From Bacteroidaceae bacterium (GTDB lineage: Bacteria; Bacteroidota; Bacteroidia; Bacteroidales; Bacteroidaceae): 64,000 nucleotides of DNA. Both the position numbers and the translations under genes were made by a program. The stretch lies in assembly GCA_024401275.1 (NCBI GenBank), contig JAKSLJ010000007.1, positions 1 to 64,000 on the forward strand, in the 5' to 3' direction. Position 1 is the first letter of the stretch. Every line of letters begins with the position of its first letter. Below are positions 1 to 64,000 of this stretch, piece by piece. The notes under the pieces were generated by a model, which made no database searches, was not told the DNA's origin, and saw only the letters and a program-made list of their open reading frames with translations.

Positions 1-1012
1 TTACACCGTTAGCAACGAGAGCCTTAGCTGCCTCTTCGTTGAGCTCGTTCTGAGTAGCACATGGGAGAGCGATGTCAGCCTTCTCGAACCAAGGCTTAGC
101 ACCTTCTACGTACTTAGCGTTAGGATATTCGTTAACATACTCCTTGATACGTCCACGGTAAACGTTCTTGAGCTCCATGATGTAGTCGAGCTTAGCGCGA
201 TCGATACCTTCTGGATCGTAGATGTAACCGTCAGAGTCAGACATTGTCATTGGAGTACCACCGAGCTGGAGAACCTTCTCTGCAGCGTACTGAGCAACGT
301 TACCAGCACCTGAGATGAGAACCTTCTTGCCTGCAACAGAATCGTTCTTAGTGTTGAGCATAGCGCGGAGGAAGTAAACTGTACCGTAACCTGTAGCTTC
401 AGGACGGATGAGTGAACCACCGAACTCAAGACCCTTACCAGTGAGTACGCCTTCGAACTGACGAGTGTACTTCTTGTAAGCACCGAACATGTAGCCTACC
501 TCGCGGCCACCTACACCGATGTCACCAGCAGGAACGTCGCAGTCAGCGCCGATGTGACGATAGAGCTCGAGCATGAATGCCTGGCAGAAACGCATAACCT
601 CAGCGTTAGACTTGCCACGTGGAGAGAAGTCTGAACCACCCTTAGCACCACCCATAGCGAGTGTAGTGAGTGAGTTCTTGAAAGTCTGCTCGAAAGCAAG
701 GAACTTGAGGATAGAAAGGTTTACTGACTTATGGAAACGGATACCTCCCTTGTAAGGGCCGATAGCGTTGTTATGCTGGATACGGTAACCCATGTTGTTC
801 TGGATCTGACCCTTGTCGTCCATCCAAGAAACACGGAACTGATATACGCGATCTGGAATACAGAGGCGCTCGATGAGGTTTACTGCGTCAAACTCAGGGT
901 GCTTGTTGTACTCCTCCTCGATAGTACCGAGAACTTCTTCAACTGCCTGGATGTACTCAGGCTCATTTGGGAATCTCAATTTGAGATCCTCGAGAACTTT
1001 CTGTGCGTTCAT
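1..1012 (-). CDS. gdhA: NADP-type glutamate dehydrogenase, 3' end cut by the window edge
   Basis: About 337 of the roughly 445 residues usual for the hexameric glutamate dehydrogenase family are present; the reading frame is still open at base 1. The enzyme interconverts 2-oxoglutarate plus ammonium and glutamate with NAD(P)H in the cytosol and is the main ammonium assimilation route in many Bacteroidales. The glutamate-binding region with PYKGGIRFH lies near residues 86-94, and the catalytic lysine sits in the GGAKGG motif near residue 124. A Rossmann dinucleotide fold starts with ISGAGNVAQ near residue 235. The ATG at 1012 is chosen because the protein begins MNAQKVLEDL as in relatives and an upstream promoter box lies at 1155-1163. 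NADP versus NAD preference cannot be fixed from the sequence alone. Identification is very secure. Confidence 0.97.
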   Translation of the reverse strand, partial: MNAQKVLEDLKLRFPNEPEYIQAVEEVLGTIEEEYNKHPEFDAVNLIERLCIPDRVYQFRVSWMDDKGQIQNNMGYRIQHNNAIGPYKGGIRFHKSVNLSILKFLAFEQTFKNSLTTLAMGGAKGGSDFSPRGKSNAEVMRFCQAFMLELYRHIGADCDVPAGDIGVGGREVGYMFGAYKKYTRQFEGVLTGKGLEFGGSLIRPEATGYGTVYFLRAMLNTKNDSVAGKKVLISGAGNVAQYAAEKVLQLGGTPMTMSDSDGYIYDPEGIDRAKLDYIMELKNVYRGRIKEYVNEYPNAKYVEGAKPWFEKADIALPCATQNELNEEAAKALVANGV

Positions 1013-1154
1013 TTCTTTTATTAGTTTTTAGTTTGTTGGTTATTGTATTTATTTGAAATCTTGTGTTGGTCGCTTTAAGTCTGTGCTCGCAAACAAATTG
1101 TAAGTTAGAGAGGGTGTTTCTCTGTCTTTTTGTCGTTTATTTGCGTTTGCGACT

Positions 1155-1163
1155 GCAAAATTA
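1155..1163 (-). promoter_or_regulatory. Bacteroidetes -7 box for gdhA
   Basis: Read on the minus strand this is TAATTTTGC, a full match to TAnnTTTG. It lies about 140 bases upstream of the gdhA ATG, giving a long leader. A TTTTTG stretch is found about 24 bases further upstream, slightly beyond the usual spacing, so the -33 element is less certain. The rest of the 1013-1215 gap is AT-rich without other clear signals. Confidence 0.5.
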
Positions 1164-1215
1164 GTAACTTTTTGGGAATATTTGTAGCAAAAAGTCAGTT
1201 TTTTCTTTATTTTGC

Positions 1216-2538
1216 TTACTTTTTGTTATATATCAACGAGCGGAAGAATTGTAAAGTCTGTATTGCACCTCTTGCAAGCAGGAAAGCTACGAAAGCGAGC
1301 CATAATCCATGATTGTGCATGGAAGGGCTGTAAACATAATATAATGTATAGAAAATGACTGTTGCGAAGAAGCACGAAATGAGCATCTGTCGAGTGAATG
1401 TCAAACCAATGAACACGCCGTCCCAGATGAATGCCGCCATGCCGAAGAACGGTATGATGGTTATCCAATACTGATATTCCACGGAAGATTTCACGACAGA
1501 AGGATCGTCGGTAAGCAGGGACAGGAAAGGTTCATAGCCAAAGATGAAGGCGAGCGTGAAGACGAGAGCTACGATACAGCCGAAAGCGAAAAGTGCCTTT
1601 ACTGTTTGGATGAGTTCCTCTGGCTTATTTGCTCCGTAGTATTTTCCGCAAAGGGCTTCGCCTGCGTATGCAAATCCGTCCATGAAATATGAGAAGATAA
1701 GCCATGTCTGCATGAGAAGGCTGTTTACTGCAAGAATGTCTGTGCCCTGCTTGCTTCCGGCAGATGTGAAGAAGAACATGACGGACATGAGGAAAAGCGT
1801 ACGGAAGAAGATGTTTGTATTGACCGAGAAGAAACGGCGAAGCTCTGACGAATTGAAGATACGGCTCTGGGGAGAGTGGGGCAGAGTAGCTGTTTCTCCG
1901 GCGTGTGTGGCGATCTTTCTTCTATAAAAATAGAAGATTCCGAGATCCGCCGCAAACCATTGTGAGAGCATGGTGCCAAGTGCTACGCCTTCAATCTTCA
2001 GATGCAAGCCATAGACAAAGGCTAGGCTGAGGAAGATGTTCAGTATGTTTTGCGATATGGCTATGATCATGGGCTTGCGCGTATCTTGCATTCCGATGAA
2101 CCAGCCCGTTAGCGAGTATTGGATAAGCACAGCCGGAGCAGACATTATACATATATAATAATACGTACTGACGAGCGGAACGAGCTCCTCTTCAGGCGAC
2201 ATCAGATAGAGGCAAAGCTGGAGAATAGGGTAGCAGAAAACTATGAGCACCACGCTTATTATAAGTCCTATAACGAGAGATCGAAGGAAAATGATGTTCG
2301 TATTGCCTTGCTTTCCAACTTCCTGTGCCGTTATGCCACTTGTTCCCATGCGCAGAAAACCGAACAGCCAGTAGATGGAATTGAAAATCATGGAACCTAT
2401 GGCTATGGCTCCGATGTAATCCGCAGAACCCATGTGTCCCACAATAGCCATGTCAATAAGGCCTAGAAGAGGTACGGTAAAGTTGCTTATTATAGCCGGA
2501 ATTGCGAGATTCGTTATGTTATTATACTGCTTATCCAT
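1216..2538 (-). CDS. MATE family multidrug/sodium antiporter, DinF-like
   Basis: The 440-residue protein is an integral inner-membrane transporter of the MATE superfamily (DinF/NorM type), which exports cationic drugs or other organic compounds in exchange for Na+ or H+. It has about 12 hydrophobic segments spread over the full length. The N-terminal signature region (IPAIISNFTVPLLGLIDMAIVGHMG, here shortened: NFTVPLLGLIDMAIVGHMG) is typical of the DinF branch, followed by a loop with GTSGITAQEVG. Length matches the family. No substrate can be inferred. It lies downstream of an intergenic region that also holds a rightward promoter; it does not appear to share an operon with gdhA, which is 200 bases away and has its own promoter box. 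Confidence 0.9.
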   Translation of the reverse strand: MDKQYNNITNLAIPAIISNFTVPLLGLIDMAIVGHMGSADYIGAIAIGSMIFNSIYWLFGFLRMGTSGITAQEVGKQGNTNIIFLRSLVIGLIISVVLIVFCYPILQLCLYLMSPEEELVPLVSTYYYICIMSAPAVLIQYSLTGWFIGMQDTRKPMIIAISQNILNIFLSLAFVYGLHLKIEGVALGTMLSQWFAADLGIFYFYRRKIATHAGETATLPHSPQSRIFNSSELRRFFSVNTNIFFRTLFLMSVMFFFTSAGSKQGTDILAVNSLLMQTWLIFSYFMDGFAYAGEALCGKYYGANKPEELIQTVKALFAFGCIVALVFTLAFIFGYEPFLSLLTDDPSVVKSSVEYQYWITIIPFFGMAAFIWDGVFIGLTFTRQMLISCFFATVIFYTLYYVYSPSMHNHGLWLAFVAFLLARGAIQTLQFFRSLIYNKK

Positions 2539-2608
2539 GTACTATTTTTGCAAAAAATGTATTACTTTAGCGATTTTTTCAACGAAAATTAATTTTTTTC
2601 TTGAAATG

Positions 2609-2640
2609 TTTGTTGATTACAAATATTATATTTAACTTTG
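2609..2640 (+). promoter_or_regulatory. Full Bacteroidetes promoter, rightward, with no coding gene behind it
   Basis: TTTG at 2609-2612, a spacer of exactly 20 bases, and TAACTTTG at 2633-2640. This is a perfect fit to the consensus. No open reading frame of useful size follows on this strand before the convergent murF-alr gene, so its transcript would be the candidate small RNA described next. Confidence 0.6.
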
Positions 2641-2644
2641 CAAC

Positions 2645-2803
2645 AACAAAAAGAAAAGGGATAGTGATGTTTGATGTAGTAAATGGAAAAAGATGTAAAT
2701 GGAAATGGAAATAGAAATTTTACATAATTGTTAATTTGTTATACCGTTTCTAAAACGGTTGATTGTTGTTGTGTGTGTAACGGGACTCGTGAGAGCCCCG
2801 TTA
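2645..2803 (+). ncRNA. Candidate small RNA between the MATE gene and murF-alr
   Basis: A transcript starting just after the promoter at 2609-2640 would run through about 155 bases with no reading frame longer than a few codons. It contains a perfect 7-bp hairpin at 2743-2759 (ACCGTTT, loop CTA, AAACGGT). It then reaches a stronger stem-loop at 2778-2803 (TAACGGG...CCCGTTA). The second hairpin lies 18 bases beyond the murF-alr stop codon and may equally serve as the terminator of that gene on the opposite strand, so the structure alone does not prove an RNA. No known RNA family was recognised. Confidence 0.35.
2778..2803 (-). terminator. Stem-loop downstream of murF-alr
   Basis: TAACGGG and CCCGTTA pair around an inner CTC/GAG stem with a GTGA loop. 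It follows the murF-alr stop by 18 bases on the minus strand. There is no strong run of U after it in either direction, so efficiency is uncertain; it may act in both directions. Confidence 0.5.
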
Positions 2804-2820
2804 TTCATTTCTATACGATT

Positions 2821-5238
2821 TTACTCTTGCACATAAATCTTCTTCACTCGCGAACTTACGGATGTGAGCACTTCATAAGGAATGGTGTCGAGAGCATCCG
2901 AAAGAACCGTAACAGGCAGATTGCTGCCGAAGATTTCCACGCAGTCGCCTTCCTGGCAGTCTATGTCCGTAACATCAATCATGGTAACATCCATGCAAAT
3001 ATTTCCTACATAAGGTGCTTTCTTGCCATTAACCAGGCAGTAGCAGTTACCACGACCGAGATGGCGATTAAGTCCGTCGGCATAACCGATAGGAATGGCT
3101 GCTATGCGAGAGTCACGCTCAAGAACTCCGCGCTTGCTGTAGCCTACGGTATCTTCCTTACGGACATCGCGAATCTGAAGGATGGTGGTCTTGAGAGTTG
3201 AGACATTGTTTATAATTGAGTTGTCGCGATTGTTCACGCCGTAAAGTCCGATGCCTAGACGGCACATGTCCATCTGGCGGTCATGGAAATGAATGATGCC
3301 GGCAGAGTTGTCTATGTGGCGGAGAATATGATGTGAGAAAGCTGACTGGAGAATGCTGCTGCCATGCTCAAACTTGCGGAACTGCTCTGCTGAGAAATCG
3401 TCGAAACGATCTTCGTCAGCTCCCACGAAATGTGAGAATACAGAACGAGGGGTTATGGCGCATTGCGATTTCAGAATCTCTACAAGCTGTTCAACTTCCG
3501 TCTCTGGATTAAAGCCAAGGCGATGCATGCCCGTATCGAGCTTGATATGCACTGGATAATCCGTAATGCCTTGCTGCTGAGCTGCTTTGATGAGAGCATT
3601 GAGTAGTCGGAAATTATAAACCTCAGGCTCAAGTTTATAGTCGAACATGGTCTTGAAGGCGGTCATTTCCGGATTCATTATCATGATGTTCGTTGTAATT
3701 CCTGCCTTGCGAAGTTCTACACCCTCATCGGCAACGGCTACGGCGAGATAGTCTATCTGATGGTCTTGCAGCACCTTTGAGACTTCTACAGCGCCTGTAC
3801 CGTAAGCATCTGCCTTAACCATAGCGACGAGCTTTGTCTGCTCCTGCATGTGAGAGCGATAGAAATTGAGGTTATCTACTATGGCGTTGAGGTTGACTTC
3901 AAGAATCGTCTCATGAACTTTCAACTCAAGAGCGTCTGAGATACGGTCGAAATGATAGCAGCGAGCACCCTTTATGAGCACGATATCGTTGGCAAGTGAA
4001 CGGAAGAGTTCGCTTTCCATGAACTCGTTTGTGGTGAGGAAGAAATGCTTGTCCTTTACTTCTATGAGTTCCTGATTATCGGAAATAGCCTCGCCGATAC
4101 CGATTATGCAATCTACGCCGCGAATGTTAGCCAGTCGGGAAACTTCTGTATATAGTTCTTCCGGCTCCATGCCTGTCTGAAGGATGTCGCTTAGAATGAG
4201 CAATTTCCTGCGATCTGCAGCATCCTTGCGTCTTGCCATGAAAGTGAGGGCGATATCAAGAGAGACGACATCCGAGTTGTACGAGTCGTTAATGAGCGTG
4301 AGTCCGCGATTGCCTTCCTTTACCTCCATACGCAAGGCAACTGGTTCAAGCTGCTTCATGCGCTCTATGATAGTCTGCTCCGGAAGTCCGAGCTGGAGTA
4401 GGGTAGAGTAGCAGATGCAAGCGTTGTCTATGGAAGCCTGGTCTTCAAAAGGAAGAGAAAGTTTCTCGGCGTCCTTGCGTGACCAGCGAATGATTTTTCC
4501 TTTTATATTAGCCTTCTCAAAGCAAGCTTGCAGATTGATTCTTGCAGAGCCGTTATCGTCAGAATCTTCGGGACAGATAATGATGTCAGCTTCCTTGAAA
4601 AGCTGTATCTTCTCCATACATTTCTGCTCAAGCGACTCAAAGTTCTCCTGATGGGCAGAACCGATGTTTGTGATGATACCAATTGTCGGCTGTATGATGT
4701 CACGCAGATATTTCATTTCGTTTGGCTGCGAAATACCAGCTTCGAGAATGGCAATCTCCGTATTGTTGTCCATTCGCCAAACTGAAAGTGGTACGCCTAT
4801 CTGCGAATTGTAGCTGCGAGGGGAACGGGTTACCGTACGATCTTGTGAAAGAATCTGGAAGAGCCATTCCTTGACGATGGTTTTTCCGTTACTTCCTGTG
4901 ATGCCGATAACAGGTACTTGGAACTCATCACGATGACGCTCGGCAAGCCTCTGTATGGCTTTAAGCGAATTCGGTACACGAAGGAAATTAGCCTTTGGAT
5001 AGTTCGCGTCAAAGTCTGTAGGGAGAGTTTCCACTACGAAGTTGCGTACACCCTTAGAGTATAGCTGTGGGATGTATTTATGTCCGTCGTTTCGTTGTGT
5101 ATGAATGGCGAAGAAGAGCGTTGCCTCAGGAAAGGCAAGACTGCGGCTGTCGGTAAGTAACCATCCGATGGATGCACTTTCTTTACCGAAACGATGTGCT
5201 CCTATGAGCGTCGTTATTTTTTCAATAGAGTAAATCAT
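2821..5238 (-). CDS. murF-alr: Fused MurF ligase and alanine racemase
   Basis: The 805-residue protein joins two cell-wall enzymes, an arrangement common in Bacteroidetes. Residues 1 to about 440 form MurF, the cytosolic ATP-dependent ligase that adds D-Ala-D-Ala to UDP-MurNAc-tripeptide; the ATP loop ITGSNGKTIVKEW lies near residue 113. Residues from about 445 onward form alanine racemase, a PLP enzyme that makes D-Ala from L-Ala. The PLP lysine is in MVKADAYGTGAVE near residue 480, and the catalytic tyrosine region is GYSKRG. The fusion couples D-Ala production to its use. It is the last gene of a leftward run, 30 bases after the GSCFA gene, and is followed by a stem-loop. The standalone ddl step is not in this window. 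Confidence 0.95.
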   Translation of the reverse strand: MIYSIEKITTLIGAHRFGKESASIGWLLTDSRSLAFPEATLFFAIHTQRNDGHKYIPQLYSKGVRNFVVETLPTDFDANYPKANFLRVPNSLKAIQRLAERHRDEFQVPVIGITGSNGKTIVKEWLFQILSQDRTVTRSPRSYNSQIGVPLSVWRMDNNTEIAILEAGISQPNEMKYLRDIIQPTIGIITNIGSAHQENFESLEQKCMEKIQLFKEADIIICPEDSDDNGSARINLQACFEKANIKGKIIRWSRKDAEKLSLPFEDQASIDNACICYSTLLQLGLPEQTIIERMKQLEPVALRMEVKEGNRGLTLINDSYNSDVVSLDIALTFMARRKDAADRRKLLILSDILQTGMEPEELYTEVSRLANIRGVDCIIGIGEAISDNQELIEVKDKHFFLTTNEFMESELFRSLANDIVLIKGARCYHFDRISDALELKVHETILEVNLNAIVDNLNFYRSHMQEQTKLVAMVKADAYGTGAVEVSKVLQDHQIDYLAVAVADEGVELRKAGITTNIMIMNPEMTAFKTMFDYKLEPEVYNFRLLNALIKAAQQQGITDYPVHIKLDTGMHRLGFNPETEVEQLVEILKSQCAITPRSVFSHFVGADEDRFDDFSAEQFRKFEHGSSILQSAFSHHILRHIDNSAGIIHFHDRQMDMCRLGIGLYGVNNRDNSIINNVSTLKTTILQIRDVRKEDTVGYSKRGVLERDSRIAAIPIGYADGLNRHLGRGNCYCLVNGKKAPYVGNICMDVTMIDVTDIDCQEGDCVEIFGSNLPVTVLSDALDTIPYEVLTSVSSRVKKIYVQE

Positions 5239-5268
5239 ATTATCATTTACAATTTACATGTTTACAAT

Positions 5269-6093
5269 TTACAGATTCCATTTCAGTTTGAAATCGCGAA
5301 GCTTTTTCTGTGCATTTTCAAGGAAGAGATTATAGTCCTCGGAATCTGGGTTGAAAGGTTTATGGTTTAGTGCCTGCTTTATTGGTTGATATTCTTCGTA
5401 AAATGTATTTGCTGAGTCGGAGAAGCAAGTTTCGCGAAAACGCTCAAAGATGTAATCTACCGCCTGCTCCGAAGGATGAATCATGTCTGGCGCATAGAAG
5501 CGATAGTCGCGAAGCTCGTCAAGGACGATTTCGTATGCGGGGAAGTAGTTTAATGCAAAATGCTGAATGCAGGATGCAGAATCCTTTTCTTGCATAAGAG
5601 TGTCTATTGCAAGCAAGAGGGTGGCTTTGGAAAGCTGACTTTCGTGATAGCCATATTTCTTGTAGCGAATAGGCGAAACTGTGAAAATGATGAGTCTTGT
5701 GCGTTTGAGAAGTGGATGGCTAACGATTGCTTGCAAAGCCTCCGTACATTCTTCGAGAGAGAGAATCTCCTCATGGAATAGCTTTTGCGGTCGCTTCTGG
5801 CAGTTGTCAACTATTTCGCCTGTTGCGATTTCACGATAGACATGGTTAGTGCCGAGAGTGAAAAGTGCAACGGAAGGAGAATCGGTTTCCGCTTGGTGAA
5901 GTTTGTCCAGAGTGTGCCTTATACTTACAGGATTGTACATCACGCCATATGGGTTTACAGTTGCCTTGAAAGAGTTTTCTGCAAACCTTTTCCCAATGTT
6001 GTCGGCAAAGCATGAGCCAACGAAGAGAAGCGTGTCTTGCGGCTCCAGTTTTACTGTAGAAGTTGGTATGTTGACTTGTGTGGAGAATAGCAT
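5269..6093 (-). CDS. GSCFA domain protein
   Basis: The 274-residue protein carries the motif that names the family, FVGSCFADNIG, near residues 25-35. GSCFA proteins have an SGNH-hydrolase-like fold and are widespread in Bacteroidetes, but the substrate is not established. A later conserved block, YFPAYEI followed by DELRDYRFYAPDMIHPS, supports the call. No signal peptide is seen. The gene lies between fkp and murF-alr with gaps of 36 and 30 bases, so co-transcription is likely. A short stretch around residues 170-180 is encoded by a run of imperfect ATGCAGAATGC-type repeats (5550-5583), just before the YFPAYEI block; this may be an in-frame repeat insertion. Confidence 0.85.
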   Translation of the reverse strand: MLFSTQVNIPTSTVKLEPQDTLLFVGSCFADNIGKRFAENSFKATVNPYGVMYNPVSIRHTLDKLHQAETDSPSVALFTLGTNHVYREIATGEIVDNCQKRPQKLFHEEILSLEECTEALQAIVSHPLLKRTRLIIFTVSPIRYKKYGYHESQLSKATLLLAIDTLMQEKDSASCIQHFALNYFPAYEIVLDELRDYRFYAPDMIHPSEQAVDYIFERFRETCFSDSANTFYEEYQPIKQALNHKPFNPDSEDYNLFLENAQKKLRDFKLKWNL

Positions 6094-6129
6094 GATTATG
6101 TAAGTGAAATTAGGCTTAATGATTCAAGA

Positions 6130-8889
6130 TTAACTACGGCTGACAGTCAAGCCTGTAGAACTGAGATTCATTTCCACAAAGCGTGCTCGTGAATTAGGCG
6201 CGTTGTTCTGGAGAATAGAACGGATGCGAGCTGCCGCTTCTGCATCTTTCGCCATCATATACAGATAACCTCCTCCACCAGCACCTGGCAGTTTGTAACC
6301 CGTACAAAGGTCGTCAACAAGGTCTGTTATCTGCTTTACGGCTGTTGGATTTGTGCCGGAATCGATAGCTTGATTCTGCGCCCATGTCTTGCGGACAAGT
6401 TTACCAGTGCGGTCATAATCAACGCATTGGATAGCTTCGTACATGTCGTGAGCATGCTGTTTCATTTGTCTGAGAACGGCAAGTTCATCGCCTTGATTCA
6501 GGAACATGCGGCGTACAATTTCGCCAAGAATATTCTTTGCTGTACGGGTTATTCCTGTGTAGTAAAGCAGATGGCAAGGTTTGTAATCAGGATTACTGAA
6601 CACATCTGTTGGAAGCCAAAGTGTCTTTGGCGACTGGTTGAATCCGCGTTCTGTAGTCAGAAGTTTTGCGCCTGGAAGAATGCCACCATACTGGTCTTGC
6701 CAACCGCCACCAGAGGTGAGCAGTTGCTCAAGGATTAGCGTGCGAATGCCAAGCTCGTTCTTGTCCCAATGAAGTCCGCAGAAATCATTCAAAGCACCAA
6801 GAACCGTAGCCGCAAGCATGCTGCTCGTGCCAAGTCCGCTACCAGCAGGAATGGCTGAAAGCATGGTTACTTCAATACCGCAACCGAAAGCCTCAAGTTG
6901 CTGGCGGAGAGAGGCATACTGCTCGTTGCTGTATTGTGGAAGGAAACCTGCCAAAGCAAGTGCAGACTTCGGAATAGAGAATGGCGAAGCGAGCTGGTTG
7001 TATTGTGCAAGTTCTTCGTAAGTTTCAACACGCTCTTCTGCTCCGAGGTCTATGCTTCGGATGATGATAATTGGCTCTTTGCAAGGTTTTATGTATGTCT
7101 GCAAAGGTTGCTGACCGTTAAGCTCAATTGCAATATTCACGACAGCTCCACCTTCCATCAGGCAATAAGGCGGAGTATCTGTCCAACCGCCGGCAAGATC
7201 TATGCGAACAGGCGAACGTCCCCATACGATTTGGTCGCTATAGGTGGACAGCTTAGGCGAAACCTTTTCAACATGAAGGCTTTCTTGTCGAAGCAATGCG
7301 AATGCTTTGTCCTCTTCTTCCTTGTAGTCTTCGCCCTTGTTCTTTAGAACTTGTGAGCGGAACATAGCATCATGAATGCGAGTGAGAAGTGGCGCCTTTT
7401 CTGATATTGCTTTTGGAGCAGGAATGTCGTTCAAGACAAACTCTTTAGCTGCATCCTCAAGATCTATCTGATAGAAAACGGAATGCTCGTAGTTGTCTGC
7501 AATAGCTGTCCAATTTTCTTTGCGGAATTGCTTGCGTTGCTCGTTGAGTCTGACAAGGTTTGCTTCGTTTGAAATCTGCTCGGCTGAGAGGAATTTCTCT
7601 ATGTGAACAGCTGCATTTTCATTCACTTTTTCCTTTATCTCAGGTAATTGCTCATCAATAGCACCCTTTTTGCTGTCTATCATTCCGAGCATAAGCTTGA
7701 GCACTTTGCCGACTTCCTCTGTATTTTTGCATATAGGGAACAGCTGAGAACTTTGTAACTTTCCCGCAAACTTATCGTTAAAACCGTAAGGACGAACTAC
7801 GAAGTCGCTTTCTCCAACAGGCACAACATCAACACATTGGCCTGGTTGTAGGTTTATTTCCCAATCGTTTTCAGGAACGCCTGTTACGATGTTTTCCGTA
7901 GTTATTTCCCATTTATTGTTGATGTGCGAATTTTCTATCCAGATATTTCTGTTCGCGGATGTGAACTTAAACTCGTTTCTTGAGTTTTGGTTGAATATGG
8001 AAGGATGCGGTTTGCTTGAATTATGCAGAATCTCCTCTTGATTGTTTGTTATGTTTTGGACATCAAGAGTCGAGGAAATAATCTCATGCGAAGTTCCGTA
8101 ATGATAGAATTCTCCACCTGGAAGAGGGAGTATCGCAACAGAAAGATTCTTCAGGTCTTCATCGGCAGATGTAGGATTTGTGCCAAGGGCTGTTCCAAAC
8201 TCCGAGTACATGTCATACTCGGAGATTTCGCCATTCTTCTTGGACTTCTTGCAAAGCATCTCGATGGCGCGGTCAGAAAGAATCCAAATACCTATATCTG
8301 TTAGGTAATAATGGTCGGTAAGAAGCTTGCTAAGTGTCTCGACAGAAGGCTTTTGAAGCATGCACTTAAGCACATCTGGTGTCTCTCTGTCCATTACAAA
8401 AACACCATGATCTTTTGCTATATCTGCAGAAAGCCATAAACCGTAACAAACGATGTCAACATTTGGAATCTGCTGAAGAGGTTTTGTGGCACGAATAAAG
8501 ACATCTCCAGAAACAATCATAGTATTCAGATTGCCTGGCGCTTGGCTCATAATCTGCTCATAAAGAGGCAATTGAAGGTCAAGGAGAGTCTGCGAGAATT
8601 TCTGTCCTCTTTCCCAACGAAACACAGGAATCGGAGTGAGGATTTTACCAGAAGGAGCATAGGAAGGCAGTCTTCGTGACTGTCCTCCGGCATGAAGCAA
8701 AATCTTCTTTTCCGTAGGTTTCCATCCTGTTTGCTTGTAGCAATTCTCAAGAAGCCAAGCTGTACCACCACCTGATCCCAGTTTCTTTCCGATAGGATCG
8801 TTCGTACAATACCATTCTTCGCAGGATTTATTGGCTATTTCATGAAAACTATTTACCAGATTTGGTGGTAAAGACAATAGTTTTTTCAT
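6130..8889 (-). CDS. fkp: Bifunctional L-fucokinase / GDP-L-fucose pyrophosphorylase
   Basis: The 919-residue protein matches the architecture of Bacteroides Fkp (about 950 residues). The N-terminal half is a nucleotidyltransferase that joins GTP and fucose-1-phosphate to give GDP-fucose; LHAGGQSRRLPSYAPSGK near residue 65 is the nucleotide-binding loop. The C-terminal part from about residue 560 is a GHMP-family sugar kinase. Its start is RSPVRIDLAGGWTDTPP, and its ATP loop is AIPAGSGLGTSS near residues 675-690. Together they salvage external L-fucose to GDP-fucose in the cytosol for surface glycans and glycoproteins. It is preceded by the TSCPD gene with a gap of 12 bases and is part of the same leftward run as murF-alr. 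Confidence 0.95.
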   Translation of the reverse strand: MKKLLSLPPNLVNSFHEIANKSCEEWYCTNDPIGKKLGSGGGTAWLLENCYKQTGWKPTEKKILLHAGGQSRRLPSYAPSGKILTPIPVFRWERGQKFSQTLLDLQLPLYEQIMSQAPGNLNTMIVSGDVFIRATKPLQQIPNVDIVCYGLWLSADIAKDHGVFVMDRETPDVLKCMLQKPSVETLSKLLTDHYYLTDIGIWILSDRAIEMLCKKSKKNGEISEYDMYSEFGTALGTNPTSADEDLKNLSVAILPLPGGEFYHYGTSHEIISSTLDVQNITNNQEEILHNSSKPHPSIFNQNSRNEFKFTSANRNIWIENSHINNKWEITTENIVTGVPENDWEINLQPGQCVDVVPVGESDFVVRPYGFNDKFAGKLQSSQLFPICKNTEEVGKVLKLMLGMIDSKKGAIDEQLPEIKEKVNENAAVHIEKFLSAEQISNEANLVRLNEQRKQFRKENWTAIADNYEHSVFYQIDLEDAAKEFVLNDIPAPKAISEKAPLLTRIHDAMFRSQVLKNKGEDYKEEEDKAFALLRQESLHVEKVSPKLSTYSDQIVWGRSPVRIDLAGGWTDTPPYCLMEGGAVVNIAIELNGQQPLQTYIKPCKEPIIIIRSIDLGAEERVETYEELAQYNQLASPFSIPKSALALAGFLPQYSNEQYASLRQQLEAFGCGIEVTMLSAIPAGSGLGTSSMLAATVLGALNDFCGLHWDKNELGIRTLILEQLLTSGGGWQDQYGGILPGAKLLTTERGFNQSPKTLWLPTDVFSNPDYKPCHLLYYTGITRTAKNILGEIVRRMFLNQGDELAVLRQMKQHAHDMYEAIQCVDYDRTGKLVRKTWAQNQAIDSGTNPTAVKQITDLVDDLCTGYKLPGAGGGGYLYMMAKDAEAAARIRSILQNNAPNSRARFVEMNLSSTGLTVSRS

Positions 8890-8901
8890 TTAATCATTTG
8901 T

Positions 8902-9153
8902 TTATTTTATAGCATCTTGAAGAGCTTGAGACAACTGGTCTGGGCATGATGTTGGCTTCATTCCGCACTTGATGCCTTTGAGTCTTTCTATGATATTCTC
9001 TGCCTTCATTCCCTTAACGAGAGCGGAAATGCCAGCAGTATTGCCCATGCAACCACCAATGAATACGCAGTTTTGTACTACATTATTATCATCAATATCT
9101 ATAATTATCTGGCGTGAACATGTGCCAATTGTGTTGTATATGATCTGCTTCAT
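8902..9153 (-). CDS. Small TSCPD domain protein (TIGR03905-like)
   Basis: The 83-residue protein has the signature Thr-Ser-Cys-Pro-Asp at residues 68-72 (PTSCPDQLSQAL), with further cysteines in the central GGCMGN motif. This small family is often found alone or fused to ribonucleotide reductases. Its function is not established; a metal or redox role for the cysteines is only a guess. It lies 36 bases downstream of proX and 12 bases upstream of fkp. Confidence 0.8.
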   Translation of the reverse strand: MKQIIYNTIGTCSRQIIIDIDDNNVVQNCVFIGGCMGNTAGISALVKGMKAENIIERLKGIKCGMKPTSCPDQLSQALQDAIK

Positions 9154-9189
9154 TATTTTATTGTTTATGTTTGATTTTTGTAATTATAC

Positions 9190-9780
9190 TTAAAGGGTTA
9201 CTATTATTGGAGTATGCTTTATTGCCGGAAGAATCTTTTCTGTCAAGTCCTTTGTCTTCATCCTCAGACTTGAAGTGTTCTTGCATGGGTGGCAGCCTAC
9301 ATATTCGCTTTTCAGCACATCGCTATCTATCAATAGCTGAACCTCATTAGCGGCGTCATTCATTAGTCCCATTACAGAAACCGAGCCTGGCATTACATCC
9401 AGAAATTTCTGCATAGCCTCTCCATCTGCAAATGAAAGTCTTGCTGAGTTTATCTGTTGCGAAAGGTCTTTGGTGAGGAACTTCTTGTCGCCTGGTATCA
9501 TTAGCAGATAGAACTTCGTTTTCTGACGATTGCAAAGGAATAAATTCTTGCAGATGATAGCGTGTTTAGCTTTGTCTTCTGCATTATTATTCTTGAATTC
9601 CTCAAGCGTAGTACGCTCAAAGGCTGCGTCAATCTCCGCACATACTTCCATAGTCATAGCCGGATCATGGTCGAGACGCTCATATTCTATATTGAGGCTG
9701 TCAAGCAAATCGTAAACCCTTACTTCTCTTGGTTCGCGATCTCCTATGTTTTCTGGTCGTCCTTTATAAATCGTTAGCAT
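9190..9780 (-). CDS. proX: Prolyl-tRNA editing domain protein (ProX/YbaK family)
   Basis: The 196-residue protein belongs to the YbaK/ProX family of trans-acting editing proteins that hydrolyse mischarged aminoacyl-tRNAs, typically Ala-tRNA(Pro). The domain shows the conserved block KHAIICKNLFLCNRQKTKFYLL near residues 70-95 (the lysine of KNLF is a typical active-site residue) and GSVSVMGLMND near residue 132, followed by VGCHPCKNTSSLRM. Length fits the standalone form. It lies 4 bases after the FKBP gene. Substrate specificity is inferred from the family. Confidence 0.85.
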   Translation of the reverse strand: MLTIYKGRPENIGDREPREVRVYDLLDSLNIEYERLDHDPAMTMEVCAEIDAAFERTTLEEFKNNNAEDKAKHAIICKNLFLCNRQKTKFYLLMIPGDKKFLTKDLSQQINSARLSFADGEAMQKFLDVMPGSVSVMGLMNDAANEVQLLIDSDVLKSEYVGCHPCKNTSSLRMKTKDLTEKILPAIKHTPIIVTL

Positions 9781-9784
9781 GAAA

Positions 9785-10234
9785 TCACATTACTTTTACT
9801 AGTTCAATCTCAAATATTAGCGTAGAGTTTCCTGGTATTCCATGTGTTCCGCGTTTGCCATAACCAAGCTCTGAAGGAACAAAGATTTGCCATTTGTCGC
9901 CTTCCTTCATTTGCGGAATAGCTATCTGCCAAGCTACGATTAAGTCTGTTAGGCGGAATGCATCAGGATAACCCTGCTGTGTGTTGTCATCAAACACCTT
10001 GCCATCTATAAGAGAACCTTTATAGTAAACGGAAACAACGCTTCGTGGTTGCGCTTGTTTTCCATTTCTTTCATTTATGACTTTGTATAGAATTCCTTTT
10101 GGAAGTTGGTTTACACCTTCTTCGTTCAAAAGGTTTTCCATGAAGATTTCGTTTTCTATCCTATATTTTTCCTTGCTGTTTTTTGCCATCTTTCTTTGGT
10201 CTCTTATTTCTTGAAACCATCGTATTATGTTCAT
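9785..10234 (-). CDS. FKBP-type peptidyl-prolyl isomerase
   Basis: The 149-residue protein ends in a complete FKBP domain from about residue 50. Recognisable parts are YYKGSLIDGKVFDD, then QMKEGDKWQIFVPSELGYG, then IPGNSTLIFEIELV. It catalyses cis-trans isomerisation of proline peptide bonds. The N-terminal 45 residues are charged and lack a signal peptide, so it is likely cytosolic, unlike the many exported FKBP proteins of this phylum. It sits 35 bases after the MFS gene and 4 bases before proX. Confidence 0.9.
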   Translation of the reverse strand: MNIIRWFQEIRDQRKMAKNSKEKYRIENEIFMENLLNEEGVNQLPKGILYKVINERNGKQAQPRSVVSVYYKGSLIDGKVFDDNTQQGYPDAFRLTDLIVAWQIAIPQMKEGDKWQIFVPSELGYGKRGTHGIPGNSTLIFEIELVKVM

Positions 10235-10269
10235 GATTCAAAACTTTAATCTGCGATTCTCTAATTGAC

Positions 10270-11559
10270 TTAATTCTTGTCGCTCTTGTTCTCCTTTCCG
10301 AATTCCGGATCAATCTTTACAAGAGCAGAAACGAGGAAAGTTATAGCACAGAGAATCATGACTATGATGAAGAAATTCTGATAGCCTACATTTTCCTGTA
10401 ACCAGCCTGAGAAAAGTCCAGGAATCATCATGGAAAGCGCCATGAATGCTGTACAAAGAGCGTAATGGGAAGTCTTGTGTTCGCCACGGCTGTAGTAGAT
10501 GAGGTACATCATATAGGCTGTGAAGCCGAAGCCGTAACCGAACTGCTCAATTGCTATGCAAGCATTTATGAGAAGGAAATTATCCGGCAAAGCCATACTG
10601 AGGTAGATGTAAACTGCATCTGGAATCGTGATGGCAAATACCATTGGCCAAAGCCACTTCTTCAAACCGTCTCGACTTACCAAAACTCCACCAATAATTC
10701 CACCAAGCGTTAGACCAATAACTCCAACTGTTCCTTGTACGAAACCGATTTCCTGTGGAGAGAGGCCAAGTCCGCCTGCGCTCTGTTGCTCAATAAGGAA
10801 GAGCGGGGTAATCTTCACGAGAAGTCCTTCTGGCATACGGTAAAGAAGCATGAAACAAGTTGCAAGTATGACCTCTTTCAGCGGCATCTTTGTGAAGAAT
10901 GTCTTGATGGTTTCCCACAATTCCTTCAAAACGTCAGAGAAAGTGATATTGCCGGTAAGACCTTTGTCTGTATTTGGCTTAGGCAAAGCTCGCGTATGCC
11001 ATAGCATAAGGGCGATAAAGATGCCCGTTAATCCATAGAATATCAAACTCCACGAATACTTTACGCTACCTTTCAGCATGGTTTGAAGGTTGCCTGCTAT
11101 CATGATGAGAACGCCTGAACCGAAAAGAGATGCAAGTCTATAGAATGTACTTCTAATGCCGACAAACATAGACTGTTGGCCTTCATTCAACCCAAGCATG
11201 TAGAAACCATCTGCTGCAACATCATGTGTGGCACTTGAAAAGGCAAGAAGCCAGAAGAATGCTATCGTAGCTTGAAGCCAGAAGTCTGTCGGGATGGTGA
11301 ATGCGATACCGGCAAAGGCTGCTCCAATAAGAGCTTGCATAGTGATTATCCACCAGCGCTTTGTCTTATACATGTCTATAAACGGGCTCCATAGAGGCTT
11401 GATTGTCCATGGAAGATAGAACATTGAGGTGTAGAGCGCAATCTCTGTGTTACTCAAGTCAAACTGCTTGTACATCAACACAGCAACTTGCATTACTATT
11501 ACATATGGCAAACCTTCTGCGGAATAGAGCGAAGGCACCCATGACCAAGGATTTTTCAT
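10270..11559 (-). CDS. AmpG-like MFS transporter
   Basis: The 429-residue protein has about 12 transmembrane segments and the features of the AmpG branch of the major facilitator superfamily. The N-terminal SLYSAEGLPYVIVMQVAVLM and YLPWTIKPLWSPFID blocks are typical. AmpG imports anhydro-muropeptides for cell-wall recycling in enterobacteria; in Bacteroidetes several paralogues exist and the substrate of this one is not proven. Its place at the head of a run that ends in murF-alr is consistent with a muropeptide role. The ATG at 11559 has a good promoter 26 bases upstream. Confidence 0.85.
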   Translation of the reverse strand: MKNPWSWVPSLYSAEGLPYVIVMQVAVLMYKQFDLSNTEIALYTSMFYLPWTIKPLWSPFIDMYKTKRWWIITMQALIGAAFAGIAFTIPTDFWLQATIAFFWLLAFSSATHDVAADGFYMLGLNEGQQSMFVGIRSTFYRLASLFGSGVLIMIAGNLQTMLKGSVKYSWSLIFYGLTGIFIALMLWHTRALPKPNTDKGLTGNITFSDVLKELWETIKTFFTKMPLKEVILATCFMLLYRMPEGLLVKITPLFLIEQQSAGGLGLSPQEIGFVQGTVGVIGLTLGGIIGGVLVSRDGLKKWLWPMVFAITIPDAVYIYLSMALPDNFLLINACIAIEQFGYGFGFTAYMMYLIYYSRGEHKTSHYALCTAFMALSMMIPGLFSGWLQENVGYQNFFIIVMILCAITFLVSALVKIDPEFGKENKSDKN

Positions 11560-11584
11560 AATTGCGGTTTTGCGTTTTGCGTCT

Positions 11585-11616
11585 GCAAAGTTAACATTTT
11601 CTTCCGAATACGCAAA
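11585..11616 (-). promoter_or_regulatory. Promoter of the MFS to murF-alr gene run
   Basis: On the minus strand: TTTG (complement of 11613-11616), a spacer of exactly 19 bases, then TAACTTTGC (complement of 11585-11593). The start codon of the MFS gene is 26 bases downstream. As the gaps behind it never exceed 36 bases, this promoter may serve all seven genes down to 2821. Confidence 0.7.
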
Positions 11617-11655
11617 GAAAACATCTGATTTTGTGAAGAAAAGTAACTTTAAGCA

Positions 11656-11684
11656 TTTGTTTTATAAAAAAAAATGTAACTTTG
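11656..11684 (+). promoter_or_regulatory. Promoter of the GH5 glucanase gene
   Basis: TTTG at 11656-11659, a 17-base spacer, and TAACTTTG at 11677-11684, followed by C. Transcription would start near 11690, about 20 bases before the ATG at 11711. This rules out the longer in-frame start at 11570. Confidence 0.65.
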
Positions 11685-11710
11685 CACACGCTAACAAGAA
11701 CAAAATCAGC

Positions 11711-13450
11711 ATGAAAAGACTTATTATACTTCCGTTGATAGCCGCATTTGCGCAAGACATCAGCGCACAAATCACAGAAACTGCAACCGAAGCGGTAAAG
11801 AACATGGGCGTAGGTTGGAACCTTGGAAACACTCTTGACGCACACAAAAATTCCGGTAAGGACATAAGCGTCGCAAACTATTGGGGACAGCAAGGCGTAG
11901 ATTCCGAGACTTATTGGGGGCAACCAGTAACAAAGCCAGAACTTTTCGCCATGATGAAGAAAGCTGGTTTTGGCGCAATCCGCGTTCCCGTGACATGGTA
12001 CAACCATATGAACAAGGACGGAAAAGTTGATGCTGCATGGATGAAACGTGTACATCAGGTGGTGGATTATGTGCTGGACAACGGTCTTTATTGTATAATA
12101 AATGTTCACCATGATACTGGCGCAGACGGCGACAGCCACGTTTCTTGGATAAAGGCGGGTGAAGATTCATACAACCTCAACAAAGAGCGTTTTGAAGGTT
12201 TATGGAAGCAGATTGCTGAGGAATTCAAAGACTACGGCAAGGAACTTATCTTCGAAAGCTACAACGAGATGCTCGACAAGTACAATTCATGGTGCTTTGC
12301 CACTTTTGCTGCACCTGGCCAATATAATGCTACAGATGCAGCTTCTGCTTACAAAGGCTTGAACGGCTACGCACAGAGCTTTGTGAATGCAGTTCGTGCC
12401 ACAGGTGGAAATAACGCTTCACGCAACCTCGTAATAAACACTTACGCAGCGGCAAACGGTTATGGCACTTGGAACTCTCACCTCAAGGATCCGCTGACAA
12501 AGCTTCAGATGCCTGAGGGTGAAGCCGGAAAGGGACACATCATCTTTGAAGTTCACACTTACCCTAACATTATAACTACGAGCGGCAATACTGTTACAAA
12601 CCGTTCTCTTAGCTCTATAAAGAGTGAGGTGGACGGCATGATTAAGGTGCTGAAGGACAATCTTGTATCAAAAGGTGGTCCTGTAATCTTCGGCGAATGG
12701 GGAACGAGCAATGTGGATCAGGGAACCGGCAAGACTGATTACGACGTTCGCCGTGAGCTTATGCTTCAGTTTGCAGAATATTTTGTAAAGCAAACCAAGG
12801 CAGCCGGCATGGGAACATTCTACTGGATGGGAATGTCTGACGGTCCGATGCGAAACGTACCTGCTTTCAATCAGCCAGATCTTGCTGAATGTGTAACAAA
12901 AGCTTATCACGGCAGCAACTTTAACGGCGAATATCCAGACAAGATGGCAGCTGATGAATATGTTTGTTTCGAAGGCGACAAAGTTCTTAATTGGGGTGAC
13001 GGCATCACAATTTCTGCAGCCATGTTTGCTAATTTCAGCTCTTCATCACGCATAGTGTTAGAGTATAAGCAGGAAGCTAGCTATAACGCATTACAATTGT
13101 TCTACGGAGATTGGTCCGTCAAACCTTCTTTTACTGTTGACGGCAGCAAGCAATTCTCAGGAGACTTAGAACCAGGTAAATTCTATAATACTCCTGTTGG
13201 TACAAAACATACTACATCCCTTACCTTTAATGCTACGACTTACGACCAGTTGAAAAAGAAGGGACTTGTAATACATGGCAAAGGCGTACGTTTGTACAAG
13301 GCTATAATAACAGATAAAAGTTCTGGTATCAGCAATGCAAAGGCTGAGCAAAACAAGAGAACGGAGATATACAACATGGCAGGACAGCGAGTTGAGAAGG
13401 CTACCCGAGGCTTGTATATCATAAACGGAAAGAAGGTTTTGGTAAAATAA
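11711..13450 (+). CDS. Secreted glycoside hydrolase family 5 endoglucanase
   Basis: The 579-residue protein begins with a signal peptide (MKRLIILPLIAAFAQDISAQ) and a GH5 catalytic domain from about residue 25 to 390. GH5 enzymes cut beta-1,4-glucans or related beta-linked polymers by a retaining mechanism. The acid/base glutamate is in FESYNE (Glu186) and the nucleophile is in FGEWGT (Glu329); NVHHD and WNLGNTLD are other family motifs. A C-terminal beta-rich region (about 415-535) looks like a carbohydrate-binding module. The last 40 residues (YNMAGQRV...RGLYIINGKKVLVK) resemble a type IX secretion sorting tail. The ATG at 11711 is chosen because the promoter overlaps the longer frame. Cellulase, xyloglucanase or mannanase activity cannot be separated by eye. 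Confidence 0.93.
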   Translation: MKRLIILPLIAAFAQDISAQITETATEAVKNMGVGWNLGNTLDAHKNSGKDISVANYWGQQGVDSETYWGQPVTKPELFAMMKKAGFGAIRVPVTWYNHMNKDGKVDAAWMKRVHQVVDYVLDNGLYCIINVHHDTGADGDSHVSWIKAGEDSYNLNKERFEGLWKQIAEEFKDYGKELIFESYNEMLDKYNSWCFATFAAPGQYNATDAASAYKGLNGYAQSFVNAVRATGGNNASRNLVINTYAAANGYGTWNSHLKDPLTKLQMPEGEAGKGHIIFEVHTYPNIITTSGNTVTNRSLSSIKSEVDGMIKVLKDNLVSKGGPVIFGEWGTSNVDQGTGKTDYDVRRELMLQFAEYFVKQTKAAGMGTFYWMGMSDGPMRNVPAFNQPDLAECVTKAYHGSNFNGEYPDKMAADEYVCFEGDKVLNWGDGITISAAMFANFSSSSRIVLEYKQEASYNALQLFYGDWSVKPSFTVDGSKQFSGDLEPGKFYNTPVGTKHTTSLTFNATTYDQLKKKGLVIHGKGVRLYKAIITDKSSGISNAKAEQNKRTEIYNMAGQRVEKATRGLYIINGKKVLVK

Positions 13451-13478
13451 AAGAAAGTTTTGGCAAGATAATAGAATA

Positions 13479-13509
13479 AAGGGAACTGCAAAAAGCAGTT
13501 CCCTTTTTT
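13479..13509 (+). terminator. Intrinsic terminator of the GH5 gene
   Basis: An 11-bp stem (AAGGGAACTGC / GCAGTTCCCTT) with an AAAAA loop is followed by a run of T. It lies 28 bases after the stop codon. Confidence 0.9.
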
Positions 13510-13513
13510 ATTA

Positions 13514-13601
13514 GTAGGGCGAGGATTTCCGAACCGTTCCGCGCATATATCGGTGATGTTGCGTATATAATAGGAATGCGGCTCGGAAATCCTCGCCCTA
13601 C
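13514..13601 (+). repeat. Inverted-repeat element A (TAGGGCGAGGATTTCCGA family), full copy
   Basis: The arms at 13514-13536 and 13579-13601 are 23 bases long, start GTAGGGCGAGGATTTCCGA, and are inverted with one mismatch. About 42 bases lie between them. A second full copy is at 61450-61521 and a single arm lies inside a gene at 15831-15855. Both full copies sit between convergent genes. There is no coding capacity, so this is a MITE-like or REP-like repeat. Confidence 0.8.
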
Positions 13602-13629
13602 ATTTTTTGGTTGCAATAGGGTTGTTTCC

Positions 13630-15954
13630 TTATAATATCTCTGATTTCGGGAAATAATGCAGGAGAATCTCGTCGTATTTATAGCCTTTGGCAGCCATTA
13701 CTGCTGCTCCAATCTGGCAAAGCCCTACACCGTGTCCCCAACCGCGACCTTCGATGAGGAAGGAGGCTGATTTAGCTGAAGTTGACACTTCGGGAACTGT
13801 GGCTGATGCTTTGTGGATGTTGAACCAGCTGCTATAAAGATGGCTGTCGGAGAGTCGGCGACGAATTTCAAGTTCCTTGCCTACGATTTCTTCACGACCG
13901 TCATTATAAACAATTTTTATCTTCCAAAGTCTGCCGCTCTTTCCGCGTTCAAGAGGAATGATTTCCTTGATGTCGGGATTCTCGTAAGTGGCTGTCCAAT
14001 TGTAGAAATGGCGTGTCTCAAGGTCGTAATCGTTTAGTACTTGCTTGAGGACCTTCATTTCTTCTTCCTTGGAGTCAAACTGTTCTCTTGTGTTACAGAA
14101 TGGACAATCTACGCTGACAAGATATGGATGAGCCGTGTTGTCCCAGCAATATTCGTATTCTTCAGACTTTCCTCCGCAGCATTTAGAGAAGCGGGCGTCG
14201 CATATCTTGCCTTCATACATGAGAACCTTACCGCGAGTTTCTTCTACGGCTTCTTCTACAAGCGGAGATGTTTGCATAGTTACGCCTTGATAGCGCTGGC
14301 AATGGTCGTCTGCACAAACATCATAAATGGTGTGGGCAGAACGGTCGTACCAAACAAGCCCCCCTCCGACTCCCCCCCCTGTGGGGGAGAGATTATCATT
14401 TGGATTTGAATGGGAGTTTTCGCTTTCTACCTCAGAGTCATTTGTTATACTCCCTCCCACTGGGGGGAGGGCTGGGGGGGGGCTGATGTTTGCAATCAGC
14501 CAACTTCGTGAAAGAATGGCATGAGCTTTGAGAAGTTCCTTATCGGACATGGCACTCATCTCACTGGAAATGACGCTTTTCAAATATTCTTCAATCGGCA
14601 GAATATTAATGGCGCAGTTCTTCCCATCTGGAGTTTTTGTGAGTTTGAGTATGCCTGAGTAGGTTAACTTACGCTCTTGCTGCCAATGGAAGTTCACCCC
14701 AATAACGATGTTCTCGATGGTAAATGTGCAATCGTCGTTTGTAGGAATAAATATTGTCTCGTTGAGAAGTTGGAGTTTCTTGTATTCTCCATTGAAAGAA
14801 TACTTGATTTCTCCTTCTGTTTCAATAAGTCCAACGGCAAGTTTCCTGCCATCGTGATTGAGGTTATAATTGAGATAATCAATCAATTCAGGTGCGGAAA
14901 CCTCATTATAAATTGCTTCTGCCTCTTCTGCGGTTATTGTTTCATAGTCTTCAAGACGTGGAGTTATCAGCAAGCCTGCCATATCAAGCGCACCTGGAGA
15001 AACAAGGCGATTGTCCTTTTCCATTCCGTAGCAAGAAGGGCGATGTTGAGAACGAATGAAGATTGTTACTTCGTAGTTGTCGCCATCTTTACGAACAAAG
15101 ACGTTGAACATAGGCTCGTATTCGCCAGTTGGTATTGGAAGAGCGTTGTATATGCGAAGGAATTCTGTTATGATAGCTTCCTTGTCTTTGCTCTTTATAG
15201 AAAGGCAAGCGCCAGGCCAATTGTTGCGATAGAGAAGGGCAGAGTCACCCGAAGTAAAAACTTCGGGAACTGTGGCTCCTTTTGAAGCGTTGGTGTTTTG
15301 GTTGTAGAAAGGGACATCCTTAATCAAACCTGCCTGAAAGTGCATGTGGTCAGGTGCGGAAGCTCCGCTGCGAGGCCCATTATAGAAAATGAAACTATCA
15401 GGATTCTGTTCGGCAAAGTCAAGCATTACTAGGAAGTAAGACTTTATTTGCTGAAGTTCATGATGCTTTGAAGGTATCGTGAAATGTACAGGTAGGATAG
15501 GGAAGGGGTTGATCAAGAGCTGGAAATGCGATAGAGAGCCCGAAGTTGATACTTCAGTAACGGTGGCAAAGGACAAAGCGGTTTGCTCTTCAGGTCGATT
15601 CTTATCGCAAAGGAAACAAGGTCGCTTGGCTAGAGTAGCTTTGTCAATCTTTGCTCCGGTAGATACAATACGAGCTGGATTACATTGCTTCTTTATTATT
15701 ACGCCGTTGGAGAGAACTAGTTCTGTGACCTTGATATTCTCAAGATCGTCATAGTTCTTTTTGGCGAGTTGCCATTCTGAACGCTGTTGGTTGAAGAATT
15801 CAATTAATGTCATTTCCTGATTTTGTTGACGGCTCGGAAATCCTCGCCCTACATTAGTGAAAGACTTAGGAAGATGCGACGCTTTCTTCTTCAGCCAGCG
15901 TTGCTTCTTCTGCTCGTATTCGGCGTGATGTTTTTCTAAGAAATTGTCTGCCAT
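13630..15954 (-). CDS. DUF4922 and SpoIID domain protein interrupted by in-frame palindromic repeats
   Basis: The 774-residue protein has an N-terminal DUF4922 domain (about residues 45-430), related to the HIT/galactose-1-phosphate uridylyltransferase fold, with the histidine motif DHMHFQAG near residue 205. The C-terminal SpoIID/LytB domain (about 430-774) includes SRSWL, CCGGKSEEYEYCWD and GRGWGHGVGLCQIGA. SpoIID proteins are peptidoglycan lytic enzymes. No signal peptide is visible, which is odd for a wall hydrolase. Five stretches match repeats found elsewhere in the window: residues 34-42 (NVGRGFPSR), 130-142, 227-239 and 718-730 (ATVPEVSTSG-like), and about 489-533 (Pro/Gly-rich). The frame is intact through all of them. 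Removing them would give about 690 residues. The fusion is known in Bacteroidales; the insertions are the unusual part. Confidence 0.85.
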   Translation of the reverse strand: MADNFLEKHHAEYEQKKQRWLKKKASHLPKSFTNVGRGFPSRQQNQEMTLIEFFNQQRSEWQLAKKNYDDLENIKVTELVLSNGVIIKKQCNPARIVSTGAKIDKATLAKRPCFLCDKNRPEEQTALSFATVTEVSTSGSLSHFQLLINPFPILPVHFTIPSKHHELQQIKSYFLVMLDFAEQNPDSFIFYNGPRSGASAPDHMHFQAGLIKDVPFYNQNTNASKGATVPEVFTSGDSALLYRNNWPGACLSIKSKDKEAIITEFLRIYNALPIPTGEYEPMFNVFVRKDGDNYEVTIFIRSQHRPSCYGMEKDNRLVSPGALDMAGLLITPRLEDYETITAEEAEAIYNEVSAPELIDYLNYNLNHDGRKLAVGLIETEGEIKYSFNGEYKKLQLLNETIFIPTNDDCTFTIENIVIGVNFHWQQERKLTYSGILKLTKTPDGKNCAINILPIEEYLKSVISSEMSAMSDKELLKAHAILSRSWLIANISPPPALPPVGGSITNDSEVESENSHSNPNDNLSPTGGGVGGGLVWYDRSAHTIYDVCADDHCQRYQGVTMQTSPLVEEAVEETRGKVLMYEGKICDARFSKCCGGKSEEYEYCWDNTAHPYLVSVDCPFCNTREQFDSKEEEMKVLKQVLNDYDLETRHFYNWTATYENPDIKEIIPLERGKSGRLWKIKIVYNDGREEIVGKELEIRRRLSDSHLYSSWFNIHKASATVPEVSTSAKSASFLIEGRGWGHGVGLCQIGAAVMAAKGYKYDEILLHYFPKSEIL
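13774..13803 (-). repeat. Palindromic element B, in-frame copy 1
   Basis: Contains CTGAAGT, loop TGAC, ACTTCGGG, followed by AACTGTGGC. It encodes ATVPEVSTSA at about residue 718 of the DUF4922-SpoIID protein, just before the GRGWGHG motif. Confidence 0.7.
14355..14490 (-). repeat. C-rich inverted-repeat element C, in frame inside the SpoIID domain
   Basis: Two arms of about 35 bases, rich in C on one side (from 14355) and G on the other (to 14490), enclose about 60 bases. They are read in frame as a Pro-rich stretch (SPPPALPPVGG) and a Gly-rich stretch (LSPTGGGVGGGL) at about residues 489-533. Related C-rich/G-rich sequence lies between ilvN and ilvB (62124-62255). Confidence 0.75.
15248..15277 (-). 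repeat. Palindromic element B, in-frame copy 2
   Basis: A perfect 8-bp palindrome, CCCGAAGT, loop AAAA, ACTTCGGG (15248-15267), followed by AACTGTGGCT. It encodes ATVPEVFTSGDS at about residues 227-238. Confidence 0.8.
15539..15567 (-). repeat. Palindromic element B, in-frame copy 3
   Basis: CCCGAAGT, loop TGAT, ACTTCAGT, followed by AACGGTGGC. It encodes ATVTEVSTSGSLS at about residues 130-142 of the DUF4922-SpoIID protein. Confidence 0.75.
15831..15855 (-). repeat. Single arm of element A inside the coding sequence
   Basis: GGCTCGGAAATCCTCGCCCT and the next bases are identical to the right arm of the element at 13514-13601. Here it is read in frame as NVGRGFPSR at residues 34-42, in the charged N-terminal segment before the DUF4922 domain. 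Confidence 0.8.
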
Positions 15955-15987
15955 GATTGTAGGGAGAACCTCGCATTAATATGAGGG

Positions 15988-16020
15988 AACGGTGGCGGGG
16001 TGGCGAAGTTAAAACTTTAG
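15988..16020 (-). repeat. Degenerate copy of element B between luxS and the SpoIID gene
   Basis: GAACGGTGGC and CGAAGTTAAAACTTTAGG resemble the core and flank of element B but in a different order. It lies in the 78-base gap between luxS and the DUF4922-SpoIID start codon. Confidence 0.35.
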
Positions 16021-16032
16021 GTATGGTGGATG

Positions 16033-16545
16033 TTAAGCATCATGGAAAGCCATGCCGTTGATGTCGGCACGCTGAAGCATATCGTACTCGCAGCAGAAAG
16101 CTGTTCTGAGACGTTCTGCATAACGCTTTGCTTCCCACTTTGCCATAGGGAGATCGTGCATGAGATAGTTGCCACAAGCATCTGGTGTGTTGCCTGGCAC
16201 CTCGTCGTTGAAGTCGGCAATGAAATCCATCGTGCGGATCATAAGTTCGCGAATAATCTCGCAGTCGTAAGAACCTTTAACTATGAGATAGCTTCCAGTC
16301 ATGCAACCCATTGGTCCCCAATAGATTACTCGTTCCTTCCATTCTTCGTCATTACGAAGATAAGTAGCTGCGAGATGTTCTATAGTATGCATAGCCGCAG
16401 GATTTATTGCAGGCTCTTGGTTTGGAGCCGTCATACGAATGTCATAAGTTGTAAACTTAGACTCTCCGTCAACATCTTGTCGTGATATGTAAATGCCAGG
16501 TTTTAGGTTAGTGTGGTCAACCTGAAATGAAGGTATTACTTCCAT
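16033..16545 (-). CDS. luxS: S-ribosylhomocysteine lyase
   Basis: The 170-residue protein matches LuxS in length and motifs. It cleaves S-ribosylhomocysteine to homocysteine and DPD, the precursor of autoinducer AI-2, as part of the activated methyl cycle in the cytosol. The metal site is HTIEH (His53, His57) with Cys124 in the DACGNY segment, and the catalytic cysteine is Cys81 in GPMGCMTG. It has its own promoter box at 16593-16601 and is separated from the upstream aldolase by a strong terminator, so it is probably a single-gene transcript. Confidence 0.97.
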   Translation of the reverse strand: MEVIPSFQVDHTNLKPGIYISRQDVDGESKFTTYDIRMTAPNQEPAINPAAMHTIEHLAATYLRNDEEWKERVIYWGPMGCMTGSYLIVKGSYDCEIIRELMIRTMDFIADFNDEVPGNTPDACGNYLMHDLPMAKWEAKRYAERLRTAFCCEYDMLQRADINGMAFHDA

Positions 16546-16592
16546 ATTAATTGTGTTAGATAATTAATTAATAGTGTCAGATAATTATCGCT

Positions 16593-16601
16593 GCAAAGTT
16601 A
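16593..16601 (-). promoter_or_regulatory. -7 box of luxS
   Basis: TAACTTTGC on the minus strand, 48 bases before the ATG. No clear TTTG is found at the -33 position; the region is T-rich. Between this box and the ATG lies a direct repeat (GTGTTAGATAATTA and GTGTCAGATAATTA) spanning about 16552-16587. Confidence 0.6.
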
Positions 16602-16685
16602 CACATTTATTTTCTAAAAAAAGATTCTTAAGGAAAAAAGTTTGTTTTTGTGGGTTTTGTTTACTTGATTCTTTGAGAATAAGGC

Positions 16686-16722
16686 AAAAAAAGAGCCACC
16701 ATACAGAGGACGTATGGTGGCT
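16686..16722 (-). terminator. Intrinsic terminator of the class II aldolase gene
   Basis: An 11-bp perfect stem (AGCCACCATAC / GTATGGTGGCT) with a 7-base loop is followed on the minus strand by C and then seven T. It lies 27 bases after the stop codon. Confidence 0.92.
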
Positions 16723-16749
16723 TTGAATCTCTATTTTGTAAGATTTAGA

Positions 16750-17745
16750 TTAGAGCTTGTCGTTAGAACCGAGTACGTTCACGATCTTGTGGATGTACAT
16801 CTTCTTCATGTTGTCACGAGCAGGAGTAAGGTACTGACGTGGGTCGAAGTGTGATGGGTTCTCAGCGAGGTGCTTGCGAACAGCAGCAGTCATAGCAAGA
16901 CGAGAGTCAGAGTCGATGTTGATCTTGCAAACAGCAGACTTAGAAGCCTCACGGAGCTGCTCCTCTGGGATACCGATAGCGTCAGGAAGCTGACCACCGA
17001 ACTGGTTGATAGTAGCAACTTCTTCCTGTGGAACTGAAGAAGAACCGTGGAGAACGATTGGGAATCCAGGAAGCTTCTCCTCGATCTGGTGAAGGATGTC
17101 GAATGCCAATGGTGGAGGTACGAGGATACCCTTCTCGTTGCGAGTACACTGCTCAGGAGTGAACTTGTAAGCACCGTGAGAAGTACCGATAGAGATAGCG
17201 AGTGAATCGCAACCTGTGCGAGTTGCGAACTCAATAACCTCTTCTGGCTGTGTATAGTGTGACTCAGCAGCTGAAACCTCATCCTCAACACCAGCGAGAA
17301 CGCCGAGCTCAGCCTCAACAGTTACGTCGAACTGGTGAGCGTAGTCAACAACCTTCTTTGCGAGAGCGATGTTCTCCTCGAATGGGAGGTGTGAACCGTC
17401 GATCATTACTGAAGAGAAACCTGAGTCGATACAATCCTTACAAGTTTCGAAGCTATCACCGTGGTCAAGGTGAAGAACGATCTGTGGATTCTCGCAACCG
17501 AGTTCCTTAGCATAAGCAACAGCACCTTCTGCCATGTAGCGGAGGATAGTTGGGTTAGCATACTTACGAGCGCCCTTAGAAACCTGCATGATAACAGGAG
17601 AGTTTGTTTCTACTGCAGCCATAACGATAGCCTGCATCTGCTCCATTGTGTTGAAGTTGAATGCTGGGATAGCGTAACCACCAGCAACAGCCTTCTTGAA
17701 CATCTCGCGAGTATTTACGAGACCAAGATCTTTGTAGTTTACCAT
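16750..17745 (-). CDS. fba: Class II fructose-bisphosphate aldolase
   Basis: The 331-residue protein belongs to the zinc-dependent class II aldolases that cleave fructose-1,6-bisphosphate to two triose phosphates in glycolysis and run in reverse in gluconeogenesis. Zinc-site motifs are visible: HLDHGDSFE near residue 92, with the catalytic aspartate in it, SVMIDGSHLPFEEN near residue 115, and HGSSSVPQE near residue 235. The long form (about 330 residues) with the C-terminal helical extension is usual in Bacteroidetes. Codon use is very uniform, as expected for a highly expressed gene. It has a promoter box at 17855-17863 and a strong terminator, so it is likely monocistronic. Confidence 0.96.
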   Translation of the reverse strand: MVNYKDLGLVNTREMFKKAVAGGYAIPAFNFNTMEQMQAIVMAAVETNSPVIMQVSKGARKYANPTILRYMAEGAVAYAKELGCENPQIVLHLDHGDSFETCKDCIDSGFSSVMIDGSHLPFEENIALAKKVVDYAHQFDVTVEAELGVLAGVEDEVSAAESHYTQPEEVIEFATRTGCDSLAISIGTSHGAYKFTPEQCTRNEKGILVPPPLAFDILHQIEEKLPGFPIVLHGSSSVPQEEVATINQFGGQLPDAIGIPEEQLREASKSAVCKINIDSDSRLAMTAAVRKHLAENPSHFDPRQYLTPARDNMKKMYIHKIVNVLGSNDKL

Positions 17746-17854
17746 AATCTTTTACCTGTATTAGTATTTATAAAAAGTTTGTTTGCTGTATTTACAAAGA
17801 TGTTTTCTGGTTTATCTTAGGATACGCCATTGACATCTTTTATTTTTTACGCAT

Positions 17855-17863
17855 GCAAAGTTA
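17855..17863 (-). promoter_or_regulatory. -7 box of the aldolase gene
   Basis: TAACTTTGC on the minus strand, 110 bases upstream of the ATG, giving a long leader. A T-rich run lies at the expected -33 distance but without a clean TTTG. Confidence 0.55.
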
Positions 17864-17956
17864 GCCTTTTTTCCGTTAAAAAGAGTATGTAACACGATGT
17901 TTTTCAGAAAAATGCTGCATTTTCCACTTTTACACTTATTACTTGAAAACCATAGT

Positions 17957-18508
17957 TTACAATTTTATCACTTTGTTCATGAACACATCGTACTCATTCG
18001 TAGGAATTTCCTCTATGATTTGGAATGGAAAAGCTACTCCGATTAAGAATGGAAGTGAGCCTTTCTTTTCCTTTACTTTGGCTAGAAACCTATCGTAATA
18101 TCCTTTGCCACGACCTAGTCGAACGCCTTTCTCGCTAAACGCCATTCCGGGTATTATAGCAGTCGCAATCTTATCGTATTCGCAATACTCCTTGCCAAAA
18201 GGCTCAAGAATGCCATATCGCCCCTCTTTTAGGTCTTCTTTTGAGTGGTATTCGTACAGAACTATGTCGGTATCAGTCGTTACCTTTGGCAATAAAACAG
18301 TTTTCCCTTGACGGACAAGGGCATCAATAACTGGCGTTACATCTACCTCATCAGGCAAGGGAAAATATGCGAGTATAGTGTCTGCTTCAAGAACTTTCTC
18401 TTCGTTTAGTAGATTACAGGAAATCTGTTCGGACATAGAAGCGAGCTCTTCCTTGGAAAAACTCTTTTTTAATGAACGGATATGATTCCTGAGTTCTTGC
18501 TTGGTCAT
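17957..18508 (-). CDS. 5-formyltetrahydrofolate cyclo-ligase
   Basis: The 183-residue protein converts 5-formyl-THF to 5,10-methenyl-THF using ATP, returning this storage form to the folate pool. The family motif RLGRGKGYYDRFL is near residue 132, with ATP/folate contacts also in YFPLPDEVD near residue 48. It follows an uncharacterised envelope protein gene by only 2 bases, so it is the last gene of that transcript despite the unrelated function. Confidence 0.93.
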   Translation of the reverse strand: MTKQELRNHIRSLKKSFSKEELASMSEQISCNLLNEEKVLEADTILAYFPLPDEVDVTPVIDALVRQGKTVLLPKVTTDTDIVLYEYHSKEDLKEGRYGILEPFGKEYCEYDKIATAIIPGMAFSEKGVRLGRGKGYYDRFLAKVKEKKGSLPFLIGVAFPFQIIEEIPTNEYDVFMNKVIKL

Positions 18509-18510
18509 AG

Positions 18511-18957
18511 TTAATTATTAGGCGTGTTCTTCCTGTTTTTCTTTCTTATAATGAAATACAGAACGAATGAGAGTATTATGGCACCTATTCCGACAAGACC
18601 AGCCCAAAGGGACTTTGTGTTGATCTGTCTGAGAAGGAAGTCCACCTTTGTCAGCATAATCTCATGGTTTTCGTCGATATCGCCCTTGAGATTGTACTTT
18701 GTTTTCTTCAGATTTTTTTCGTCAATTTGCAACGCCTGGCAAAGCGAGTCAATGATAACCTGTTGCTCATCAATGACTTGAGACATGCGCTCTATCTGGA
18801 CCGTGTCGTTGTATATCTGCTCTTCAAGCATTCTGATACGAGTTTCCATGTCATTAAGTTGAACCTGGACATTCGCATCAGCTCGTTCGCTAAGATATTG
18901 CGCATGGGTTGTAACAGCGGCAATGCAGAGTATGAAAACTATGAGTAACCTTTTCAT
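18511..18957 (-). CDS. Uncharacterised exported coiled-coil protein with C-terminal membrane anchor
   Basis: From the ATG at 18957 the product has 148 residues. It begins with a signal peptide (MKRLLIVFILCIAAVTTHAQ). A charged region with heptad-like spacing of Ile/Leu/Met follows (about 25-110). Then comes one transmembrane helix (about 115-140) ending in the basic, Asn-rich tail RKKNRKNTPNN. An ATG six codons upstream (18975) is also possible but would weaken the signal peptide start. No family is recognised. The layout suggests a periplasmic coiled coil fixed to the inner membrane. It is 2 bases before the folate gene and 14 bases after the next gene upstream. Confidence 0.7.
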   Translation of the reverse strand: MKRLLIVFILCIAAVTTHAQYLSERADANVQVQLNDMETRIRMLEEQIYNDTVQIERMSQVIDEQQVIIDSLCQALQIDEKNLKKTKYNLKGDIDENHEIMLTKVDFLLRQINTKSLWAGLVGIGAIILSFVLYFIIRKKNRKNTPNN

Positions 18958-18989
18958 TCTATTAAGCAATTTCATAGAAATCAGCTATA

Positions 18990-20306
18990 TTACTTCAAGA
19001 GTTTTGTATGAATCTTATTATAGATAGCGTTAAGATTGACTTTTCCGTCCTTGCAAGACTGGCTGATAATTTCCTTTACTTCGCCCTTATTGCTTTGTGT
19101 ATTAATCTTCTGAAGGTCGGTAAGAATCTTATTGTAGTAGCCATTACGCTGCTTCTCTGCTATCTTATTGTAGCCATTTGCACCTATAATATATTCAATG
19201 TTACCATTACGGAAGCTTGCGAGGAGTCGCTTGCCTTCGTCTGTAGAGGCCATTGAAGCATCCCAAACATCAGCCTTCTTGAAATAGTCAACATCTGTTT
19301 GACCCATAGCGGCAGTATTTTCTTCCTTCTGCTCTTCTTCCGCCTTCTCTTCTGGAGTATCGTTATTTGCGTCAGAAGATTCTACATTTTCCTTGTCAGC
19401 TTCCTTCTCTTCGTCGGCTTTCTGCTCGTTTTCCGTACTGAGAGTTGGCTGATCTTCAGGCTTTACTTCTTCGTCAACAACTTCTGTTGTGCCTTCGTCC
19501 ACGATTTCGGTCTTGTCCTTTTCGCTAGAAGAACCGCAGTTGAACATAGAAGTGATACCAATACCGAGAACAAAACCAATAGCAAGAGCTATGAGATATG
19601 GCGCAAAATTAGGTTTACCGTTAACCGGCTTGTGGTTTCCACCTACACCGCTGATCTGCAATTCGTTAAGAGGTGTGTCTGTGTGGCTTGCATCTTTAAT
19701 ATATTGGTAAATAGCGTTTGTCTGGTCAATGTCGATAGAACCACGCTTAATACCGTCAGGAGTGTTGAATGAAACCACAAGGCTTTGGAGCTGAGTCGCC
19801 AAGGAAACACGCTTCTCGCCTTTTAGGAGATCTGTCTGTGTAATCTGGATACGGCGGTCCTTATAGCCATCAGCACCAACTGTAAGTTCGTAAACATCGC
19901 GCGACTCGTTGAATGTGATCTCCTGTCCGCTCTTTACGATTGTGCTGTCAACCTTGAATTGAGGAAGTACAACGCCAGCTCCGTTTACAACAATAAGATT
20001 AATGCGAAGATTCATCTTTCCAAGCATGTCGTTTGGATTCTGAATCTTTTGAGGTCTCTGCTGTACTGGTCTCTGTGCTGGCTGCTGTGGTCTTGGCTGT
20101 TGCACAGGTTGCTGAGCCTGTACACCTTGTCTTTGGATTGGCTCCTGAGCTGGTGCTGCAGGCTTTTGCTGTACAGGCTGCTGTATTGTTTTATCCTCGT
20201 TTTCTCCGAATACGATATGGCTGTTGTTCGGAGTATTATTGTTCTGAGCGTTTATATCTTCGCTATCATCACCAAAGTGAAGAAGTGGTTCGTTGTTATT
20301 GTTCAT
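18990..20306 (-). CDS. Uncharacterised single-pass membrane protein with Pro/Gln-rich N-terminus
   Basis: The 438-residue protein has five recognisable parts. Residues 1-95 are Asn-, Gln- and Pro-rich with repeated QQPVQQ- and QRPQ-like units. Residues 97-215 look globular and beta-rich (MNLRINLIVVNGAG..., DVYELTVGADGYKDRRI). One transmembrane helix lies near 233-255 (YLIALAIGFVLGIGI), followed by an acidic, low-complexity segment (about 260-330). A helical C-terminal domain has YIIGANGYNKIAEKQRNG. The order suggests a cytoplasmic N-terminal part and a periplasmic C-terminal part. Function unknown. It is 72 bases after the lipoprotein gene and 14 before the coiled-coil protein. Confidence 0.7.
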   Translation of the reverse strand: MNNNNEPLLHFGDDSEDINAQNNNTPNNSHIVFGENEDKTIQQPVQQKPAAPAQEPIQRQGVQAQQPVQQPRPQQPAQRPVQQRPQKIQNPNDMLGKMNLRINLIVVNGAGVVLPQFKVDSTIVKSGQEITFNESRDVYELTVGADGYKDRRIQITQTDLLKGEKRVSLATQLQSLVVSFNTPDGIKRGSIDIDQTNAIYQYIKDASHTDTPLNELQISGVGGNHKPVNGKPNFAPYLIALAIGFVLGIGITSMFNCGSSSEKDKTEIVDEGTTEVVDEEVKPEDQPTLSTENEQKADEEKEADKENVESSDANNDTPEEKAEEEQKEENTAAMGQTDVDYFKKADVWDASMASTDEGKRLLASFRNGNIEYIIGANGYNKIAEKQRNGYYNKILTDLQKINTQSNKGEVKEIISQSCKDGKVNLNAIYNKIHTKLLK

Positions 20307-20378
20307 GAGTTGTCTTTGCGTTAAATTACAAATCCGTCATGCCATCAAATAGTATGATTGGCTGAATTTGTGAGTTTT

Positions 20379-20972
20379 TTACTGAGCTTGTCCGTCAACA
20401 ACCTTATCGTTTCTTTTCGGTTCTGTCTTCTGTATGACATCTGGTTGTCTTGGACCATCTGTGGTTTTAGCAGGAGTAGCCTTTGCAGGTTCCACTCTAT
20501 TTGCCGGTTCACTTGTTCTTGCGGGTTCTGTTTTTACAGCAGGACTTGCAGGCTTATCTGTGCTAGGTTGCGTTGCTACTGGTGTTGTAGGTTTAGCAGG
20601 TTCTCTGTTAACATTTGCAGTATAGTCAGTAGTTGTTTCCGATACACTAACACCCTCTGTAGGAACAGCAGATGCTTCCTGGGTAGGTTGGGCAGTAGCT
20701 GTATTTGCTTTTGCTTCTTCAGCAGCCTTTTTCTTGCTTTCTTCTTCAGCAGATGGTAGTTCACCCTTTACTGAATTCAAATCATTATTATAAGACGCAT
20801 GCTGCTTTTCAGAAGTCTCAAGATTGTCTTCCGAAGAGAGATCAACATTGTCTTTGAAGTCTGCCTCAATTTCCTCACGAGTTTTCTTGTTTTCGCAAGA
20901 AGATAGAGGTACTACGAAAAAGGCTGATGTTGCTATAATGAGTATGTGTAGAAATGTTTTAATGAGTCTCAT
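20379..20972 (-). CDS. Uncharacterised low-complexity lipoprotein
   Basis: The 197-residue protein has a lipoprotein signal peptide with lipobox LSSC (Cys27). The mature part is acidic at first, then Ala/Thr/Pro-rich with repeated EPAKPTTP-, TEPARTSEPAN- and EPAKATPAK-type units, and no predicted globular domain. It may be a spacer or wall-spanning linker. It is the first gene of a four-gene leftward run with the two envelope proteins and the folate gene; a -7 box lies at 21022-21030. Confidence 0.65.
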   Translation of the reverse strand: MRLIKTFLHILIIATSAFFVVPLSSCENKKTREEIEADFKDNVDLSSEDNLETSEKQHASYNNDLNSVKGELPSAEEESKKKAAEEAKANTATAQPTQEASAVPTEGVSVSETTTDYTANVNREPAKPTTPVATQPSTDKPASPAVKTEPARTSEPANRVEPAKATPAKTTDGPRQPDVIQKTEPKRNDKVVDGQAQ

Positions 20973-21021
20973 TATGTGTTATACTGAATGTTTATTTTGG
21001 GTTGTTTGAAACTTTCAGACC

Positions 21022-21030
21022 GCAAAATTA
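21022..21030 (-). promoter_or_regulatory. -7 box of the three-envelope-protein run
   Basis: TAATTTTGC on the minus strand, 50 bases before the lipoprotein ATG. The -33 element is not clear. The rest of the 515-base gap to rpoN (20973-21499) holds an AT-rich stretch, the 22-bp tandem repeat at 21273-21379 and the rpoN promoter. Confidence 0.5.
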
Positions 21031-21272
21031 CATTTTTTTTGACTACTATACTAAAAAGTGGCAAATTATTTTTCCACAATCAAACATTTGTCAACTATTT
21101 CGCATTATAAAGTTGTTGATTTTTGGTTTTATTAACAAATAAATGATGTTTTCTCATGATAATTCTGAGTTTGTTTGTCTGATTCTGTCACACAAAATGC
21201 AAAGTCCGAAAGAGAGTGAAAAAACATTCTCCAGGATTTGCGAAAATAATCCTTTGAGTTTTGCATCATAAT

Positions 21273-21379
21273 CCTAAGGATTTTGAGTCGTTTCCCTAAG
21301 GATTTCATGTCGTTTCCCTATGGATTTTGAGTCGTTTCCTTAAGGATTTCATGTCGTTTTCCTAAGGTTTTTATCTCAT
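21273..21379 (+). repeat. 22-bp tandem repeat, 4.9 units, upstream of rpoN
   Basis: Units start at 21273, 21295, 21317, 21339 and 21361 with exact 22-base spacing. The unit is CCTAAGGATTT, then TGA or CAT, then GTCGTTTC; the variable triplet alternates unit by unit, so a 44-base double unit may be the copied block. The complement of the same unit is found in tandem at 54042-54116. Confidence 0.85.
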
Positions 21380-21457
21380 ATAATGTTGCGGTAGGCTAAA
21401 CTTATGTCAAGTAGCATTTTTATAAATCCTTTATTTTTGTTAAAATAACATACTTGT

Positions 21458-21490
21458 TTTGGAGAGTTTGCAAAAAAATCAGTAACTTTG
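21458..21490 (+). promoter_or_regulatory. Promoter of rpoN
   Basis: TTTG at 21458-21461, a spacer of 21 bases, and TAACTTTG at 21483-21490. It ends only 9 bases before the ATG at 21500, so the mRNA would have almost no leader. Confidence 0.7.
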
Positions 21491-21499
21491 CGCGCAATA

Positions 21500-23074
21500 A
21501 TGGGTGCAAGTCAAACATTCAGTCAGACACAATCTCAAACGCAGACACAGATTCAGCAGCAGAGGTTCACTAATCAACAGGTGCAATTTATGCGGTTGTT
21601 GGAGATGCCTCTTGCTCAGTTTGAACAGAATGTTGAAACCGAATTGCGCGAGAATGAAGCCCTTGTTGAGAATCTCTCAAAAGACCCTGGAGAAGATAAT
21701 CTTGATAAAGAAATTCAGTTTGTCGTGCCGTCTTATGGCAGCAGTCAGAAAGATGAGCAATATGAAGACTCTTCAAGCGAAGAAAGTCAAGACGAAATTG
21801 ATGAAGACACTTCAACCGAAAATGAAACGGAAGACAGTCAGTCTTATGGAGATTATGAGGGTTTTGGCGTCTTGTACGATATGGATGACGCTCCCGACCG
21901 AAGGCTTATGATGGAGCAGGTAGCCAATGATGGTGAAACTCTACATCAGCAGCTTCAAGAGCAGATAAATTTGCTTGAACTGACAGAGCAGGAGAAGGAA
22001 CTGATGGAATACATCTTGGGTATGCTCGACAACGATGGCCTCCTGCAGAAATCACCTCTTATAATGGCAGAAGAACTGTATCTTTTTCAGAATATAGAAA
22101 CAGATGCTGAGCAGTTGCAGAGTCTTATAAACAAGATGAAACAGCTGGATCCTGCCGGAATTTGCGCTCAGTCGCTACAAGAATGTCTGCTCATCCAGGT
22201 GGAAAGGCGAAAGAAATCGGCTGTAACATCTATGATGAAGCGTATTCTGACAGATTGCTTCGACCACTTCATTCACGGAAGAATCGAGAAAATATACAAG
22301 AAAATCGGAGAAGACCGTGTCTTGATAGATGAGGCTTTGGCTAGGATTCGCCACTTGAATCCTCGTCCTGGAGCAGGTCTTGGAGAAAACATAAGCGAAG
22401 TAGCGCAACAAGTTACGCCCGATTTTATTGTAGAAACTGAGAACGACCGCATCCGCTTTTCAATAAATTACGGCAAAGTTCCTGCGCTGGCTGTCACGGA
22501 AGACTATGACGACCTGATAAAACAATACGAAGGTGTTGACCGTGAGAAAATTCGAAAGAAGGAATATGAGGCTTATGTGTATGCAAGAAGTCGCGTTAAG
22601 CGGGCTAATTCGTACATCCATCTCATAAAGCTTCGCTTCCGAACGCTATATCTGACGATGAAGCATATCATAGATCACCAGAAAGCTTTCTTTCTCTCCG
22701 GTGATGATGATGACCTGAAACCGCTGATGATAAAAGAAATAGCACAGGAAATGGATTATGATATCTCCACGATTTCTCGTGCCTGTAACAACAAATATGT
22801 TCAGACGGAGTGGGGCATTTTCCCGATGAAACATTTCTTTGCTGCTTCCTATGCCTCAAAAACGGATGATGGCGAAGAGGCAACTCTACTGCAAATCTGT
22901 TCTTCTATCCGTGAAATCATAGAGTCGGAAGACAGAAAGCATCCTTATCCGGACGAGAAAATCGCTTCGTTGCTGAAGGAAAAAGGATTTAATCTAGCAC
23001 GCAGAACAGTAGCAAAACATCGTGAGCGAATGGGCTATCCTGTGGCAAGACTTAGAAAAAACAATACGAAATAA
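21500..23074 (+). CDS. rpoN: RNA polymerase sigma-54 factor
   Basis: The 524-residue product is a full-length sigma-54. The glutamine-rich N-terminal activator-contact region is QIQQQRFTNQQVQFMRLLEM (about 19-38), followed by an acidic linker (about 65-115). The core-binding region with LLELTEQEKELMEYILG comes next, then a DNA-binding region with a helix-turn-helix and the RpoN box ARRTVAKHRE at about residues 500-509. Sigma-54 directs transcription of genes controlled by AAA+ enhancer-binding activators. The ATG at 21500 is preferred over an in-frame TTG at 21488 because that codon lies in the promoter box. Downstream genes follow closely (34, 20 and 30 base gaps). Confidence 0.95.
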   Translation: MGASQTFSQTQSQTQTQIQQQRFTNQQVQFMRLLEMPLAQFEQNVETELRENEALVENLSKDPGEDNLDKEIQFVVPSYGSSQKDEQYEDSSSEESQDEIDEDTSTENETEDSQSYGDYEGFGVLYDMDDAPDRRLMMEQVANDGETLHQQLQEQINLLELTEQEKELMEYILGMLDNDGLLQKSPLIMAEELYLFQNIETDAEQLQSLINKMKQLDPAGICAQSLQECLLIQVERRKKSAVTSMMKRILTDCFDHFIHGRIEKIYKKIGEDRVLIDEALARIRHLNPRPGAGLGENISEVAQQVTPDFIVETENDRIRFSINYGKVPALAVTEDYDDLIKQYEGVDREKIRKKEYEAYVYARSRVKRANSYIHLIKLRFRTLYLTMKHIIDHQKAFFLSGDDDDLKPLMIKEIAQEMDYDISTISRACNNKYVQTEWGIFPMKHFFAASYASKTDDGEEATLLQICSSIREIIESEDRKHPYPDEKIASLLKEKGFNLARRTVAKHRERMGYPVARLRKNNTK

Positions 23075-23108
23075 CATAGTAAAAAACGAACAAAACTTAT
23101 TATAAACT

Positions 23109-23720
23109 GTGAGCATTATACTCCGCATAGCACATATAGTCAGTTTGATTTCAAAGCCGTTCTATCTCCCGCTTTTAGGAATAGCGGCACTTTTCCTCTT
23201 TTCAATACTGAAGATTCTTCCATGGCAATACAGGGTTCTGGTAATTGTCATGGTGTGGGGCTGTACCGTAATGCTGCCAACTTTGATCATCTCACTCTAT
23301 CATAAGACACAAGGAATGAAGATGTTCCGATTTGTCCAGAAGGAAAAGCGAGTTGTTCCTTATGCCATTTCCATCATCTGTTATTTCCTTTGTTATTGGC
23401 TCCTTACGCTTATAAATGCTCACCACACCATAAAGTCCGTACTTGTAGCTGCCCTGATGGTTCAGATGGTTTGCGCAATAATCAATATTTGGTGGAAGAT
23501 TTCCGCTCACACAGCTGCGATAGGAAGCTTCCTTGGCGGCCTTGTTGCGTTCTCCTACATATTCGTTTTCAACCCAATATGGTGGATTTGCGTCATACTG
23601 TTTGTTGGAGGCATTGTGGGAACATGCAGAATGATACTCCGTCAGCATACTCTTGGAGAAGTTGTCGGAGGATATTGCGTAGGATTTATAGGTGCTTTAT
23701 TGACTATTTTGTTACTATAA
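23109..23720 (+). CDS. PAP2-like integral membrane protein
   Basis: The 203-residue protein has about six membrane segments. A PAP2 (lipid phosphatase) signature can be made out in diverged form: KEKRVVP near residue 78, SAHT in place of SGHT near residue 135, and R-x5-H-x3-E (RMILRQHTLGE) near residue 180, where the classical motif ends in Asp. It could dephosphorylate an isoprenoid or lipid phosphate, but the substitutions make activity uncertain. The start is read as GTG at 23109; no ATG lies nearby and no clear ribosome site is visible, as is usual in this phylum. It is 34 bases after rpoN and 20 before purE. Confidence 0.65.
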   Translation: MSIILRIAHIVSLISKPFYLPLLGIAALFLFSILKILPWQYRVLVIVMVWGCTVMLPTLIISLYHKTQGMKMFRFVQKEKRVVPYAISIICYFLCYWLLTLINAHHTIKSVLVAALMVQMVCAIINIWWKISAHTAAIGSFLGGLVAFSYIFVFNPIWWICVILFVGGIVGTCRMILRQHTLGEVVGGYCVGFIGALLTILLL

Positions 23721-23740
23721 CGAAAAGAAAAAACTAAGAT

Positions 23741-24241
23741 ATGATTTCAATAATTATGGGTTCCACTAGCGACCTTCCTGTAATGGAGAAAGCTATGAAA
23801 CTGCTTGACGAAATGGAAGTTCCATTCGAAGTAAATGCACTCTCAGCTCACCGTACACCAAAGCAGGTGTCAGATTTTGCAAAGAACGCAAAGGCGCGTG
23901 GCGTAAAAGTGATAATTGCGGGTGCCGGAATGGCTGCTGCTCTTCCTGGTGTTATTGCCGCAGAGACAACACTTCCAGTTATTGGTGTGCCTATCAAGGG
24001 TAGCGTTCTTGACGGTCAGGATGCGCTTTACTCAATTCTCCAGATGCCTCCAGGCATTCCTGTAGCTACAGTTGCAATCAATGGCGCAATGAATGCTGCC
24101 ATTCTTGCTGTGCAGATGCTTGCACTCTCAGACGAGAAACTCGCAGAGAAGTTTGCGGTTTACAAGGCAAATCTCGCTCAGAAGATAGCAAAGGCTAATG
24201 AGGATTTGAAGGCGCTTGACTATAAGCTCCTCGTGAAATAA
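23741..24241 (+). CDS. purE: N5-carboxyaminoimidazole ribonucleotide mutase
   Basis: The 166-residue protein is a class I PurE, which moves the carboxyl group of N5-CAIR to C4 in purine synthesis. Conserved parts are IIMGSTSDLPVM at the N-terminus (phosphate-binding), SAHRTP near residue 35 (with the catalytic histidine), AGAGMAAALPGVIAA near residue 66, and LQMPPGIPVATVAI near residue 105. Length is normal. It lies in the rightward run between the PAP2-like gene and ispG. Confidence 0.96.
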   Translation: MISIIMGSTSDLPVMEKAMKLLDEMEVPFEVNALSAHRTPKQVSDFAKNAKARGVKVIIAGAGMAAALPGVIAAETTLPVIGVPIKGSVLDGQDALYSILQMPPGIPVATVAINGAMNAAILAVQMLALSDEKLAEKFAVYKANLAQKIAKANEDLKALDYKLLVK

Positions 24242-24271
24242 AGCGGCAAGAACGATTATTTTGACTTGTCT

Positions 24272-25666
24272 ATGTATAAGAGAAGACAGACAATAGAGGT
24301 GCAGATTGGCAATACTCCGCTTGGTGGAAACAATCCCATCAGAGTACAATCCATGACAACAACCTCAACAATGGACACGGAAGGCTCGGCTCAGCAGGCA
24401 AAACGCATTGTCGAAGCTGGCGGAGAATATGTCAGATTGACCACTCAAGGCAGTCGTGAGGCAGAGAATCTTACTCCTATTCACGATCGCTTGAAGGAAC
24501 TCGGCATAAATGTTCCGCTCGTTGCCGATGTCCACTTCAATCCGGCTGTTGCTGATGTTGCAGCACTTCATACGGAGAAAGTTCGCGTTAATCCTGGCAA
24601 TTATATTGATCCTGCTCGCACTTTCAAGCAGCTTGAATATACGGAAGAAGAATACAAGGCAGAACTTCAGCGACTAGAAGACCGCTTTGTGCCTTTCCTC
24701 TGTTCTTGCAAAGAGCATAATACTGCCGTTAGAATCGGCGTAAACCATGGTTCTCTATCTGATAGAATCATGTCTCATTATGGCGATACGCCAGAAGGAA
24801 TCGTCGAGAGCTGCATGGAATTCCTCCGCATCTGCGTTAAGGAAAACTTCATGAATGTGGTTATTTCCATTAAGGCGAGCAATACTGTCGTGATGGTTCG
24901 TTCAGTTCGTTTGCTCGTTAAGCAAATGGAAAAGGAAGGCATGAAGTTCCCGCTTCACCTTGGAGTTACCGAAGCTGGCGAAGGTGAGGACGGAAGAATC
25001 AAGAGTGCCGTTGGTATCGGAGCTTTGCTGACAGAAGGCATTGGCGACACAATCCGCGTTTCTCTTTCCGAAGAACCTGAAGCAGAGATTCCTGTTGCCA
25101 AGAAACTCGTGGAGATGATTGCCACTTGTGCAGAACTTCGTCAGAAGGCAAAAGACAGCATAAAGAATGACAAGATCACACTCTCTCTTGAAGAAGAAAC
25201 AGAAATAGAAAGCTTGCAGCTGAAGGCTGCCATGACTGTTGGAGCTTTGCTGATAGATGGCGAAGCTCATGAACTTGAGATTCTTTCTCCGAATTTCTCT
25301 TCCGAGACACTCAAGAACCTTGCTGATTCCATTCTTCAGGCTGCACGAGTGAAGTTCACAAAGACAGAGTACATCTCATGTCCAGGATGTGGCAGAACGC
25401 TCTATAACCTACAGGAAACTATAGCAAAGATAAAGGCTGCCATTAGCGAAAAGGCGGAAACCAATCCAAGATACAAGACCTTGAAAATCGGAATCATGGG
25501 ATGTATCGTAAACGGACCTGGCGAAATGGCTGATGCCGACTACGGTTATGTAGGTGCTGGTCGCGGAAAAATATCTCTCTACAAGCAGAAGGAATGCATC
25601 ATGAAGAATATTCCAGAGGAAGATGCCGTAGAGAAACTACTTGAATTTATTGAAAATGATAACTGA
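24272..25666 (+). CDS. ispG: 4-hydroxy-3-methylbut-2-enyl diphosphate synthase
   Basis: The 464-residue protein carries out the sixth step of the MEP pathway, reducing MEcPP to HMBPP with a [4Fe-4S] cluster. The N-terminal TIM barrel starts RRQTIEVQIGNTPLGG. The C-terminal cluster domain has ISCPGCGRTL (two cysteines near residue 373) and IGIMGCIVNGPGEMADADYGYVG (third cysteine near residue 412). The length lies between the short bacterial form (about 370) and the long form with an extra middle domain (about 600 or more), which I recall as usual in Bacteroidetes. The middle segment here (about 280-370, with AAMTVGALLIDG) looks like a shortened version of that domain. The ATG at 24272 is preferred over a TTG six bases upstream. 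It overlaps the next gene by 11 bases. Confidence 0.93.
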   Translation: MYKRRQTIEVQIGNTPLGGNNPIRVQSMTTTSTMDTEGSAQQAKRIVEAGGEYVRLTTQGSREAENLTPIHDRLKELGINVPLVADVHFNPAVADVAALHTEKVRVNPGNYIDPARTFKQLEYTEEEYKAELQRLEDRFVPFLCSCKEHNTAVRIGVNHGSLSDRIMSHYGDTPEGIVESCMEFLRICVKENFMNVVISIKASNTVVMVRSVRLLVKQMEKEGMKFPLHLGVTEAGEGEDGRIKSAVGIGALLTEGIGDTIRVSLSEEPEAEIPVAKKLVEMIATCAELRQKAKDSIKNDKITLSLEEETEIESLQLKAAMTVGALLIDGEAHELEILSPNFSSETLKNLADSILQAARVKFTKTEYISCPGCGRTLYNLQETIAKIKAAISEKAETNPRYKTLKIGIMGCIVNGPGEMADADYGYVGAGRGKISLYKQKECIMKNIPEEDAVEKLLEFIENDN

Positions 25667-27161
25667 AATAGCCAAGCTGGCGTTCTTACCTCGTCAGCGT
25701 GATCTTGAACGACATAACAACTTCGGAGCCGAACTTCAACAGAAGGCACTTCGCTATCTCGTGGATCGTGCCAAGGATACGCTCTACGGAACGCAGCATA
25801 ATTTTGCAAACATCCACACATACGAGGATTTTGTGAAGAATGTGCCGGTGAACACTTACGAGGAAGTCAAGGACTTTATTGACAGAATGCGTCGTGGAGA
25901 ACATGACATCCTTTGGCCTGGACAGGTTAAGTGGTACGCAAAGTCATCTGGCACAACAAACGACAAGAGCAAGTTCATTCCGGTTTCCAACGAAGGACTT
26001 CAGAAGATTCACTATGCCGGAGGCTTCGATGCCGTTGCTCTTTACCTGATGTCAAATCCAAAGAGTAAGATTTTTGACGGAAGAGCCATGATTCTCGGAG
26101 GCTCTCACGCGCCAAACTATAATCTGCCAAACTCTCTTGTAGGCGACCTTTCTGCCATTCTTATTGAAAACATCAATCCGTTGGCAAATATGGTTCGCGT
26201 GCCAAAGAAGAAGACTGCCCTTATTTCCGACTTTGAGGTTAAGCGACAAATAATTGCAGCCGAGACGATGACGAAAAATGTAACCAATCTTTCTGGCGTA
26301 CCTTCTTGGATGCTCTCTGTTCTTACCGTCATAATGGAAAAGACGGGAAAGACTCATCTTGAGGAAGTTTGGCCAAATCTTGAGGTGTTCTTCCATGGTG
26401 GTGTTGCTTTCACGCCTTATCGTGAGCAATATAAGCAACTCATCACAAAGCCAGATATGCACTATATGGAAACATATAATGCTTCGGAAGGATTCTTCGG
26501 TTTGCAGAGCGATTTGACTGATCCAGCCATGCTTCTTATGCTCGATTACGGCGTGTTCTATGAGTTCATGCCTATGAGTGAATTCGGCAAGGAGAATCCA
26601 ACTATAGTTCCGCTTTGGGGCGTTGAGCCGGGAGTAAACTACGCTATGCTCATTTCTACTTCTTGCGGATTGTGGCGTTACATGATAGGCGATACTGTAA
26701 AGTTCACGCAGACAAATCCTTATAAGTTCATAATTACAGGTCGCACAAAGCACTTCATAAATGCTTTCGGCGAAGAACTTGTTGTGGATAATGCTGAGCA
26801 AGGCTTGAAATTTGCTTGCGAAAAAACTGGCGCTCAGGTGCTTGAATATACCGCTGCTCCTGTCTTCATGGACGCAAATGCAAAGTGCCGCCATCAATGG
26901 ATTTTGGAATTCTCCAAAGAACCGGCTGACTTGCAGGAGTTTGCTGAGCTCTTGGACAAGAAACTCCAGGAGATAAACAGCGATTACGAGGCAAAGCGAT
27001 TTAAGGATATCACGCTCCAGCACCTTGAAATCATAAAAGCAAAGCCTGGACTTTTCAACGACTGGATGAAGTCAAGAGGAAAGCTTGGCGGTCAGAACAA
27101 GGTTCCTCGCCTTTCAAATTCACGAGAATATCTGGAAGGTTTGCTTGCGATGAATGTATAA
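25656..27161 (+). CDS. GH3 auxin-responsive-promoter family adenylating enzyme
   Basis: The 501-residue protein belongs to the GH3 family, best known as plant acyl-acid-amido synthetases; bacterial members are common in Bacteroidetes but their substrates are unknown. The adenylate-forming signature YAKSSGTTNDKSKFIPV is near residue 90, with METYNASEGFFG near residue 268 and the later WRYMIGDTVKF and GRTKHFINAFGEEL blocks. The start ATG lies inside the end of ispG (25656-25666), so the two are translationally coupled. No signal peptide. A role in joining an amino acid or amine to a carboxylic acid is inferred only from the family. Confidence 0.88.
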   Translation: MITEIAKLAFLPRQRDLERHNNFGAELQQKALRYLVDRAKDTLYGTQHNFANIHTYEDFVKNVPVNTYEEVKDFIDRMRRGEHDILWPGQVKWYAKSSGTTNDKSKFIPVSNEGLQKIHYAGGFDAVALYLMSNPKSKIFDGRAMILGGSHAPNYNLPNSLVGDLSAILIENINPLANMVRVPKKKTALISDFEVKRQIIAAETMTKNVTNLSGVPSWMLSVLTVIMEKTGKTHLEEVWPNLEVFFHGGVAFTPYREQYKQLITKPDMHYMETYNASEGFFGLQSDLTDPAMLLMLDYGVFYEFMPMSEFGKENPTIVPLWGVEPGVNYAMLISTSCGLWRYMIGDTVKFTQTNPYKFIITGRTKHFINAFGEELVVDNAEQGLKFACEKTGAQVLEYTAAPVFMDANAKCRHQWILEFSKEPADLQEFAELLDKKLQEINSDYEAKRFKDITLQHLEIIKAKPGLFNDWMKSRGKLGGQNKVPRLSNSREYLEGLLAMNV

Positions 27162-27200
27162 TATTTCTGTTGATTCGTTTTTTTGAAATCACGATTATAA

Positions 27201-29243
27201 ATGAATAAGAATAACTTAAATAAGAGTTTCTACTTGCTCCTACTTGCGATTGTGGCGCTTATTGTTGCTTCATGTGCGAGAATGGGAAGTCCTGATGGCG
27301 GTTGGTACGACGAAGAACCACCTTATGTTTTGGCTACTTCGCCTATGGAGAATGCCATAAACTTTGACGGAAATCGTGTGTATCTCCTATTTAATGAATA
27401 CATTAAGTTGGAAAATGCGCAGGAGAAGGTCGTCGTTTCGCCACCACAGTTGGAACAGCCAGAGATAAAACTTCAAGGAAACAGAATACGTATTGAGTTG
27501 AAAGACTCATTGTTGCCAGGTCAGACATACACGATTGACTTCTCGGATTGCATTTCGGACAACAACGAAGGCAACCCGATGGGCAACTATACCTTCACAT
27601 TCTCTACCGGCGATCACATCGATACGATGGAGGTTTCAGGTAGTGTTATTGATGCGGAAACTTTTGAACCGATAAAAGGTGCGCTTGTAGGACTTTACGA
27701 AAATGACCTCTTTGAACAGGAAAAAAACGACTCGCTTTCATTGGTAAAGGGTGACACAATCTTCCGTACTCAGGCGATGATTCGAGTTTCTCGTTCAGAC
27801 GATAAAGGACATTTTAATATAAAAGGTGTTGCACGCGACAAGAAATATCGCATCTTTGCTCTTGAAGACATGGATGGCGACTTGAAGTATTCTCAGAAAT
27901 CAGAAGGTCTAGCATTCACCGACAGAATCATTTCGCCAGATTGTTATCCAGACACCCGTCTTGATACCATCTGGCTTGATGCTTTGCGAATCAAGGATTT
28001 GGTAAGAGTTCCTTATACGCACTTTACTCCTGACGACATTGTGTTGAGAATGTTCAAGGAAAAGATGACTGAGCGTCATTTGGTGAAAACTGAGCGAAAG
28101 AACCCTGAAATGCTTGGCGTTTTCTTTACTTATGGTCATGAATATCTACCTTCTTTCCGTCCTTTGAACTTTGAGGCAGAGGCAGGAATAGACTATCTCG
28201 TTGAGTCAAACCTCGACAAAGATTCCATAACTTACTGGCTTTCAGACAGTCTTCTCATCAATAACGACTCCCTTACAGTTGAGCTTGGCTATTTTGAAAC
28301 CGACACTACTGGCACTCTTGTACAGAAGATAGACACTTTCATGTTTACTCCAAAGCTGGGGTATGAGAAGCGCCAGAAGATTCAGGAAGAGGAATACAAG
28401 AAATGGCAGAAAGCTCAAGAGAAAGTGAAGAAGAAGGGCGGAATGTATCAGACGGAATATCCGCGTAAGGCTCTTGAAGTAAAATGGAATGGAACCGGAA
28501 CCGTCAGTCCTGACAATCGTATTACATTCTCTTCGCCATCGCCTGTTGCGCTTATTGACACGACAAAGTTCCATCTTATGCAGATGGTTGATACCGTCTG
28601 GCAAGACAAGCCGTTTGTCATAGAGAAAGACTCTGTCATTAATCGACTTTACCACATTGTAACTGAGTTCAATGAGAAGGAAGAATATAAACTCCTGGTT
28701 GACTCCTTTGCCATTCGCGATGTTTACGACCAGCTTTCAAATGCCTATTCCGGTTCTATAAAGATAGGCGAAGCTGATAATTACGGTCGTCTTATCGTGA
28801 ATCTTGAAGGCGTAAGCGGCAAGCAATTTGTCGTTCAGTTGTTAACAAGTGGTGGCGATAAGGTCTTCAGACAGATTATTTCGGAAAAGAATCGCATAGA
28901 GTTCAAATATCTGAAAGCAGGCGATTACTACCTCAGGCTGCTTATAGACGACGATGGCGACGGTAAGTTCACGACAGGACTTTACGAAGAAAACCGACAG
29001 CCCGAGGCAGTTTACTTCTATAGTGAAAAAATTGAGGTAAAGGAGAAGTGGGACAAGACTATCTCATGGAATCCGAATAACACTCGTCTTGACAAGCAGA
29101 AACCTCAGGCCATTATCAAGCAGAAGGGCGAAAAAAAGAGGCAGCGCAGTAACCGCAATATGGATCGTGCCCGCAAGATGGGATTGAAGTTCCTCCCTAA
29201 CGGCACTCCTGTAACGGAAGATCCTAAAGAAAACAAGCGTTAA
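27201..29243 (+). CDS. Large lipoprotein with N-terminal bacterial Ig-like domain
   Basis: The 680-residue protein has a lipoprotein signal peptide with lipobox VASC (Cys25). Just after it comes an Ig-like domain (about 40-135: PPYVLATSPMENAINF to YTFTFSTGD) of the kind found in many Bacteroidetes surface proteins. A carboxypeptidase-regulatory-like region follows (about 145-215: VSGSVIDAETFEPIKGALVGLYEN). The rest is beta-rich with a final basic tail (RQRSNRNMDRARKMG). Orthologues are widely conserved in the phylum, but the function is unknown; the position between metabolic genes and a DUF3108 protein gives little clue. It is 39 bases after the GH3-family gene. Confidence 0.82.
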   Translation: MNKNNLNKSFYLLLLAIVALIVASCARMGSPDGGWYDEEPPYVLATSPMENAINFDGNRVYLLFNEYIKLENAQEKVVVSPPQLEQPEIKLQGNRIRIELKDSLLPGQTYTIDFSDCISDNNEGNPMGNYTFTFSTGDHIDTMEVSGSVIDAETFEPIKGALVGLYENDLFEQEKNDSLSLVKGDTIFRTQAMIRVSRSDDKGHFNIKGVARDKKYRIFALEDMDGDLKYSQKSEGLAFTDRIISPDCYPDTRLDTIWLDALRIKDLVRVPYTHFTPDDIVLRMFKEKMTERHLVKTERKNPEMLGVFFTYGHEYLPSFRPLNFEAEAGIDYLVESNLDKDSITYWLSDSLLINNDSLTVELGYFETDTTGTLVQKIDTFMFTPKLGYEKRQKIQEEEYKKWQKAQEKVKKKGGMYQTEYPRKALEVKWNGTGTVSPDNRITFSSPSPVALIDTTKFHLMQMVDTVWQDKPFVIEKDSVINRLYHIVTEFNEKEEYKLLVDSFAIRDVYDQLSNAYSGSIKIGEADNYGRLIVNLEGVSGKQFVVQLLTSGGDKVFRQIISEKNRIEFKYLKAGDYYLRLLIDDDGDGKFTTGLYEENRQPEAVYFYSEKIEVKEKWDKTISWNPNNTRLDKQKPQAIIKQKGEKKRQRSNRNMDRARKMGLKFLPNGTPVTEDPKENKR

Positions 29244-29334
29244 TGATTCATAAAGAATATTAAAAAACAGGCAATTCCATTGTTACGCAACATAAAAATA
29301 TCTTTCAAACAATACAAACATAATTATTAATAAC

Positions 29335-30117
29335 ATGAAAAGAATACTATTGCTCATCAACATTTGCCTCGTAATGGCAATTTCTGCAAATGCTCAATGT
29401 ACATTAAAGAATACCGCGTTTACAGGCGGAGAGGTACTTTCTTACAATCTCTACTTCAACTGGCAGTTCATCTGGGTAAAGGCAGGTACTGCAACCATGT
29501 CTATCTCCAACTCAAACTATAAGGGAAAACCAGCTTACAAGGCAAGTCTTGTAACACGCGGAAGTAGCAAGGCTGATAAACTGTTCCTCCTTCGTGACAC
29601 ACTTTCATGCTACACAGGACAAGACCTTACTCCGCTCTACTTCCGCAAGGGTGCTAGAGAAGGCAAGCGATATACCGTTGATGAGGTTTGGTACAACTAT
29701 TCTGGTGGTCACACAAATCTTACTCAGCATTTCCTCAACAAAGACGGCAAGCTTCTCAAGACTTCAAAGTCGTTCAGCGAGTGCGTTGTTGATATGATGA
29801 GCATGTTCCTTCGTGCAAGAAACCTCACTAATGACGGTTGGAAGAAAGGTTCTGAGATTAAGTTCAAACTCGTTGATGGTGACGGCTATGACCAGAGCCG
29901 ACTTCTTTATCACGGAAAATCAACGGTCAAGGCAGACGACAAGAAGAAGTATGAATGTCTTGAACTCTCATTCATGATTATCAAGGACGGAAAATGGAAG
30001 GAAATCTGCCGTCTGTTTGTTACAGATGATGCCAACCATGTTCCAGTACGCCTTGACATGAATCTCAACTTCGGAACTGCTAAGGCATATCTTACTTCCA
30101 TGAAGGGAGTCAAATAG
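29335..30117 (+). CDS. Exported DUF3108 protein
   Basis: The 260-residue protein has a clear signal peptide (MKRILLLINICLVMAISANAQ) and a DUF3108 domain through most of its length: GEVLSYNLYFNWQFIWVKAG near residue 32 is the typical start. Such proteins are predicted to form periplasmic or outer-membrane-associated beta structures; their function is not known. It is 91 bases after the Ig-like lipoprotein gene, and the two often occur together in related genomes as far as I recall. Confidence 0.85.
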   Translation: MKRILLLINICLVMAISANAQCTLKNTAFTGGEVLSYNLYFNWQFIWVKAGTATMSISNSNYKGKPAYKASLVTRGSSKADKLFLLRDTLSCYTGQDLTPLYFRKGAREGKRYTVDEVWYNYSGGHTNLTQHFLNKDGKLLKTSKSFSECVVDMMSMFLRARNLTNDGWKKGSEIKFKLVDGDGYDQSRLLYHGKSTVKADDKKKYECLELSFMIIKDGKWKEICRLFVTDDANHVPVRLDMNLNFGTAKAYLTSMKGVK

Positions 30118-30120
30118 ATT

Positions 30121-30184
30121 TAATTGATAATGGATAATTGATAATTACACAAATCGTCTAATCGTCAAATCATCAAATCGTCTA
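30121..30184 (+). repeat. Short AT-rich tandem repeats before miaB
   Basis: Two runs of imperfect short repeats: GATAATGGATAATTGATAATT and an AATCGTCTAATCGTCAAATC type. The last unit (TCTAATG) supplies the miaB start codon. No promoter box is visible in this gap. Confidence 0.6.
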
Positions 30185-31495
30185 ATGAAAAAGCTTTTTA
30201 TCGAAACATACGGCTGTCAGATGAATGTGGCAGATAGCGAGGTTGTCGCTTCTGTCATGAAGATGGCCGACTATGAACTTTGCGACAGCGTGGAAGAGGC
30301 AGATGCTGTTTTCCTCAACACTTGCTCTGTGCGTGATAATGCAGAGCAGAAGATTTTCCATCGTCTCGATGCACTCAATAACCTGAACAAGAAAGGAAAG
30401 AAGAAGATTCTCGGCGTGCTTGGCTGTATGGCTGAGCGCGTGCAGGAAGATTTGCTGAACAATCATCATGCAGACCTCGTGGCAGGTCCTGACTCATACC
30501 TTTCTCTTCCTGACCTTATCGCTCAATGTGAGCTTGGACAAAAGGCAATAAACATCAACCTTTCAACTTCTGAGACATACAAGGACATCGTGCCTCAGCG
30601 CATTACTCACGGCAAGAACTTCAGCGGTTTCGTAAGCATTATGCGTGGTTGCAACAACTTCTGCCACTATTGCATCGTGCCTTATACTCGCGGTCGTGAG
30701 CGTTCTCGTGAGGTTGACAGCATTATTCGCGAGTGTGTTGACCTGCGCGATCGTGGCTTCAAGGAAGTTACACTTCTCGGCCAGAATGTCAATTCCTATA
30801 ACTACGAAGGACTCACTTTCCCGGAATTGCTTAGAAAGGTAGCACATGCTGTTCCAGAGATGCGTATTCGTTTTACGACTTCTCATCCAAAGGACATGAG
30901 CGACGAAACTCTCCATGTCATAGCAGAAGAACCAAATGTCTGCAAGCAAATACATCTTCCAGTGCAGAGTGGCTCAAACAATATCCTGAAGCTCATGAAC
31001 CGCAAATACACTCGTGAGTGGTATCTTGAGCGCGTAGCAGCCATCCGTCGCATTATTCCTGATTGCGGATTGACTACAGATGTTTTTGTGGGTTATCACA
31101 ATGAGACAGAGGAAGACCATCAGCTTACGCTTTCGCTTATGCGTGAGGTTGGCTACGACTCCGCATTCATGTTCAAGTATAGCGAGCGTCCTGGCACATA
31201 CGCTTCAAAGCATCTTCCGGACAACATTGCAGAAGAAGAGAAACTCCGTCGCCTTGACGAACTTATTGCTCTTCAGACAAAGATTTCAGCTGAGCGCAAC
31301 AAAGCTGAGATAGGCAAGATATACCAGATTCTCGTGGAGGGCAGAAGCAAGCGAAGCAGTGAGCAGCTCTTCGGTCGTACGGAGCAGAACAAGGTTGTAG
31401 TCTTCGATCGCGGAAAACATCACGTCGGCGAATATCTCATGGCAAAGATTACAGGCTCTTCAAGTGCAACACTTCTTGGCGAGATAGTAGAATAA
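30185..31495 (+). CDS. miaB: tRNA-2-methylthio-N6-dimethylallyladenosine synthase
   Basis: The 436-residue protein is a radical-SAM methylthiotransferase that modifies A37 of tRNAs reading UNN codons. The N-terminal domain has three cluster cysteines (in ETYGCQMN, NTCSVRD and LGCMAE). The radical-SAM motif CNNFCHYC lies at residues 156-163. A C-terminal TRAM domain covers about residues 375-436. The MiaB subclass fits better than MtaB or RimO because of the motif spacing and the RGRERSREV segment after the radical-SAM cysteines. The start codon sits in a tandem-repeat tract. Confidence 0.95.
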   Translation: MKKLFIETYGCQMNVADSEVVASVMKMADYELCDSVEEADAVFLNTCSVRDNAEQKIFHRLDALNNLNKKGKKKILGVLGCMAERVQEDLLNNHHADLVAGPDSYLSLPDLIAQCELGQKAININLSTSETYKDIVPQRITHGKNFSGFVSIMRGCNNFCHYCIVPYTRGRERSREVDSIIRECVDLRDRGFKEVTLLGQNVNSYNYEGLTFPELLRKVAHAVPEMRIRFTTSHPKDMSDETLHVIAEEPNVCKQIHLPVQSGSNNILKLMNRKYTREWYLERVAAIRRIIPDCGLTTDVFVGYHNETEEDHQLTLSLMREVGYDSAFMFKYSERPGTYASKHLPDNIAEEEKLRRLDELIALQTKISAERNKAEIGKIYQILVEGRSKRSSEQLFGRTEQNKVVVFDRGKHHVGEYLMAKITGSSSATLLGEIVE

Positions 31496-31510
31496 TAGAT
31501 TGGTATATAT

Positions 31511-32055
31511 ATACATTTTTTGCGGACGGACGGACGGACGCTTTGCGCCCCATGTTAGCAAAACCACCCATTCTCCTTACACTTTGCATTCCCACATCCC
31601 GATTTCCTTGCCTTATAATGTATGCGCGCGTAAGTGTGCGCAAATAATAAAAACTCGTTGAGATATAACTACCTGATAATCAGCTACCATTATAGTCTAA
31701 GCACGATAATATTGCCGAAAAATGGAATATTTTACGCATTTTCGGGCTTGATTTTGCATTAAAACTCCCCGGGAAACATATCAAAACTCCCTGCGAAGTT
31801 ACACAAAACAGACTGCAAAATGGAAACGACGCTTCCAGGCGTCGTTATTTGTCGAGAAATGATGTCTTTGAAGGTTGTTTTTCGTCTAGATGGGACATGA
31901 ATTCCTACAACTAGAAATCTCATTATGTAAGTTCTAGACTAAATAAACTTACACTTTGCTACACTATGTTCCAGTCCTCAATAGGTCCTTCTAGAGTAAA
32001 TCCGAAATCTCAAGCTGCGTTTCTTGTGCAAAAGCGTCCGTCCGCAAAAAATGTA
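31511..32055. mobile_element. Non-coding element with terminal inverted repeats, MITE-like
   Basis: ATACATTTTTTGCGGACGGA at 31511-31530 is matched in inverted form near 32034-32055 (CGTCCGTCCGCAAAAAATGT). The left arm carries two extra GACG units, and both arms continue into CTTTGCG or CTTTTGC. About 500 bases lie between, without a reading frame of note. The interior holds one hairpin of another repeat family (31821-31847). The element fills the whole gap between convergent miaB and mtgA; the right arm ends at the mtgA stop codon. No transposase is present. Confidence 0.55.
31821..31847 (+). repeat. Element D hairpin (GGAAACGACGC family)
   Basis: GGAAACGACGC, a short loop and GGCGTCGTT form a near-perfect hairpin. 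Two related hairpins occur at 53768-53794 and 53848-53876. Confidence 0.6.
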
Positions 32056-32745
32056 TTAGTTACCTAATATATATCCATTATTCTCCAGGAATTTCATACT
32101 GCGGAAAACGCTGTTTGAGCGACGTTGTATGTATGGACCTGGAGATGTTGCGGAGTATTTACGTGGATTCGGTAGGATAGAGGCGAGTGTTGCACACTGC
32201 ATTCTTGTCAGTTCGCTGGCTGAGCAATGCCAGTATTCTTCGGCAGCCGCTTCTATTCCGTAGATACCTTCTCCCATTTCTATGGAGTTAAGATATACCT
32301 CAATGATGCGTTCCTTTGGCCACATAAGTTCGATGAGTGTAGTGAAATATGCCTCGAGACCTTTTCTCAGCCACGAACGACCTGGCCAAAGGAAGATGTT
32401 CTTTGCAGTCTGCTGACTTATTGTACTACCTCCACGAAGTTTTCCACCGTCTTTGTTGCTCTTTGCTGCTTGCTCAATAGCTTTAAGGTCAAAGCCGTGA
32501 TGCTTGACAAAGTTCTGGTCTTCAGCAGCTATGACGGCTGTTGCTGCAAAATATGGCATCTCAGAGATGCTTACCCAAGAATGTTCTAGTTTGACATCTC
32601 TCCCTTCATCAGCCTGCTCTATACAGCGAATAACCATTAATGGCGTAACAAATACAGGGATGAAGCGAACAGCGACAACCCAAAGAATTGTTATTGCGAA
32701 GAACAATACAACGATGTTACGAATTAATTTGAAAATGAATTTCAT
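32056..32745 (-). CDS. mtgA: Monofunctional peptidoglycan glycosyltransferase
   Basis: The 229-residue protein has one N-terminal membrane helix (about 9-29) and a GT51 glycosyltransferase domain that polymerises lipid II into glycan strands in the periplasm. GT51 motifs are visible: AVIAAEDQNFVKHHGFD (with the catalytic glutamate) near residue 73, GGSTISQQTAKNIFLW near residue 107, and KERIIEVYLNSIEMGEGIYGIEAA near residue 150. There is no transpeptidase domain and the length fits MtgA. It lies downstream of the OmpA gene but is separated from it by a strong terminator. Confidence 0.94.
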   Translation of the reverse strand: MKFIFKLIRNIVVLFFAITILWVVAVRFIPVFVTPLMVIRCIEQADEGRDVKLEHSWVSISEMPYFAATAVIAAEDQNFVKHHGFDLKAIEQAAKSNKDGGKLRGGSTISQQTAKNIFLWPGRSWLRKGLEAYFTTLIELMWPKERIIEVYLNSIEMGEGIYGIEAAAEEYWHCSASELTRMQCATLASILPNPRKYSATSPGPYIQRRSNSVFRSMKFLENNGYILGN

Positions 32746-32781
32746 TATTTTCCAGCAAATAAATTGTCTTGAAAAGGTGTG

Positions 32782-32811
32782 AAAAAAGGGCGGGGTTGAA
32801 ATGTCCCGCCC
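32782..32811 (-). terminator. Intrinsic terminator of the OmpA-family gene
   Basis: A 7-bp GC-only stem (GGGCGGG / CCCGCCC) with a 10-base loop is followed on the minus strand by six T. Confidence 0.92.
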
Positions 32812-32863
32812 TCTATTCGTTTACACAACATGAATGCTGTTATGATTGTTTTCTCTATAAAAA

Positions 32864-33565
32864 TTAGAGCTTTCCTGCGTTAGCGTCCTTGATCATCTTC
32901 TCAGAAGCGTAGATGTAGATTTCCACGCGGCGGTTAGCAGCCTTACCTTCAGTAGTTGTGTTGTCAGCAACTGGCTGACGGCTACCGAAACCGAGAACGT
33001 CGCGAATCTGTGAAGAGATACCCTGGCTAGCGAGATACTGAGCAACAGAAGTTGCACGGTTTACAGAAAGAGGATCGTTTACCTTGTCGCTACCTGTAGA
33101 GTCAGTGTGACCATATACAGAGAGATCGCAAGTATTGTAGTGCTGCATAGTCTTAACGAGACGCTGGAGATTGTTCTGAGCAGCTGCGTTGAGATCAGCC
33201 TTAGCTGTTGCGAAGTGGATACCACCATCGTTGAAAGTAATCTTGAGAGCGTCTAGGCCATTAGCGTCCTTAACCTGCTCAATTGTAGCGTTGAGCTGAC
33301 GTTCTGCGAGTTCAGCCTTTACCTTATCCATGTGCTTGCCGATGAGTGCACCTGTTCCTGCACCTACAGCACCACCAATAGCAGCACCGATTGCAGCACC
33401 CTTAGTCTTGTCACCATGACCGCTTACGAGTGTACCAATTACACCACCGAGAAGAGCGCCGCCACCGCCACCGATGAGCGCACCATTACCTGTTGCATTA
33501 CCGCAACCTGTGAGAACTGTTGTGAAGCAAAGAGCTCCAATGATGAAATTAAAAATCTTTTTCAT
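32864..33565 (-). CDS. OmpA-family lipoprotein with glycine-zipper region
   Basis: The 233-residue protein has a lipoprotein signal peptide (lipobox VLTGC, Cys21). A glycine-rich segment (about 26-80; ALIGGGGGALLGGVIG and AAIGAAIGGAVGAGTG) of the glycine-zipper type comes next. The C-terminal OmpA domain (about 110-225) has the peptidoglycan-binding motif YGHTDSTGSDKVNDPLSVNRA and the final AANRRVEIYI. It probably links the outer membrane to peptidoglycan. It has its own -7 box at 33676-33684 and a strong terminator. Confidence 0.93.
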   Translation of the reverse strand: MKKIFNFIIGALCFTTVLTGCGNATGNGALIGGGGGALLGGVIGTLVSGHGDKTKGAAIGAAIGGAVGAGTGALIGKHMDKVKAELAERQLNATIEQVKDANGLDALKITFNDGGIHFATAKADLNAAAQNNLQRLVKTMQHYNTCDLSVYGHTDSTGSDKVNDPLSVNRATSVAQYLASQGISSQIRDVLGFGSRQPVADNTTTEGKAANRRVEIYIYASEKMIKDANAGKL

Positions 33566-33675
33566 AATAATAAAAATAAAGTTTTGCGATTGTATGTGAT
33601 ACTTATATGATACTTGGTTAATGTAAATGTAAAATGATTTTTAAGTCATTATGTTATTTAGTGTTAATTCTGGGG

Positions 33676-33684
33676 GCAAAGTTA
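33676..33684 (-). promoter_or_regulatory. -7 box of the OmpA-family gene
   Basis: TAACTTTGC on the minus strand, about 110 bases before the ATG; the upstream part of this promoter overlaps the 3' end of the ABC permease gene. Confidence 0.55.
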
Positions 33685-33694
33685 AGAAAAAAAA

Positions 33695-34693
33695 TTATTT
33701 TCGCAAAATAATCCACACAATAATTGGTGCTCCAATAAGCGGAGTAATGGCATTTACTGGCAAAACGGCTGTATTTGACGGTAAAATAGTAATCAAATTG
33801 CACAAAAGTGCCACATTTGCACCTATAAGAATTGTTGCAGGAAGAAGCTTTAGATGGTTATCACTACGAACAAATAGTCGCGCAATATGTGGAATTGCCA
33901 ATCCCAGGAAAGATATTGGTCCGCAAAAAGCAGTTACAATGGCAGCCAACAAACTGCTTAGCATTAGAGTGATGTTACGTACACGACTAACAGAATAGCC
34001 GAGATTCGCTGCGTAATTGTCGCCAAGGAGCATTGCGTTGAGTGGCTTAATGCAGAGAAGAGCGAGCAGGGTAGGGCAGAGAGTGAAGAGTATTATAATA
34101 GGTAGTTGCGATGTTGTTGTGTTAGAGAATGTTCCCAAGCCCCAAATAGTATAAGCTTGTAGTCCTTGTTCATTTGCGAAATAGCTAAGGATGGAAATTG
34201 CAGAAGATACGAGATAGCCAATCATCATACCTATGATAAGAAGCATGACATTTGAACGCACAATGGCAGATATGCTGAGAATGAGTAGCATGACTGCTCC
34301 AGCACCTACGCATGAAGCTATTATGATGGTTAATTGCCATCCCAACGAACTTCCCATAGCAGCCAATGTTCCGCTTGAAGTGAGCATAAGCAAACTGACA
34401 GCAAGACTTGCACCACTGTTTATACCAAAAACAGAAGGACCTGCCAGTGGATTCTGGAAGACTGTTTGCAACAGTAATCCGCTTACAGACAGGGCTATTC
34501 CGCTACTAAGGGCAGTAACGGCTGCTGGTAATCTTGATTCAAGAACAATAAAGTGCCAGGCTTCCTCAAATTCATCCCCATTACCTACAAGTATCTGAAG
34601 TACTGCTGACAATGGAATCTCAACAGTACCTGTGACAAGGCAGAGCATGAATAGCACTACCATAAGGATAATATTCGGAATAATGTATTTCAA
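33695..34693 (-). CDS. FecCD/BtuC-type ABC transporter permease
   Basis: The 332-residue inner-membrane protein has about ten hydrophobic segments and the motifs of the FecCD family that import iron-siderophore, haem or cobalamin: SGIALSVSGLLLQTVFQNPLAGPSVFGINSGAS (shown here in part: LLLQTVFQNPLAGPS) near residue 72 and CGPISFLGLAIPHIARL near residue 265. It follows the binding-protein gene by 20 bases. No ATP-binding subunit gene lies on either side, which is unusual. The substrate is unknown. Confidence 0.92.
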   Translation of the reverse strand: MKYIIPNIILMVVLFMLCLVTGTVEIPLSAVLQILVGNGDEFEEAWHFIVLESRLPAAVTALSSGIALSVSGLLLQTVFQNPLAGPSVFGINSGASLAVSLLMLTSSGTLAAMGSSLGWQLTIIIASCVGAGAVMLLILSISAIVRSNVMLLIIGMMIGYLVSSAISILSYFANEQGLQAYTIWGLGTFSNTTTSQLPIIILFTLCPTLLALLCIKPLNAMLLGDNYAANLGYSVSRVRNITLMLSSLLAAIVTAFCGPISFLGLAIPHIARLFVRSDNHLKLLPATILIGANVALLCNLITILPSNTAVLPVNAITPLIGAPIIVWIILRK

Positions 34694-34713
34694 AATAGGT
34701 GGGAATGAGATGC

Positions 34714-35886
34714 TTATAGCTTTATGAAGTATTTAGTTTTACTGTTTTTTGCTAAATCCAATTGTGGATGTGTCAGAATGACGAAGTCACGAAGGAGACG
34801 CTCTGGATGGAATGGGGTTTCCTCAAAGAAATGAGTTTCAGAAGTTTCACAACCATATACTTCACCGCTTTTGTAAGGCTTAAAGATTGAATATTTCTCA
34901 TTTTCCTTACTCAAGGATTGAAGATTATAGACTTCATTTCCCATTTTCCCATAACGTAACAACCAAATGTCTGCATCAGCGGCTTTATCCAAAACTTGCT
35001 CAAACGAACGCTCTATGCTACCGCTGTTTTTTTCATCAGAATAGATATAGTTGCAGTTTGCGTCATTCAACATAATTCCAATGGTTGATTGCCCACCTGG
35101 TAGAAACCATGTAGCCTGATACATCTTATCGATGAGCACCTTCATTTTCGTGTCATCGTCAGATGCTATAGTTTTATATTCCTCATATTCCTTGACAACT
35201 TTATCTAGGATTTTCTGTGCCTCATCTTCTTTTCCTACAAGCATTCCATAGAAAAGCATCCATTCTGCCCTAGCGAGAGGAGATGTTTCCATATAGTCGA
35301 CAAGTTCTATAATTGGGATGTTCAGTTGGTCAACTTTTCCATAGCCAGCAGAACTTTCATAAGGCGAAAGCATGATTGCATCAGGCGAAAGAGCCATGAC
35401 TCGTTCTACATCAGGTTGCATTCCACTGCCACAATCAGCTATTTTCTTACTATTTACGCCTTCTTTTATAAAATCAAGGTTTATGTAGTTTGATTCGCAA
35501 ACGCCGGCAACAGCCTCCTTGCAACCAAGTTCTGCAAAAAGAGAACAATGAACAGCAGTTGCAACAAGAGATTTCTTTAGTGGAGTTTTCACCACGGTGT
35601 GTCCCTTTTTGACATCTTCGCTAATAGCATTAGGATTGGCGCAGAGTAGATAACTGTGAAGAATTTCTCCCTTTTTCCAAGGATTGGCAAGTGAGACTAT
35701 TGTATAATCTCCGTGTTTGACAATATTTATGTTATGAGCGTAAGTCAGTTTCAAGGTGTCACCACCTTCAGACTTAGCCGAAAACATATTTTGCTCTCCT
35801 CCTTTGCAGGCGAAAAGCAAAATACACATTAATATAAATAAGTGGTGCTTGAAGCGTAACAGCTGGTCACCGTTATTAGAAGTCAT
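34714..35886 (-). CDS. ABC transporter substrate-binding lipoprotein (FepB/BtuF-like)
   Basis: From the ATG at 35886 the product has 390 residues, with a lipoprotein signal (LLFACKGG). It has two periplasmic-binding lobes of the class III type, which bind metal chelates, haem or cobalamin. Typical parts are PLKKSLVATAVHCSLFAELGC, AGVCESNYI and MALSPDAIMLSPYE. An upstream in-frame start at 35934 would place 16 more residues before the signal peptide and is less likely. The chosen start overlaps the end of the acidic-tailed gene by 11 bases, so the genes are probably cotranslated. Confidence 0.88.
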   Translation of the reverse strand: MTSNNGDQLLRFKHHLFILMCILLFACKGGEQNMFSAKSEGGDTLKLTYAHNINIVKHGDYTIVSLANPWKKGEILHSYLLCANPNAISEDVKKGHTVVKTPLKKSLVATAVHCSLFAELGCKEAVAGVCESNYINLDFIKEGVNSKKIADCGSGMQPDVERVMALSPDAIMLSPYESSAGYGKVDQLNIPIIELVDYMETSPLARAEWMLFYGMLVGKEDEAQKILDKVVKEYEEYKTIASDDDTKMKVLIDKMYQATWFLPGGQSTIGIMLNDANCNYIYSDEKNSGSIERSFEQVLDKAADADIWLLRYGKMGNEVYNLQSLSKENEKYSIFKPYKSGEVYGCETSETHFFEETPFHPERLLRDFVILTHPQLDLAKNSKTKYFIKL

Positions 35887-36715
35887 CATCATCTTCAATA
35901 CTGTTAACATCAAGGTCCTCAGGATCCTCCTCAACTACAGTACGGTAACTTTCGGCAGTTAGCTCGTCTTCGTTGTAATCATCGTCATCATCGGAACTGT
36001 TGCTGTAATCGTCATCTTCCTCATCAATGTCCAAGTCGTCATCCTCCTCATCTTCACCGGCGCCAATGAGCAGGCTCTTTCTTCTTCTCTTAGGAGCTTT
36101 CTCATCTTCATCTTCAAGAAGATCATCAAGAATCAAGTTTTCTTTCTGCTTAGCAAAGATGAGCTCAACCCATGATCCTTTCTCAACAATGAGAACATCA
36201 AAACCTTCACCCACCTTCTTCTTGTAGAGGGCGCTTTCCTCTACATTACGGCTCTTTGGCATAGATGTTGTGGCAATGAGGAAGCCTGATTGGATAACAT
36301 CTTTTATAGACTGCGACAAAGAATCCCAGCCACCACCGAAATTACTTTCAATGAGGTCTAGAAGTTTGCGGGCTGAGATATGAGGTACATTCTGGTATGT
36401 AAGATCGGTAACACGGCTGATAGAATGCTTCTTGAGAGCAAAATGCACAACTTTGTTTGTGTTAATAGTAACATCAGCTATGTGGAAACCTCTTTTTTCA
36501 AGAGAAAGTACTTCGTGAACCTTCTCTTTATCTATCTCAACAAGGTCGAAAGCGCACTTGATAGTGTTTATGAGCTTGCCAAGCTGAGTGTCAATATCAA
36601 TCTCTTTTGAAGCATTCTCTAGAATTGTGAAAATATCGTTTTCAGAGAGATTCCATACATTACTTTTCGTAAGTGTCTTGGGTGAGATTAAAATGTTTTT
36701 CCCGTTATTTGTCAT
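35876..36715 (-). CDS. Uncharacterised protein with a long acidic C-terminal tail
   Basis: The 279-residue protein has an N-terminal region of about 205 residues, without signal peptide or membrane segment, and a basic patch (KAPKRRRKS, about 208-216). A C-terminal tail of about 60 residues consists almost only of Asp, Glu, Ser and Tyr. Acidic tails like this occur in RNA polymerase delta subunits and some histone-like or chaperone proteins, but no homology is claimed. The N-terminal part (KSNVWNLSENDIFTILENASKEID) is not recognised. It heads the run with the ABC transporter genes and has a -7 box at 36770-36777. Confidence 0.7.
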   Translation of the reverse strand: MTNNGKNILISPKTLTKSNVWNLSENDIFTILENASKEIDIDTQLGKLINTIKCAFDLVEIDKEKVHEVLSLEKRGFHIADVTINTNKVVHFALKKHSISRVTDLTYQNVPHISARKLLDLIESNFGGGWDSLSQSIKDVIQSGFLIATTSMPKSRNVEESALYKKKVGEGFDVLIVEKGSWVELIFAKQKENLILDDLLEDEDEKAPKRRRKSLLIGAGEDEEDDDLDIDEEDDDYSNSSDDDDDYNEDELTAESYRTVVEEDPEDLDVNSIEDDDDF

Positions 36716-36769
36716 TTGTTGGATTATGTTTTATATTAAGTGATTTTTTACTTTCTTTGTTTCACGGTG

Positions 36770-36777
36770 CAAAAGTA
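36770..36777 (-). promoter_or_regulatory. -7 box upstream of the acidic-tailed gene
   Basis: TACTTTTG on the minus strand (complement of CAAAAGTA), 54 bases before the ATG. The -33 region is T-rich but not a clean TTTG. Confidence 0.45.
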
Positions 36778-36900
36778 ACAAAAACTTTTATAAAAATAAC
36801 ATAATTGCAGTTTTTTTCTGTTTTAGCTCTTAACAAATGTTAAATTTTTTGTGCTGTGTAGGTGCACAGCGAAAAATGACAAAAAAAATAATACGATTTA

Positions 36901-36932
36901 TTTGCATAATTAAAAATAAACCTTTACCTTTG
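36901..36932 (+). promoter_or_regulatory. Full Bacteroidetes promoter in the gap before sufS
   Basis: TTTG at 36901-36904, a spacer of exactly 20 bases, and TACCTTTG at 36925-36932. It is followed by the candidate small RNA. A perfect 6-bp hairpin (GCTGTG/CACAGC, 36853-36870) lies just upstream and might be an operator or end a leftward transcript. Confidence 0.65.
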
Positions 36933-36935
36933 CAC

Positions 36936-37031
36936 TCGTTATCCTGAAAACAATCTTTTTACCTTAAAACTAATACCTATTGAAGATTAAAAGCGGTTAC
37001 CTGTGAAGGCAACCGCTTTGATTCTTTTTAT
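36936..37031 (+). ncRNA. Candidate small RNA of about 95 bases
   Basis: Transcription from the promoter at 36901-36932 would start near 36936 and meet a strong stem-loop (AAAGCGGTT at 36990-36998 and AACCGCTTT at 37011-37019) followed by GATTCTTTTTAT. No reading frame of useful length lies between. The sequence from 36936 to 36990 is single-stranded-looking and A/T-rich, as in many regulatory RNAs. The rest of the 513-base gap holds the 36770 box, the sufS promoter and no gene. Not matched to a known RNA family by eye. Confidence 0.5.
36990..37031 (+). terminator. Terminator-like hairpin of the candidate small RNA
   Basis: A 9-bp perfect stem (AAAGCGGTT / AACCGCTTT) with a 12-base loop, then GATTC and five T. 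Confidence 0.65.
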
Positions 37032-37191
37032 ACCCCAATAATGTTTGAAAAAACAATGATAAATATAATATTTACAAAACCTCAAACTCTCAACATTCAA
37101 TTTCCTGCTCTCTTTCTTATTTATAAATAATAAAATGTAGGAAATTTTAAGAAAAAAATCAAGAATTGATGTGAAATTGTAGAAAAAAGTT

Positions 37192-37199
37192 TAACTTTG
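37192..37199 (+). promoter_or_regulatory. -7 box of sufS
   Basis: TAACTTTG, 30 bases before the ATG. A TTG occurs 23 bases upstream of it, slightly beyond the usual spacing. Confidence 0.55.
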
Positions 37200-37228
37200 C
37201 ACTTAATGAAATAGTAGAAAACGCAAAA

Positions 37229-38464
37229 ATGAACGAACAGATACGTGTCGACTTCCCGATTCTTTCGCGTGAAATATACGGCAAACCACTCATATATCTC
37301 GACAATGCTGCCACTACTCAAAAGCCTCGTTGTGTGGTAGAAGCAATTGCTGACGAGTATTATAATGTGAACGCCAATGTGCATCGTGGTGTGCATTATC
37401 TCTCGCAACAGGCTACAGATCTTCACGAAGCTTCTCGTGAGACGGTGCGTCAGTTTATAAATGCTAGCAAGACAGAGGAAATCATTTTCACTCGTGGTAC
37501 TACGGAGAGCATTAATCTCGTGGCATCAAGCTTCTGCGAATCTATGTGTCAGCCGGGCGATATTATTGTGACTACCGAGATGGAACATCACTCCAACATA
37601 GTTCCTTGGCAGCTTCAAGCACAGAAGCGCGGGCTGAAGATAGAGCATATACCTTTTAATAATAAAGGTGAACTGTGCGTGGAAACGCTTCGCCAACTGT
37701 TGGAGAAATTTTCTGATGAGCAGAATGGACATTCAAAGATACGCCTTATTACCGTTGCCCATGTGTCAAATGTCCTTGGTACAGTCAATCCTGTAAAGGA
37801 AATCTGCAAGATGGCGCACGAACATGGTGTGCCTGTTCTTGTTGATGGTGCTCAAAGTGCTCCGCACTTTGCCGTTGATGTCCAGGATATAGACTGCGAT
37901 TTCTTCGCCTTCTCTGGCCATAAAATGTATGGACCTACAGGTGTTGGTGTGCTTTATGGCAAGGAAAAATGGCTTGAGAAACTGCCTCCTTATCAGGGCG
38001 GCGGCGAGATGATTGACAAGGTTACGTGGGAGAAGACAACCTTTGAGCGACTTCCTTTCAAGTTTGAAGCCGGAACTCCGGACTATGTTGCCACCCATGC
38101 TCTAGCTGTTGCCATAAAGTATATCCAAAACATCGGAATGGACAAGATTCATGCCCACGAGCAGGAACTCCTCCATTATGCCATGCAGAAGATGCAGGAG
38201 ATAGATGGCTTGCGAATCTTCGGTACGGCAAAAGAGAAGGATGCTGTAATATCTTTCCTCGTTGGAGATATCCATCATCTTGACATGGGAACTCTTCTCG
38301 ATCGTCTTGGCATAGCTGTTCGTACAGGTCATCATTGTGCACAGCCTTGCATGGATGCACTCGGAATAAGTGGAACTGTTCGCGCATCTTTTGCCTTATA
38401 TAATAATAAGGAAGAAATTGACGCCCTTGTTGCAGGCATTAATCGCGTAAGCAAGATGTTCTAA
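37229..38464 (+). CDS. sufS: SufS-type cysteine desulfurase
   Basis: The 411-residue PLP enzyme removes sulfur from cysteine as a persulfide for Fe-S cluster assembly. The PLP lysine is Lys232 in FSGHKMYGPTG, and the persulfide cysteine is Cys370 in RTGHHCAQP, the short active-site loop of the group II (SufS/CsdA) form. Length is as expected. No sufB, sufC, sufD or sufE gene is beside it, although in many Bacteroidetes they are adjacent; here it stands alone before trpB2. Specificity for Suf rather than another acceptor is inferred from the motif class. Confidence 0.95.
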   Translation: MNEQIRVDFPILSREIYGKPLIYLDNAATTQKPRCVVEAIADEYYNVNANVHRGVHYLSQQATDLHEASRETVRQFINASKTEEIIFTRGTTESINLVASSFCESMCQPGDIIVTTEMEHHSNIVPWQLQAQKRGLKIEHIPFNNKGELCVETLRQLLEKFSDEQNGHSKIRLITVAHVSNVLGTVNPVKEICKMAHEHGVPVLVDGAQSAPHFAVDVQDIDCDFFAFSGHKMYGPTGVGVLYGKEKWLEKLPPYQGGGEMIDKVTWEKTTFERLPFKFEAGTPDYVATHALAVAIKYIQNIGMDKIHAHEQELLHYAMQKMQEIDGLRIFGTAKEKDAVISFLVGDIHHLDMGTLLDRLGIAVRTGHHCAQPCMDALGISGTVRASFALYNNKEEIDALVAGINRVSKMF

Positions 38465-38518
38465 TGCATCCTTCCAAAGATGATATAAATACCTTTAATA
38501 TTGTCTAAAAGATTATCC

Positions 38519-38536
38519 TCAGCAGTTTTCTGCTGA
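38519..38536 (+). terminator. Hairpin between sufS and trpB2
   Basis: TCAGCAG, loop TTTT, CTGCTGA: a perfect 7-bp stem 55 bases after the sufS stop and 40 before the trpB2 start. There is no U run after it, so it may be a weak terminator, an mRNA end-protecting stem or a leader structure for trpB2. Confidence 0.45.
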
Positions 38537-38575
38537 TATCCAATGTAATTCCTAACACTTAAATACTAATCCAAC

Positions 38576-39901
38576 ATGAAACAAAAACGTTATCTCCTTC
38601 AAGAGAACGAGCTGCCTACACAGTGGTACAACATCCAGGCAGACATGAAGAACAAGCCAATGCCAATGATTCATCCAGCTACTAAGGAGCCTCTTGGTGT
38701 TGACGATCTTGCACACATCTTTGCTCGCGAATGCTGCGAACAGGAACTTAACCAGACAGATGCATGGATTGACATCCCTGAAGAGATTCAAGAGAAGTAT
38801 CGTATGTATCGTTGTACTCCTCTCGTTCGTGCTTACGACCTTGAGAAGGCTCTCGGTACTCCTGCCCACATCTACTTCAAGAATGAAAGTGTAAACCCAC
38901 TCGGTTCTCACAAGATTAACTCTGCCATTGCTCAGGCATACTACTGCAAGAAGGAAGGTACAACAAACGTCACTACAGAGACAGGTGCTGGACAGTGGGG
39001 TGCTGCTCTTTCATACGCAGCTAAGGTTTACGGCCTTGAGTGCGCTGTTTATCAGGTAAAGATCTCTATGCAGCAGAAGCCTTATCGTAGTTCTATCATG
39101 CGTACTTTCGGTGCAACAGTAGAAGGTTCTCCTTCAATGTCAACACGCGCTGGTAAGGACATCATCACAAAGGATCCTACACATCCAGGTTCTCTTGGTA
39201 CAGCTATCTCTGAGGCTGTTGAACTTGCTACTACAACTCCAAACTGTAAATATACTCTCGGTTCTGTTCTCAACCACGTTACTCTCCATCAGACAATCAT
39301 CGGTCTTGAGGCAGAGAAGCAGATGAAAATGGCTGGCGAATATCCAGATATCGTAATCGGTTGCTTCGGTGGCGGTTCTAACTTCGGTGGTATCGCAATG
39401 CCTTTCATGCGCCATAAGATTGCTGGAGAGAAGAACACTCGCTTCATTGCGGCAGAACCTGCAAGCTGTCCAAAGCTCACAAAGGGTAAGTTCGAATATG
39501 ACTTCGGTGACGAGGCTGGTTATACTCCACTCATTCCGATGTTTACTCTTGGACATCAGTTCAAGCCAGCAAACATCCATGCCGGTGGTCTTCGTTTCCA
39601 CGGAGCAGGTTCTATCGTTTCGCAACTTCTCAAGGACGAATTGATGGAAGCTGTTGATATTCCACAGAACGAAAGTTTCAAGGCTGGTACACTCTTTGCT
39701 CGTACAGAAGGTGTCATCCCTGCTCCAGAGAGCTGCCACGCTATTGCTGCTGCTATTCGAGAGGCAGAAAAATGCAAGGAAACTGGCGAGGAGAAGGTTA
39801 TCCTCTTCAACCTCTCTGGTCACGGTCTTATGGATATGACTGCTTACGATCAGTTCATAAATGGAGACCTTCAGGATTACTATTACGAAGCAAAAGAATA
39901 A
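38576..39901 (+). CDS. TrpB2-type tryptophan synthase beta-like enzyme
   Basis: The 441-residue PLP enzyme belongs to the TrpB2 class, which has an N-terminal extension and some inserts compared with TrpB1 (about 400). The PLP lysine is Lys113 in LGSHKINSA, the TGAGQWG loop near residue 139 binds the substrate carboxylate, and CFGGGSNFGG near residue 262 binds the cofactor phosphate. TrpB2 makes tryptophan from indole and serine, and is often not linked to trpA; here no trp genes are nearby, so it may serve as an indole scavenger. A strong terminator follows. Confidence 0.93.
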   Translation: MKQKRYLLQENELPTQWYNIQADMKNKPMPMIHPATKEPLGVDDLAHIFARECCEQELNQTDAWIDIPEEIQEKYRMYRCTPLVRAYDLEKALGTPAHIYFKNESVNPLGSHKINSAIAQAYYCKKEGTTNVTTETGAGQWGAALSYAAKVYGLECAVYQVKISMQQKPYRSSIMRTFGATVEGSPSMSTRAGKDIITKDPTHPGSLGTAISEAVELATTTPNCKYTLGSVLNHVTLHQTIIGLEAEKQMKMAGEYPDIVIGCFGGGSNFGGIAMPFMRHKIAGEKNTRFIAAEPASCPKLTKGKFEYDFGDEAGYTPLIPMFTLGHQFKPANIHAGGLRFHGAGSIVSQLLKDELMEAVDIPQNESFKAGTLFARTEGVIPAPESCHAIAAAIREAEKCKETGEEKVILFNLSGHGLMDMTAYDQFINGDLQDYYYEAKE

Positions 39902-39964
39902 GCCTATCCATGGCTTAATGAGTCATTTGGGATAATAACAATTAGCTTATATCATTATAGAATA

Positions 39965-40000
39965 AAGCCCAGAACATTCATCTTGTGTTCTGGGCTTTTT
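39965..40000. terminator. Terminator between trpB2 and hisS
   Basis: A 12-bp perfect stem (AAGCCCAGAACA / TGTTCTGGGCTT) with an 8-base loop is followed by a T run on the plus strand. The hisS stop codon lies 11 bases to the right on the other strand, so the structure probably serves both convergent genes. Confidence 0.92.
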
Positions 40001-40010
40001 GTCTTAGTTT

Positions 40011-41366
40011 TTAGAACATTGATACCAGTTCTTCTGCAGTTATAGTCTTCTGTTCACCAGTGTTCATGTCTTTGAGCGTGAGCTTACCTTCTGCAATCTC
40101 ACTTTCACCAGTGAAGATGACGAACGGAATTTGCTTTGCATTAGCATAGTTCATCTGCTTCTTCATCTTTGCGGAGTCTGGATAGAGTTCTGCACGAATG
40201 CCTGCCTCGCGTACCTTATTTATTATAGAAAGCGCATAAGCAGCCTCTTTTTCGCCGAAGTTGATAGCAAGAACTTGAGTGCCTTGAATAGAATCTTTCG
40301 GATAAAGGTCGAGTTGGTTGAGAACATCGTAGATTCTGTCTGCGCCGAAAGAGATGCCGACGCCATAAAGTCCCGGCATTCCGAAGATGCCTGTGAGATT
40401 GTCGTAACGACCACCACCAGTGATACTGCCTATTTGAACATCAAGAGCCTTTACCTCGAAGATGGCGCCTGTGTAGTAGTTCAAGCCACGAGCGAGAGTG
40501 AGGTCAAGCTGAAGTTCGTTCTTGAGGCCACAATTCTTGAGTGTGTTGATGATGAAACGGCATTCCTCAACGCCCTTAATACCGATCTCTGAATCCTTGA
40601 GAACCTCAGCAATGATGTCGAGTTTCTCTTCGTTAGTGCCAGCGAGATTGATGATAGGCTGAAGCTTCTCAATCTGCTCCTCTGTGAGTCCGTCCTTGCG
40701 GAGTTCTTCGTTTACGTTGTCGATACCAATCTTGTCGAGTTTGTCGATAGCGACAGTGATGTCAACAATCTTGTCAGCAGCGCCGATATACTCTGCGATA
40801 CCGGAGAGAATCTTGCGGTTGTTAATCTTTATCTGGACGCGGATGCCGAACTTCGTGAAGACAGTATCGACAATCTGCATGAGCTCAACCTCGTTGATGA
40901 GAGAGTCAGAACCAACAACGTCGGCGTCACACTGGTAGAACTCGCGGTAACGACCCTTCTGAGGACGGTCAGCACGCCAAACCGGCTGTATCTGATAGCG
41001 CTTGAAAGGAAGCTGGAGTTCTTCGCGGTGCATTACGACGTAGCGTGCAAAAGGCACGGTGAGGTCGTAGCGAAGTCCTTTCTCGCAGAGTTTTGCAGCG
41101 AGCTTGAGAGAATTCTTTGTGGCGAGCTCTTCGTCGGAAATCTTTGAGAGATAGTCGCCCGAATTGAGCACTTTGAAGAGCAGTTTGTCGCCTTCTTCGC
41201 CGTACTTGCCCATGAGAGTGGAGAGGTTCTCAAGCGAAGGGGTCTCAATCTGCTGGAATCCGTAAAGAGCATAGACCTCGCGGATTGTGTTGAAGATATA
41301 GTTACGCTTCGCCATCTCTACAGGAGAGAAGTCGCGCGTTCCTTTTGGTATTCCTACTTTTGCCAT
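40011..41366 (-). CDS. hisS: Histidyl-tRNA synthetase
   Basis: The 451-residue class II synthetase charges tRNA(His). Motif 1 region is KGTRDFSP near residue 8, motif 2 is [27 protein letters not shown] (core [16 protein letters not shown]) near residue 120, and the histidine-specific motifs [14 protein letters not shown] near residue 300 and [13 protein letters not shown] near residue 325 are present. The C-terminal anticodon-binding domain follows from about 360. It is 81 bases after purA with two hairpins between. Confidence 0.97.
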
Positions 41367-41375
41367 AATTAAGAG

Positions 41376-41395
41376 CCCGACGGAAAACCGTCGGG
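41376..41395. repeat. Element E hairpin (CCCGACGGAAAACCGTCGGG)
   Basis: A perfect 8-bp palindrome with an AAAA loop, followed by AATAGTAGT. The same structure with two compensating changes (CCCAACGG / CCGTTGGG, then AATAGT) lies at 55980-55999. A second imperfect hairpin (CCCTGCC / GGTAGGG) lies a few bases to the right. Both are in the purA-hisS gap. Confidence 0.6.
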
Positions 41396-41447
41396 AATAG
41401 TAGTAGAGTTTAGCCCTGCCAAAAAATGGTAGGGAACAGTAACGATT

Positions 41448-42725
41448 TTAATTTCTAACAATAGTCTGGTCGCGGTCAGGACCGATAGAGATAATCTTAA
41501 TAGGAGTCTTGAGTTCTGCCTCAAGGAAAGCAACGTAGTCCTTGAATGCCTGTGGGAATTGATCCTCAGAAGTCATCTTAGTCATGTCTGTTTCCCAACC
41601 TGGAAGCTCCTTGTAGATTGGCTCGATGCCGTCTTCAATAGAATATGGCATGTGATCGATCTCTACGCCATGCTGCTTGTAAGCAACGCAAGCCTTGATA
41701 GTCTTGAATGTGTCGAGGACATCGCTCTTCATCATGATGAGCTGAGTAACTCCGTTTACGATGATGGCATAGCGGAGAGCAACGAGGTCAATCCAACCGC
41801 AACGACGCTCACGACCTGTAACGGCTCCGTACTCATGACCGATGGCACGCATTGTAGCACCAGTCTCGTCGAAGAGTTCTGTAGGGAATGGACCTGCACC
41901 AACACGTGTACAGTAAGCCTTCATGATACCGTAAACCTCGCCAATCTTGTTAGGACCGATACCAAGACCTGTACATGCACCAGCGCAGATAGTATTTGAA
42001 GATGTCACGAAAGGATATGAACCGAAGTCAACGTCGAGCATTGTGCCCTGAGCACCTTCGCAGAGCATAGACTTGCCGCTCTCGAGGAGGCAGTTGATTT
42101 CGTGCTCAGAATCGATGATCTTGAAAGAACGGAGATACTCAATACCCTCAAGCCAGTGCTTCTCGACTTCTGTGATGTCGTAGCCAGTATAGTTGAGAGC
42201 GCGAAGCATTTCCTCGTGACGAGCCTTGTGAGCAGCATACTTCTCTTCGAAGTTCTCGAAGATGTCGCCGAGACGAAGACCGTTACGAGAAGTCTTGTCA
42301 GTGTAAGTAGGACCGATACCCTTACCTGTTGTACCAACCTTGTTCTTGCCCTTAGCTGCCTCGTAAGCTGCATCAAGAACACGGTGTGTAGGCATGATGA
42401 GGTGAATCTTTTTAGAGAGCATAAGGCGCTCTGGAATGTTGTAACCGCTCTTCTCAAGATCCTTTGCCTCATCCATGAAGAGGTCTGGAGCAAGCACAAC
42501 ACCGTTACCGATGATGTTTGTCTTGTCGCCCTGGAAGATACCAGAAGGGATAGAGCGAAGAACATACTTCTTGCCTTCGAATTCAAGGGTGTGACCTGCG
42601 TTAGGACCGCCCTGGAAACGTGCTACTACATCATAGTTTGGTGTGAGCACATCAACAACTTTTCCTTTGCCTTCGTCGCCCCATTGGAGACCGAGAAGGA
42701 CATCAACTTTTCCTGTTGTTTTCAT
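41448..42725 (-). CDS. purA: Adenylosuccinate synthase
   Basis: The 425-residue enzyme joins IMP and aspartate using GTP on the way to AMP. The glycine-rich GTP loop LQWGDEGKGKVVD is at about residues 13-25; PNAGHT near residue 41, TGKGIGPTYTDK near residue 130 and GVTGRERRCGW-like region (AVTGRERRCGWIDLVALR) near residue 300 are conserved. Its ATG overlaps the stop region of the fur gene by 4 bases, so the two are translationally coupled. Confidence 0.97.
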   Translation of the reverse strand: MKTTGKVDVLLGLQWGDEGKGKVVDVLTPNYDVVARFQGGPNAGHTLEFEGKKYVLRSIPSGIFQGDKTNIIGNGVVLAPDLFMDEAKDLEKSGYNIPERLMLSKKIHLIMPTHRVLDAAYEAAKGKNKVGTTGKGIGPTYTDKTSRNGLRLGDIFENFEEKYAAHKARHEEMLRALNYTGYDITEVEKHWLEGIEYLRSFKIIDSEHEINCLLESGKSMLCEGAQGTMLDVDFGSYPFVTSSNTICAGACTGLGIGPNKIGEVYGIMKAYCTRVGAGPFPTELFDETGATMRAIGHEYGAVTGRERRCGWIDLVALRYAIIVNGVTQLIMMKSDVLDTFKTIKACVAYKQHGVEIDHMPYSIEDGIEPIYKELPGWETDMTKMTSEDQFPQAFKDYVAFLEAELKTPIKIISIGPDRDQTIVRN

Positions 42726-43213
42726 TTTCTTATATTTGGTTTAGTTTTTATTTTTTTGTTAGCTGCTTTAGTAAGCTTAGTTTTGCAAGAAGTACAGATG
42801 CCGTCAATTGTGAGAGTAAAATTGTCGCGTGTGAAGCGTTTCAACTTTATTGCATCAACCATCTTTTCAATTTTCTTGTTATCGAGATAAGTCGTTTTCC
42901 CACATATTCTACATACTTGCAGACAGGAATTCTTTGTTAACGATATGTCGTAATATGAACGAGAATTCAGTCGTGTGCATCGAAGAAAATCTTGTTCTAC
43001 GAAGAGTCGCAATGCGCTATAGATTGTGGTGTGACTAATTATCAAATCAGAATTATTGCGAATGTAATCGTCAATATCTTCAAATGTAAAACGCGACTCT
43101 ATAGCATAAGCGGCTCTCAGAACTTCTTCGCGTTCTGGAGTATTTCGCCTTTTGCTTGAAGAAATGTATTCGCGTAGGCGACTCAACGCTATGTTTATAT
43201 TGTCGGTTTTCAT
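42722..43213 (-). CDS. Fur-family transcriptional regulator
   Basis: The 163-residue protein has a winged-helix DNA-binding N-terminal domain (RRNTPEREEVLRAAYAI and ISHTTIYSALRLFVEQ as recognition helix region) and a C-terminal dimerisation/metal domain with two CxxC pairs (CRICG near residue 101, CTSCK near residue 145). Fur relatives sense iron, zinc, manganese or peroxide; which one cannot be read from the sequence. The C-terminal end is lysine-rich. It is placed 2 bases after the alkylation-repair gene and overlaps purA by 4 bases, an arrangement that may be conserved in Bacteroidales. Confidence 0.9.
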   Translation of the reverse strand: MKTDNINIALSRLREYISSSKRRNTPEREEVLRAAYAIESRFTFEDIDDYIRNNSDLIISHTTIYSALRLFVEQDFLRCTRLNSRSYYDISLTKNSCLQVCRICGKTTYLDNKKIEKMVDAIKLKRFTRDNFTLTIDGICTSCKTKLTKAANKKIKTKPNIRK

Positions 43214-43215
43214 TA

Positions 43216-43791
43216 TTAAAGTTTAGAGAGGGCGCTTTCTACTATCTGTTCATGTTCAGGCGATAGAGTTGCTAGCTTGTTCAAACAGTTAATTGAAGCA
43301 TGTGAACGAGTTGCTATAGCTTGGTCTATCAATTCTTGCATATCGCGGACAGAAGGTTGCTTGCCTTGACCGAAAAGTCCAGAAAGCGTATTGTATCCAC
43401 AAGTCTGGTATATTTCGCTTTTGTTCGCTATCCATTGGAAAGCAAGAGACGCTGCATCCGCTGTATATTGAACAAGGTAGAATGCAAGATACATAGCGAT
43501 TTCGTTCGTTGGTGTCTGTTCCATCCAAAGTTGGGCGAAGTCACTATCAAATTCTTCTACAGGCATAAGCATTGTAGCAAGAATCTTGCACTCGCGAGAA
43601 TTGCTTTTCCAAAGTTCAACGGCGAGTTCGCGTTGCTTTTCGTATTTGGAGGCTATAGTTTTTAGATCGCTTATCTTGATGCCCCAGTTCACCCGGTATT
43701 CTACGCCCTTTTCCTTCATTGATGATGAGGCTACTCCGTCCATATAAAGGCGGAATTGGCGTTTTATCTCGTTTGTTTGATCTGTTATCAT
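43216..43791 (-). CDS. AlkD-like DNA alkylation repair protein
   Basis: The 191-residue protein resembles the HEAT-like-repeat DNA glycosylase family (AlkC/AlkD). Such proteins remove alkylated bases by wrapping DNA in a curved helical stack. GVEYRVNWGIKISDLKTIASKY near residue 28 and ELWKSNSRECKILATMLM near residue 62 fit the family's first repeats. It is slightly shorter than AlkD (about 230 residues), so activity is not assured. It is 2 bases before fur. Confidence 0.78.
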   Translation of the reverse strand: MITDQTNEIKRQFRLYMDGVASSSMKEKGVEYRVNWGIKISDLKTIASKYEKQRELAVELWKSNSRECKILATMLMPVEEFDSDFAQLWMEQTPTNEIAMYLAFYLVQYTADAASLAFQWIANKSEIYQTCGYNTLSGLFGQGKQPSVRDMQELIDQAIATRSHASINCLNKLATLSPEHEQIVESALSKL

Positions 43792-43864
43792 TATTCATTT
43801 TGTATGCTTGCCACCATAATCGGTAGCTATTTATTAATAGGTAATTTCGCTGTTTTCAAACTAT

Positions 43865-45769
43865 TTAAGCTTCTTTGAGAGCGCTACTATAGCGAAGCAT
43901 CTGGTTGGAGTATGTTTCTGTATAGTCCGGAACTACATCCGTTATATTGCCTTCTGTGTCCTTTACGATGTGGAGAACAGGATTAATGAAGCCTTTATAT
44001 GGTGCGATGTTGAGTTTCTCATAGCGTGTGAGAATTTCCTTGTGAAGATCTTGGTTTATCTTCACTGCGTATTTCTCAATGAGAGCCTTTGCTGCTTCGT
44101 AGTCGCCTTCGCTCTTTATGCGCTGGATTTCTGCAAGCTGATAGGCAAAGATGGAGCGAAGAGCATGGAAATCATTGACTCGAAGGTAGGTCTTGCCGTC
44201 TTGTATATAGAGGGTAATTGCCGAAACGGACGCTTCGGAACCGGTTACTTCTTTTGCCAAATCAAGAGCCCACCAAGCAATGAGAGCACGGTTTCGCATG
44301 TGGTCTTCCTCTATGTAGTTGCCGAGCTTTATGCGGACAGTCTGTGTGAGCAATCCGTTGAGGAGGTAGGTGTAATACATTGACTTGTATGCGTCCATGT
44401 CAGGAAGGAGACCAAGTTCTACCATCTTCTTGTCAGCGCAATAGTAAAGACCAAACAAATCAGCGCGAGCTTCTTCTATCGTAGAGAAATAGTTCTTTAG
44501 AGCATCTGTGGCAACTCCAGGCAGAAGTTGACCGCTACCATGACCGAGACACTCGTGAAGATCAGTGTGAAGCGAGTCGCATTGGTCTGCATATTTGTCG
44601 ATAAGAGCAATCATTTCCTCATCGCAAGTAAACTCACGCTTCATCGGACTTCCCTTTGCGGCTTCGTTATAAGCAGCGATGATATTGCTTATTGTGATGC
44701 TCTTGCTTCCATATTGTTCGCGAATCCAATCGGCATTAGGAAGATTTATGCCAATCGCAGTTGATGGATACTCGTCGCCTCCAAGCATAGCTGCACATAT
44801 GACACGGGCAGAAACGCCCTTAACCTCCTTCTTCTTAAAGTTTGAATCAATAGGAGAATTATCTTCAAACCATTGAGCATTCTCTGCGATAAGGCGAGTC
44901 TTCTTCGTTGCCTCATGGTCAACATATTCAACTAATCCTTCCCATGAACCTTTATATCCGAGTGGATCGCCATATACTTCAATGAAGCCATTGATAAAAT
45001 CAATCTCACCGTCCTTCTCTGTAACCCAAAGTTTGCTGTATTCGTCAAAGGTCTTTAGATCGCCGTTTTGATAGTATGATACGAGCAAGTCAATGAGTTT
45101 CTTCTGCTTCTCATTTTCAGCGTATTGGCGAGCGTCAGTGAGATGCTTACAAATCTTCGCAAGTTCTTTTGAATATTTGCCGTTGATAACGCGCCAGATC
45201 TGCTCACCATCAGAAGTGAGTGTTGAATTCAAACCAAATGACGGCATTTCTTCACCACTGAATTCAGACTTCATTTTTCCATAGAAAGCCTCAACTTCTG
45301 TTTGAGAAACATTCTGATAATAGTTACAAGCTGAAGTCTTGATGAGGTCTTCGCCTTCTGCTTTGTTCACGCGCTTTGGGAGAAGGGTAGGGGTGAAGAT
45401 GATATCAAGGAGAGGGGCAGCATCGGAAACATCTCCAAGTTGACTTTCAATCCATTCGCGAGAGAAATCTGGATTGAACTTTTCGCATCCGTAATGGTGA
45501 TGTATTCCATTGCTGAACCAAACGCGCTTAAGATAAATCTCAAAGTTCTTGAAATTATCGTCGTTTCTATCTCCTTGATAGTTTGTGTAAACTTCTTCAA
45601 GAAGATTGCGGATGGCAAGATTGTATTCACAGTTTTGGTCGAAGAGAATATCTCGACCAGCAACTGTAGCCTGTGAAAGGTGGTATATGTATAGCTTCTG
45701 TTTTAGCGAAAGGTTCTCAAAGCCTTTCAACTTATATCGAAGCATTTGTATGTCAGCGAATTTATCCAT
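43865..45769 (-). CDS. Dipeptidyl peptidase III (M49), apparently without signal peptide
   Basis: The 634-residue metallopeptidase removes dipeptides from the N-terminus of oligopeptides. The zinc motif HECLGH is at residues 405-410, and the second motif EEARAD lies near residue 432. Bacteroides relatives are about 675 residues with an exported N-terminus; here the start MDKFADIQMLRYKL begins directly at the conserved domain and overlaps the upstream gene by 8 bases, so a cytosolic enzyme is inferred. Length and motifs otherwise agree with the bacterial form. Confidence 0.92.
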   Translation of the reverse strand: MDKFADIQMLRYKLKGFENLSLKQKLYIYHLSQATVAGRDILFDQNCEYNLAIRNLLEEVYTNYQGDRNDDNFKNFEIYLKRVWFSNGIHHHYGCEKFNPDFSREWIESQLGDVSDAAPLLDIIFTPTLLPKRVNKAEGEDLIKTSACNYYQNVSQTEVEAFYGKMKSEFSGEEMPSFGLNSTLTSDGEQIWRVINGKYSKELAKICKHLTDARQYAENEKQKKLIDLLVSYYQNGDLKTFDEYSKLWVTEKDGEIDFINGFIEVYGDPLGYKGSWEGLVEYVDHEATKKTRLIAENAQWFEDNSPIDSNFKKKEVKGVSARVICAAMLGGDEYPSTAIGINLPNADWIREQYGSKSITISNIIAAYNEAAKGSPMKREFTCDEEMIALIDKYADQCDSLHTDLHECLGHGSGQLLPGVATDALKNYFSTIEEARADLFGLYYCADKKMVELGLLPDMDAYKSMYYTYLLNGLLTQTVRIKLGNYIEEDHMRNRALIAWWALDLAKEVTGSEASVSAITLYIQDGKTYLRVNDFHALRSIFAYQLAEIQRIKSEGDYEAAKALIEKYAVKINQDLHKEILTRYEKLNIAPYKGFINPVLHIVKDTEGNITDVVPDYTETYSNQMLRYSSALKEA

Positions 45770-46928
45770 TCTTCAGGATTTTGCTTATTTCGTCAAATTC
45801 TTTTCCTTTGTTAAGGTTCAAGTATATGGTGTAGAGCGGAGAGCCCCATTTGTCTTTTCTGTTTGGTTCTCGTTTCCTGTATTCCTCGAAGTAAGGCAGA
45901 GCTGCTTTATAGTAAGCTTGCATCTGTTGTTTGGCAGTCTTGTTTTTCATTGCCTTTTTCTGAAGACCTTCCGCGAGGTAAACATTAGCTATGCCTGCTA
46001 TGTAGTAGCAATCAGCTATTTCCTTTGATATTGCGATTGTGGAATCCGCAGCCTCTATGCAATCTTCATAGCGCTCCATGTTAAGCAAGATGCTTGCCTT
46101 TGTGTAGCGATAGATTTGATTGTTCGGACACTTGCTTATTGCTCTGTCTGCAATTTCTAGGCTTTTCTCAACTTTCCGCTCATTCATGTTGTAGCTGATG
46201 ATGCGCGTAAAGAAGTATTCCACGCAAGGGAAATCCTCAAATCCAGTCTCAAGAGTCTTCACGTAATCGCTATATGTAGAGTCGCTCTTTTGGTATGTTT
46301 CTGCCAGATACTTCAGCGTAACACTCTTGCCGGGAATGAAGCTTAGCGCCTGTTCCTTATGCTTGACAATCTTTGCAAAATCATTCAATCGATAGCCACA
46401 GCTGAGAGCGCGATAAGCAGCAGAATTCAAATTCCTCTGCTCTGGAATGTAATTGGCAAAGATCGGATGATTCCGACTTTCAATGTATGTGTCGAGCAGT
46501 TCGTAAGCATCAGCATATTTCTCTTTTCTTAAGAGATAAATGCCTCCCGCGTAGAGGTTTGGTAAGTATTTCTGTAGGAACGGTTCGTAGTTTTTGCGTT
46601 CAAGCGGAATGATGCTGTCCGTACGATAAGCATGGTTGAATGCGCGTTGCAGAGTCTTGAAGAATGCTACGGAATCAACATTCTGCTTAAGGTAAATCTT
46701 CTCATTCAATTGCTCATACTGCTTTTGTATAGAGGAGTTGAGAATTCTGTATATCTTTTCATTGTGCTTATTGTCAGGATTGTCAAGTAGTTTCAGCATA
46801 CTTTTCTCTGCTGCCTCCAGGTTCTTCCCGCTTTTCACTTGGTCGCGGGCTGTAGCTATTTCCTTTTTTTGTGCAAAGGAGAAGCTTGCGAGGATGGAGA
46901 ATAGTATTGTCAGATAAAGTCTTGTCAT
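45762..46928 (-). CDS. Exported tetratricopeptide-repeat protein
   Basis: The 388-residue protein has a signal peptide (MTRLYLTILFSILASFSFAQ) and is helical through the rest, with TPR-like units, most clearly around residues 255-345 (AISKCPNNQIYRYTKASILL, AIADCYYIAGIANVYLAEGL-like). Its last quarter ends in a proline- and basic-rich segment (RKREPNRKDKWGSP). TPR proteins hold protein complexes together; no partner is evident except that it is translationally coupled to the DPP III gene downstream. Confidence 0.78.
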   Translation of the reverse strand: MTRLYLTILFSILASFSFAQKKEIATARDQVKSGKNLEAAEKSMLKLLDNPDNKHNEKIYRILNSSIQKQYEQLNEKIYLKQNVDSVAFFKTLQRAFNHAYRTDSIIPLERKNYEPFLQKYLPNLYAGGIYLLRKEKYADAYELLDTYIESRNHPIFANYIPEQRNLNSAAYRALSCGYRLNDFAKIVKHKEQALSFIPGKSVTLKYLAETYQKSDSTYSDYVKTLETGFEDFPCVEYFFTRIISYNMNERKVEKSLEIADRAISKCPNNQIYRYTKASILLNMERYEDCIEAADSTIAISKEIADCYYIAGIANVYLAEGLQKKAMKNKTAKQQMQAYYKAALPYFEEYRKREPNRKDKWGSPLYTIYLNLNKGKEFDEISKILKNG

Positions 46929-46977
46929 TTCTTGTGTTGTTGTTTTTATGTTGAATCGTTCTGTTGATCCTTACTTC

Positions 46978-47574
46978 TCAGAACCTGTCTTCCGGAGCTG
47001 TTGCCAAGTCGTCATGGAGAATTTCCTGACAAACCTTCTCAAGGAAATGCGTCTTGGCTTCTGCTCGTTTCGCATAGTCGCAAGAATATTCCCATTCCTT
47101 GTCCACAATCAGACGATGTCCTTCTGTCGCAAGGACCTTTTTTGAGTCAAGGTAATATGTTATCTTGTCATCCACCTTGTAGCCTTGCAATATCAGTTCT
47201 CGTTTCTGTGCGAGGAAGTCTTCCTCATTTGTATATTGCACGTCATATTTTACGGCACCTCTGATCTTCACATAGAAGCCTGCACCCTTGGAAGCGCTCG
47301 TGGCAGAAATGCCGTTCAGCAGTCGTTCCTGGAGTTTCTTGTCTAGTTCGGAGGCAGCCTTGAGTGCCATGTCGCGGTTGTGCACTTTAGAACCTTCAGG
47401 CAGGAAAGATTTGTTCTCCCAATGGTTCAATCCTATATAGATGCTATAGAATTCGTCACCATCGATACTGAACTGCGCAGCGGCATAGCCGTCAGGCAGA
47501 AGGAAGTATTTTGTAGGAGTAGGGCGCGGACCAGTTGGCGCCACAAGTTCTTTGAGTTCTTTGAATAAGCCCAT
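46978..47574 (-). CDS. Uncharacterised soluble protein
   Basis: The 198-residue protein has no signal peptide or membrane segment. It starts MGLFKELKELVAPTGPRPTP and is mixed alpha/beta by composition; the segment FLLPDGYAAAQFSIDGDEFYSIYIGL near residue 25 looks like a beta sheet. No family recognised. It heads a long leftward run with a good promoter (47610-47641) and is 49 bases before the TPR gene. Confidence 0.65.
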   Translation of the reverse strand: MGLFKELKELVAPTGPRPTPTKYFLLPDGYAAAQFSIDGDEFYSIYIGLNHWENKSFLPEGSKVHNRDMALKAASELDKKLQERLLNGISATSASKGAGFYVKIRGAVKYDVQYTNEEDFLAQKRELILQGYKVDDKITYYLDSKKVLATEGHRLIVDKEWEYSCDYAKRAEAKTHFLEKVCQEILHDDLATAPEDRF

Positions 47575-47609
47575 GATTCAGTTGTATGTTTTTGTACACT
47601 ATTTTGCTG

Positions 47610-47641
47610 CAAATATATAAAATATTTGGCAAACAAGCAAA
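47610..47641 (-). promoter_or_regulatory. Promoter of the run from 47574 to hisS
   Basis: On the minus strand: TTTG (complement of 47638-47641), a spacer of 20 bases, TATATTTG (complement of 47610-47617). The downstream genes have gaps of at most 81 bases and several overlaps, so this promoter may serve seven genes. Confidence 0.65.
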
Positions 47642-47699
47642 AGAAAGCCTTTTTTATGACTTTCTCTTTCTCATATATCATTTTTTACACACAAATATT

Positions 47700-47730
47700 T
47701 TTGCGATTACTTGCTATTTGTCTATTTTTG
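47700..47730 (+). promoter_or_regulatory. Promoter of the His-rich GTPase gene
   Basis: TTTG at 47700-47703, a spacer of 19 bases, TATTTTTG at 47723-47730. The ATG at 47768 lies about 30 bases behind the predicted start site, which excludes the earlier in-frame start at 47711. Confidence 0.65.
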
Positions 47731-47767
47731 CAAACGAAATAAAGAAAAACAGAACGTAGAAATCATT

Positions 47768-49117
47768 ATGAACAAAACACCCGTACTGCTGCTTACAGGC
47801 TATCTTGGCAGTGGAAAGACAACTCTCGTAAACCATATTCTCGCTAATAAGCAAAACATAAAGTTTGCCGTTATTGTCAATGATATCGGCGAAGTTAATA
47901 TCGACGCAACACTCATTCAGAAGGGTGGGGTAGTAAACCAACAGGACGACAGCCTTGTAGCCTTGCAGAACGGTTGTATCTGTTGCTCGCTAAAGATGGA
48001 CTTGGTGCAGCAGATAAACGACATCATCGCTGAAGATCGTTTCGACTACATTGTTATTGAAGCAAGTGGCATTTGCGAGCCGGCACCTATCGCACAAACC
48101 ATCTGCTCAATTCCTTCCATCAACATGCAGGCTTTGGCTCAGCGTGGCATGCGTCCAGACCCTACAATGCCGCAGCCGGTGCTCGACTCCATTGTTACCG
48201 TTGTCGATGTTCTTCGCATGAAGGACGAGTTCGATTCTGGAAAATCACTTCAGAATGCAAACTTGAAGGAAGACGATATAGAAAACCTCGTCATTGAGCA
48301 GATAGAGTTCTGTAACATCGTGATACTCAATAAGGTGTCAGAGGTGTCGCCTGAAGACCTTGCTCATGTGAAGAGTATTATTAAGGCTCTTCAGCCAACT
48401 GCTGAGATTATCGAGACCGACTATGTAAATGTGGACCTCGACAAGATTATCTATACCAATATGTTCAACTTTGAGAAGGTTGCTACTTCGGCTACTTGGG
48501 TTAAGGAAATTGAGGCAGAACACGACGAGTACGAACATCACGAGCACCATCATCATGATCACGACGATCATCATGAGCATTGTGATCACGAACATGAAGA
48601 ACATGAGCACCACCATGATCATTGCGAACATGAACATGAGCACCATCACCACCATCACGATCATGAAGACGATGGCTTAGATCATTCACATTGCGATCAT
48701 GAGCATGGACATTGCTGCCATCACCATCATGGAGAAGGCCATAATCATGGCGATGAATACGGCATTGGCACTTATGTCTATTACCGCCGTCGTCCGTTTG
48801 ACCTTCGTCGTTTTGATGATTTCGTGTCTTTCAAGATGAAGGGAATCATCCGTACAAAGGGCGTTTGCTGGTTCAAGGACGAAAACGATATGTCTTTCCT
48901 CTTCGAGCAAGCCGGTTCGCAGAAAGTTCTTCGTGAGGCTGGACAATGGTTTGCCACTATGCCGGAAGATGAACTCCAAGAGATGATGGAACGCGAAGAA
49001 CAGCTGCGCAAGGACTGGGACGAAGAGGTTGGCGACCGCATGCAGAAGATAGTCTTCATTGGTCAGCATATGGACAAGGAGCAGATAGCAAAAGACCTTG
49101 ACGAATGCCTTTTATAA
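47768..49117 (+). CDS. G3E-family (CobW/ZNG) metallochaperone GTPase with His-rich linker
   Basis: The 449-residue protein has the GTP-binding P-loop GYLGSGKTTL at residues 11-20 and the metal-binding CICC motif at 70-73. A putative Walker B region lies in the YIVIEASGICEP segment near 98. A CobW_C domain fills residues from about 335. Between the two domains, residues about 250-328 are mostly His with Asp, Glu and a few Cys. Such proteins deliver zinc, cobalt or nickel to client enzymes using GTP. The metal and client are unknown. It sits between a divergent promoter and tRNA-Leu. Confidence 0.9.
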   Translation: MNKTPVLLLTGYLGSGKTTLVNHILANKQNIKFAVIVNDIGEVNIDATLIQKGGVVNQQDDSLVALQNGCICCSLKMDLVQQINDIIAEDRFDYIVIEASGICEPAPIAQTICSIPSINMQALAQRGMRPDPTMPQPVLDSIVTVVDVLRMKDEFDSGKSLQNANLKEDDIENLVIEQIEFCNIVILNKVSEVSPEDLAHVKSIIKALQPTAEIIETDYVNVDLDKIIYTNMFNFEKVATSATWVKEIEAEHDEYEHHEHHHHDHDDHHEHCDHEHEEHEHHHDHCEHEHEHHHHHHDHEDDGLDHSHCDHEHGHCCHHHHGEGHNHGDEYGIGTYVYYRRRPFDLRRFDDFVSFKMKGIIRTKGVCWFKDENDMSFLFEQAGSQKVLREAGQWFATMPEDELQEMMEREEQLRKDWDEEVGDRMQKIVFIGQHMDKEQIAKDLDECLL

Positions 49118-49213
49118 CAAAACTTCAGCCACAATCAGGCTTACTGACATATCATTAATCAACTCTAGGTGCAGTTAATAGCCGTTACCGTTCCAGAAGC
49201 TAAACTTTTTTTA

Positions 49214-49221
49214 TAACTTTG
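49214..49221 (+). promoter_or_regulatory. -7 box of tRNA-Leu
   Basis: TAACTTTG, 33 bases before the tRNA. The -33 region is a T run without a clean TTTG. Confidence 0.5.
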
Positions 49222-49254
49222 CAGCCGCTAAAGTGATAGATAGCATCGCTTTTT

Positions 49255-49336
49255 GCGCCTGTGGCGGAATTGGCAGACGCGCTAGACTTAGGATCTAGTA
49301 TCTAACGATGTGCAGGTTCGACCCCTGTCAGGCGCA
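49255..49336 (+). tRNA. tRNA-Leu(UAG)
   Basis: An 82-base cloverleaf. Acceptor stem GCGCCTG/CAGGCGC with discriminator A, D-arm with GGCAGACGC, anticodon stem CTAGA/TCTAG around the loop CTTAGGA (anticodon UAG, reading CUA/CUN leucine codons), a long variable arm as in type II tRNAs, and GTTCGAC in the T-loop. The 3' CCA is not encoded. The size and variable arm agree with leucine identity. Confidence 0.95.
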
Positions 49337-49345
49337 CATTTTTAG

Positions 49346-49385
49346 ATTCCAGCCTTCTGATATAAGATGGCTGGGATTTTTCTTT
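49346..49385 (+). terminator. Terminator after tRNA-Leu
   Basis: CCAGCC at 49349-49354 pairs with GGCTGG at 49369-49374 (with extra pairs inside), followed by GATTTTTCTTT. Confidence 0.75.
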
Positions 49386-49427
49386 GCTAATATCCCCGAA
49401 AGTTCCCCGAAACAATAGCTGCTAGCC

Positions 49428-49505
49428 TCATTTTTTTCCTCTCTTGTAGGAATACTCTTCCATGCCCGGAAACTCCACTTCGAGGTGTTGCTTCACCAAT
49501 ACCAT
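49428..49505 (-). other. Short reading-frame remnant beside tRNA-Leu
   Basis: A 25-codon frame (MVLVKQHLEVEFPGMEEYSY...) ends at 49428 with a stop codon directly upstream of its ATG. The peptide reads like the C-terminal end of a larger protein rather than a complete gene. Its position behind a tRNA gene would suit the leftover of an integrated element, but no integrase motif or att repeat can be shown. Confidence 0.2.
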
Positions 49506-49522
49506 GGTTCAGATTCGCATTT

Positions 49523-50719
49523 TTATATCTTCAACATTATCTTTACCTTGCCGAGTAGGTATGTTAGTGCAACGCATATGAATGCGAATGCAAGACACTT
49601 GCCAAGACCAATGGGATAATGAAGGAGGAAATCCGGATATTCAAATCCAGTCACGCCAAAGATTCCGTATAGAAGGTAAGGCATCATGTAGCATGTCAAT
49701 GTGGCAGTGCCGGCTGGTCTTATCACTTTGAACCAACCATCCCAGTGTCTTTCGCATAATATGCTCATTGCCAGATAGAGCAATACGGCAAGCGACATGA
49801 TGGCAAGAATCCATGATGGTGTGGCAATGTTCTTTGAGATGATGTAGAATTCGTGAGCTATCATGAATGCTATAAACAATGCAATTGACATTCCTGCAAG
49901 AACCAAAGACTCTTTCTTGCCCGTTTTGCCAACGAAAGGACGAGTGAATACAGCCGTAACAACACCTCCCATGCCTAAGGCACAGAGTCCGCAGTTGTCC
50001 ATGTGAAGAATACCGAGCACTGTACGCAGAAAATCCGTACCGCCTATGGTGAGCAGTACCTGTTCATTGTGGGCAGGATTCATCCTGTTAAGCATGATGT
50101 TGATGACCACAAAGGCAATGAGAAAACCCACGAGAACTCCCTTCCTATCACGGAAAAGGAAATAGATCATTGCGCAAACAAGATATGTCCAACCTATCAA
50201 GCCGAGAATTCCCCACCAATGAGCCGAGAACGTATCACCTTCGCCATTGCGCGATGTTATCATCAAGAAACAGAGAGCGGCAATGCCCAGAGCCTGCAAG
50301 CCTTTGCTGATCCATGGAGAAAGGATTTTGGGGTATCGGTTCCATATTAGGAAGAAACCTGCAACCATCATAATATTATAAATGGCTCCATTGTATCCCG
50401 AAGCCTCACTGATGCCATATTCGGCATTGCAGATGAAAGCACCCATGGTAAGAAGGGCTATGGAACGACTGAGGATATGAGCGACTACATCGCGAACGCT
50501 GCTCTTTTCAAGCTTGCTGTCAATGGCGTATGGAATGGACATTCCCATTACGAATAGGAAGAGTGGAAACACAATGTCAGAAAGTCCCATCATATCCTCT
50601 GTTGTCTCTGCGTGATGCATCCAGTGCGGGATTCCTTCAACAGACCAGAACTCGTTTACCGTCACCATGAGCACCATCGTAAGTGCTCGCATTATGTCTA
50701 TCGCTTTGTTGCATTTCAT
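49523..50719 (-). CDS. DUF5009 membrane protein (acyltransferase-like)
   Basis: The 398-residue protein has about ten transmembrane segments and belongs to the DUF5009/heparan N-acetyltransferase-like group. The N-terminal RALTMVLMVTVNEFWSVEGIPHWM and FLFVMGMSIPYAI blocks are typical; His31 or His34 could be the acetyl-carrying residue. Members are thought to transfer acetyl groups to sugars across the membrane. It overlaps the SGNH-hydrolase gene by 4 bases, which suggests a shared task in glycan acetylation or deacetylation. The 49337-49522 gap holds the tRNA terminator and the reading-frame remnant. Confidence 0.82.
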   Translation of the reverse strand: MKCNKAIDIMRALTMVLMVTVNEFWSVEGIPHWMHHAETTEDMMGLSDIVFPLFLFVMGMSIPYAIDSKLEKSSVRDVVAHILSRSIALLTMGAFICNAEYGISEASGYNGAIYNIMMVAGFFLIWNRYPKILSPWISKGLQALGIAALCFLMITSRNGEGDTFSAHWWGILGLIGWTYLVCAMIYFLFRDRKGVLVGFLIAFVVINIMLNRMNPAHNEQVLLTIGGTDFLRTVLGILHMDNCGLCALGMGGVVTAVFTRPFVGKTGKKESLVLAGMSIALFIAFMIAHEFYIISKNIATPSWILAIMSLAVLLYLAMSILCERHWDGWFKVIRPAGTATLTCYMMPYLLYGIFGVTGFEYPDFLLHYPIGLGKCLAFAFICVALTYLLGKVKIMLKI

Positions 50720-51375
50720 TTGATAGCCTCCATGAGTTGATTGCAGATAGCTTGCATGCCCTTGATTGAAGGATGACCGTTCTGCTTCTCGATGTCAACG
50801 AGTTCGATGAGCTGCACGTTATAGTGCTTGCATATTTCGCGGCTCGACTCATTGATTTCCTCCTTGAGCTCAGAGTTGAGAATTGAGTAGATTTGTGCCT
50901 TAGGATAGAGCGTTTGGAGTTTGTTTAGCAGACAAGCCAATGCAGGACGGAAAGCCTTGCAATCTTCGTCTGTCCAGTCGGCATACTGATACTCGCCAAT
51001 CGGAGAGTTTGCCCAAGCATCGTTGGTGCCGCCGAACAAGAAGATGATGTCTGGATTTCCCAACATGCCAGCGCGTGCATTGAATGATGTTGCAGTCACG
51101 TCACGGTGTCCGTAGCCGGTGTTACAGATGGTTGTTCCACCCCATGAGTTGTTCTGCTCGAGTTCATAACCCATAGCCTTGATATAGAGGCTCCACCATG
51201 TCTGTGCCACTTCCGTCACATCATTGCGGTCGTTAGGGTAGAACGGAGCATAGCCCTCAGGATTAGCGCCCTGGAAAGTTGAGTACGAGTCGCCAAGAAC
51301 AGACACCTTCTTGACTTGTGCAGATGCGCTGACTGTCAATGCCATCAGCATGAGTAATGCAAAAATCTTTTTCAT
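50716..51375 (-). CDS. Secreted SGNH/GDSL-family hydrolase
   Basis: The 219-residue protein has a signal peptide (MKKIFALLMLMALTVSASAQ) and the SGNH blocks in order: block I GDSYS (catalytic Ser near residue 30), block II SWGGTT (Gly), block III GGTNDAW (Asn), and a C-terminal HPSIKG with the catalytic His. It is probably an esterase acting on O-acetylated sugars or lipids in the periplasm or outside the cell. The 4-base overlap with the DUF5009 gene implies coupled translation. Confidence 0.88.
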   Translation of the reverse strand: MKKIFALLMLMALTVSASAQVKKVSVLGDSYSTFQGANPEGYAPFYPNDRNDVTEVAQTWWSLYIKAMGYELEQNNSWGGTTICNTGYGHRDVTATSFNARAGMLGNPDIIFLFGGTNDAWANSPIGEYQYADWTDEDCKAFRPALACLLNKLQTLYPKAQIYSILNSELKEEINESSREICKHYNVQLIELVDIEKQNGHPSIKGMQAICNQLMEAIK

Positions 51376-52133
51376 TATTTATAAAATTCATATGATGATC
51401 GAATATTGTGACTGCTATAATATTTGTCAATTCGTTTCGGATCTGAGATGCTTCGCCAATGAATATCAATGCTATCAGGTTTCGGTACAGAGAGCGTTTG
51501 AGTTCCTCCTGTAAAAATTCCATCTAACATGTAAACGTATTCATATTTCCATTTTATTTTTTTATAAGAAACAGCCTTGTCAAATTTCTCTTTTCCTTCA
51601 TAATAATTATCAGAAAGGTGAAGGTGACCTACGTGGTATCTTTGGCAATGCACGGAATCTTCAAGTTCTGGCGGCCATACGAATAACGTGTCGTCTTTTG
51701 TTATTACCAGCGAATAATTCTGGTTGAACTCGCCTAAATTTATGTAGCTAGTTTGGAAAGAATCTTTCTTGCCCCATTCAAGTCGATCCACAGTTACTTT
51801 CAGTATCTCGTTGTTGGGTAAATCAAAGGTTGCCGTAGGAGGGAAAAAGTAAAGCCATGCGTGGTATGTTCCATGTGCTATTGGCAACAATGAAAGTGCT
51901 ATAAGCGACCATGTAAAAAACTTCTTTTCCAACTTGTTCCTTAGCCTATAGGTTTTGGACAAACAATAGATTGCAAATCCACAAAAGATAAGGTATGCTC
52001 CTCCTAATCCTACATATAATAAGAATGCCAGAATCCCATTTATGTCTATGATGTAAAATGCATAAATGAAGATGACATCAATGATTGTCAGTAAGGTCAG
52101 TGCAATCCTCCAAAATCCTGTTCTGTCTTTCAT
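51375..52133 (-). CDS. Uncharacterised membrane protein
   Basis: From the ATG at 52133 the product has 252 residues. Three hydrophobic segments lie in the first 100 residues (IALTLLTIIDVIFIYAFYII; LAFLLYVGLGGAYLIFCGFA; WSLIALSLLPIAHGTYHAWL). A soluble, aromatic-rich region of about 150 residues follows. An ATG 15 codons upstream (52178) is also possible. No family recognised. Its stop overlaps the SGNH-hydrolase ATG by one base. Confidence 0.65.
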   Translation of the reverse strand: MKDRTGFWRIALTLLTIIDVIFIYAFYIIDINGILAFLLYVGLGGAYLIFCGFAIYCLSKTYRLRNKLEKKFFTWSLIALSLLPIAHGTYHAWLYFFPPTATFDLPNNEILKVTVDRLEWGKKDSFQTSYINLGEFNQNYSLVITKDDTLFVWPPELEDSVHCQRYHVGHLHLSDNYYEGKEKFDKAVSYKKIKWKYEYVYMLDGIFTGGTQTLSVPKPDSIDIHWRSISDPKRIDKYYSSHNIRSSYEFYK

Positions 52134-52202
52134 ACTATAATTTGGCTTGTGATTTATAGTGATTCTTGGTATGTGCAAATTTTGCGACTACCAAGAAAAT
52201 TC

Positions 52203-52433
52203 TTAATGCAATGCGCAGCCAGATGGTTTTGTCAACTCTCCGGCAACAACGGCACCAGCGTGCTTTTCGCTGAACTCGCGGTTGATGTCAGCCAGTTCCT
52301 TAAGACCATAAATATAGTCGTCGTACATGTCAGAGAGGTCAACGCCCTCGCAATCGCTATCTGCTCCAAGTGCTTCACGAACGATCTGTGCTCGCTCCGA
52401 AACGGTAGTGTCCTTTATAAGTAAACTTTTCAT
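52203..52433 (-). CDS. Small uncharacterised protein, 76 residues
   Basis: Starts MKSLLIKDTTVSERAQIVREALG, contains SDCEGVDLSDMYDDYIYGLKEL and ends in AVVAGELTKPSGCALH. This pattern recurs as a small conserved protein in gut anaerobes as far as I recall, but its function is unknown to me. It lies between the O-acetyltransferase gene (116-base gap) and the membrane protein gene (69-base gap). Confidence 0.6.
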   Translation of the reverse strand: MKSLLIKDTTVSERAQIVREALGADSDCEGVDLSDMYDDYIYGLKELADINREFSEKHAGAVVAGELTKPSGCALH

Positions 52434-52549
52434 GTTATTGTATTTAATCTTGTGATTCTTTCAGTAACAGCTTTTTCCAATACCTTTTAATGATAAATGC
52501 AATTACTAAAATGTTGAGAATTATTGCCCCCCAAAAGAAATACTGTCTT

Positions 52550-53107
52550 TTATTCCAATAGTTTTCTGATTACTTTAGCGGGATTTCCAACCGCCACACT
52601 ATTCGCCGGTATGTCTTTTGTTACAACACTTCCGGCGCCGATTGTTACATTGTCGCCAATACTTACTCCAGGAAGAATGGTTACGCTGCCACCTATCCAG
52701 CAGTTATCTCCGATGGTTACGGGAAGTGCCCATTCCTGACGAGTGTTGCGTTCCGTTGGATCGGTTGAGTGGCAAGCGGTATAGATGCTTACATTTGGAC
52801 CTATGAAACAGTCATCGCCAATGGTTACAAGGGCTTCATCAAGCACTGTCCAGCAGAAGTTGGCAAAGAAACGCTTGCCCACACGGATGTGCTTGCCGTA
52901 GTCGCAATAGAACGGCTGATTGATGAAAGTATCTTCATCGCAGGTTCCCAATATTTCGTGGAGCTTTTGATTGCGTTCTTTGATCAGGGTTGGGCGAATC
53001 TGATTATACTCCCAACAGCGATCTTTACATTCGTTCAGGTCTTTCAACAGCGTCTCGTCTATTGCGTTATAGACTTCGCCACTGAGCATTTTTTCGTATT
53101 CCGTCAT
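52550..53107 (-). CDS. Maltose/galactoside O-acetyltransferase family enzyme
   Basis: The 185-residue protein has the N-terminal Mac domain (MTEYEKMLSGEVYNAIDETLL) and a left-handed beta-helix from hexapeptide repeats in the C-terminal half (VTIGDDCFIGPNVSIY, VTIGDNCWIGGSVTI, VSIGDNVTIGAGSVV). These cytosolic trimers transfer acetyl from acetyl-CoA to a sugar hydroxyl; the catalytic histidine is in TACHSTDP near residue 112. The specific sugar is not known. It is 35 bases after the 95-residue gene. Confidence 0.93.
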   Translation of the reverse strand: MTEYEKMLSGEVYNAIDETLLKDLNECKDRCWEYNQIRPTLIKERNQKLHEILGTCDEDTFINQPFYCDYGKHIRVGKRFFANFCWTVLDEALVTIGDDCFIGPNVSIYTACHSTDPTERNTRQEWALPVTIGDNCWIGGSVTILPGVSIGDNVTIGAGSVVTKDIPANSVAVGNPAKVIRKLLE

Positions 53108-53142
53108 TATCGTTTCAGCTTCTTTTAGGTTAGTGCTAGCAA

Positions 53143-53430
53143 CTATTCGATAGCTTTTGCAAACATACTATCCAATTCCGACTGAGGGAAAGGGCATGGC
53201 TCCTGCCTAAGCTTTGCCATTTGGAACTGGCGGCACGCATTCGCCACGGATTGTTCCTCAAAGCATTTGAAGAGCATATCCTTCAGTTCGTCAAGTCGCT
53301 GACAGTCAGCATCGCTAAACTTTCCGCAAGCCTTGTAGCTAACAGCCTTCTCTGGCATCACATCATGGTAGTAGTATGACCATACGAGGAATCGCATGCA
53401 CACATCCGGTGTCATTAATATCTCTTGCAT
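53143..53430 (-). CDS. Uncharacterised 95-residue cysteine-containing protein
   Basis: A soluble protein of mostly helical composition with five cysteines (MQEILMTPDVCMRF, YKACGKF, DADCQRL, FKCFEE, ANACRQF, EPCPFP). No family recognised. It is first in the leftward cluster of six genes; a -7 box lies 68 bases upstream. Confidence 0.6.
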   Translation of the reverse strand: MQEILMTPDVCMRFLVWSYYYHDVMPEKAVSYKACGKFSDADCQRLDELKDMLFKCFEEQSVANACRQFQMAKLRQEPCPFPQSELDSMFAKAIE

Positions 53431-53497
53431 CTTATATCCAAGTTTACACTAATTGGGAATTGAAATTGTTATGTTTCTGGGATTTTGATTGGTTGCT

Positions 53498-53506
53498 GCA
53501 AAGGTA
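53498..53506 (-). promoter_or_regulatory. -7 box of the acetyltransferase/SGNH/DUF5009 cluster
   Basis: TACCTTTGC on the minus strand. The best TTTG upstream is 24 bases away, slightly too far. Confidence 0.5.
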
Positions 53507-53594
53507 CGAAAAAAAGTTGGCGGTTGAAAGCAAATCGGCGAATTATTCACTTTAAGGTAACATAGATAAAGATTTTCATGAAAACAGCAGGATG

Positions 53595-53748
53595 TAGTCA
53601 TTAGTCATTAGTCATTTTCGGTCATTTTCGTTTCGGGAATAGTCATTTAGGCCGCTATAATTAAATATATAAATATATTTTATTATAGAGTCGGAAAAGC
53701 GCCGCGGATTTTTCTTAATGACCGAAAATGACTAATGACTAATGACTA
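53595..53748. repeat. Element F: perfect 32-bp inverted repeat, 154 bases in all
   Basis: The arms at 53595-53626 and 53717-53748 are identical in inverted orientation over 32 bases. Each arm is built from three TAGTCAT-type steps followed by TTTCGGTCATT. The interior is about 90 bases with an AT-rich palindromic core. It has no coding capacity. A partial third arm lies at 53883-53907. Confidence 0.8.
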
Positions 53749-53767
53749 GGGAAATTGAGAATTGAAG

Positions 53768-53876
53768 TTGGAAACGACGCCCAATGGGGTCGTTAGGAAG
53801 CGAATATGAAACGCTGTATATGAACAATATATGTTTTGCGGCAGTTTAACGACGACCATGGGGCGTCGTTTCCAAT
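53768..53876. repeat. Element D: inverted pair of GGAAACGACGC hairpins
   Basis: The left part (53768-53794) and right part (53848-53876) are inverted copies with a few changes, starting TTGGAAACGACGCCC on each strand. Each part can also fold on itself. A related hairpin is at 31821-31847. Confidence 0.65.
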
Positions 53877-53882
53877 ACCCCG

Positions 53883-53907
53883 AGTCATTAGTCATTTTCA
53901 GTCATTA
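53883..53907 (+). repeat. Partial arm of element F
   Basis: AGTCATTAGTCATTTTCAGT and five further bases match the left arm of the element at 53595-53748 with one change. Confidence 0.65.
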
Positions 53908-54041
53908 AGGTTTTTCCACTCGCGTGTAATGTCGGTGCAATGCATCGCCTACATCTTTGTGAAAAAAAGTTTGAAAAAAGTTGCGAAAATCCTTTAGACC
54001 GCCAGATGTTTTTCCTACCTTTGCACCGCTTTTGGGAATGA

Positions 54042-54116
54042 TAGGAAACGATGTGAAATCGTTAGGAAAACGATGCAAAATCCTTAGGAAAACGATGTGA
54101 AATCGTTAGGAAAATA
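54042..54116 (-). repeat. 22-bp tandem repeat, second locus
   Basis: Units begin TAGGAAAACGATG at 54042, 54063, 54085 and 54107 and alternate between endings TGAAATCGT and CAAAATCCT. The unit is the complement of that at 21273-21379 with about three differences. The 752-base gap 53431-54182 holds only this, elements D and F, a promoter-like TACCTTTG (plus strand, 54016-54023) and a terminator. Confidence 0.75.
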
Positions 54117-54120
54117 ACAT

Positions 54121-54154
54121 AAAAAATCCCTCACCGTAGCGGGTACGATGAGGG
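54121..54154 (-). terminator. Terminator of the nuclease/receptor operon
   Basis: CCCTCA and TGAGGG pair around an inner CGTA/TACG stem with a GCGGG loop; on the minus strand ATTTTTT follows. It lies 29 bases after the OB-fold lipoprotein stop. Confidence 0.85.
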
Positions 54155-54182
54155 AAATATGTACTTAGTAAGTAAAATGATA

Positions 54183-55940
54183 TTACTGAGCGTAAACGAT
54201 CTTGATTTCCTTTACGCGGCACTGAACGCCACCGCTGTTTTCTGTATGTTCGTTAACCATGACACAGTCATTGCCAGAGAATGAAACTGTCATTGTAGGA
54301 TTGCCCACGTAGTTTGTGCCTTGGTAAGAGTCGCACTCGAGAACCACATACGCTATCTTCTTCTTACCCTTTATTGTAAGACTGTTCTTAGCATACATGC
54401 GAACACCTTTTGTCGCATCGTAATACTTTGGAGCATTTGTGCTCTGGCCTTTAGCAAAGATAATCTTTGTACCATCATCAAGAGTTACCTCAGTTGGCTC
54501 AGAAGCGTTCGTCCAACCGTAAGTGTTGAGTGTGCAAGTGATTGTCTCAGAGCCAGGGTTGGCATCAGCGTTTACGAGTTTAACGGTTGTGCCTTCTTGC
54601 GAAACACCAGGAGTATTTCCACCAGTATTTCCACCTGTGCCTGGCTCAATAGTAGTCTTGCCATTGACAAAGACAACGCAACCTTCGCCCTTGCCAGTAG
54701 TTTCTGGTGTGTCGCCCTTATAGTTTACGAGCTTGCCCTTAACAACGATTTCGTCGCCCTTCTTGATGCCTGCAGCAGTAGCAGCAGTAAACTTCTCGCC
54801 GTTGATAGAGTTAACCTGATATGCCTTGAACTTTTCTGTAGAACCAGCAGCATCCACGAGGTCAATAGTAATGTTACCGTAAGTTTCAACGCCAGTAGTA
54901 GTGACTGTCTCTGCAATACCCTTAACATAATAGAAATCAGAAGTTGCAGTTTCGCCAGTTTCCTTGCACTTCTTAACAGCAGCTGCAACGTTGAATGGAG
55001 TGTCGATAGTTCCGTTACCGGAAGGAGTACCTGGAGTTACTTCTGGAGTAGAACCACCTTCTGTCTTTCCGTTAAGAGAGTAGATGTAAGCCTTGTTCTG
55101 AACAGTTTCAGGAGTATTGCCTTTGTAGTTTACAACCTTACCGCAAACGATTACTTCGTCGCCAACCTTAAGAGCATTAGCGTCTTTACATTGCTTGTTG
55201 CCAAGGCCAAGAGCACGGAAACAGTAGAACTTATCAGCAGATTCGTTGCTGTCAGCAATGTAGAATGTAGCGTTACCATAGTCGCTGAATGGCTCCTTAA
55301 CTTCAACAACGATACCCTTTACATAAATTTCGTTAGCTGATTCTGTGTCAGCACCGAGAGTAGCGATAAAGGCATTTGCAGCAGTGGCATTGTATGGATC
55401 TGCCTGAGTGCCGGCGCCCTTAGGTTCTCCTGGAGTACCCTGGTTTCCGCCTCCACCATTACCGCCTTCGCCGTTGATAGAGTAGATGTAAGCTTCTTTC
55501 TGGACAGTTTCCTTAGTTCCGTTATAGTCAGTAACCTTACCATAAACGATAACTTCGTCACCTTCCTTGATCTGATCCTCAGAAGCAATCTTGCCATTAT
55601 CAAGGCCATTGCAACGGTAAACATAGAATGTATTAGTTCCGCCTGGTTCAGAAGCGATGTAGAAAGTTGCATTGCCGAAAGAAGGAGAACATTCCTTAAC
55701 GGAAGTTACGTAACCCTTGATGTAAACCTTTGAGTCAAGATTTTCACCTGCTTCAATGAAAGCGATTACTCCTTCAACATTGAAAGGATCGCTGAGTGTA
55801 CCTGTACCTGCAGGAGTGATGCCTGTGTTGCCGCTACCGCCTGCCTCTGGTATATCGTAAGGCGCTGGTACATCTTCACAACTGCTGAGAGCAAATACCG
55901 CTGTCAGCATTGTAAGTAATGAATAGAAATACTTTTTCAT
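54183..55940 (-). CDS. Lipoprotein with three OB-fold-like repeats
   Basis: From the ATG at 55940 the product has 585 residues with a lipoprotein signal (ALSSC, then ED). Three repeated modules of 110-130 residues follow. Each begins with a GT..DPFN or GT..DPYN turn and contains VYIKGYVTSVKE-, IYVKGIVVEVKE- or YYVKGIAETVTT-type strands, then SFGNATFYIA-, DYGNATFYIA- or TYGNITIDLV-type strands, and YGKVTDYNG- or LVNYKGDTPET-type ends. These resemble OB-fold domains (DUF6359-like), a fold that often binds nucleic acid or sugar. The C-terminal 130 residues (TVKLVNADAN...) are a separate beta-sandwich. It is the last gene of the nuclease operon. The longer start at 56012 is less likely, as it lengthens the signal peptide by 24 residues. 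Confidence 0.82.
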   Translation of the reverse strand: MKKYFYSLLTMLTAVFALSSCEDVPAPYDIPEAGGSGNTGITPAGTGTLSDPFNVEGVIAFIEAGENLDSKVYIKGYVTSVKECSPSFGNATFYIASEPGGTNTFYVYRCNGLDNGKIASEDQIKEGDEVIVYGKVTDYNGTKETVQKEAYIYSINGEGGNGGGGNQGTPGEPKGAGTQADPYNATAANAFIATLGADTESANEIYVKGIVVEVKEPFSDYGNATFYIADSNESADKFYCFRALGLGNKQCKDANALKVGDEVIVCGKVVNYKGNTPETVQNKAYIYSLNGKTEGGSTPEVTPGTPSGNGTIDTPFNVAAAVKKCKETGETATSDFYYVKGIAETVTTTGVETYGNITIDLVDAAGSTEKFKAYQVNSINGEKFTAATAAGIKKGDEIVVKGKLVNYKGDTPETTGKGEGCVVFVNGKTTIEPGTGGNTGGNTPGVSQEGTTVKLVNADANPGSETITCTLNTYGWTNASEPTEVTLDDGTKIIFAKGQSTNAPKYYDATKGVRMYAKNSLTIKGKKKIAYVVLECDSYQGTNYVGNPTMTVSFSGNDCVMVNEHTENSGGVQCRVKEIKIVYAQ

Positions 55941-55979
55941 ATTGAGTTTTATTTTTTTGTTCGTTTGGGGATTTTGGTA

Positions 55980-55999
55980 CCCAACGGAAAACCGTTGGG
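55980..55999. repeat. Element E hairpin, second copy
   Basis: CCCAACGG, AAAA, CCGTTGGG, then AATAGT. Two compensating base changes relative to the copy at 41376-41395 keep the stem intact, which suggests selection on the structure. Confidence 0.6.
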
Positions 56000-56006
56000 A
56001 ATAGTC

Positions 56007-56057
56007 ATGCATTAGTTTGCATTATGCATTAGTTTGCATTCTGCTTTAGTTTGCTGG
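56007..56057. repeat. 17-bp tandem repeat across the DUF5689 stop codon
   Basis: Two identical units of ATGCATTAGTTTGCATT (56007-56023, 56024-56040) and a diverged third (56041-56057). The third holds the stop codon and last residues of the DUF5689 protein. Confidence 0.75.
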
Positions 56058-56918
56058 CTTCACATCATCAAGATCGCGAATGAGAACCTGCCAAGTGTCG
56101 TTGTAGCGAGTGAAGACGCCAGTGATGTTGAGCTTGCCTTCAGGAAGTTTCTCTGCAGCAAACTTTGCGTAGGTGCTGGTGCGAATCTGGAGAGAAGCTT
56201 GTGCGATGTTCTTGCCGGCAGTTTCGTCCTTGAGGTAGCGAGGAACGCAGTTGGCAGCGTCCTTCTCTGCTTCTGGTGCGTAAGTTGCAGTACCGCCTTT
56301 CTGGAAGCTTACATTATTGAGAGTCATAAGCTTTCCGCAGTTTGCCTGGAGATAAGCCTCATCCTTTATCTTGCTGAGGTCGAAGTCAGATGCCTGGACA
56401 TTCTCCTTGAAACCGATGCGCTTGTAGTGCTGCTGCCAAAGGCGAGGATTCATACGAGAAACGTATGTCTTGCCGTTAGAGTTTGTGTAAGGAGTACCAA
56501 TCTCTGGCTGCTTTCCGTAACCGCCAATGTAGAGATCCTTGAGCTCAACGATAATCTCAGCGCCTACAGGAAGAGCACCGAAAAGACCGCCCTGTGAGAT
56601 ACAGATAAGGATGCCTTCGCCCGACTCGTCCTCCATAGTGATTTCGCTGTAGATGTTGCCTTGAATGTCATTGCCAGTTACCCAGCCGCGAAGCTGTGTC
56701 GGCTCCTTTATCTGATGGTATGTGTTTGAAGAAGCAAATACGGTAGAGTTGTATTTAGCCTTCAATTCCTGTATGGTTATTCGGTTTGTTTCCTTCACTT
56801 CCTGATTGCCGTAAGCAGCGTCCATCTGCTGGTCAGTAACAGCATCGTAGCCGCCGTCCATGCAAGACGAAAGAGCGAAGCTTGCAAGAATACCGAGTGA
56901 TAATAGTATCTTTTTCAT
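56046..56918 (-). CDS. DUF5689 lipoprotein
   Basis: The 290-residue protein has a lipoprotein signal (ALSSC, then MDGGYD). A DUF5689 domain covers about residues 40-285: ITIQELKAKYNSTVF..., LRGWVTGNDIQGNIYSEITMED, LPVGAEIIVELKDLYIGGYG and LPEGKLNITGVFTRYNDTWQVLIRDLDDV. The domain includes an OB-fold-like core and is found in Bacteroidetes next to nucleases and TonB-dependent receptors as far as I know. A surface-exposed nucleic-acid-binding partner of the receptor is inferred. It is 12 bases after the receptor gene. Confidence 0.85.
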   Translation of the reverse strand: MKKILLSLGILASFALSSCMDGGYDAVTDQQMDAAYGNQEVKETNRITIQELKAKYNSTVFASSNTYHQIKEPTQLRGWVTGNDIQGNIYSEITMEDESGEGILICISQGGLFGALPVGAEIIVELKDLYIGGYGKQPEIGTPYTNSNGKTYVSRMNPRLWQQHYKRIGFKENVQASDFDLSKIKDEAYLQANCGKLMTLNNVSFQKGGTATYAPEAEKDAANCVPRYLKDETAGKNIAQASLQIRTSTYAKFAAEKLPEGKLNITGVFTRYNDTWQVLIRDLDDVKPAN

Positions 56919-56930
56919 AGTCGTTTTTCT

Positions 56931-59495
56931 TTAGAACTTATACGCAATGTTAAGCATACCGTTAGTGCCGTAAGCATAGAACTTCATAGGGTTCTTTGAG
57001 AACTGGTAAGTTCTTGAACCGCCAGAAGCCTTTCGGTCGGAACGGCTCTGCTCGTAACCGCCGGTAACGATGTTACGGTTGTTGAGGAGGTTAGTGAGCG
57101 AGAGGTTTATAGAGAGAGAACCTTTCTTCATACGGATGCTGCGACCGATGGAAGCATCAATCATCCAACCGCCGTGACCGCGTGCCTGATTGTCGTAGAT
57201 GAAGTTGCCATCGTTGTCCACGTTTCCGCTTTCTTCAACAACCTTGTCGAAACGGTTGTAAGTTGAGTAAGAAAGGTAGATACGGTCGTACCAGTTAGCG
57301 TTGAGGTCAATGTACCAACCCTGGTTAGCGTAAGAAAGGCCAATGCTAGTAGCAGTAAGAGGAGTTCCGTTCTCACGAATGTCCTTTGTGTAACACTTCA
57401 TGATGTTCTTGTTGCCACTTGTTGACTGCATGGTCGTAACATCAGCATCGTTGAGATAAAGTGCATCAGAGATTGTTCCGATGAGCTTGAGTGAGAGAGC
57501 GCTGTTGAGCTTGATGCGAGCAGCAGCTTCCACTCCGTAGTAGTTCTTTTCGATGCCAGTAAGGCTAACATACATAAAGCCGCTGTAGTCAGCATTTGAA
57601 GTTGCGTCGTAGTAGTAGTTCTGCCATTCAGTGATGTCGCTAATATGGCTGTAGTAACCAGTAAGGTTGAGTTTCAAGAGAGAGTTCTGATACTGTAAAC
57701 CAAGTTCAGAGCTGAACACCTTCTCGTTCTTGAGGTTTGTTACGAAGTCGTTGCACATCTCAGGAGAGATGAAAGCAGTGGAAGCCTGTGGCGCTTTCCA
57801 TTCGTAGCCGACACCGCCAGTAAGCGTTGCGCCCTGGAAGAGTTTGAGGTTCAAGCCGAGCTTAGCACCTCCGTCAAGGAAGTTTGCTGTCTTGCTTGCG
57901 CCGTAAGAGTAATCCTTGCAGATACCATTCTGCATGTAGCCGTAACGGTTCATGCCAGTATAGCCAATGCGACCGGCAACATTCACATTGAGAATGCCGG
58001 CAGTATGATTGATGTCTGCCCAGAGGTTAGCCTTTGTTACGTTGATAGCGTAGTCGTGACCGAACTTGTCGCCCTTGCCAACCTTGGCATTTGGATTGCG
58101 GAGGTCGTACTGAACTTCGTCAGCAGTTGCGCTATACTTGCTCAATGCGTAAGTGTTGATGTTGTGGAAAGTGTTTGCGCCGAGCAAGTCAGCCATTGTG
58201 AGATAGTGGCGGTTGGAGCTGCGAGCTGCGTTTACACCGGCGTTAAGGATGTCATCCTTGGAAAGCTGCCAGTTAAGTGCAGAAGAAACTGACACCTGAA
58301 GCTGGTTGTTGTTCTTTGCTTGAAGATAGTACATGGCATCCTGTCCCTGCTGGTTTACGCCACGGTTTGAAGCATAGAGCTGATCCCAAGCAATCTGTCG
58401 GTTTTCCACGCTGCTTGAGAGGAAGTCGTATGCCATCTGCCAGTCAGCAAGTTCCGTCTCTGTAGGAGCAACACCGCTCCATGGGTTGTAGAAGTTGCTT
58501 GGCAGACGCTTGTAGTAGTTTGGCTGTGGATTGTCGGAATTGTTGTAGTTGAGCTTTGTGCCCTTGTACATGGAATATTTAGCGAAGAGATTTGAAACGA
58601 GTTTCATCTTATCGTTGATATTCCAATCCCAAGTAAAGATGGCAGAAGGAGAGAAGTCGTTGACAATACGAGAGTTACGCTTCTTTCCATTCTGATAACC
58701 CCAATAAGGATTGTAGTAACGGTCGTTTGCTATCCAGTACATTTCGTCTGTTGCAGCACCCTGAGAACCACGCTCCGTAGGATTTCCCCAAGTCGAGAAT
58801 GAGAGAGTGTGCTCGCCGCCGTTGATGAGCTTGGAAACGCCGAGATAGTAAGACAGCGAGTTGTAGAATGTTCCGTCGATGTAGGCGGTACCAGGAGTAG
58901 CACCACGATAAGTGATGTTTGCTGCATAACTCCAACCTTTGTCAGAGATTCCTGAACCGTAAGTGTACATGGCACGGAGAGAGTAGTTGCGGTTTGCTCC
59001 GGTAAGCGTAACGCGGCTTCCTGCTGCCTGAGAGATGGCGCGGAAGTTGTAGTTGTTGTTACCAGCCATACCGGACATAGAGAAGTTGTTTGCCTCGAAA
59101 GGAAGCGCGAACTCGGCATTCTTTGTCTGCTGGTTAAGACCGCCTACATTAGTGAATCTGAACTGTCCGCTTTCCATGTCGTTGAGCATAACGCCGTTCA
59201 TGTAAACTTCGTTGTACTTCTGATTCATGGCACGATAGCGGAATCTCATTGGAGAGAAAAGGAAGCCCACCTGATTCGCATACATGTTGTTGTTGGAACT
59301 CATGATGGTGACGTTTTGTGAAGCATCATCATCTTCGCCCATTTGCGATTCAGTGAATGTGAACGAACCTTCCGTCTGCTCAGTTTTCTGTTCTTCTTCG
59401 TCAGTGTTTGTCTTGGTCACGGTTTGGTCAACCTGCGCCATGGCTGCTGATGAGAGTAGCAGGAAACTTGCTAACAGTTTGAATTGTTTTTTCAT
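56931..59495 (-). CDS. TonB-dependent outer-membrane receptor
   Basis: The 854-residue protein has a signal peptide (MKKQFKLLASFLLLSSAAMAQ), an acidic and Gln/Thr-rich spacer, a plug domain (about 70-190: RYRAMNQKYNEVYMNGVMLND, GGLNQQTKNAEFALPFE) and a beta-barrel with a terminal Phe (LNIAYKF). It lacks the N-terminal carboxypeptidase-like domain of SusC proteins, and no SusD gene is present. This suggests a TonB-powered transporter whose lipoprotein partners are the OB-fold proteins. It lies between the nuclease gene (24-base gap) and the DUF5689 gene (12-base gap). The substrate is inferred from this context only. Confidence 0.9.
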   Translation of the reverse strand: MKKQFKLLASFLLLSSAAMAQVDQTVTKTNTDEEEQKTEQTEGSFTFTESQMGEDDDASQNVTIMSSNNNMYANQVGFLFSPMRFRYRAMNQKYNEVYMNGVMLNDMESGQFRFTNVGGLNQQTKNAEFALPFEANNFSMSGMAGNNNYNFRAISQAAGSRVTLTGANRNYSLRAMYTYGSGISDKGWSYAANITYRGATPGTAYIDGTFYNSLSYYLGVSKLINGGEHTLSFSTWGNPTERGSQGAATDEMYWIANDRYYNPYWGYQNGKKRNSRIVNDFSPSAIFTWDWNINDKMKLVSNLFAKYSMYKGTKLNYNNSDNPQPNYYKRLPSNFYNPWSGVAPTETELADWQMAYDFLSSSVENRQIAWDQLYASNRGVNQQGQDAMYYLQAKNNNQLQVSVSSALNWQLSKDDILNAGVNAARSSNRHYLTMADLLGANTFHNINTYALSKYSATADEVQYDLRNPNAKVGKGDKFGHDYAINVTKANLWADINHTAGILNVNVAGRIGYTGMNRYGYMQNGICKDYSYGASKTANFLDGGAKLGLNLKLFQGATLTGGVGYEWKAPQASTAFISPEMCNDFVTNLKNEKVFSSELGLQYQNSLLKLNLTGYYSHISDITEWQNYYYDATSNADYSGFMYVSLTGIEKNYYGVEAAARIKLNSALSLKLIGTISDALYLNDADVTTMQSTSGNKNIMKCYTKDIRENGTPLTATSIGLSYANQGWYIDLNANWYDRIYLSYSTYNRFDKVVEESGNVDNDGNFIYDNQARGHGGWMIDASIGRSIRMKKGSLSINLSLTNLLNNRNIVTGGYEQSRSDRKASGGSRTYQFSKNPMKFYAYGTNGMLNIAYKF

Positions 59496-59519
59496 ATTCT
59501 TGATTATTTGTTTTTATTC

Positions 59520-60515
59520 TTACCATGCATTGGTGCTAAGCTTTGCCTCAACTGCATTTTCCACAACATCAGGCAGATTGCAGAAGAAGTCTATGCCTGT
59601 CTTTTGTTCCAATTCGTCGATTGAAATCATATAAGGCTTCAGGTCGATTGCTGAACTGACTTCCTTGTTCTCATGAATGAACCAGTAAGCCATAGCCTTA
59701 TAGTTGGCAGGATCGTTTCTGTTTGTGGAACCGTTCATCGGACGCCACATCAGATAGGCAGTATAAAAATACTTTGGAATGATTAGTTTTCCGTTTACCT
59801 TTTCTATTATCTGGTCATCCTTATCAATGGTTCCTCCCTTCACGATGTAAAGAGTGTCCTTGGTTGTAAGGTTGTTTGCGTATCTTCGCGTTCTGTCCTC
59901 CATGTAATACCATAAGCCTTTCTGATTGAAGTTGGCGTATTGCGGCTGCATGTTCGTCATGAAGAAAGTCTCGATGTTCGCCTCTTGCGAGTAAAGACGA
60001 TCGGCTGACGGACAGATGTGACCATGGTCGCAACGTGCATCCGAATACAGATCCTCAAGCCTTTCTTCGTCAGAAAGATTCTTGTAGTCAAAAGGATATT
60101 TGCGATTAGGATATTTTGTGTCGCCGAAGAGTGTTCCTGGGTAATCCTTGTCGTCAGGATACCAGCGAACGACGCTTGTCCTTCCGTCTTTACGCTTGCC
60201 TGTCAGTCGGTTTGAAGTGTCAAAGCGATAGCAACTCCAGCGCTGCGACTTTTTCTGGCAATCCCATTCTACAGCAAAGTTCATTCCATATTTGCTCTCG
60301 TCGGCAGGCGTTGAAGTGTAAACAATAACCTTGCTTGTTGCTCCCTTTATCTTAGGGAACTCAAGATTGTTAGTAACATACTTGTTGCCAACAGTGTTTC
60401 TGTTGCTGTTTTTCTGTGCTCCGCTGCCGGAATCACCATCGTCGTCGCCACTGCAAGCAACGAAACATGGTATAATAAGAGAAATTATTAATTTATATAA
60501 TGTTCTGAAGTTCAT
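59520..60515 (-). CDS. Surface DNA/RNA non-specific endonuclease lipoprotein
   Basis: The 331-residue protein has a lipoprotein signal (VACSGDDDG, Cys21); the acidic run after the cysteine resembles the Bacteroidetes surface export signal. The catalytic domain is of the beta-beta-alpha-Me NUC1 type. The DRGH motif appears as DHGH (Asp163, His166, the general base), in CDHGHICPSADR, and the metal-binding Asn lies in MTNMQPQYANFNQ. Relatives cut single- and double-stranded DNA and RNA without sequence specificity and need Mg. The gene leads the operon with the receptor and the two binding lipoproteins. Arg-to-His at the second motif position is known in part of the family; activity is likely but unproven. 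Confidence 0.9.
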   Translation of the reverse strand: MNFRTLYKLIISLIIPCFVACSGDDDGDSGSGAQKNSNRNTVGNKYVTNNLEFPKIKGATSKVIVYTSTPADESKYGMNFAVEWDCQKKSQRWSCYRFDTSNRLTGKRKDGRTSVVRWYPDDKDYPGTLFGDTKYPNRKYPFDYKNLSDEERLEDLYSDARCDHGHICPSADRLYSQEANIETFFMTNMQPQYANFNQKGLWYYMEDRTRRYANNLTTKDTLYIVKGGTIDKDDQIIEKVNGKLIIPKYFYTAYLMWRPMNGSTNRNDPANYKAMAYWFIHENKEVSSAIDLKPYMISIDELEQKTGIDFFCNLPDVVENAVEAKLSTNAW

Positions 60516-60540
60516 TTCGGTTTACATTTATTTAGCGCGA

Positions 60541-60548
60541 CAAATTTA
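60541..60548 (-). promoter_or_regulatory. -7 box of the nuclease operon
   Basis: TAAATTTG on the minus strand, 26 bases before the nuclease ATG; a TTG lies about 20 bases upstream of it. The box shares the 176-base divergent gap with the tcdA promoter. Confidence 0.55.
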
Positions 60549-60644
60549 CGAAGAATTGGAAAAATATGCAAGCTAAATGTTGATTTTTGTTAAATTAGGT
60601 GGGTATTTTAACCTTTGCTGGTATTATTTGTGGCGAATAAAGTG

Positions 60645-60652
60645 TAATTTTG
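60645..60652 (+). promoter_or_regulatory. -7 box of tcdA
   Basis: TAATTTTG followed by C, 40 bases before the ATG. Candidate TTTG elements lie 14 and 27 bases upstream, neither at ideal spacing. Confidence 0.5.
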
Positions 60653-60691
60653 CAAATAATAATATTCCTCTTTAATAATATATTCAAGAAA

Positions 60692-61444
60692 ATGCAACCA
60701 ATTTACAGCCGTACACAAAGACTTCTAGGCGATGAAACATTGGAGAAAATAAAGCAATCTCGCGTCATCATTTTCGGTGTCGGAGGAGTTGGTAGCTGGT
60801 GTGCGGAAAGTCTTGTCCGTACCGGTATTCAGCACTTGACGATAGTTGATGCTGACAAAGTGAGCGATACGAATGTGAATCGCCAGCTGATGGCTACTAC
60901 GGAAACCGTAGGAAGGGTGAAGGTGGAGGCTTTGAAGGAACGCTTGAAACTGATAAATCTTGATGCGGAAATAAATGCTGTTGAGGCTTTGTATTCGGCG
61001 GAAACGGCTGAGCAATTCCGTCTTGAGGAATATGATTACATAATTGATGCAATCGACAGTTTGACGGCGAAAGCACAGCTTATTCTGCATGCCACAAAGG
61101 TCATGAAGGAAAAGGGAAAGAGCGGATTCTTCTCGTCTATGGGAGCTGCCTTGAAGCTTGATCCGACGAGGATAAAGGTTGCGGAATTCTGGAAGGTTCA
61201 AGGCTGTCCGTTAGCGAGAGCTTTGCGCAATAAATTCAAGAAGCAACGCACCTTGCCTGCCATGAAATTCCTTTGCGTCTATAGTGACGAACTGCTTGAA
61301 AATAAGGGGACTGGCATAGAAGGTGATAATTCTCCTGAGGCTTTCCATAAGGTTGCTTTCAATGGTTCGCTGGCGCATATTACGGCTATTTTCGGCTTTA
61401 TGCTGGCAGGAAAAGTTATAGAGAGTATCAGCCGAAATGAATGA
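60692..61444 (+). CDS. tcdA: tRNA threonylcarbamoyladenosine dehydratase (TcdA)
   Basis: From the ATG at 60692 the protein has 250 residues. It is an E1/ThiF-like ATP-dependent enzyme that closes the side chain of t6A37 in tRNA to give ct6A. The nucleotide loop is IIFGVGGVGSWCAESL near residue 25, the conserved DADKVSDTNVNRQ near residue 48, and the cysteine in KVQGCPLARALR near residue 172. The earlier in-frame ATG at 60650 overlaps the promoter box and is rejected. It is divergent from the nuclease operon and convergent with ilvN. Confidence 0.92.
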   Translation: MQPIYSRTQRLLGDETLEKIKQSRVIIFGVGGVGSWCAESLVRTGIQHLTIVDADKVSDTNVNRQLMATTETVGRVKVEALKERLKLINLDAEINAVEALYSAETAEQFRLEEYDYIIDAIDSLTAKAQLILHATKVMKEKGKSGFFSSMGAALKLDPTRIKVAEFWKVQGCPLARALRNKFKKQRTLPAMKFLCVYSDELLENKGTGIEGDNSPEAFHKVAFNGSLAHITAIFGFMLAGKVIESISRNE

Positions 61445-61449
61445 AAAAT

Positions 61450-61521
61450 GTAGGGCGAGGATTTCCGAGCCGCGATTAAGGTTTTATTTTCGCGTAAACG
61501 GCTCAGAAATCTTCGCCCTAC
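61450..61521. repeat. Inverted-repeat element A, second full copy
   Basis: Arms GTAGGGCGAGGATTTCCGAG (from 61450) and its inverse ending at 61521, about 26 bases apart. It lies six bases after the tcdA stop and 27 before the ilvN stop; as at 13514-13601, it separates convergent genes. Confidence 0.8.
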
Positions 61522-61548
61522 AATCTGTCCTACATATAGAATTGATAA

Positions 61549-62118
61549 TTACTTATCGCTATTGATGCCTTCTTCCATGAATCTGAACTGAGCGTTCTTC
61601 TGCTCCTTGAGGAACTCGGAAACCTTCTCAATCTTACTGCGTGTTATAGCCACGCGACCGCTTCTGGTGTACTGAAGAATGCACTTGTAGCGTGCAAGAC
61701 CTTTGTAGAGTTCTACGATTGCTTTTGAAGAGTTGCAGACGTGAACAGTAATGTAAGTGTCGTTCACTTCGAGCATTCTCGCATCGGAATGGCGGATAAT
61801 CTGAGAAATCTCTGGATTTGCCATTACCTTCTCTGTAGAAAGCTTGAAGAGGGCAACTTCGCTGGTGAAGATTTCCTCGTCGAGATAAAAGTCAGCCTTT
61901 ATGACGTCCACCTTCTTTTCTACCATCTTCACAATCTTCTGTGCCTGCTTTTCATCGCTGAAAATAGTGATTGTGTATTTGTGGACATTCGGTATGCCTG
62001 AAGGCGACACGTTGAGGCTTTCGATGTTTACCTGAAGACGAGTGAATACGGCTGTTATCTGGTTAAGGATGCCGACAATGTTCTCAGAGTATATGAGTAT
62101 TGTATAGAGTTTTTTCAT
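61549..62118 (-). CDS. ilvN: Acetolactate synthase small (regulatory) subunit
   Basis: The 189-residue protein has an N-terminal ACT domain (LIYSENIVGILNQITAVFTRLQVNIESLNV, core GILNQITAVFTRLQVN) that usually binds valine for feedback inhibition, and a C-terminal domain (about 85-175) with YKGLARYKCILQYTRSGRVAITR. It is the regulatory partner of IlvB in branched-chain amino acid synthesis. It is 136 bases after ilvB, with a repeat-rich gap between. Confidence 0.94.
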   Translation of the reverse strand: MKKLYTILIYSENIVGILNQITAVFTRLQVNIESLNVSPSGIPNVHKYTITIFSDEKQAQKIVKMVEKKVDVIKADFYLDEEIFTSEVALFKLSTEKVMANPEISQIIRHSDARMLEVNDTYITVHVCNSSKAIVELYKGLARYKCILQYTRSGRVAITRSKIEKVSEFLKEQKNAQFRFMEEGINSDK

Positions 62119-62123
62119 ATCAG

Positions 62124-62255
62124 AAGCCCCCTACCCCCCGAAGGGGGAACTTTTAAGTGTTTTGAGGGGCATTTTAAAGTTTGTTATAAAATATTCTGAT
62201 TGGGTGCAAAAGTCATATTAACATCCCTCCCTCGGGAGGGCTTTTGGGTGGGCTT
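62124..62255. repeat. Element C relatives in the ilvB-ilvN gap
   Basis: A C-rich block with hairpin CCCCCCGAAGGGGG near 62133-62147 and a second hairpin CCCTCCCTCGGGAGGG at 62224-62239 followed by TTTTGGGTGGGC. Both resemble the arms of the in-frame element at 14355-14490. Confidence 0.6.
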
Positions 62256-63985
62256 TATCTTTCCAATTTCATATCACTTACAGAAGCACCTGGTGCTGTC
62301 ATTGGCATAACGTCGTCTTCCTCCTTGATGACTGTTTCGAGGAAGAAAGGACCCTTAGTGTCAAGCATCTTCTGAACAGCATCGGCAAGTTCCTTGCGGT
62401 CAACTACGCGGAGATAAGGAATGTTGTAAGCTGTGCAAATCTTCTCGTAGTCAGGGTTCATCATGTGGGTGAAAGCATAGCGCTTGTTGAAGAACATGTT
62501 CTGCCACTGACGGACATTGCCGAGGAAGTTGTTGTTCATGAGAACCATCTTTACCGGACATTTGTTCTCCATGATTGTTCCAAGCTCCTGGATAACCATC
62601 TGCAAACCACCGTCGCCCATGAATACGCATACAGGACGTTCCTTCTCAGCGAATGTGGCACCGATGGCTGCTGGAAGACCGTAACCCATTGTTCCAAGAC
62701 CACCGCTGGTAATGATAGAGCGGTTTGTGTTGTACTTTGAGTAGCGTGTTGCAAAGAGCTGATTCTGACCAACATCGGTAACTGTTACGCCCATGCCGTT
62801 TGTTGCTTCTGCCACAGCATTTACAACCTCACCCATGAGAAGAGGACCTTCCGTTGGATGAATGGCTTTTTCAATGACGCGGTTATGTTCGCGCTCGGCA
62901 AGTGGCTTGAAAGATTCTATCCATTCAGAGTGATCTGCCTCGTTGACGAGTGCAGTCAAAGCAGGAAGAGATTCCTTGCAGTTTGCAACGATTGCAACAT
63001 CAGTTTTTACGTTCTTGTCAATCTCAGCGTTGTCAATGTCAAGATGAATAACCTTTGCCTGCTTGAGATAAGTGTTGAGGTTACCTGTAACACGGTCAGA
63101 GAAACGCATACCGATGGCGATGACAACATCAGCTTCCTGCTGCTTGAGGTTTGGCGCGAGATTTCCGTGCATACCGAGCATACCGATGTTGAGAGGATGA
63201 TTGCTTGCAAGGGCAGAAAGACCGAGCATAGTGCGACCGGCAGGGATGTTGGCTTTCTCAAGGAATGCCTTCAGTTCTTCCTGTGCGCAACCGAGTTCTA
63301 CACCCTGACCAACAAGTGCAAGCGGCTTCTTTGCGTTATTGATAAGTTCTGCTGCTGCCTTGATGTCCTCTTCCTTTGCCTGAGGATATGCTATGTAAGA
63401 GCGAACGAAATTGACTGTCTGCTCAACATATTCTGCCTTGTCTGTCTGTGCATTCTTTGGGAAATCGAGCACTACAGGACCTGGACGACCTGACTGCGCA
63501 AGATAGTAAGCCTTGCTTATTGCCCAAGGAATGTCTTCTGGGCGGCGAATCTGATAAACCCACTTGCAGATTGGCTGAGCAACGGTTATGAGGTCAACCT
63601 CCTGGAATGCGTCAGAACCGAGAACAGGAGTACCAACCTGACCGGCAATGACAACGATTGGAGTAGAGTCAATCATCGCATCAGCAATACCTGTAAGCGT
63701 GTTTGTTACGCCAGGGCCACTGGTAACGATTACGGTACCTACCTTGCCACTTACGCGTGCATAACCTTGAGCAGCATGAGTGGCACCTTGTTCGTGGCGA
63801 ACGAGGATGTGGTCGAACGCCTTCTTCTCGCCGCGTGTATAGTCATAGAGAGCATCGTAAACCGGCATGATAGAACCGCCAGGGTAACCGAAAATGGTTT
63901 CAACACCCTGGGCAGCAAGAGATTTCATGAGAATCTCTGCGCCGGTGAGGAGTTCGCCTGTGACTGGATTATTGGTTGTATTCAT
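62255..63985 (-). CDS. ilvB: Acetolactate synthase large (catalytic) subunit
   Basis: The 576-residue ThDP enzyme joins two pyruvates to acetolactate, or pyruvate and 2-oxobutyrate to acetohydroxybutyrate, at the start of valine, leucine and isoleucine synthesis. The catalytic glutamate is in VRHEQGATHAAQGYARVSG near residue 65. The ThDP/Mg motif is GDGGLQMVIQELGTIMENKCPVKMVLMNNNFLGNV (core FMGDGGLQMVIQEL) near residue 445. FAD-domain residues are in the middle third. The start is near the right edge of the window, so its promoter is out of view. Confidence 0.97.
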   Translation of the reverse strand: MNTTNNPVTGELLTGAEILMKSLAAQGVETIFGYPGGSIMPVYDALYDYTRGEKKAFDHILVRHEQGATHAAQGYARVSGKVGTVIVTSGPGVTNTLTGIADAMIDSTPIVVIAGQVGTPVLGSDAFQEVDLITVAQPICKWVYQIRRPEDIPWAISKAYYLAQSGRPGPVVLDFPKNAQTDKAEYVEQTVNFVRSYIAYPQAKEEDIKAAAELINNAKKPLALVGQGVELGCAQEELKAFLEKANIPAGRTMLGLSALASNHPLNIGMLGMHGNLAPNLKQQEADVVIAIGMRFSDRVTGNLNTYLKQAKVIHLDIDNAEIDKNVKTDVAIVANCKESLPALTALVNEADHSEWIESFKPLAEREHNRVIEKAIHPTEGPLLMGEVVNAVAEATNGMGVTVTDVGQNQLFATRYSKYNTNRSIITSGGLGTMGYGLPAAIGATFAEKERPVCVFMGDGGLQMVIQELGTIMENKCPVKMVLMNNNFLGNVRQWQNMFFNKRYAFTHMMNPDYEKICTAYNIPYLRVVDRKELADAVQKMLDTKGPFFLETVIKEEDDVMPMTAPGASVSDMKLER

Positions 63986-64000
63986 TTAGTAGTTTTTGTG

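Follow-up and report, generated by a model that had tools for sequence, protein, structure and literature searches.

How can a single bacterial gene hold five palindromic repeats of three families and still be open from end to end? This question is raised by a minus-strand frame of 774 codons in the window, the whole stretch of DNA analysed here, which covers 64 kb of contig C67 from a Prevotella-type source genome of 3.20 Mb in 71 contigs. A profile search of the window protein placed two Pfam domains above their cut-offs, DUF4922 at residues 53-209 and SpoIID at residues 446-580. The open frame throughout 13630-15954, stated already in the initial annotation, is thus supported by the ORF and the domain scores. 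One arm of repeat A, three copies of repeat B and one two-armed copy of repeat C are read in frame, and their proposed places were right within a few residues. The description as a DUF4922-SpoIID gene holds for the two domains, but residues 1-34 derive from a small conserved gene and not from DUF4922. A search of 13400-16100 against Rfam gave zero matches above the gathering score. The window contains the following features:

13630-15954, minus strand: fused frame of 774 codons, consisting of the small ORF, the A arm, DUF4922 and SpoIID.
15853-15954, minus strand: small conserved ORF encoding residues 1-34, MADNFLEKHHAEYEQKKQRWLKKK...; relatives have it as a gene of its own.
15830-15852, minus strand: single A arm, GTAGGGCGAGGATTTCCGAGCCG, encoding VGRGFPSR, residues 35-42; not in the sister genome G120.
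15811-15813, minus strand: original ATG of the DUF4922 gene, residue 48.
15538-15567, minus strand: B copy 1, ATVTEVSTSG, from residue 130, within the DUF4922 match; hairpin z -1.7.
15247-15276, minus strand: B copy 2, ATVPEVFTSG, from residue 227; stem 8/8, hairpin z -4.4.
14356-14484, minus strand: element C, SPPPALPPVGG...NLSPTGGGVGGGL, residues 491-533; two inverted GC-rich arms and a coding spacer.
13774-13803, minus strand: B copy 3, ATVPEVSTSA, from residue 718; partly decayed stem 6/8, z -2.0.
13514-13601, no strand assigned: complete A pair (REPIN) just 3' of the window gene; not in G120; DNA fold z -8.3.
61450-61521, no strand assigned: second A pair (REPIN), one arm diverged.
4387-5244, minus strand: match to the MurF part of the MurF/alanine-racemase gene of G120; without C here, with a C copy in G120.

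The window gene was compared with its relatives. Its counterpart in the sister genome G120 shows 78-82 % amino-acid identity, and the DNA alignment finds neither the A arm nor C nor the A pair 3' of the gene there. The three B sites are shared, with 2, 3 and 1 units in G120 (counted by eye) versus 1, 1 and 1 here, and thus are older than the species split. Among the 80 loci kept, the three closest were L212 (MAG57), L213 (MAG59) and L214; the last, from a horse-faeces MAG, lies at the same contig position as the gene of G120 and probably belongs to the same genome. L212 has 64 % identity in the best segment and L213 56 %. At no site of these two genes were A, B or C found with patterns allowing up to 3, 2 and 3 mismatches, respectively, and the alignment of L212 has a gap at B1 and at B3. 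Eight more distant orthologues were aligned: all seven that span B1 do so without it, and all eight have a linker without C. In L212 and L213 the C site is occupied by a short linker which starts with IEGVH and ends with EGLVWYDRS; the native linker has about 15-41 residues in the relatives (by eye). Judged from these alignments, C in the window gene appears to have replaced the native linker and not to have been added by a clean insertion. The loop that contains B2 varies in length, and not every relative shows a clean gap there. The orthologue gaps proposed as a check in the initial annotation were seen at B1 and B3, and the A arm is absent from G120. The claim that the elements are dispersed repeats absorbed in frame is upheld by the lack of A, B and C in L212 and L213 and of A and C in the G120 gene. 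They do not all lie between the domain motifs, since the Pfam search put B1 within the DUF4922 match and C within the SpoIID match.

The A arm had a further consequence, the fusion of two genes. In G120 the TGA of a 36-codon ORF overlaps the ATG of the DUF4922 gene, and the 51-codon small ORF of L212 ends in the same way. From the start of the small ORF to the DUF4922 ATG there are 107 nt in G120 (phase 2), 152 nt in L212 (phase 2) and 141 nt in the window gene (phase 0). Relative to G120 the A-arm region adds 34 nt, and the stop codon and frame break between the two ORFs are gone; thus two overlapping genes became one frame. The small ORF was matched in 25 of the 59 other genomes searched, as open frames of 44-80 codons, and in 23 of these 25 it is located on a different contig from the DUF4922 gene. 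An internal translation start at Met48 of the fused frame is possible.

For element A, an arm search with up to 3 mismatches gave 167 copies genome-wide, the reversed pattern as control 0. The consensus, GTAGGGCGAGGATTTCCGAGCCG, is tagged with GTAG at one end. Of the 167 arms, 100 were listed, and these formed at least 25 inverted pairs, with a spacing of 39-85 nt and in 22 pairs of 45-50 nt. The lone arm at 15830 folds with a z of -0.24 against shuffles, little or no better than shuffled sequence. On contig C45 a Y1-transposase gene (match 14007-14261) is enclosed by two A pairs, one to either side; its product matches the NCBIfam REP-associated tyrosine transposase NF047646 with an E-value of 8.5e-22 and 77.6 bits, the curated cut-off being 80. 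An HFH motif was seen by eye in this RAYT-type product. The GTAG start, the inverted pairs and the flanked RAYT-type gene are features of GTAG REP/REPIN systems; A is a GTAG-type REP, often present as REPINs, and very probably moved by the RAYT of C45. The gene context was inspected for 30 of the 167 arms and for the five in the window, and most of the 30 were outside long frames or at frame edges. A is read VGRGFPSR in the window gene and in a DUF6371 gene, RARISEP in KdtA, and RLGNPRPT in a small protein without Pfam match. With two frames used in recognised genes and the third in a protein without family match, A has no preferred frame.

Element B, whose lead is GCCACCGTT, forms a short hairpin and varies in its number of tandem units. 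The initial annotation had described the three copies in the window as perfect or near-perfect palindromes; only B2 forms a full hairpin, and B1 and B3 fold little or no better than shuffled sequence. A search with the 17-mer and up to 3 mismatches gave 52 sites genome-wide versus 20 in the control, and 43 of the 52 keep at least 5 of 8 stem pairs. The count of reading frames left out the 9 sites with a stem of 4/8 or less. Of the 43 stemmed sites, 27 were not counted as intragenic, the frame having 156 codons or fewer or the site being within about 40 codons of its 5' end and so probably upstream of the true start. Frames were taken as the longest ORF and gene starts judged by eye; borderline sites were re-examined, namely C33:168 (glycosidase), C37:2245 (MutS), C23:122856 and 122893 (Ddl), C33:23839, C33:23875, C5:67027, C59:1596 and C27:26922. 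The intragenic set comprises 16 sites in 14 genes. Sense-frame hosts are the DUF4922/SpoIID gene (3 sites), PriA, SufS, RlmN, QueA, DXS, an ECF sigma factor, an M16 peptidase, a thioredoxin-like protein (a weak assignment, 24.8 bits against a cut-off of 27), an AddB-like nuclease, an outer-membrane protein and an archaemetzincin-like lipoprotein. CobJ and MurB contain B in the mirror frame, which reads the same stem. By eye, the M16 peptidase has three units and PriA two. An extra sense-frame copy was noticed in a DUF7833 gene (L121), outside the pattern count.

One frame is used in 12 of the 14 genes and its mirror in the other 2, thus two of the six frames account for all. With the genes treated as independent, the probability of at least 12 of 14 in one named frame is 3e-8, or about 2e-7 allowing for six frames. 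Stop codons are not the cause of this bias, since in every one of the six frames 13-16 of the 16 intragenic elements have no stop. The peptides differ strongly: the two used frames encode 82 % and 85 % disorder-promoting residues with 0-2 % K+R, the other frames 33-62 % and 21-36 %. Selection for a flexible, non-basic reading may be responsible. No B or C pattern was present within 1.5 kb of the four Y1-transposase (Y1_Tnp) matches in the genome, so that a cognate transposase flanked by B or C, as expected of a RAYT-mobilised REP, was not found in these surroundings. Beside the Y1-transposase match on contig C21, an ORF with a B-type peptide was seen by eye.

Element C is built of two arms around a coding spacer, and its coding copies share the pattern SPTPALPPVGGS..NDSAV..SNPIDNLSPTGGGVGGGL. 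The genome has 61 DNA matches at E<=10; as peptide, C was found at 12 open-frame places at E<=1e-3. Frames were inspected for 30 and genomic context for 21 places of the 61 DNA matches. Hosts are MnmG, RlmN, QueA (half copy), an RlmB/TrmH-type methyltransferase, an M20 deacylase, an IGHMBP2-type helicase (two copies), a membrane protein, the related large proteins L129 and L130, whose copies are duplicates, a TonB receptor (half copy), a nucleotidyltransferase-aminotransferase (half copy) and the window gene. The genome search thus confirmed the same repeats in other genes: B and C together are in frame in 22 genes besides the window gene. Two-armed intragenic copies span 108-216 nt, a multiple of 3 in 10/10, and exactly one sense frame is open in each of the ten, the one which is read; the reading frame is stop-free at all 12 peptide places. 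In 5 of the 10 two-armed copies there is an open antisense frame, too; stop codons by themselves thus do not dictate the sense reading, and the idea that C has only one open frame was dropped. Dropped also was the idea that C occurs only inside genes, as two intergenic relatives are likewise two-armed, with different spacers (C55:3380-3532 and C1:201487-201638, spans of 151 and 147 nt); one of these two spans is divisible by 3, and the copy on C1 has two stops in the C frame. Single C arms were seen by eye in other frames of apparent genes at C14:14185 and C6:38216. C in the window folds with a z of -1.5, and 14 of 200 shuffles fold as well. C thus resembles a REPIN in which two GC-rich REP arms, different from each other, are joined by a spacer open in one sense frame. 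Of the three families, B agrees best (12/14) with the suggestion that the repeats are made for translation in a single frame and orientation; for two-armed C this applies to the sense strand, tempered by the open antisense frames, and A, with its three frames, shows no such preference.

A and C were unmatched in 148 of 150 genus genomes, the two with matches being the source genome and G120, and C was unmatched in 392 of 393 order genomes, the one match being the source genome. G120 has a C copy in MurF that the MurF of the source genome lacks, a reciprocal difference to the window gene; the G120 contig ends 17 nt past this copy, so that its right flank is beyond the contig. A target-site duplication was not established.

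In our view, the best-known in-frame palindromes are the Rickettsia palindromic elements (RPE), reportedly studied by Ogata et al. in 2000 and 2002, as later reviews have it. RPE are described as dispersed palindromic elements of 105-146 bp (PMC2229807); they sit in frame within conserved genes that are unrelated to one another, and the peptide they encode is itself conserved (PMC10969869; PMC3733652). The resemblance to RPE noted in the initial annotation is real in that A, B and C are likewise dispersed palindromes in frame within unrelated conserved genes. They differ in belonging to another phylum, in the presence of three families at once and in the RAYT adjoining one of them; the likeness as given here is one of arrangement. 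Intragenic GTAG REPs are recorded in other bacteria (PMC3733652); there, the main text has 'Bacteroid-' once, for CGTC repeats (Bacteroidetes), and intragenic REPs are listed in the supplement. Different from GTAG REPs, B and C have no recognisable GTAG tag. Enterobacterial RU-1/ERIC, RU-2 and RU-3 and the neisserial Correia/NEMIS are described in PMC2229807 and PMC2759123 as small mobile repeats with open frames that were fused in frame. The 107-bp form in Neisseria, which has open frames, is located in genes, and the 155-bp form, which has stops, almost never (PMC2229807; PMC2759123). This split can be likened to the coding C copies versus the two intergenic C relatives. The arm sequences of RU-1/ERIC, RU-2, RU-3 and Correia/NEMIS presumably differ from those found here. 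The further literature consulted on the subject included PMC5771137. No report on in-frame palindromic repeats in Prevotella was among the best matches listed, mostly from the non-subscription literature and with the supplement of PMC3733652 outside the search. For RPE, we think, the relaxed selection on a parasite living inside cells is all too readily invoked. Here the same phenomenon is met in a Prevotella-type gut bacterium, in DXS, MurB, PriA and MnmG, together with three families, a candidate transposase for one of them and a sister species. Such a system allows one to ask whether selection filters random insertions or the elements themselves become translatable by evolution, and whether new proteins and fused genes arise from them.

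The explanation we prefer, with a probability of about 0.8, is that mobile REP-type palindromes land in genes and that a copy survives there only if it leaves the frame intact and encodes a short peptide, flexible and non-basic, which a loop or linker tolerates. Three families of short mobile palindromic repeats would thus coexist in this Prevotella-type genome. REP-type repeats would insert, and many survivors would be intergenic, as may be the case for the 27 of 43 B sites and for most of the 30 A arms. Within genes selection would act as a filter, leaving only copies which keep the frame and read as a soft loop. B may afterwards change its unit number in place, and a repeat such as C, with a spacer open in the sense frame, could persist in many genes. 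The window gene would have gone through five such events, the A arm in addition joining the upstream small gene to DUF4922. A more far-reaching version holds that B and the coding C are lineages which evolved, as DNA parasites, for a frame yielding a flexible linker; this would open the coding genome to them and let neighbouring genes fuse. We consider this version tentative and rather doubtful.

Among the rival explanations, a useful role of the inserts survives best, as linkers, as mRNA hairpins tuning expression or as a source of loop variation. It agrees with B sites which are kept in the sister species while their unit numbers change, with the soft, linker-like peptide composition and with an in-frame tandem duplication inside the C spacer of L130. 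The hosts, however, have unrelated functions, the two species differ in their C-bearing genes, and A and C match in only two of 150 genomes, which makes a beneficial role unlikely.

Far less probable is that the inserts are not translated at all, by ribosome hopping or by removal of the RNA or protein segment, comparable to bypassing elements. The clear hairpin at B2 and the position of inserts in conserved enzymes would suit such a mechanism, but a skipped insert needs neither the spans in multiples of 3 (10/10 C copies), nor the stop-free frames (12/12), nor the bias of B at the peptide level. Bypassing elements in particular were rejected, as C keeps the frame.

Just as improbable is a decaying window gene that tolerates anything, although it holds five inserts and has lost its native linker at C. 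All 774 codons are open, and the 452 differences from G120 in 705 aligned codons are distributed over codon positions 1/2/3 as 82/52/318; this preponderance of third positions indicates selection on the gene as a protein. The weak selection offered as one reason in the initial annotation is not supported, given this pattern and the inserts in DXS, MurB, PriA, MnmG, SufS, RlmN and QueA, conserved enzymes all. Ancestral protein segments resembling repeats, for which B2 without a clean gap in every relative could be cited, or an assembly artefact have a negligible probability: the same DNA is present outside genes, the separate genome G120 carries A, B and C, and orthologues (L212, L213) without the segments led us to reject an ancestral origin.

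Sites without the insert were found for other host genes as well. All of the 7/7 genus orthologues of RlmN lack the segments 84-127 (C) and 284-315 (B plus some 20 more residues), with 0-27 nt at the C site and 0-3 nt at the B site between the flanking matches (n=7, of which 5 were aligned), and the structure 3rf9 has zero residues at the C site. MnmG has 47 residues at the insert versus 8 in structure 3cp8, DXS 12 extra residues relative to 2o1s, and MurB 18 relative to 7osq. The alignments of QueA and PriA to solved structures break around the inserts, with further unaligned residues. In KdtA, 23 residues stand against 1 in the solved homologue, adjoining a weakly aligned part. One RlmN orthologue has an 8-residue insert of its own at the C site.

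The RlmN protein of a related genome (locus L206 in G006) has an insert of eight residues, unrelated to element C, exactly at the site occupied by element C in the RlmN of the window's genome. The RlmN loop at this site is thus tolerant of insertions. Two related large host genes, L129 and L130, had one C copy in common. L129 carried a second C-like insert that was absent from L130, and in L130 the C spacer was duplicated in tandem, in frame. An intergenic relative of C was present at C1:201487-201638, and its right arm seems to provide a signal-peptide start (MNTSKKPNIILSPLRGGAGGGLKLLFIMVAALLC). Lone C-type arms in other frames were recognized by eye within two apparent genes, at C14:14185 with KLPPIRGRVGVGL in a TrpG-like frame and at C6:38216 with SLPLVGETEGGW.

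The window contained further repeats:

41376-41440 and 55980-56005, palindromes CCCGACGG-AAAA-CCGTCGGG and relatives
21251-21382 and 54043-54124, tandem arrays with a 22-nt unit of the CCTAAGGATTTTGAGTCGTTTC type, in opposite orientation
53595-53913, perfect inverted repeat of 32 nt
48516-48671, imperfect short repeats rich in CAC, CAT, GAT and GAG

The palindromes and their relatives, with GGAATAGT or GGAACAGT as flank, look like the hairpins of element B except for the letters of the stem, which gives the impression that paired positions co-vary. The two 22-nt arrays are 33 kb apart. Additional copies based on TAGTCATT accompany the 32-nt inverted repeat. The imperfect short repeats perhaps encode a histidine-rich protein segment.
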